This document shows, one piece after another, positions 1-21,087 of a stretch of 21,087 bases of DNA. Every line of letters begins with the position of its first letter. The stretch's first letter is position 1. Location: the NCBI GenBank assembly GCA_002386405.1, contig DGIP01000094.1:1-21087 (forward strand), given 5' to 3'. The notes beneath the pieces were generated by a model. It did not search any database and had not been told where the DNA came from. It worked only from the letters and a program-made list of their open reading frames with translations. A program made the translations under genes and the position numbers. This DNA is from Stenotrophomonas maltophilia (lineage in GTDB: Bacteria; Pseudomonadota; Gammaproteobacteria; Xanthomonadales; Xanthomonadaceae).

Positions 1-26
1 CCACCCGACCAACGGTCGGGTGCTAC
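1..26 (-). repeat. GTAG-type REP palindrome (copy 1)
   Basis: Read on the minus strand this is GTAG (26-23) followed by a perfect 9-bp stem, CACCCGACC and GGTCGGGTG, around a 3-nt loop. A GTAG head plus a short imperfectly conserved palindrome is the known architecture of the abundant S. maltophilia REP family, which is linked to RAYT transposases. It lies just past the stop of the SET-domain gene, a usual REP position, and could also protect or terminate that transcript. The palindrome is seen directly; family membership is by pattern recognition. Confidence 0.8.
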
Positions 27-51
27 CCGAAACGGCAAACGCCTGCGACGT

Positions 52-519
52 TTACCGTTTCGGTTGCAGCATCGTGCCGGTGCACTTCTTCGAGCCGCAG
101 CGGCATTCCCAGATCTTCTTCAGGCGCACGGTGTGGCGCTCGGCCAGGGTGATGCCGTAGTTGTAGGTCAGCTCATCGCCCGGCTTGATGTCCTTGATGG
201 CCTCGATGAACACCTTGTCCTCGCGGCGGTTGTCGCCCTCGGCTTCCTCGATCACCGCCTCGCAGTTGGGGTCGCAGCTGTGGTTGAGCCAGCGGGCGTC
301 GTTGCCCTTGTAGTTGGCATCGATCACGTAATCGTCGTTCAGGGTGAACAGGAAGGTGTGACCACTTTCCACATCCCCGGTATCATCGGCATCCACGTCG
401 GCGTGGCTGCGCAGCAGGCCCTTGTACTGGATGACCCGCTCACCCTTCTTGAGCGGCGCCAGCGCGAACACGCCATTGCCGTGAATGGTGGACTTGCGGG
501 CTTGGATCTTCTTGGGCAT
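52..519 (-). CDS. small SET-domain protein-lysine methyltransferase
   Basis: A 155-aa protein that is essentially one SET domain. The N-terminal GNGVFA motif (residues 14-19) is the S-adenosylmethionine-binding start of the fold. NHSCDPNC (79-86) and GDELTYNY (114-121) are the two signature motifs that form the pseudoknot and active site, with Tyr119/Tyr121 in the catalytic-tyrosine region. A post-SET segment has Cys139, Cys141 and Cys146, which with Cys82 could bind one zinc ion. Such stand-alone bacterial SET proteins are predicted to transfer methyl groups to lysines; the substrate is unknown. The ATG start has only a weak ribosome-binding site. The gene is divergent from the suf operon and has no obvious functional link to it. 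A REP follows its stop codon. Confidence 0.9.
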   Translation of the reverse strand: MPKKIQARKSTIHGNGVFALAPLKKGERVIQYKGLLRSHADVDADDTGDVESGHTFLFTLNDDYVIDANYKGNDARWLNHSCDPNCEAVIEEAEGDNRREDKVFIEAIKDIKPGDELTYNYGITLAERHTVRLKKIWECRCGSKKCTGTMLQPKR

Positions 520-592
520 CTGGCTGGCCGTTACGTTGGGATGCTCGATTCTCGCTTAATCGCCGTGATCGTGGCCAGCTGAACAGGACGGG

Positions 593-621
593 TTGGACGC
601 CCGGGGATAAAAGCGTACAAT
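593..621 (+). promoter_or_regulatory. putative sigma70 promoter of the suf operon
   Basis: TTGGAC (593-598) and TACAAT (616-621) are separated by 17 nt. The -10 matches 5 of 6 consensus bases; the -35 is weaker. It lies 30 nt before the ATG of the Rrf2 regulator and so could drive the whole operon. Autoregulation by that regulator at this site is likely from the family but not demonstrated. Confidence 0.5.
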
Positions 622-651
622 TTCAGTCCGCTTTATGGCTCTGCCCTCCCC

Positions 652-1104
652 ATGCTCCGCGTCACCAAGCTTACCGATTACGCCACCGTCGTCCTGACCG
701 TCCTTGCCGCTCGCCCGGGCGAGGTACTCAGTGCGACCGAACTGGCCGAATTTGCCAGCCTCGAGCCGCCCACCGTGAGCAAGCTGCTCAAGCCGCTGGC
801 GCAGGCCGGGCTGGTGGAAGGCCTGCGCGGCGTGCGCGGCGGCTACCGGCTGACCCGCCGCCCCGACCAGATCAGCCTGTTCGAGATCGTCGAAGCCATG
901 GAGGGCCCGCTGGGCCTGACCGAGTGCGCGCACGACCACAGCCAGTGCGGACGCGAGCTGCAGTGCGGCGCGCGCAGCAGCTGGCGGATGATCAACGACG
1001 TGGTGTCCGACGCACTGCGCAAGGTCACCCTGGCGCAGATCCTGCCCCCTCTTCCCCTTGTTGACGCCCCCCGCCGCGTGATCGCGGCGGATGTCGTCTC
1101 CTGA
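652..1104 (+). CDS. Rrf2-family SUF operon regulator (Fe-S sensor)
   Basis: A 150-aa Rrf2/IscR-like transcription factor. The winged-helix DNA-binding domain occupies about residues 1-75: a LTDYA start typical of the family, a recognition helix around [11 protein letters not shown] (39-49), and the RGVRGGYRL wing (59-67). Cys92, Cys99 and Cys105 match the three-cysteine [2Fe-2S] ligand cluster of IscR-type sensors, so the protein probably senses Fe-S supply. It is first in the operon and lies 16 nt before the preferred sufB start, the arrangement of the Xanthomonad SUF regulator family (distinct from cyanobacterial SufR). The C-terminal tail after about residue 132 is proline-rich and low in complexity, and its codons contain a perfect hairpin (1071-1090). 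No gene symbol is given because naming in this family is inconsistent. Confidence 0.93.
1071..1090 (+). other. perfect GC hairpin at regulator/sufB junction
   Basis: CCGCCGCG (1071-1078), a TGAT loop, then CGCGGCGG (1083-1090) form a perfect 8-bp stem ending immediately before the ATG at 1091. It overlaps the last codons of the regulator gene. There is no T-run, so it is not a classical terminator. It would bury initiation at 1091, which favours the downstream sufB start at 1121, and it could act in mRNA processing or attenuation between regulator and suf genes. Confidence 0.5.
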
Positions 1105-1120
1105 TCCACAGGCAGCCCCC

Positions 1121-2596
<1,476 letters not shown>

Positions 2597-2622
2597 TACG
2601 CCGCGGCTTCGTTTTGCATTTT

Positions 2623-2645
2623 TGCCACGCAGGGCGTGGCACTAC
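2623..2645 (-). repeat. GTAG-type REP palindrome (copy 2) between sufB and sufC
   Basis: On the minus strand GTAG (2645-2642) is followed by TGCCACGC, a 3-nt loop and GCGTGGCA, a perfect 8-bp stem. It has the same architecture as the copies near 1-26 and 5963-5987, with a different stem sequence. It occupies most of the only real gap inside the suf operon, so the polycistronic mRNA would carry this hairpin between sufB and sufC. Confidence 0.75.
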
Positions 2646-2678
2646 GCGGCCTTTGGTTCGCATATTGGAAAGAACATC

Positions 2679-3443
2679 ATGCTGAAGATTGACAACCTCC
2701 ACGCCCGCATCGGCGACAAGGAAATCCTCAAGGGCCTGTCGCTGGACGTGAAGCCGGGCCAGGTGCACGCCATCATGGGCCCCAACGGCGCGGGCAAGTC
2801 CACGCTGGGCAACGTGCTGGCCGGCCGCGAAGGCTATGACGTCAGCGAAGGCGGCGTGCAGTTCGAAGGCCGCGACCTGCTGGAGCTGGCGCCGGAAGAA
2901 CGCGCCGCCGCCGGCCTGTTCCTGGCCTTCCAGTACCCGGTGGAAATCCCCGGCGTGAACAACACCTACTTCCTGCGCGCCGCGCTCAACGCCCAGCGCA
3001 AGGCGCGTGGCGAGGAAGAACTCGATTCCATGCAGTTCCTCAAGCTGGTGCGCCAGAAGCTGGCCGTGCTGCACCTGAAGGATGAGCTGCTGCACCGTGG
3101 CGTCAACGAAGGCTTCTCCGGGGGCGAAAAGAAGCGCAACGAGATCTTCCAGCTGGCCGTGCTCGAGCCGAAGCTGGCGATCCTGGACGAGACCGACAGC
3201 GGCCTGGACATCGACGCGCTCAAGAGCGTGGCCGACGGCGTGAACGCGCTGCGCTCGCCGGACCGCTCCTTCCTGGTCATCACCCACTACCAGCGCCTGC
3301 TCGATTACATCAAGCCGGACGTGGTGCACGTGCTGGCTGACGGCAAGATCGTGCAGAGCGGCGGCCCCGAACTGGCCCTGGAACTGGAAGCCCACGGCTA
3401 CCACTTCCTGAAGGACCGCGTGGTGCCGGAGGCAGCGGTCTGA
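2679..3443 (+). CDS. sufC: SufC, ABC-type ATPase of the SUF complex
   Basis: A 254-aa ATPase that powers conformational change in SufBC2D; it is cytoplasmic and has no membrane partner despite the ABC fold. Visible motifs are Walker A GPNGAGKST (about residues 34-42), the Q-loop in FLAFQYP, the ABC signature FSGGEKKRNEI with the SufC-typical KKR, Walker B LAILDETDSGLD and the H-loop ITHY. The ATG at 2679 is chosen because a GGAAAG ribosome-binding site lies 6 nt upstream and MLKIDNLHA is the usual SufC N-terminus; the frame is open further upstream but that part is untranslated. The stop overlaps the sufD start by 1 nt (TGATG), indicating translational coupling. Confidence 0.97.
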   Translation: MLKIDNLHARIGDKEILKGLSLDVKPGQVHAIMGPNGAGKSTLGNVLAGREGYDVSEGGVQFEGRDLLELAPEERAAAGLFLAFQYPVEIPGVNNTYFLRAALNAQRKARGEEELDSMQFLKLVRQKLAVLHLKDELLHRGVNEGFSGGEKKRNEIFQLAVLEPKLAILDETDSGLDIDALKSVADGVNALRSPDRSFLVITHYQRLLDYIKPDVVHVLADGKIVQSGGPELALELEAHGYHFLKDRVVPEAAV

Positions 3444-4705
3444 TGAGCGCCCTGCTCGATTCCCTCGCCGCCGGCTTCTGCGGCAGCGACGCCCGCCGCG
3501 CCGAGCTCGATTCCGCCCTGCAGGCCGGCCTGCCGGGCCCGCGCAGCGAAGCCTGGAAGTACACCTCGCTGCGCCAGCTCGAACGCCGTACGTTCCAGCC
3601 CGCGCCGCTGGCCGCGCCCGAGATCGACCCTGCCCTGCTGGCCGACATTCCGTCGCCGCGGCTGGTGTTCGTCAACGGCCGCCCGTCCGCCGCGCACAGC
3701 GACGTGTCGGCACTGCCGGCCGGCGTGCAGGTACAGACCCTGTCCTCGGCGCTGGCCGCCGGTGAGGAAGCCCTGCGCTTCCTGGGCCGCCGTTTCGAGC
3801 GCAGCGAAGAAGTCTTCGCCCGCCTCAACGCCGCCCTCGCCGATGAAGGCGTGCTGGTGCGCGTGGACGACGGCGTGCAGGTTGAAACCCCGCTGCAGCT
3901 GGTCTTCATCAGCGCCGCCGGTGGCAGCGACCTGGCCTGGCATCACCGCCACCTGATCGAACTGCGGGCCGGTGCCGCGCTGGGCGTGGTCGAGCATCAC
4001 CTGGATGCCGGCGATGCCGCGCACCTGGGCAACACCCTGGTGCACGTGCACCTGGCCCAGGACGCGGTGCTCTCGCACGCCCGCGTGCAGGCCGATGGCA
4101 GCCGTGCCACCGCGCTGCTGCGCACCGATGCCGTGCTGGCCCGCAACGCGCAGTACCGCCGCGTGGACCTGGAGCTGGGCGCCGCGCTCAGCCGCCACGA
4201 ACTCAACGTGCGCCTGGAAGGCGACAACGCCCAGCTGACCGCCAACGGCGTGCTGCTCGGCAACGGCCGCCGCCATGTCGATACCCGCCTGGGCATCGAA
4301 CACATCGCGCGCGATACCGCCTCGGAAATGGTGTGGCGTGGCGTGGCCGCCAACCGCAGCCGCGTGGTCTTCCACGGCGGCATCCACATCCGTGCCGGCG
4401 CCGATGGCACCGACGCCAACCTCTCCAACAAGAACCTGCTGCTCTCGGCCGACGCCGAAATCGATACCCAGCCCACGCTGGTGATCGACGCCGACGAGGT
4501 GAAGGCCGCACACGGCGCCACCGTCGGCCAGCTCGATGCCAACGCCCTGTTCTACCTGCGCTCGCGCGGCCTGCCGGCCCAGCAGGCGCAGCAGCTGCTC
4601 AGCGCCGCGTTCTGCCACGAGCCGCTGAACGTGCTCGACGCACGCCTGACCGAACAGCTGCGCCGCCAGCTGGACCTCGCGCTGGCCAAGGCAGGCGTGG
4701 CATGA
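3443..4705 (+). CDS. sufD: SufD, Fe-S cluster scaffold subunit
   Basis: A 420-aa SufD, the partner of SufB in the SufBC2D complex, needed for iron acquisition and cluster formation at the SufB-SufD interface. The N-terminal helical region contains SEAWKYTSL (about 35-43), diagnostic of SufD. The C-terminal beta-helix contains AAHGATVG, in which His357 corresponds to E. coli SufD His360, implicated in cluster assembly. The residue before this histidine is Ala where E. coli has Ser, and the nearby Cys of E. coli (KCSHG) is also Ala here, so that cysteine is dispensable in this lineage. The start overlaps sufC by 1 nt and the end overlaps sufS by 4 nt (ATGA). Confidence 0.96.
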   Translation: MSALLDSLAAGFCGSDARRAELDSALQAGLPGPRSEAWKYTSLRQLERRTFQPAPLAAPEIDPALLADIPSPRLVFVNGRPSAAHSDVSALPAGVQVQTLSSALAAGEEALRFLGRRFERSEEVFARLNAALADEGVLVRVDDGVQVETPLQLVFISAAGGSDLAWHHRHLIELRAGAALGVVEHHLDAGDAAHLGNTLVHVHLAQDAVLSHARVQADGSRATALLRTDAVLARNAQYRRVDLELGAALSRHELNVRLEGDNAQLTANGVLLGNGRRHVDTRLGIEHIARDTASEMVWRGVAANRSRVVFHGGIHIRAGADGTDANLSNKNLLLSADAEIDTQPTLVIDADEVKAAHGATVGQLDANALFYLRSRGLPAQQAQQLLSAAFCHEPLNVLDARLTEQLRRQLDLALAKAGVA

Positions 4706-5958
4706 ACCTCTCCACCCCGCGCCCGGTGGCCGACCCTGTCGCCGCCCCCGACTGGGACCGCGTGCGCCTGGACTTCCCGCTGCTGATGCGGGAAGTGCAC
4801 GGCAAGCCGCTGGTGTACTTCGACAACGCCAACACCGGCCAGAAGCCGGTGCAGGTGATCGGCGCGGTGGATGAGTTCTACCGCCGCTACAACGCCAACG
4901 TCAGCCGTGCGGTGCATGCGCTGGGCACCGAGGCCACCGACGCCTACGAAGGCGCGCGCAGCAAGCTGGCGCGCTTCCTCAACGTGCGCGCCAGCGAACT
5001 CATCCTGTGCAGCGGCACAACCTTTGCCATCAACCTGGTGGCCTATTCGTGGGCCCTGCCGCGGCTGAAGGCCGGCGATGTCATCCTGGTATCGCGCATG
5101 GAGCACCACGCCAACATCGTGCCGTGGCAGCTGGTGGCCCAGCGCACCGGCGCCACCATCCGCGTGGCCGAAATCACCCCCGAAGGTGCGCTGGACCTGG
5201 ATGCCCTGCGCAAGGCCATGACCCCCGAGGTCAAGCTGCTTGCCGTGGCCCACGTCTCCAACGTGCTGGGCACGGTCAACCCGGTCCGCGAGATCTGCCG
5301 GGAAGCACGCAAGCGCGGCATCATCACCGTGGTGGACGGCTCGCAGGCCGTGCCGCACCGCAAGGTCGACATTGCCGCCATCGGCTGCGATTTCTACGCC
5401 ATCACCGGCCACAAGATGTGCGGTCCTACCGGCACCGGCGCACTGTGGGCCAAACGCGAGCATCTGGATGCCATGCCGCCGTTCCTGGGCGGCGGCGAGA
5501 TGATCAAGGAAGTCAGCTTCGAGGGCACCGTGTTCAACGATGCCCCGCACAAGTTCGAAGCCGGCACCCCGAACATCGCCGGCTTCATCGGCCTCGGCGT
5601 GGCGGTGGACTACCTCGAATCATTGGGCCTGGAGCATGTGGAAGCGCGCGAAAGCGAGCTGCTGGCGCACTTCACCGAAGAACTGAACAGGATCGACGGC
5701 CTGCGCATCTTCGGCACCACGCCGGACAAGGCGGCGGTGGTCTCCTTCCTGATCGAAGGCGCGCACGCGCACGACCTGGCCACCCTGCTCGACCTGGAAG
5801 GCGTGGCCATCCGCTCCGGCCAGCACTGCGCGCACCCGCTGCTGCAGTACTACGGCGTGGCGGCCACCTGCCGCGCGTCTCTCGCGTTCTACAACACGCA
5901 CGCCGAGATCGAGCGCTTCATCGCAGCGCTGAACAAGGTCCGCAAACTGCTGGGCTGA
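4702..5958 (+). CDS. sufS: SufS, class II cysteine desulfurase
   Basis: A 418-aa PLP enzyme that removes sulfur from L-cysteine to give alanine and a persulfide for SufB. Lys238 in AITGHKMCGPTGTG is the PLP Schiff-base lysine. Cys376 in RSGQHCAHPL is the persulfide-carrying cysteine in the group II (SufS) context. HHANIVPWQ and TVVDGSQAVPH are conserved cofactor-binding segments. The ATG at 4702 overlaps the sufD stop by 4 nt; a longer open frame upstream runs through sufD and is not used. SufS normally needs SufE or SufU to relay sulfur; neither gene is in the window. A GTAG REP starts 4 nt after the stop codon, so the operon probably ends here. Confidence 0.97.
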   Translation: MNLSTPRPVADPVAAPDWDRVRLDFPLLMREVHGKPLVYFDNANTGQKPVQVIGAVDEFYRRYNANVSRAVHALGTEATDAYEGARSKLARFLNVRASELILCSGTTFAINLVAYSWALPRLKAGDVILVSRMEHHANIVPWQLVAQRTGATIRVAEITPEGALDLDALRKAMTPEVKLLAVAHVSNVLGTVNPVREICREARKRGIITVVDGSQAVPHRKVDIAAIGCDFYAITGHKMCGPTGTGALWAKREHLDAMPPFLGGGEMIKEVSFEGTVFNDAPHKFEAGTPNIAGFIGLGVAVDYLESLGLEHVEARESELLAHFTEELNRIDGLRIFGTTPDKAAVVSFLIEGAHAHDLATLLDLEGVAIRSGQHCAHPLLQYYGVAATCRASLAFYNTHAEIERFIAALNKVRKLLG

Positions 5959-5962
5959 GTTG

Positions 5963-5987
5963 GTAGCGCACGACCGCTGGTCGTGCG
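5963..5987 (+). repeat. GTAG-type REP palindrome (copy 3) after sufS
   Basis: GTAG (5963-5966) is followed by CGCACGACC, a GCT loop and GGTCGTGCG, a perfect 9-bp stem ending at 5987, then CCTAC. The architecture matches copies 1 and 2, but this copy is in the opposite orientation. It marks the junction between the suf operon and the tail end of the Rhs locus and may act as a bidirectional transcript-end hairpin. Confidence 0.8.
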
Positions 5988-6020
5988 CCTACTGCCAACC
6001 GCGGACGCGCGCCATCCCAC

Positions 6021-6155
6021 TCAAGGCCTGGCTTCCAACTGCGCCTCATGCACATCTACAACCTGCCCATCCTCGTACTCGATGGTGTAGATCACGCCCT
6101 CGGCGAACGCAGCGAAATACGCCCCGTCGGGCCGCACGCAACGCGCAGCTTGATG
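6021..6155 (-). pseudogene. gene remnant in frame after a TAG stop, unknown family
   Basis: Directly after the TAG stop of the 6156-6518 gene, the same frame continues for 44 sense codons to TGA (6023-6021). The residues look like real protein (for example GAYFAAFAEGVIYTIEYEDG), and third codon positions are strongly G/C as in the host genome, unlike the AT-richer gene just upstream. There is no plausible start codon with a ribosome-binding site. It is either the lost C-terminus of the preceding gene, cut off by a nonsense change, or the stub of an older gene truncated when new tip/immunity DNA arrived. The composition jump favours the second reading. Confidence 0.4.
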
Positions 6156-6518
6156 CTAGAGCCGTACCAGCAACCAACGACGCCTCGTCTGGAAGTATTT
6201 CCTGCGCGCCGCCAAATAGAGAGACTCTGCGATACCAATGCGGAAGAAGGTGAATCCCGAATCACGCTTGGCTTCGCCGTAGAGCTCCTCCGTTATCTCC
6301 CAAACATCGTGAATCCAATAGTACGAATGGAACACGACTCCAGTGTTACCACGCACATCATGCACCGCCATTCTTTTCTCGAGAAGCCCGCCAAGTCTGG
6401 AGGCGCCATCGCGAGCACTGAATGCGATCAAGCGAAACGTAGTGTAGAAGCCCAGGCGCTTCTCGTCTGGACCCTGCGCGATGAACACGCCCTCGACCAT
6501 GTGCTGATAGTGTTTCAA
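6156..6518 (-). CDS. small protein at Rhs locus, candidate orphan immunity protein
   Basis: A 120-aa soluble protein rich in aromatic residues with no signal peptide or membrane segment; the family is not recognised. TTG at 6518 is preferred, with AGGA 8 nt upstream and an in-frame TAA three codons before; ATG at 6500 is the alternative. Segments such as FYTTFRLIAFSARDG and DSGFTFFRI look like a compact globular domain. It lies downstream of the Rhs tip gene and its likely immunity gene, on the same strand, where stacks of orphan immunity genes are common. The role is inferred from position only. Base composition is near 50% GC by eye, lower than the flanking suf genes, which suggests acquisition with the toxin tip. 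Confidence 0.6.
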   Translation of the reverse strand: MKHYQHMVEGVFIAQGPDEKRLGFYTTFRLIAFSARDGASRLGGLLEKRMAVHDVRGNTGVVFHSYYWIHDVWEITEELYGEAKRDSGFTFFRIGIAESLYLAARRKYFQTRRRWLLVRL

Positions 6519-6663
6519 TTCCGTTTATCCTATCTCACGGCATCCCACATGAAAGGTAGCGACAAGCACCATAGGGGACAGTGAGGGTGGGCACTACGCT
6601 CATTTCTCGCCGCCGCGCTGCCTCACGGAATACCCGCACGGAAGCTCGCTCCAGAACGCGATC

Positions 6664-7002
6664 TCAGCCCGACTCAACCTGCCCCGCAGACCTGATCCTG
6701 ATCACACCACGCGTCGCTACACCATCGCCGGAAAGGGCGGAGCTACCGACTGGAAAAGCCACCTTCGAATCAGTTTCATTGAAGAAGGAGATCCAACATC
6801 TAACGGTTTGTCCTGGGTGAACAGTATCGACAGCAGAATCATTGAGCACGAATCCGTACCATGTCACGCCACCCTCCATGCTGACCGCAGACGGGCGAGC
6901 AGTGCTGTGATCCAACGGACGCAGAGACGCCCCCCTTGAATCCACTTGATCGAGAGACAAATCGACAAGCGTCCGCGGCATCTCGACCCTTTGCTCTCCC
7001 AT
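6664..7002 (-). CDS. small hypothetical protein at Rhs locus, candidate immunity or accessory protein
   Basis: A 112-aa predicted soluble protein. The C-terminal half is beta-rich, including VHPGQTVRCWISFFN and a Gly/Val-rich end (GVATRGVIRI). The alternation of a PGQ turn, a long strand and a terminal G-x-I-x-I strand recalls small EF-Tu domain 3-like beta barrels, but this is only a shape impression and no family is claimed. ATG 7002 has GAGGA 9 nt upstream; ATG 6981 has GGG 5 nt upstream and is an equally good start. It lies 73 nt after the probable immunity gene. No partner can be assigned. AT-richer codon use matches its locus neighbours. Confidence 0.5.
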   Translation of the reverse strand: MGEQRVEMPRTLVDLSLDQVDSRGASLRPLDHSTARPSAVSMEGGVTWYGFVLNDSAVDTVHPGQTVRCWISFFNETDSKVAFPVGSSALSGDGVATRGVIRIRSAGQVESG

Positions 7003-7075
7003 CTCGACAATTCCTCGCTTCTTGCAGAAAAATCAGTACAGAGGTCGGCGACGGGACGACTCGCATCCCGCAGAC

Positions 7076-7600
7076 TCAGCGCCGTGACAGCGGGTCAAGC
7101 AGTCCATCGATATAGGCTCCAAGCCCAACTACATCCACAGCTCCTCCGATCAGATCGTCATCCATCATCTTCCTGACCTGGGCAACCCCGCCCAGTCTGT
7201 CGGCCACAGATCGCATGAAATCCAAAGTCCCCAGAAAGAGCGTCGTGTCCTGATCGAGTCGGACAATCCAACTCTTGTCGAGAGAGAATAGATAGTGATC
7301 GCGAAGGAAATTGGTGTTCTCATCCCAGTACGCACGAACAGAGTCCATGTCTGCCTTGACGTGAACCATCCTCAACGTATCAACCTTGTTTCCGCACCTA
7401 ACCGCACCGAGGCCAGCCGGATACCCTGACACGTCGTTGTGCACCCCTAGCCAGCATGTCCAGACGACTTCGGGCGCCAGATCTTCATGCAGCGTTCGAT
7501 CAAAAGCCATGCCAGCCCATCCCCGCGCCGCGAATGGCAGATCAGGTGGCATCGTCGGAAGCACGACAGACTCTATAAAGTCCAGCCAGTCAGAGGCCAT
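7076..7600 (-). CDS. probable immunity protein for the Rhs tip
   Basis: A 174-aa acidic, tryptophan-containing cytoplasmic protein without a signal peptide or membrane segment; no named immunity family is recognised. Its ATG lies inside the end of the tip gene, an 11-nt overlap, with a TAGGGAAA ribosome-binding site 3-4 nt upstream. This overlap is the normal place and coupling of the cognate immunity gene in Rhs/CDI-type polymorphic toxin loci. The expected action is binding and neutralising the variable C-terminal domain of the upstream protein in the producing cell. Size and acidity fit, but the assignment rests on context. Confidence 0.7.
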   Translation of the reverse strand: MASDWLDFIESVVLPTMPPDLPFAARGWAGMAFDRTLHEDLAPEVVWTCWLGVHNDVSGYPAGLGAVRCGNKVDTLRMVHVKADMDSVRAYWDENTNFLRDHYLFSLDKSWIVRLDQDTTLFLGTLDFMRSVADRLGGVAQVRKMMDDDLIGGAVDVVGLGAYIDGLLDPLSRR

Positions 7601-8486
7601 TGCTTTCCCTATTTTTTCTGATGTAACGGACGGTTACGGGGATCTTACTCCCCGTTACCATGACTTTGATCGTCGGAGTTTTCTGAGGAACAAGGCCATC
7701 GGGATGTGGTTTAGTGCTGTCGTGACGGTTTACGTGCGTGCCCCCTGGCAGCGTTAGATTCTCTTGATCACCTCTGACGCCTGGCGTCTCTCTAATTCTC
7801 TGCCAATCCGCCTCTATATCATCGGGATCTCCCTGCAACTCCCCCTTGACCCCCGCCTGACCGGGCGCGGGAGTCTTTCCCTTCACGAGATCGTCGATGA
7901 TTGGCTGATCGGGGTTTGGTGGTGGCGCTGGCTCGTTGTGCTGACTCTGCGCAGCTGCGTTTGAAAACATACGCCCGAGGTATGCGCTGGAAATCAGCGC
8001 GGTGGCCGTAAGCGCCTCGCCTACTGTGTGGATCTCTCCTTCGCACCTTGTTTCACCACACTTCACCGCCCTGCCGTCCGGATCTGTATAGCGGTACGGG
8101 TTGCTGTTCGCATACCGATACCGTCCAAACTGAGTCGGCCAACCTGAAACTGCCTGAACAGGATCGGCGCTAATGAACGTTCCCAGGTGTGGGTCCATGT
8201 ATCGTTGTTGCATGTAGCTTAGGCCGGTAGCAGAGTCGGCGACGTGCCCGGTGTAGCCCGGGCTATCGGTGACTGCGCTGTTTACGACCGCACCGTATGG
8301 CTCGTAAACAGTCCGCTCGATCACATCACCGCCGGCATCGGTCATCACCACTGGCGACCCCAAGGCATCAGTGTGAATGTACTCCACCACTTCCTGGGCG
8401 CCGACTGTGTTCAGTGTCGAAGTCGACAGCAATAGGGCCAAAAGCCCGCGCATCACCACGTTCGTCATCCTGATCGTATTCATCAT
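7590..8486 (-). CDS. Sec-exported Rhs core domain protein with C-terminal toxin-like tip
   Basis: A 298-aa protein holding the end of an Rhs protein as a separate gene. Residues 1-30 are a signal peptide (MRGLLALLL hydrophobic core, cleavage after TVGA). Residues 34-139 are the Rhs-associated core: YIHTDALGSPVVMTD, YEPYGAVV, GYTGHVAD, LSYMQQRYMDPHLGTFISAD, and the closing NPYRYTDPDGR. Beyond it are a short hydrophobic helix (160-174), a Pro-rich linker (187-212) and a unique C-terminal domain (213-298) with LTLPGGTHVNRH and a final strand VTVRYIRK. The tip family is not recognised, so the toxic activity is unknown. Its ATG overlaps the TGA of the big YD-repeat gene (ATGA). In normal Rhs proteins this module is continuous with the repeats; here it has its own start and export signal. 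Confidence 0.85.
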   Translation of the reverse strand: MMNTIRMTNVVMRGLLALLLSTSTLNTVGAQEVVEYIHTDALGSPVVMTDAGGDVIERTVYEPYGAVVNSAVTDSPGYTGHVADSATGLSYMQQRYMDPHLGTFISADPVQAVSGWPTQFGRYRYANSNPYRYTDPDGRAVKCGETRCEGEIHTVGEALTATALISSAYLGRMFSNAAAQSQHNEPAPPPNPDQPIIDDLVKGKTPAPGQAGVKGELQGDPDDIEADWQRIRETPGVRGDQENLTLPGGTHVNRHDSTKPHPDGLVPQKTPTIKVMVTGSKIPVTVRYIRKNRESNGL

Positions 8487-11400
8487 TCAGTCTCGTAGAC
8501 GCCGCGCGTGGGGGTAAAAAGTGGCGACCATTCGGAGCACCCGCCGGCGTTGCAAGCCCGCACGCGTATCGGCGACCCACAGTACGCATTTCCGGCTGCG
8601 GCCACGTAGTCCTTAGGGCCCGTATACAGGTGTTTGCCGCCCACACCGGTTTCCAGCTGATACTCAGTCGCAGTCGCGACAGGGTGCCAACCCGCCTCGC
8701 ACCACACCTGATAGGGCGCGCGCTTGGTGGTCAACCAGGTAGCTATGTAGAACACCGGCGTACTCGGCGGAAGCGACACGGTCACTGTTGCAACACCGGA
8801 CCAGGGCCCGCACCCGACAAAGTTACAGGCCTGTGCGCGATAGCTGTAACTGCCGTTGCCACGACTGACGGCTGCGGACGTGCGCCCATCCGCCAGCAAC
8901 GTGTTCCACCCACCACCGTTGGCACTCTCCTGCACGATGAAGTACTCCGTGGTGGCTGGCGTGCTCCAGCTGAAGGCGTAGTCGGTAACGTTCACCAGAC
9001 CGGGTGCAGTGATCACCGGCTCCAGGCTCGGCGGCCCGATGACAGATACGTTCGCGGTACTGGACCAGCCGCCGCACCCAGCGCCGTTGCAGGCAGCTAC
9101 CCGATACGCGTAGTTGCCCACGCCACGATAGGGTGTTGCGTAGGACGTCGCGTTGGCATCCGGCAGCGTGACCCAGCCTGAACCATTGGCGCTTTCCTGC
9201 AGGGTGTACCTGCTTGCACCGCCAATCGCGCTCCAGCCGATGCCGATGCTTCCCGGACCGGAACGCGCTGGCGCACTCAGCCCGCTCGCTGCTCCGGGGG
9301 GATACACGACCGAAACAGATGCAGTCGCGCTGTATCCCGTGCAACCAACCGGATTACAGGCGCGCACCCGGTAGCTGAAGCTTCCTGCGGGCTTGCCCCC
9401 TATGCTTACCGAGAGCGGCGCCGCATTGTGGATCACGCTCCAGGCGCCGCCACTGGCACTTTCTTCCAGTTGATAGGTCGTAGCACCAGCCGATGCCGAC
9501 CAGCTCACGGAGTAGCTGCCGTTGTAAGCGACGCCAGGGAGGCTTAACGCCGGTGCCGAGCTGGGCGGAAGCTCTACTGCCACACTTGCCGTATTACTCC
9601 AGCTGCCGCAGACCTCACGGCAGCCCAGCACACGGAACTGATAGGTACCCGTCTGAAGGCCGCTGGCGGAGAACGCCAACGCGCTGCCGCTGTATATCGC
9701 GACCCAGTTTCCGCCCGTCCCCTGCTGCAGTATGTACCGGTTCGCACCACCGGAAGCAGTCCACGTAAGGGTCACGCTTCCCTGTGTGATGTAGCCGGGC
9801 GCGCTGAGCACGGGAACGCTCGGCGTGGCATCTCCGCTGACCTTGGCAACCAGGCTGCCGGACAGATACATGTAGTCGGTCTGTTTACCGGTTCGCTCGT
9901 TTCGCTGGAAGCGAAGGACACCTGCATTGTCGTAGAACGAATAGATGGCGCCGCTCGACGCAGACATTGACTTGACCCGGCGCCCGTGAGCGTCGTACTC
10001 GTAGCTTTCAGCACCTGCCACGCTGCGCAGGCGGTTGCCGTAGTCGAAGGCAAATCCCTGGCCGTTGCGGACAGACAGGTTGCCCTGCACGTCGTAGCCC
10101 AAGCCAGTCACGGTGCCGCCGTTGGCGGTGTCCATCACGTTGACCAGCCGGTTGGCGGGATCGAAGTAGTGCGTGCGGTCGCGACTGCCGACCCTGGCTC
10201 TGCGCAGGTTGTCCAGCGCATCGTATTCGTACAGGGCATTGCCAAAGCTTGGCGCAGTGACGTTGCGCAGGCGATCCAGGCCGTCATAGGACATATCTCG
10301 GTTGCCGGGCGCGCCGGGCAGTCCGTCGGAGATGGCCACCACGTTTCCGCCTGCGTCGTAGTCGTAGCTGTCATCGTGGACGGCACCAGCGGCGTTGGCA
10401 TCGCGGCTTCGCTCAGGCAGTCCGCGTGCATTCTGGACCATGGTGTGGGCAATGCCATTGCCATAGGTAAACCCCGCCAGCGCGCCGTTGGCGTGGTAGC
10501 TGGCTTGCTGCGCATAGGTACCCACCTGGGTGGTGCGACCCAGGGCGTCGGGCGAGTAGCCCACCTCGCGCCAATCCGGATAGGTGTGCCCTTCGAGGTT
10601 GCCGTTCGCGTCATACCGGTAGAAGAAGCTGAGCGTTCCCAGACTGGAATGCTCCATGCTCTCCCCGATCAGCAGGCGCCGCCGGTTGTAATAATACCGA
10701 TTGATCACCGGCAACATGGCGGGATCGTTTCGGGTGTACACCTCCACGGGCAGGCCATCTGGCGTGTAATACCAGCTCTGGTTGCCGCGACCGTCGGGGA
10801 ACTTCAGTTCGAACAGGCGGTTGACAGCGTCGTAGCTGCGCGTGACGGCGCGGCCACTGGCCAATGCTTGGGTGCGGCTGCAGTCGGTAGCGCTGGTCAA
10901 TCCCGTACCTGAAGCCGACCAGGCCACGTTGCCAGCCGCGTCGAACTCCTGCACGGTAGCCCCGGTCTCTGGTTCGATCGTCTTGCACAGCTGCTGATAG
11001 CCGTCGTAGACATAGCGCCGGGTCAGCGCCTGGCTACCGTCTGCATTGCGCCGGGTGATTGCCAACGGCTTGCCCAGTGCATCGCGCTGGATCTCGGTAA
11101 CCACACCCTCCGGGTTCTGGATCGTCAGCGGCATCTCATAGGCTGGCTGGTCGTAGGCCAGATGCCGTGTCACGGTTGCAAGACCGCGAGGATTGGTCGT
11201 CCTTACCGACAGGTTGCCGATGTAGTCCGTCGCGCTCACCAGCTCTCCAAGTTCGGAGGTCTGCCGAGCGATCGTCGGGCGCCCAAGCGCGTCGTACTGC
11301 GTGGTTGTTCCGGGAACGGTCTGTGCGATGTTGGACAGCTGACGTGTCGGGTACGAGGCGAACACCGCGCGACCACTGTTGTCGTATCGCGTCACCACCG

Positions 11401-13813
11401 CACTGTCCAGCGCGTTGTTTACGTTCTGCGTTACCAGCACCGGACGGAACATCGCGTCCAGGTAGGTATCCGTTCGCTGCCCTCCCAAGGTCCTGGAATG
11501 CTTCCATGCCCCTGCGGGAACGCCGAACTGCGCCGCGGTCATCCGCTGCAGGTTGAGGACCGCCGACGTCCATGCGACCGTATCATTCGCAGGGAACTGC
11601 TGCGAAATCAGCCTCCCCATGGAGTCGTAACCGTATCGGGTGGTGGCCCCTGTTTCGTCGGTAAGCGCAGTGATCCAGCCGTTGTCATCAACCTCTACCT
11701 GCCGCGTGGCGCCATTCAGAGCCTCCTGAGTCGGCGGGAACCTCAAGAGCTGCGGCACGCCGCGCTTCCAACTGGACAGATGACTGGTGTTGCCTCGTCC
11801 ATCGGTTGCCGTGGCTACAGTCCCATCGGCGGCATAGCTGACCTGCTGGTTCAGGCGCCCAAACGCATAGGCTCGCAACGGCAGCGCAGTGCTTGTATCG
11901 AACTCGGTGCGCGACTGCTTGATGCCGTTAAGTACGGTGCGGGCGGGCTGCCCCCGCACCCAAAGCTGCGGATTGTCGTAGTACTGTGTTGTGGTGCTGC
12001 GGCTCTGCCCGGCCGAGTTGGACTCAACCACGTCGACCTCACGCACCGAGGCATCGAAGGTCTGCACTTGACGGGTGAACTGCACGCCATCCTGATTGAC
12101 GACAGTGCTTTGCACCGGGCGGTTGAGGTGTTCACCCAGCTCCGTGGCGCCATACTTCAGGTTCTGACCGGCCGCCTGCGGGAACGGCGCAGAGGGCAGC
12201 TGCGCGTCAGGGTAGTAATTCTTGCGGTCAATCCGCACTACCGTTCCGCCGATGCTCGTCGTGGTGGCCAGCAACAGGCCATCGTTGTACGCAACTTCCT
12301 TACCGAATTCGTGAGTACGGATCACCCCATCCGGCGTGGTCTCAATCGTGATCTTTGGCTCGGATTGGCCAACTGGGTACATCGGCGAACCTGCCGCGTT
12401 CACATTCCGATCGTACTGGCCTACCAGGTTGGTGTACTCATAGGTCCACTGGGCGGCAGGTATTCCAGGACCACTGATGGTCTTGGTCACCAGTGACATC
12501 GCGTCGCGATAGATCGGCGTGAGGTTCCAGCCGTCAGCAATCAGCTGGTCATCACCGGACGTCTGGCAGTTGAATGGAACGTTCTTGCGGCCGTGTCGGA
12601 AGGGACGAAACGCGAACGTGCCCACTGCGCCGGAAGGATGGGTGATGCTGGCAACAATCTCCGTTTGGATGATCTTGTTGGTCTTGGCGCACACGGCCGG
12701 GTTGTCCATGTACTCGGACGGAGCCTGACCGATGTAGTCGGGATATTTCTTGGTCACGTACACCGACGGAAGGCTGTAACTCCAGCTTGTACCATCGGGC
12801 AGAACGACGGACTGAAGCGGGCCGGCGGGTGAATACGCGTATGTCCAGGTGCGGTTTGCGGTGGTAACCGTTGCAATACGCCCCTTTGCGTCGTAAGCGA
12901 GCGCAATGCTGCGGCCGTCGCTGGCAATGATGCGATCCAGCCGACCGGCGCTCCATTCGTAGCGCACCCAGTTCCCAAATCGGTCAACCACCTGCGAAGG
13001 GTAGAGAGTCACCTTCTTCCGGTTCAGCGTGGCGTGGGTAATGGTGTCGTAGGGCTGAAGGGTGGCCGGCTCGTTGTAGCGCACCACCATCCAGTCGAAG
13101 TAGTACTTCGTGCCGTCTGGCGCATGACCAAGGAAGCCCTGTCCTGGCTGGCCGCTCTTGAGCGCGTTGAGGCAGGAGAAGAACCACCCGCCCTTGGTAT
13201 TCCAAGGGGTTGGCTGGCCAACCTGCGGGACTGGCTGGCGCGGATCCCCGCTGCCAGCGAGCACCGTCTCACCCTGGCCGCCGGGCAGCGACAGCCGGAC
13301 CCCATCCCAATAAGTGTGCGGGTCAAAATAGATCTTCTGCGTATGCTGGGTGTTCCAGACCTCCAGCGTTGGCGGCGCAGCCACCGTCGAACAGCGTGCA
13401 CTTGGACTCCAGTAACCTTCGACCTCTGTCTCGGGTTGGTCACCGTAGGTGCCCGACAGCGAAGGTAGATCCAACGACCAGTTGCCAAACTCGTTGTCGT
13501 TGGCATTTCCAGACATGTCGCCGTAGCTGCGACTGATCGACACGTCCAGACTGTTGTTGCCCGGCACGGAGATGTCGGTGGCGCTGAGGCTCATCGAACC
13601 GTCGTACAGATTGACCTTCTCGCCGAAGATCTCCCCCTTCATTGGCTCTACCAGATCGCCATATTTCAGGCGCTTTTCATACTCTGAGCGCCACGTCGGC
13701 ACGATCTGTGCCTGGACGGCCAAGGGCATCAGCACGCTGGCTGCAACGAGAAGGAGGGCCAAACGGCCCACCGGGCGACACAAGCGGGAACGGTCATACG
13801 CAGTCAATTGCAT
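8483..13813 (-). CDS. large Sec-exported YD-repeat (Rhs) protein with FN3-like C-terminus
   Basis: A 1776-aa protein. The start at 13813 is preferred over an ATG at 13879 because GGAGG lies 6-7 nt upstream and it gives a clean signal peptide (hydrophobic residues about 17-33, cleavage near VQA-35). Residues about 40-330 form an Rhs N-terminal sheet region (VNLYDGSMSL, YDAKGRI). YD repeats run to about 1316, with many copies such as YDSMGRLISQ, YDALGRPTIA, YDAVNRLFEL, YDANGNLEGH and YDAHGRRVKS. The repeats stop at MYLSGSLVAKV and are followed by about five fibronectin-III-like modules to the C-terminus. No PAAR, VgrG or T6SS domain is present, so export is by Sec. The core domain that should follow is encoded by the next gene. 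Probably forms a periplasmic or surface Rhs cage; function is inferred. Confidence 0.9.
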   Translation of the reverse strand: MQLTAYDRSRLCRPVGRLALLLVAASVLMPLAVQAQIVPTWRSEYEKRLKYGDLVEPMKGEIFGEKVNLYDGSMSLSATDISVPGNNSLDVSISRSYGDMSGNANDNEFGNWSLDLPSLSGTYGDQPETEVEGYWSPSARCSTVAAPPTLEVWNTQHTQKIYFDPHTYWDGVRLSLPGGQGETVLAGSGDPRQPVPQVGQPTPWNTKGGWFFSCLNALKSGQPGQGFLGHAPDGTKYYFDWMVVRYNEPATLQPYDTITHATLNRKKVTLYPSQVVDRFGNWVRYEWSAGRLDRIIASDGRSIALAYDAKGRIATVTTANRTWTYAYSPAGPLQSVVLPDGTSWSYSLPSVYVTKKYPDYIGQAPSEYMDNPAVCAKTNKIIQTEIVASITHPSGAVGTFAFRPFRHGRKNVPFNCQTSGDDQLIADGWNLTPIYRDAMSLVTKTISGPGIPAAQWTYEYTNLVGQYDRNVNAAGSPMYPVGQSEPKITIETTPDGVIRTHEFGKEVAYNDGLLLATTTSIGGTVVRIDRKNYYPDAQLPSAPFPQAAGQNLKYGATELGEHLNRPVQSTVVNQDGVQFTRQVQTFDASVREVDVVESNSAGQSRSTTTQYYDNPQLWVRGQPARTVLNGIKQSRTEFDTSTALPLRAYAFGRLNQQVSYAADGTVATATDGRGNTSHLSSWKRGVPQLLRFPPTQEALNGATRQVEVDDNGWITALTDETGATTRYGYDSMGRLISQQFPANDTVAWTSAVLNLQRMTAAQFGVPAGAWKHSRTLGGQRTDTYLDAMFRPVLVTQNVNNALDSAVVTRYDNSGRAVFASYPTRQLSNIAQTVPGTTTQYDALGRPTIARQTSELGELVSATDYIGNLSVRTTNPRGLATVTRHLAYDQPAYEMPLTIQNPEGVVTEIQRDALGKPLAITRRNADGSQALTRRYVYDGYQQLCKTIEPETGATVQEFDAAGNVAWSASGTGLTSATDCSRTQALASGRAVTRSYDAVNRLFELKFPDGRGNQSWYYTPDGLPVEVYTRNDPAMLPVINRYYYNRRRLLIGESMEHSSLGTLSFFYRYDANGNLEGHTYPDWREVGYSPDALGRTTQVGTYAQQASYHANGALAGFTYGNGIAHTMVQNARGLPERSRDANAAGAVHDDSYDYDAGGNVVAISDGLPGAPGNRDMSYDGLDRLRNVTAPSFGNALYEYDALDNLRRARVGSRDRTHYFDPANRLVNVMDTANGGTVTGLGYDVQGNLSVRNGQGFAFDYGNRLRSVAGAESYEYDAHGRRVKSMSASSGAIYSFYDNAGVLRFQRNERTGKQTDYMYLSGSLVAKVSGDATPSVPVLSAPGYITQGSVTLTWTASGGANRYILQQGTGGNWVAIYSGSALAFSASGLQTGTYQFRVLGCREVCGSWSNTASVAVELPPSSAPALSLPGVAYNGSYSVSWSASAGATTYQLEESASGGAWSVIHNAAPLSVSIGGKPAGSFSYRVRACNPVGCTGYSATASVSVVYPPGAASGLSAPARSGPGSIGIGWSAIGGASRYTLQESANGSGWVTLPDANATSYATPYRGVGNYAYRVAACNGAGCGGWSSTANVSVIGPPSLEPVITAPGLVNVTDYAFSWSTPATTEYFIVQESANGGGWNTLLADGRTSAAVSRGNGSYSYRAQACNFVGCGPWSGVATVTVSLPPSTPVFYIATWLTTKRAPYQVWCEAGWHPVATATEYQLETGVGGKHLYTGPKDYVAAAGNAYCGSPIRVRACNAGGCSEWSPLFTPTRGVYETE
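8486..9830 (-). repeat. five FN3-like modules with paired cysteines
   Basis: Within the large YD-repeat protein, five modules of roughly 88-90 aa repeat. Each ends in a strand of the type R-V/A-x-A/G-C, a short spacer, C, then W/Y-S: GCREVCGSWS, ACNPVGCTGYS, ACNGAGCGGWS, ACNFVGCGPWS and ACNAGGCSEWS. Modules begin with proline-rich hinges (PPSSAP, PPGAAS, PPSLEP, PPSTPV) and share Y-x-L/V-Q/E-E-S-A-x-G-G-x-W. The last module has a degenerate first half. The DNA copies have diverged, so this is an old protein repeat rather than a recent tandem duplication. The cysteine pairs fit disulfides in an exported protein. Confidence 0.75.
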
Positions 13814-13972
13814 TACAAGCCTCCGGTGGTCGGCGCACAGGCGTGCGACGCAGGTGGAGGTTGAGAGCTGGGTGCGCATCTCCGGCCCGCCTTATCGGCA
13901 GGAAGAAAATTTGGTTCCCGGAGTGCCTTGCTTTCGATTCCCCCGAAGCGGCGACACGTCTTGCAGGGGGCT

Positions 13973-14002
13973 GTTATCAAGTAGCCGACTGTGCATCGTC
14001 AA
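13973..14002 (-). promoter_or_regulatory. possible promoter of the Rhs locus
   Basis: On the minus strand, TTGACG (14002-13997) and GATAAC (13978-13973) are 18 nt apart, matching 5 of 6 and 4 of 6 consensus bases. It would give a 5' leader of roughly 150 nt before the GGAGG-ATG of the YD-repeat gene. No better candidate was seen nearer the gene. A weak call from consensus matching only. Confidence 0.3.
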
Positions 14003-14145
14003 AAGGCATTTGGCTGACAAAATTCCTTTCTGGAAAACCATAGAAAAATCAAGGTCATCCAATCAGCGTTTCGTAGGGCTTTCCCTACACGCCCCGTAGT
14101 TGCCGTTACGGCACCTGACGTAATCCGCACAAATTGCGCACTGCC

Positions 14146-14175
14146 GCCGCCGGCACTCCGCATCATGCCGGCGGC
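14146..14175 (+). other. GC-rich hairpin upstream of tonB
   Basis: GCCGCCGGC (14146-14154) and GCCGGCGGC (14167-14175) form a perfect 9-bp stem with a 12-nt loop, ending 12 nt before the Fur palindrome. The left arm also takes part in an alternative smaller hairpin, TGCCG/CGGCA (14142-14155). No T-run follows. It may insulate the tonB promoter, but no function can be shown. Confidence 0.4.
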
Positions 14176-14187
14176 CCCGGCGTGTCA

Positions 14188-14208
14188 TAATGAGAACCCT
14201 TCTCATTA
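14188..14208 (+). promoter_or_regulatory. Fur box of tonB (perfect palindrome)
   Basis: Left arm TAATGAGAA (14188-14196), spacer CCC, right arm TTCTCATTA (14200-14208): a perfect 9-3-9 inverted repeat closely matching the Fur consensus core AATGAGAA/TTCTCATT. It overlaps a -10-like CATAAT (14186-14191) and ends 10 nt before the tonB ATG, so Fe(II)-Fur would block initiation directly. The sequence is seen; Fur control is inferred from the consensus and from the gene controlled. Confidence 0.85.
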
Positions 14209-14218
14209 ATCTCGCTGG

Positions 14219-15013
14219 ATGTCGTCGGTCGCCCCCTGTGCCGCGAGCACCCCACCTCTGCACGCTTACCTGCAGGGCCTGTACCCAGGCGTCCCCGGCC
14301 GTGCGCGGGCACGCGCCTCGTTCACCGAACGCCATGCGCGCACGCTCGCCGGTAGCCTGACCGTGCTGGCCCACGCGGCCGCCATCGCGCTGCTGCTCTG
14401 GACCCACGTTGCCAGCACGCCGGTGCTGCCGCCTCCGCCGGCCGACCGCACCCAGCTGGTGCTGCTGCCCCCGCGCGCCCCGGAAGTACCGCTGGAAGAC
14501 ATCGTCGCGCCCACCCCCAGCACGGCCGCCACGCTCCAGCAGCAAAAGCCGGAACCCCCGCGCGACCTGCCCAGGACGCCGCCGCGCGAGACGGCCCACT
14601 GGGTGATCCCGCCACCGACCCCGCCGCAGCCCAAACCGGATTCGCCAGCGCCGCTGCAGCAGCAGGCCTCGGTCGCCGCGTCGCCGCCCAGCCCACCGCT
14701 GCCGCCCGGCCCCAGCGAGACCACGCCCGGACGCGACAGCTGGGAAGGCCGGGTCATGGCGCGGCTGGAACGCTTCCGTCGTTACCCCCACGCCGCGCGG
14801 GCGCGCCGCCATGAGGGCATCGTGCAGGTACGGGTGAGCTTGGCCCGCGATGGCCAGCTGCTTGCGCTGGCGGTGGAGCAGAGCTCGGGCTACGCGATGC
14901 TGGACCAGGCCGCGCTGGATACCTTCCGCCGGGCGGCACCGTTGCCGGCCGTGCCGGATGACCGGCCGGCACCGGTGGAACTGTCGTTCCCGGTGGAGTT
15001 CTTCATCCGCTGA
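14219..15013 (+). CDS. tonB: TonB, energy transducer for outer-membrane receptors
   Basis: A 264-aa TonB-family protein that transmits proton-motive force from ExbBD to outer-membrane receptors, anchored in the inner membrane. One transmembrane segment (about 44-66) contains T48-V-L-A-H52, matching the S/T-x3-H pattern of E. coli TonB, where His20 is essential. A Pro-rich periplasmic stretch (67-170) follows, then the TonB C-terminal domain (175-264) with RRYPHAARARRHEG, VRVSLARDG and SSGYAMLDQAALDTFRRA. exbB and exbD are not adjacent. A perfect Fur palindrome ends 10 nt before the ATG. No ribosome-binding site is visible, so the mRNA may have a very short leader; the first about 35 residues are poorly typical. 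Its likely clients include the receptor encoded at 17046-19343. Confidence 0.93.
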   Translation: MSSVAPCAASTPPLHAYLQGLYPGVPGRARARASFTERHARTLAGSLTVLAHAAAIALLLWTHVASTPVLPPPPADRTQLVLLPPRAPEVPLEDIVAPTPSTAATLQQQKPEPPRDLPRTPPRETAHWVIPPPTPPQPKPDSPAPLQQQASVAASPPSPPLPPGPSETTPGRDSWEGRVMARLERFRRYPHAARARRHEGIVQVRVSLARDGQLLALAVEQSSGYAMLDQAALDTFRRAAPLPAVPDDRPAPVELSFPVEFFIR

Positions 15014-15030
15014 GCGCCCGCGCAGGCGTG

Positions 15031-15456
15031 CTATTCGGTCAGCGCCGTGCGCATCTCCCGCTCGATCTGCTCGACCAGCAGCAGGTTGGCATGCACCGGC
15101 TCGCGCTCATAGGCGCGTTTGGCCGCGTCCTGGGCTTCGGCCAGCAGACGAAAGCGCGCCTCGGCACTCTCCGCCACCCGCGCGGAAGCGAAACGCGACG
15201 CCGCCTGGTAGTAGAGCTCCTGGACATCGCCCAGGTCGCGCGCGCGCTGCCGCCAGCGCGCGGCCGGCACGTCATTGCCGGGGGTGGCTTCGTAGTGCGC
15301 GATCAGCCGCTTGATCGCCACCAGGTCGTCATCCTTGGCGGCGGCGGTCACCACGGCCAACTGGCGGGGCGACAGGTAGCGGTCGTCCGTCGGGGGGCCT
15401 TCACCGCAGCCGGGCAGCGCCAACAGAAACACGCAGGACAGGAGAATGGACTTCAT
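15031..15456 (-). CDS. small putative lipoprotein, function unknown
   Basis: A 141-aa predicted lipoprotein: MKSILLSCVFLLALPGC has a lipobox LPGC with Cys17 as the acylated residue and Gly/Glu at +2/+3, compatible with outer-membrane sorting. ATG 15456 is chosen over an open frame reaching 15552 because it gives this clean signal and has AGGA 10 nt upstream. The mature part (about residues 20-141) is charged and mostly helical, with Ala-rich helices (ARFRLLAEAQDAAKRAYE) suggestive of TPR- or Sel1-like packing but without a clear repeat. The family is not recognised. It is convergent with tonB; the stop codons are only 17 nt apart, so the two transcripts must share or overlap their ends. Confidence 0.8.
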   Translation of the reverse strand: MKSILLSCVFLLALPGCGEGPPTDDRYLSPRQLAVVTAAAKDDDLVAIKRLIAHYEATPGNDVPAARWRQRARDLGDVQELYYQAASRFASARVAESAEARFRLLAEAQDAAKRAYEREPVHANLLLVEQIEREMRTALTE

Positions 15457-15565
15457 AGCCGCACGATCCTGACAGTGCCCGGCCCGCACGGCCAACGCAC
15501 CGTTCCTATCAAAAAGCGGCATTGCATAGGCAGCGCCACTGCTACCCGCCACCGGCGCCCCGCTC

Positions 15566-15571
15566 TAGAAT
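15566..15571 (+). promoter_or_regulatory. possible -10 element for a leaderless GNAT transcript
   Basis: TAGAAT (15566-15571) matches 5 of 6 bases of the -10 consensus and ends 6 nt before the ATG at 15578. Transcription from it would begin at or next to the A of the start codon, giving a leaderless mRNA. No ribosome-binding site is present upstream, which agrees. No good -35 was found. Confidence 0.35.
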
Positions 15572-15577
15572 GACGGC

Positions 15578-16114
15578 ATGAGCACCCTGACCTTCCGTGC
15601 GGCCACGCTGGCCGACATTCCCGCCCTCATCACCCTGGTCACCTCGGCCTACCGCGGCGACGCCAGCCGCGCCGGCTGGACCACCGAAGCGGACATGCTG
15701 GACGGCGCGCGCATTGACGCAACCGGCCTGCAAGCCGATATCGAGCGCCCGCGCAGCACCGTCCTGCTGGCCGAACGCGACGGCCAGCTGCTGGCCTGCG
15801 CGCATGTGGCCGATGACCACGGCAAGGGCTACTTCGGCATGTTTTCGGTGGACCCGGCCCAGCAGGGCGGCGGCATCGGCAAGCAGGTGATGGACGCCGC
15901 CGAAGCCCACGCCGCGCGCGAATGGGGCGTGCCGGTGATGCAGATGACGGTGATCGACATCCGCGACGAGCTGATCGCTTTCTACGAACGCCGTGGCTAC
16001 CAGCGTACCGGCATCAAGAAGCCGTTCCCGTATGGGGATGAGCGCTTCGGCATTCCCAAGCGCGACGACCTGCGCTTCGAGATCCTGGAAAAGCCGCTGG
16101 CGGCCCACGCATGA
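15578..16114 (+). CDS. GNAT-family N-acetyltransferase
   Basis: A 178-aa single-domain acetyltransferase that uses acetyl-CoA; the substrate cannot be predicted. The N-terminus LTFRAATLADIPALITLV (4-21) is the usual beta1-alpha1 of GNAT. Motif A is GMFSVDPAQQGGGIGKQVMD (about residues 87-106) with the Q-x-x-G-x-G pyrophosphate loop. Motif B includes ELIAFYERRGYQRTG (about 131-145). The ending FGIPKRDDLRFEILEKPL is a common tail in proteobacterial homologues. No ribosome-binding site precedes the ATG. The stop overlaps the start of the Rieske gene by 4 nt (ATGA), so the two are translated together. Confidence 0.92.
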   Translation: MSTLTFRAATLADIPALITLVTSAYRGDASRAGWTTEADMLDGARIDATGLQADIERPRSTVLLAERDGQLLACAHVADDHGKGYFGMFSVDPAQQGGGIGKQVMDAAEAHAAREWGVPVMQMTVIDIRDELIAFYERRGYQRTGIKKPFPYGDERFGIPKRDDLRFEILEKPLAAHA

Positions 16115-16443
16115 GCGAGACCTGGACCTTCGTCTGCGCCACGGCCGAGCTGCTGCCGGGCGAGATGAAGAGCACCTTCGACGAGGTCACCGGGACGCCG
16201 ATCGTGGTGTTCAACCTGGACGGCGAGCTGTACGCCCTTGAAGACCAGTGCACCCACGAGGAATTCGAGCTGTCCTCGGGCACGTTCGATACGGAGGAAG
16301 GCAGCATCGAATGCGTGCTGCACAGCGCGCGCTTCGATGTGCGCGATGGCCGTGCCCTGTGTGCCCCGGCCTATACGGCGGTGCCGAAGTTTCCGGTGAA
16401 GCGGGAGTTCGACGGCGTCTGGACCCGCGACGACCGCGACTGA
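16111..16443 (+). CDS. Rieske [2Fe-2S] ferredoxin-type protein
   Basis: A 110-aa soluble Rieske protein of the kind annotated as the ferredoxin subunit of non-heme iron oxygenases. The cluster ligands are complete: Cys47-x-His49 (DQCTHEEFEL) and Cys68-x-x-His71 (ECVLHSARFDV). One whole Rieske domain fills the protein; there is no oxygenase or reductase gene nearby. It probably carries electrons in the cytoplasm for an unknown partner. It overlaps the GNAT gene by 4 nt. Fe-S dependence makes it a client of the SUF system at the other end of the window, and these two genes may once have been closer to the suf operon (inference). Confidence 0.93.
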   Translation: MSETWTFVCATAELLPGEMKSTFDEVTGTPIVVFNLDGELYALEDQCTHEEFELSSGTFDTEEGSIECVLHSARFDVRDGRALCAPAYTAVPKFPVKREFDGVWTRDDRD

Positions 16444-16470
16444 ATCGCCCTCCAGCTGAATGCGGGGCTT

Positions 16471-16499
16471 TTGAAAACGCGAATTGTTAGCATTACCAT
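16471..16499 (+). promoter_or_regulatory. putative promoter of the siderophore receptor operon
   Basis: TTGAAA (16471-16476) and TACCAT (16494-16499) are 17 nt apart, matching 5 of 6 and 4 of 6 consensus bases. The predicted start site is near 16506, about 33 nt before the GTG of the small exported protein gene. A Fur-like site fills the spacer and the -10. Confidence 0.5.
16479..16499 (+). promoter_or_regulatory. Fur box upstream of the siderophore receptor operon
   Basis: The 21-nt site begins GCGAAT and continues through GCATT to CAT. Against the extended Xanthomonad-type Fur consensus it matches about 15 of 21 positions by hand alignment. It lies between the -35 and -10 of the putative promoter, so Fur binding would exclude RNA polymerase when iron is plentiful. 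It is less symmetrical than the tonB site. Confidence 0.65.
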
Positions 16500-16538
16500 A
16501 GGCATCGCGGCCATCCGGTCGCGCCTGCCTGGTCATTC

Positions 16539-16928
16539 GTGTCCGCCATCCCCCGCACCCTTGGTGTTCTCGCCCTGTGGGCCACGCTCTGCGTGGTGCT
16601 GCTGGCGTGCGCCTGGCCGGGCGCAGCGCGGAATGCGACCGGGAATGCCAGCCCAGGGCTGATCGACACGGTCAGCGCATCGCCGAACGCGGTGTCGGTT
16701 GGCACGCCCAGCCTGCCACCGGCCCCCGCGCCGGAACCGCCGGCGGCCGAGTCGCCCGCCATCGATACGGCGTCCGACGCTGAAACCGCCTCCCACAGCG
16801 CGCCTTCCCGCCTGCCTCGCAGGGCCTGGGTCGCGGTGGTACCGCTTTGGCCGTCCGATGCGCTGCGCTGGCAGCGGCTGGAACCGGCGCTGCGCCTGAA
16901 TCCCGGACACGCGCCTCCCCAGGCCTGA
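16539..16928 (+). CDS. small exported proline-rich protein, unknown
   Basis: A 129-aa protein starting at GTG 16539; no clear ribosome-binding site was seen. An N-terminal hydrophobic stretch (about residues 8-24, LGVLALWATLCVVLLAC) is a signal peptide, membrane anchor or, with LLAC at 21-24, an atypical lipobox. The middle (about 54-75) is Pro/Ala-rich, and the end has a short basic and aromatic segment (RRAWVAVVPLWPSDALRW). Codon third positions are strongly G/C, which supports a real gene. It is the first gene after the Fur-type promoter and lies 117 nt before the receptor gene, so it is probably co-expressed with it under iron limitation. The family is not recognised. Confidence 0.6.
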   Translation: MSAIPRTLGVLALWATLCVVLLACAWPGAARNATGNASPGLIDTVSASPNAVSVGTPSLPPAPAPEPPAAESPAIDTASDAETASHSAPSRLPRRAWVAVVPLWPSDALRWQRLEPALRLNPGHAPPQA

Positions 16929-16936
16929 CCTCCGCG

Positions 16937-16954
16937 CCCACGCCGTGTCGTGGG
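16937..16954 (+). other. short hairpin between the small exported gene and the receptor gene
   Basis: CCCACG (16937-16942) and CGTGGG (16949-16954) form a perfect 6-bp stem with a 6-nt loop in the 117-nt gap before the receptor gene. No T-run follows directly. It could be a partial transcription barrier or an mRNA stability element; nothing else was found in the gap. Confidence 0.3.
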
Positions 16955-17045
16955 TGTCCGCGTTGCTGTTGTTTCCCCCTTCGTTTCCGCCTGCCGTGAT
17001 CGCCCCCAGGTCGTCCGGCCTTCGTCCGCACATCCAGGAAAACCC

Positions 17046-19343
17046 ATGACCGTCCGCCCGACCCCGCTGTCGTCCGCCCTGCTGCTTGCCATCGCTGCCC
17101 CCGCCCTCGCCCATGCCGAAACCGACGCTTCCAATGATCCGCAGCGCGCGACCGAGCTGGACGGCGTGGATGTGCACGGCGAACGCGTGCGTGCACAGTC
17201 GTCGAAGTTCACCGCACCGCTGCTGGATACGCCCAAGTCGGTGAGCGTGATCTCCCAGCAGGTGATCGAGCAGACCGCCGCCACCACCCTGCTGGATGCG
17301 CTGCGCACCGTGCCCGGCATCACCTTCGGTGCCGGCGAAGGCGGCAATCCGACCGGCGACCGTCCCTTCATCCGCGGCTTCGATTCGGCTTCGGACATCT
17401 ACGTGGACGGCCTGCGCGATGCCGGCAGCCAGACGCGCGAAGTGTTCGCCATCGAACAGATCGACGTGGTCAAGGGCCCCAGCTCGGCCTACTCCGGCCG
17501 TGGCTCGGCCGGCGGCACCATCAGCCTGGTCAGCAAGACCCCGAAGCTGGAAAACTTCGTGCAGGGCTCGCTGGTTGCCGGTACCGACAGCTACCGCCGC
17601 GGCACGCTGGATGCCAATGAAGTGATCGGCGACGGCATCGCCGCACGCCTGAACATCATGAGCCACGACGCCGACGTGGCCGGGCGCGATGAAGTCAACA
17701 GCAGCCGCTGGGGCATCGCCCCGTCGCTGGCGTTCGGCCTGAACGGCCCGACCCAGCTGACCATTGGCCATTACCACATGGAAACCGACGACCTGCCCGA
17801 TGCCGGCGGCTTCCCGTACAACAACCCGTTCAGCACCGGCGCCAACGTGCCGTTGAACGGCGACGGCAGCCCGATCGTGACCAACCGCGATGCGTTCTAC
17901 GGCCTGGTCGACCGCGACTTCCAGAAGACCCGCGCCGACATCACCACCTTGAACATCTCGCATGATTTCGGTGGCATCGTCCTGCGCAACATCACCCGCT
18001 ATGGCGACACCCGCAACGATTACCTGTGGACCCAGCCAGACGACAGCAAGGGCAACCCGAACCTGTATGGCACCGTGTGGCGCCGGACCAACTCGCGCGC
18101 AACCCAGACCGACAGCTTCATCAACCAGACCAGCCTGACCGGTGAGTTCGAGACCGGTGCACTGCGCCACAGCTTCAACGCCGGCATCGAGTACAGCGAC
18201 GAGAAGACCGTGCGCGGCAACTTCCTCATTGCCGATGTGATCCGCCCGAATGGCCAGACCACCGCCGGCACCAACAACCCGATCACCGGCAACCAGAGCT
18301 GCCCGACCACTGGCGCGGCCACCGGCTACAACTGCACCGACCTGACCCATCCGAACCCGCACGATCCGTGGGCGTCGCTGCACACCGTGAGCCGCAGCAA
18401 CCCGGCCAACGACGTGCGCCAGACCACCCGCACGAAGTCTGCCTATGTGTTCGACACCATCAGCTTCAGCGAGCAGTGGATGCTGAACCTGGGCGCGCGC
18501 TTCGACGATTACAGCGTGCACCAGTTCGTGCCCACCGCGGCGGCCAACCTGCAGCACCTGCGCAATGACAGCTCGTTCTGGAACGGCCAGGCCGGCCTGG
18601 TGTACAAGCCGATCGAAAATGGCAGCATCTACCTGTCGTGGGGCACCTCCTCCACGCCAGTCGGCGTGGACGGCGGCGACGGCGCGGACGGCATCAGCGC
18701 CACCATCCAGGACCTCAAGCCGCAGCGCAGCCGCAACATCGAGCTGGGCACCAAGTGGGACCTGTTCGATGCCCGCCTGTCGCTGACCGGTGCCATCTTC
18801 GAAACCGAGATGACCAACGCACGCGTGACCAGCGATGCCGGCACCACCCAGAACGCCGGGCGCAAGAAGGTCAAGGGCGCCGAGATCGGCTTCAGCGGCA
18901 CCGTGCTGGAAGGCTGGCAGGTCTTTGGCGGCTACACCTACCTGGACGCGGTGGTGGAAGACAACGGCTTCGTCAACACCGGCACCGCGGCAGCGCCGAT
19001 CTGGAGCCCGTCGCCGTTCAACGGCAACCAGTTCCCCAACACCGCCAAGCACAGCGCCAGCCTGTGGACCACCTGGGCACCGTCGTTCGTGCCGGGCCTG
19101 AGCCTGGGCGTGGGCGCCAACTACGTGGACAAGGTGTACGGCAACGTCAACAACACCAAGTGGGTGCCCTCGTACACCCGTTGGGATGCGATGGTGGGCT
19201 ACCAGTTCAACCCGCAGTACAGCCTGCAGTTGAACGTGCAGAACCTGGCCGACAAAACCTACTTCACCAAGGCGTACGCTTCGCACTACGCTGCCATCGC
19301 GCCGGGCCGTTCGGCAACGCTGGCCTTCAACTTCAAGTTCTGA
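17046..19343 (+). CDS. fiu: TonB-dependent catecholate siderophore receptor (Fiu/PiuA type)
   Basis: A 765-aa outer-membrane receptor for ferric siderophores, probably catecholates. ATG 17046 is preferred (AGGA 6-7 nt upstream and a clean 24-aa signal peptide ending ALAHA); the frame is open further upstream. A likely TonB box is ELDGVDVHG (about 37-45). The plug domain (about 55-170) has [54 protein letters not shown] and [14 protein letters not shown], all typical of siderophore receptors. The 22-strand barrel ends with aromatic Phe765 (LAFNFKF), as outer-membrane assembly requires. A loop around NQSC and GYNC may hold a disulfide. Fiu/PiuA assignment rests on the plug and on the downstream piuC-like and Sel1 genes. 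The family also imports catechol-bearing antibiotics. Confidence 0.92.
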
Positions 19344-19360
19344 GCAAACGCGAGCCGACC

Positions 19361-20050
19361 ATGCTGCTGCAGATTCCCGACGTCCTTACCGCCGAGCAGG
19401 TTGCGCAGGCGCGCAGGCAACTGGCCACCGCCGGCTGGACCGACGGACGCCTGACTGCGGGCTACCAGTCCGCGCAGGCCAAGCACAACCTGCAGTTGCC
19501 CGAATCCGACCCGGCCGCGCGAGCGGTCGGGTCGGCCATCCTGGATGCGCTCGGCCGCAACAGCACCTTCTTTTCCGCCGCCTTGCCACGCCGGATCTTC
19601 CCGCCCCTGTTCAACTGTTACCAGCAGGGCCAGACGTTCGGCTTCCACATCGACAATGCGGTGCGTTACGACTACAGCGCTGCCGGGCAACCGCAGCCGG
19701 TGCGCACCGACCTGTCGGCGACCCTGTTCCTGAGCGATCCGGACGAGTACGAAGGCGGCGAACTGGTCATTGAAGACACCTACGGCAACCAGCGGGTGAA
19801 ACTGCCGGCCGGCCACATGGTGCTGTACCCGGGCACCAGCCTGCACCAGGTCACCCCGGTTACCGCCGGCGCGCGCCTGGCCTCGTTCTTCTGGATCCAG
19901 AGCATGCTGCGCGACGACACCCAGCGCCGCCTGCTGTGGGACCTGGACGTGTCGATCCGCCGGCTCACCCACGACCACCCCGAACATCCTGCGCTGGTGA
20001 ACCTCACCGGCGTGTATCACAACCTTCTGCGGCAATGGGCCGATGTCTGA
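19361..20050 (+). CDS. piuC: PKHD-type Fe(II)/2-oxoglutarate hydroxylase (PiuC/YbiX)
   Basis: A 229-aa Fe(II)- and 2-oxoglutarate-dependent dioxygenase of the PiuC/YbiX family, close to the usual 225-229 aa. The metal triad is His96 and Asp98 (FGFHIDNA) with His162 (SLHQVTPV); Arg172 (GARLASFFW) is the 2-oxoglutarate-binding arginine. [15 protein letters not shown] and [14 protein letters not shown] are family-conserved. The substrate is unknown; the family is tied genetically to siderophore receptor function. ATG 19361 lies 17 nt after the receptor stop and gives the typical MLLQIPDVL start; a longer open frame runs back through the receptor gene and is not used. It overlaps the next gene by 8 nt. 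Likely iron-regulated with the operon. Confidence 0.95.
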
Positions 20051-20756
20051 GCCCGTCGCACCGTTCGATGGCGCGGCACTGGCCGGACAACTGCAGCACG
20101 ATCCCGCCGCCGCGCTGGCGGCGCTGCGCGAGATCGCCCAGCGTGGCGATCCGCAGGCGCAGTACCTGCTGGGCCAGGCATGCATGGAAGGCCGCGGCAT
20201 TGCCCAGGACCTGCAGGCCGGCATGCACTGGTTCGAACGTGCCGCCAATGCGGGCCTGGCCATTGCCATGAACATGTTGGGCCGCTGCCATGAACTGGGC
20301 ACCGGCACAGGAGTAAACCTCGCCCTGGCGGCGGTCTGGTACCGGAAAGCGGCTGGCGAAGGGCTGGACTGGGCCATGTACAACCTGGCCAACCTGCTGG
20401 GAACCGGACGTGGCGTGCCACGCGACGAGCGCGCCGCGTTCGCGCTGTACCTGCGTGCGGCACGGCTGGGCCATGCCAAATCGATGAACCTGGTCGGCCG
20501 TTGCCTGGAAGATGGCATCGGCGTCGACCGCGACCCGGCTGCGGCGCCGGATTGGTACCGGCGTTCGGCCGAGGCGGGCGATTTCCGTGGGCAGGCCAGC
20601 CATGCGTCGTTGTTGTTGGCGACCGGGCAGATAGACGAGGCCGTGGAATGGCTGCGCCAGGCATTGGCGCAGGGCAGCCCGTCATTCCTGGCGCACACCC
20701 TGCCGGTCCTGGCGGAATCGCCCCATCCCCAGATCCGGGCGCTGGCGTCGGCGTGA
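20043..20756 (+). CDS. Sel1-repeat protein downstream of piuC
   Basis: A 237-aa helical-repeat protein. Four or five Sel1-like repeats are visible, e.g. [54 protein letters not shown] and [18 protein letters not shown], each followed by a helix ending in W/Y-x-x-A/S-A ([36 protein letters not shown]). No signal peptide is present, so it is predicted cytoplasmic. Its ATG lies 8 nt inside piuC, so the two are coupled. The same order (receptor, PKHD hydroxylase, Sel1 protein) is known at piuA-piuC of Pseudomonas aeruginosa. It probably serves as a scaffold; the partner is unknown. Confidence 0.93.
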
Positions 20757-20759
20757 CGT

Positions 20760-20776
20760 AAATCATTCCTATTTGC
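20760..20776 (+). promoter_or_regulatory. Fur-like half-site before the last gene
   Basis: AATCATTC followed by CT and ATTTGC agrees with 13 of 15 bases in the right half of the extended Fur consensus, while the left half is poor. It overlaps the -35 of the downstream promoter and starts just after the Sel1 gene stop. Asymmetry makes it less certain than the other two sites. Confidence 0.4.
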
Positions 20777-20801
20777 GTTTGTTACAACCGCTCTCTACAA
20801 T
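20773..20801 (+). promoter_or_regulatory. putative promoter of the last gene
   Basis: TTGCGT (20773-20778) and TACAAT (20796-20801) are 17 nt apart; the -10 matches 5 of 6 consensus bases. It gives a start site near 20808, followed by the truncated gene at the window end. It suggests a new transcription unit rather than continuation of the receptor operon. Confidence 0.5.
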
Positions 20802-20848
20802 CCCCGCCGCGCCAGGACTGCTGGTGCGCTGTCGACAGGGATTCCGTC

Positions 20849-21087
20849 TTGCGCCACCCCCACCGCCACCGCAGCTTTGCCCCCGCCATGCGCGGGCAGC
20901 GCCCGGCGTTGGCGACGGTACTGGCGTGGCTGGCCCTGCTCTCGATGCTGATGGGCAGCCTGCCGCTGCTGGAACAACGCCTGCCCGGCACTGCCGCGCT
21001 GGTGCTGCAGCAGCCAGCCGAAGAACGTCCCGGCGACAACCGCCTGCAGGAAGAAGCCCCGGCCAAGCCGCGCCGGATGGCCAGTGC
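20849..21087 (+). CDS. exported protein of unknown function, truncated by the window end
   Basis: The 5' part (79 full codons) of a gene running off the window. TTG 20849 has AGGG 8 nt upstream; ATG 20888 is the alternative and has no visible ribosome-binding site. With the TTG start, the N-terminus is His/Arg-rich (RHPHRHR). A hydrophobic segment (VLAWLALLSMLMGSLPLL) then forms a signal peptide or membrane anchor, followed by a charged, Pro/Glu-rich stretch. High G/C in third positions supports coding. Nothing identifies the family. Its promoter carries a Fur-like half-site, so an iron-related role is possible. Confidence 0.55.
   Translation, partial: MRHPHRHRSFAPAMRGQRPALATVLAWLALLSMLMGSLPLLEQRLPGTAALVLQQPAEERPGDNRLQEEAPAKPRRMAS

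What the first reader, a model, noticed from the sequence alone, without database searches (positions are those of the whole stretch)
7590..13813. Rhs protein split into two separately exported chains at the FN3/core boundary
The YD-repeat protein stops after its FN3-like modules, and the Rhs core domain plus toxin-like tip begins as a new gene through an ATGA overlap, each with its own signal peptide (cleavage before Gln in both). In canonical Rhs toxins, repeats, core and tip are one chain because the YD cage folds around the tip. Here the tip would enter the periplasm as an independent polypeptide and would have to assemble with the cage in trans. The reading frames are intact and the signal peptide is well formed, so this looks like a designed bipartite toxin rather than a frameshift. 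Whether it is toxic or a structural secreted protein is inference.
Basis: partly seen in the sequence, partly recalled or inferred. Interest (0 to 1): 0.8.

Follow-up and report, generated by a model that had tools for sequence, protein, structure and literature searches.

The report
Exported toxin capsule in separate parts
A bacterial toxin that is usually one protein folded around its own toxic tip is here encoded as two separately exported proteins, a capsule and a swappable toxic cap, and the same cut recurs in many related bacteria, so the toxin is probably put together outside the cytoplasm.

Summary
In detail: chain 1 (13813-8483, minus strand) is signal peptide + YD shell + FN3-like tail without RHS core; chain 2 (8486-7590), started in an ATGA overlap, is signal peptide + RHS end-cap/autoprotease core + tip; an immunity-like gene follows. 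It is not decay. Of the 120 best-matching shells, 119 lack a core; the one fused, P0273, equals chain 1 + chain 2 end to end without FN3. 19 of 32 adjacent shell/cap pairs share a 4-nt overlap. Related shells are also cut at two other points, with signal-like N-termini on nearly every piece. Best reading: chain 2 is an exchangeable cartridge that closes chain 1's barrel in trans after Sec export; release by type II secretion is likely. Xanthomonas bacteriocin Bcn-A (PMC7259588) appears to be the same kind: its YD gene and its small Rhs-like gene are both needed for killing; in the passages I read its authors describe no split Rhs. Trans assembly, secretion and toxicity are inferred here. Seven of 28 Stenotrophomonas genomes with lone caps lack a coreless shell. 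TcB/TcC is a two-chain precedent cut elsewhere.

The parts
8483..13813 (-). Chain 1: exported YD shell without RHS core (1776 aa from this ATG; the longest ORF starts at 13879)
   Evidence: P0241 has the 1776-aa length
13709..13813 (-). Chain 1 signal peptide, cleavage before Gln (heuristic)
9830..13684 (-). YD shell region (SHELL HMM from residue 66; ends near residue 1350, where the match to fused P0273 ends at 1346)
   Evidence: Foldseek to teneurin-like protein, Rhs and TcB-TcC structures for residues 607-1798
8486..9811 (-). FN3-like tail, about five modules with a conserved Cys pair; absent from the fused relatives examined at the junction
8483..8486 (-). ATGA: stop of chain 1 overlapping start of chain 2
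   Evidence: same 4-nt overlap in 19 of 32 adjacent pairs
7590..8486 (-). Chain 2: signal peptide + RHS core + tip (298 aa)
8397..8486 (-). Chain 2 signal peptide, cleavage before Gln (heuristic)
8067..8396 (-). RHS core = end cap and aspartyl autoprotease region of the shell (residues 31-140)
   Evidence: CORE HMM; profile match to the cap of solved YD shells, e.g. 5kis_B 580-692
8073..8099 (-). PxxxxDPxG motif, P130-G138; the other DP is D108-P109 at 8160-8165
   Evidence: D108, P136, G138 invariant and P109, P130, D135, D137 at 90% or more in 48 sequences; motif and catalytic role from passages of PMC13018210 and PMC8765631
7593..8066 (-). Variable tip; residues 191-290 predicted as a confident alpha/beta domain
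   Evidence: pLDDT 86-96 in 10-residue blocks; no Pfam match
7076..7600 (-). Immunity candidate, 174 aa, overlapping the end of chain 2 by 11 nt
   Evidence: homologues directly follow homologous tips in L034 (= L189), L188 and L168 (= L005); no Pfam match
6664..7002 (-). Second (orphan) immunity candidate, 112 aa
   Evidence: its homologue follows a core+tip ORF in L126 whose tip has no match to the window tip

Best explanation
This is a two-chain, Sec-exported YD-shell polymorphic toxin (bacteriocin-like). Chain 1 is exported and folds into a YD barrel that lacks its end cap, with an FN3 tail where the cap would continue. Chain 2 is exported separately; its core is the missing cap and autoprotease and carries the tip. 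The chains join in the periplasm, the tip ends inside the barrel, the autoprotease cuts it free, and the complex leaves the cell, most likely by type II secretion. A downstream immunity protein protects the producer. The cut turns core + tip + immunity into a cartridge that can be swapped without touching the shell gene. Shown here by sequence: the split, its recurrence, collinearity with a fused relative, constraint on both chains, tip swapping under near-identical shells, tip/immunity linkage. Inferred: assembly in trans, autocleavage, route out, toxicity.
For: Fused relative P0273 = chain 1 residues 30-1346 (60% identical) followed directly by chain 2 residues 29-139 (66%), without FN3. Coreless shells and stand-alone cores go together: of 61 Stenotrophomonas genomes 21 have both, 0 shell alone, 7 core alone, 33 neither (sets read by hand; Fisher p 9.7e-11); of 20 Xanthomonas genomes 15 have both, 5 neither (read by hand). 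19 of 32 adjacent pairs have an in-frame ATGA/GTGA overlap. dN/dS 0.059-0.143 for shells in 15 pairs and 0.064-0.261 for cores in the 11 pairs not saturated (for the window only the shell could be computed, 0.137-0.138). L123/L124: shells 97% identical, tips 21%; within loci with several caps (23 pairs) cores 71-94% identical, tips 12-28%. AF2: shell chain confident without the cap (mean pLDDT 87.7), cap not confident without the shell (10-residue blocks 31-54). The cap corresponds to the C-terminal region that spirals inside and seals solved cocoons. Bcn-A (PMC7259588, passages): YD gene ORFA (1398 aa) and ORF4 (290 aa, signal peptide, identity to WapA/RhsA) are each needed for killing, ORF5 gives immunity, xpsD (T2SS) mutant inactive, activity in the supernatant. 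The host genome has a T2SS GspE over cut-off and a GspD piece at a contig edge; no TssB match.
Against: 7 of 28 Stenotrophomonas genomes with stand-alone cores show no coreless shell, and several lone caps are broken by stops, so some caps are orphans or remnants. Low AF2 confidence of the cap alone can also reflect the alignment, and no two-chain model could be run. Bcn-A's identity with this layout rests on gene order, sizes and description; its printed primers did not anchor in the fetched loci and the printed ORF4 peptide gave only a weak best hit (E 0.0086, 43% over 37 aa), though inside a stand-alone core+tip ORF. Bcn-A also needs ORF2; the small exported genes found beside all 11 short shells are absent beside all 35 long ones like the window's and the one tested has no credible match in the window's genome (E 0.2). 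Shell/core identity correlates less in split pairs (Spearman 0.436, 31 loci) than in fused ones (0.673, 25 loci). T2SS exit and toxicity were not tested for this locus.
Confidence: 0.7

Rival explanations
1. Chain 2 is an independent exported toxin; its core is a vestige and the shell gene next door is a separate adhesin or structural protein.
For: 7 of 28 Stenotrophomonas genomes have stand-alone core+tip genes but no coreless shell; in 9 of 19 fetched stretches of a second family no shell lies beside the lone core.
Against: No genome in the two genus sets has a coreless shell without a stand-alone core (0 of 61, 0 of 20); cores stay under constraint with invariant autoprotease residues; Bcn-A killing needs both genes (PMC7259588).
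Confidence: 0.12
2. The stand-alone core+tip genes are a silent cassette store that must recombine into a shell gene to act, like orphan rhs-CTs.
For: Several caps per locus with alike cores and unrelated tips; some copies broken.
Against: Each has its own start and a signal-like N-terminus (89 of 94); the first cap often shares a 4-nt overlap with the shell stop (19 of 32); type III shells end in FN3 modules and have no fused core to replace.
Confidence: 0.1
3. The split is decay, a frameshift or an assembly error.
For: One related shell (L034 = L189) is interrupted in several frames, so decay happens in the family.
Against: 119 of 120 nearest shells lack the core; a signal peptide and FN3 tail sit at the joint; recurrence in several genera and a second family; constraint on both chains.
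Confidence: 0.02
4. The two chains do assemble, but as a secreted adhesion or signalling protein, not a toxin.
Against: Tips are hypervariable and paired with a linked downstream gene; other tips of the family carry nuclease-type Pfam domains such as PF01844 and PF14279; Bcn-A kills (PMC7259588).
Confidence: 0.1

Closest known systems
Bcn-A bacteriocin locus of Xanthomonas perforans (PMC7259588; abstract, outline and passages read)
   Same: YD-repeat gene without reported core, later small gene with signal peptide and WapA/RhsA identity, immunity gene, both needed for killing, supernatant activity lost in the T2SS mutant; fetched Xanthomonas loci with this order and size (L106-L110, L113-L118) are type III splits.
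   Different: Window shell is longer (five FN3-like modules), chain 2 overlaps it directly, and no small exported genes lie between. The authors treat ORFA as the toxin and ORF4 as delivery or processing.
TcB/TcC of Tc (ABC) toxins (PMC8765631 passages; solved structures)
   Same: One YD cocoon made of two chains; the second carries cap, autoprotease and toxin.
   Different: Cut elsewhere: the cap starts at residue 580-596 of the TcC-type chains 5kis_B and YenC2, but at residue 31 of chain 2 here. Sec signal peptides, FN3 tail and no TcA partner here are from sequence/recall; no Tc sequence was fetched.
Single-chain Sec-type YD proteins: bacterial teneurin-like proteins (PMC13018210 passages), WapA
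   Same: Exported YD shell with core motif PxxxxDPxG, C-terminal toxin and downstream immunity gene; best Foldseek match of chain 1 is a TLP (9ifo, E 4.7e-29).
   Different: Those are one chain.
T6SS Rhs effectors such as RhsA (PMC8765631 passages)
   Same: YD barrel, cap, autoprotease, toxin tip.
   Different: No PAAR hit, Sec signals instead, two chains.
Orphan rhs-CT cassettes (PMC2935791, PMC3967940; search listing only)
   Same: Displaced tips with repeated core sequence.
   Different: Here each has its own start and signal-like N-terminus.

Membership tests
Rhs/YD-shell polymorphic toxin | YD repeat shell | tested here: met
Rhs/YD-shell polymorphic toxin | RHS-associated core with PxxxxDPxG motif | tested here: met
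   TIGR03696 over cut-off, PF03527 just under; motif
Rhs/YD-shell polymorphic toxin | hypervariable C-terminal tip | tested here: met
Rhs/YD-shell polymorphic toxin | cognate immunity gene downstream | tested here: inconclusive
   linkage of tip and 174-aa gene in three other genomes; function untested
Rhs/YD-shell polymorphic toxin | shell, core and tip in one chain (usual, not general: TcB/TcC) | tested here: not met
   this is the variant feature, so it is filed as a variant
Bcn-A type locus | coreless YD shell plus separate signal-peptide Rhs-like small protein plus downstream gene | tested here: met
   Bcn-A side from paper text only
Bcn-A type locus | two small exported genes between shell and cap (ORF2 essential in Bcn-A) | tested here: not met
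   ATGA overlap in the window; absent beside 35 of 35 long shells; so the window works like Bcn-A but is not of its sub-type
Bcn-A type locus | release by type II secretion | not testable with these tools
   T2SS genes present
Tc toxin (TcB/TcC) | cut inside the YD shell, second chain with several hundred residues of shell | tested here: not met
   cap starts at residue 31 here, 580-596 in TcC-type chains
Tc toxin (TcB/TcC) | TcA translocator partner | not tested
   no search made
T6SS Rhs effector | PAAR/VgrG link and T6SS | tested here: not met
   no PAAR hit on either chain; no TssB match in a genome 83% complete (absence inconclusive on its own)
Bacterial teneurin-like protein | FN-plug and NHL propeller before the shell, single chain | tested here: inconclusive
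   single chain not met; residues 1-606 were not modelled

The most novel reading that the evidence does not exclude
A family of Sec-exported YD-shell toxins in the Xanthomonas/Stenotrophomonas/Lysobacter order is a mix-and-match kit: the shell is repeatedly cut at three recurring points (SHELL HMM about 545, 861 and 1275), pieces keep their own signal peptides, and in the type seen here one shell can be closed in trans by any of several exported cap-plus-tip cartridges of the same cell. FN3 modules (or small exported proteins in the Bcn-A-like type) take the place of the lost covalent link.
Probability: 0.45. Interest if true: 0.82.

Novelty: new variant of a known kind. Interest (0 to 1): 0.66.

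Why it matters
YD-shell toxins are understood as cages that fold around their own tip. If the cap and tip are exported apart and close the barrel in trans, then encapsulation of a toxin does not need co-folding in one chain, one shell can serve several warheads without recombination, and the long-unexplained multi-gene requirement of Bcn-A gets a direct, testable explanation. It also gives natural cut points for studying how such cages close.

Tried and rejected
Frameshift or decay: rejected by relatives, overlap and constraint. Single-chain-only view of Rhs: rejected by TcB/TcC. T6SS delivery: no PAAR, Sec signals, no TssB match. PADLOC: no match for four ORFs. Bcn-A primers: no useful anchor; scattered matches with 1-3 mismatches in seven loci at positions that do not order as the locus would. 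Plasmid collection: only matches under 60% identity, not examined for a split. Small exported ORFs of the Bcn-A-like loci: no family over cut-off and no PDB match for the one tried. Transmembrane-like stretch after the core as a general feature: only 29 of 110 stand-alone and 8 of 69 shell-linked tips, not the window's own, so not general. Bcn-A reports two such helices in ORF4. Structure of the two-chain complex: not possible with the tool; AF2 jobs used on chain 2 and residues 607-1798 of chain 1. Literature searches for a multi-chain or split Rhs listed no paper that describes one beyond Tc toxins; abstracts and listings only, apart from the four papers of which I read passages, and subscription papers are largely missing.

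Limits of the counts: the loci were picked by hand from search tables by open-frame length (lone core, fused, or intermediate), so class numbers are not prevalences. In one search eight duplicate loci, left-open ORFs and partial cores were left out. In one search, 103 of 108 segments were used (near-copies over 98.5% and short ones dropped); the tree is a quick one with long branches and 25 of 100 inner branches open, and cannot tell gain from loss. The genus co-occurrence sets were read by hand from capped tables (lone core = E under 1e-25 and short open frame without shell match); two members of the shell set are damaged or truncated (G237 in pieces, G029 N-terminally short). Signal peptides come from a heuristic of mine.
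Full report
What is in the window. On the minus strand lie two open genes. Chain 1 (8483-13879; 1776 aa from the ATG at 13813) has a signal-like N-terminus, a YD-repeat region and a C-terminal FN3-like tail, and no RHS core. Chain 2 (7590-8486, 298 aa) starts in a 4-nt ATGA overlap with the stop of chain 1, has its own signal-like N-terminus, the Rhs_assc_core domain and a tip. The core keeps the two DP motifs of the aspartyl autoprotease: D108, P136 and G138 are invariant and P109, P130, D135 and D137 at least 90% conserved in 48 sequences. A 174-aa gene overlaps the end of chain 2 by 11 nt, and a 112-aa gene follows.

Is the split real and old? Of the 120 best-scoring relatives of chain 1 listed (the window's own included), 119 carry no core by my HMM. 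The exception, P0273 (1595 aa), aligns with chain 1 residues 30-1346 at 60% and then directly with chain 2 residues 29-139 at 66%, with no FN3 in between. So the two chains are collinear with one fused relative, and the split form has gained a signal peptide on one side and FN3 modules on the other. Of the 120 best relatives of chain 2 listed, one carries shell sequence in the same protein.

How widespread? I built HMMs for the shell (1326 positions) and core (111) and annotated loci around hits in the window's genus, Xanthomonas, other genera of the family and a second family of the order. Loci were chosen by hand by open-frame length, so the classes are not prevalences. Five layouts appear: fused (about 1650 aa); cut near SHELL 545 (about 600 + 1060-1240 aa); cut near 861 (about 900-1000 + 880-1370 aa; one at about 770); cut before the core near 1275, with FN3 tail (the window's type); and cut at both 545 and 1275. 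Signal-like N-termini were found on 41 of 43 coreless shells, 89 of 94 stand-alone core+tip ORFs, 8 of 8 middle chains, 12 of 12 and 16 of 17 C-chains with core, 35 of 36 N-chains and 20 of 25 fused proteins; controls 22 of 1278 internal Met and 154 of 1285 other ORFs. Of 32 shell/cap pairs within 250 nt, 19 have an in-frame ATGA or GTGA overlap; of 28 N/C-chain pairs, 11. In the second family, 9 of 19 fetched stretches have a full coreless shell upstream of the lone core, 9 none in the stretch, 1 is cut by a contig end.

Evolution. On a quick tree of 103 shell segments the five layouts need at least 29 changes (4 would be the least possible); supported branches alone force 7 for the window's type. 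Fission and fusion, or exchange of pieces between loci, were thus frequent; direction is not known. Both chains are constrained: dN/dS 0.059-0.143 for shells in 15 pairs, 0.064-0.261 for cores in the 11 pairs that were not saturated; for the window itself only the shell value exists. L123 and L124 have shells 97% identical but tips 21% identical. In 23 comparisons of caps sharing a locus, cores are 71-94% identical, tips 12-28%, the signal region 20-100%. The window's tip and its 174-aa neighbour occur together in three other genomes, twice on a lone cap and once (L168) on a larger C-chain that includes shell sequence. So tip and immunity candidate travel together across layouts.

Do shell and cap depend on each other? 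In 61 Stenotrophomonas genomes, 21 have a coreless shell and a lone core, none a coreless shell alone, 7 a lone core alone, 33 neither (hand-read; p 9.7e-11). In 20 Xanthomonas genomes 15 have both and 5 neither (hand-read). The one-way rule fits a shell that needs a cap; the 7 exceptions (G124, G163, G212, G231, G242, G245, G252) show that caps persist without a partner, as orphans, remnants or with a partner I could not detect. Some lone caps are interrupted by stops.

Structure. AF2 models residues 607-1798 of chain 1 with mean pLDDT 87.7 without any cap; the best Foldseek matches are a bacterial teneurin-like protein, T6SS Rhs barrels and teneurins, with TcB-TcC further down and a four-FNIII fragment among the hits. 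Chain 2 alone has blocks of 31-54 across residues 31-140, but 86-96 across 191-290. The cap region matches by profile the C-terminal region of solved YD shells (5kis_B 580-692, E 3.6e-12), the part which in RhsA, Tc toxins and teneurins spirals inside and seals the cocoon (PMC8765631 passages). Low confidence of the cap alone agrees with a part that folds only on its shell, but may also be a modelling weakness; no complex was modelled.

Functional precedent. In PMC7259588 (abstract, outline and passages; [quoted passage not shown] ORF3 loss reduces activity; ORF5 gives immunity; an xpsD mutant is inactive and activity is in the supernatant. In the passages read the authors take ORFA for the toxin and ORF4 for a helper. 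Eleven fetched Xanthomonas loci have a coreless shell of about 1400 aa, one or more small exported ORFs, a signal-peptide core+tip ORF and a downstream gene, and all 11 short shells have these small ORFs nearby while 35 of 35 long ones do not. The ORF4 peptide printed in the paper found its best, weak match (E 0.0086) inside such a stand-alone core+tip ORF. I therefore read Bcn-A as a two-chain YD toxin of which ORF4 is cap and warhead. This is inference: I did not see its sequence.

Mechanism. Sec export of both chains (heuristic), capping of the barrel in trans in the periplasm (inferred), autocleavage (motif only), exit by type II secretion (Bcn-A precedent; GspE over cut-off and a GspD piece in the host bin), protection by the 174-aa protein (linkage). 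The tip's activity is unknown: no Pfam match.

Novelty. TcB/TcC already shows a two-chain cocoon, cut elsewhere. Six searches of open full texts listed nothing that describes recurrent cutting of exported YD shells or cap cartridges; that is a statement about those searches only. I file it as a new variant of YD-shell polymorphic toxins.

Noticed in passing
[not shown]
   Followed up: partly
window 6664-7002: 112-aa gene whose homologue (41%) follows a core+tip ORF in L126 whose tip has no match to the window's: looks like an orphan immunity gene for an absent tip.
   Followed up: partly
L105-L111, L113-L118, L138, L139 between shell and cap: Families of small exported proteins (about 100-150 aa) beside short-tailed shells and three-chain loci, never beside the 35 long-tailed shells; no known family over cut-off. 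Their role, needed in Bcn-A as ORF2, is unexplained.
   Followed up: partly
L034 / L189 (G237): A shell 77% identical to the window's, with the same tip and immunity gene, is interrupted in several frames while its cap is open. Only described.
   Followed up: no
L188 (G231) 7325-16430: Three caps, one with the window's tip type, in a genome without a detected coreless shell.
   Followed up: partly
L174: Two N-chains in a row before one C-chain with core: possible choice of N-chain as well.
   Followed up: no
window 652-4705 and 14219-16114: Neighbours are ordinary: Rrf2 regulator, SUF FeS assembly genes, TonB C-terminal domain protein, GNAT acetyltransferase.
   Followed up: no
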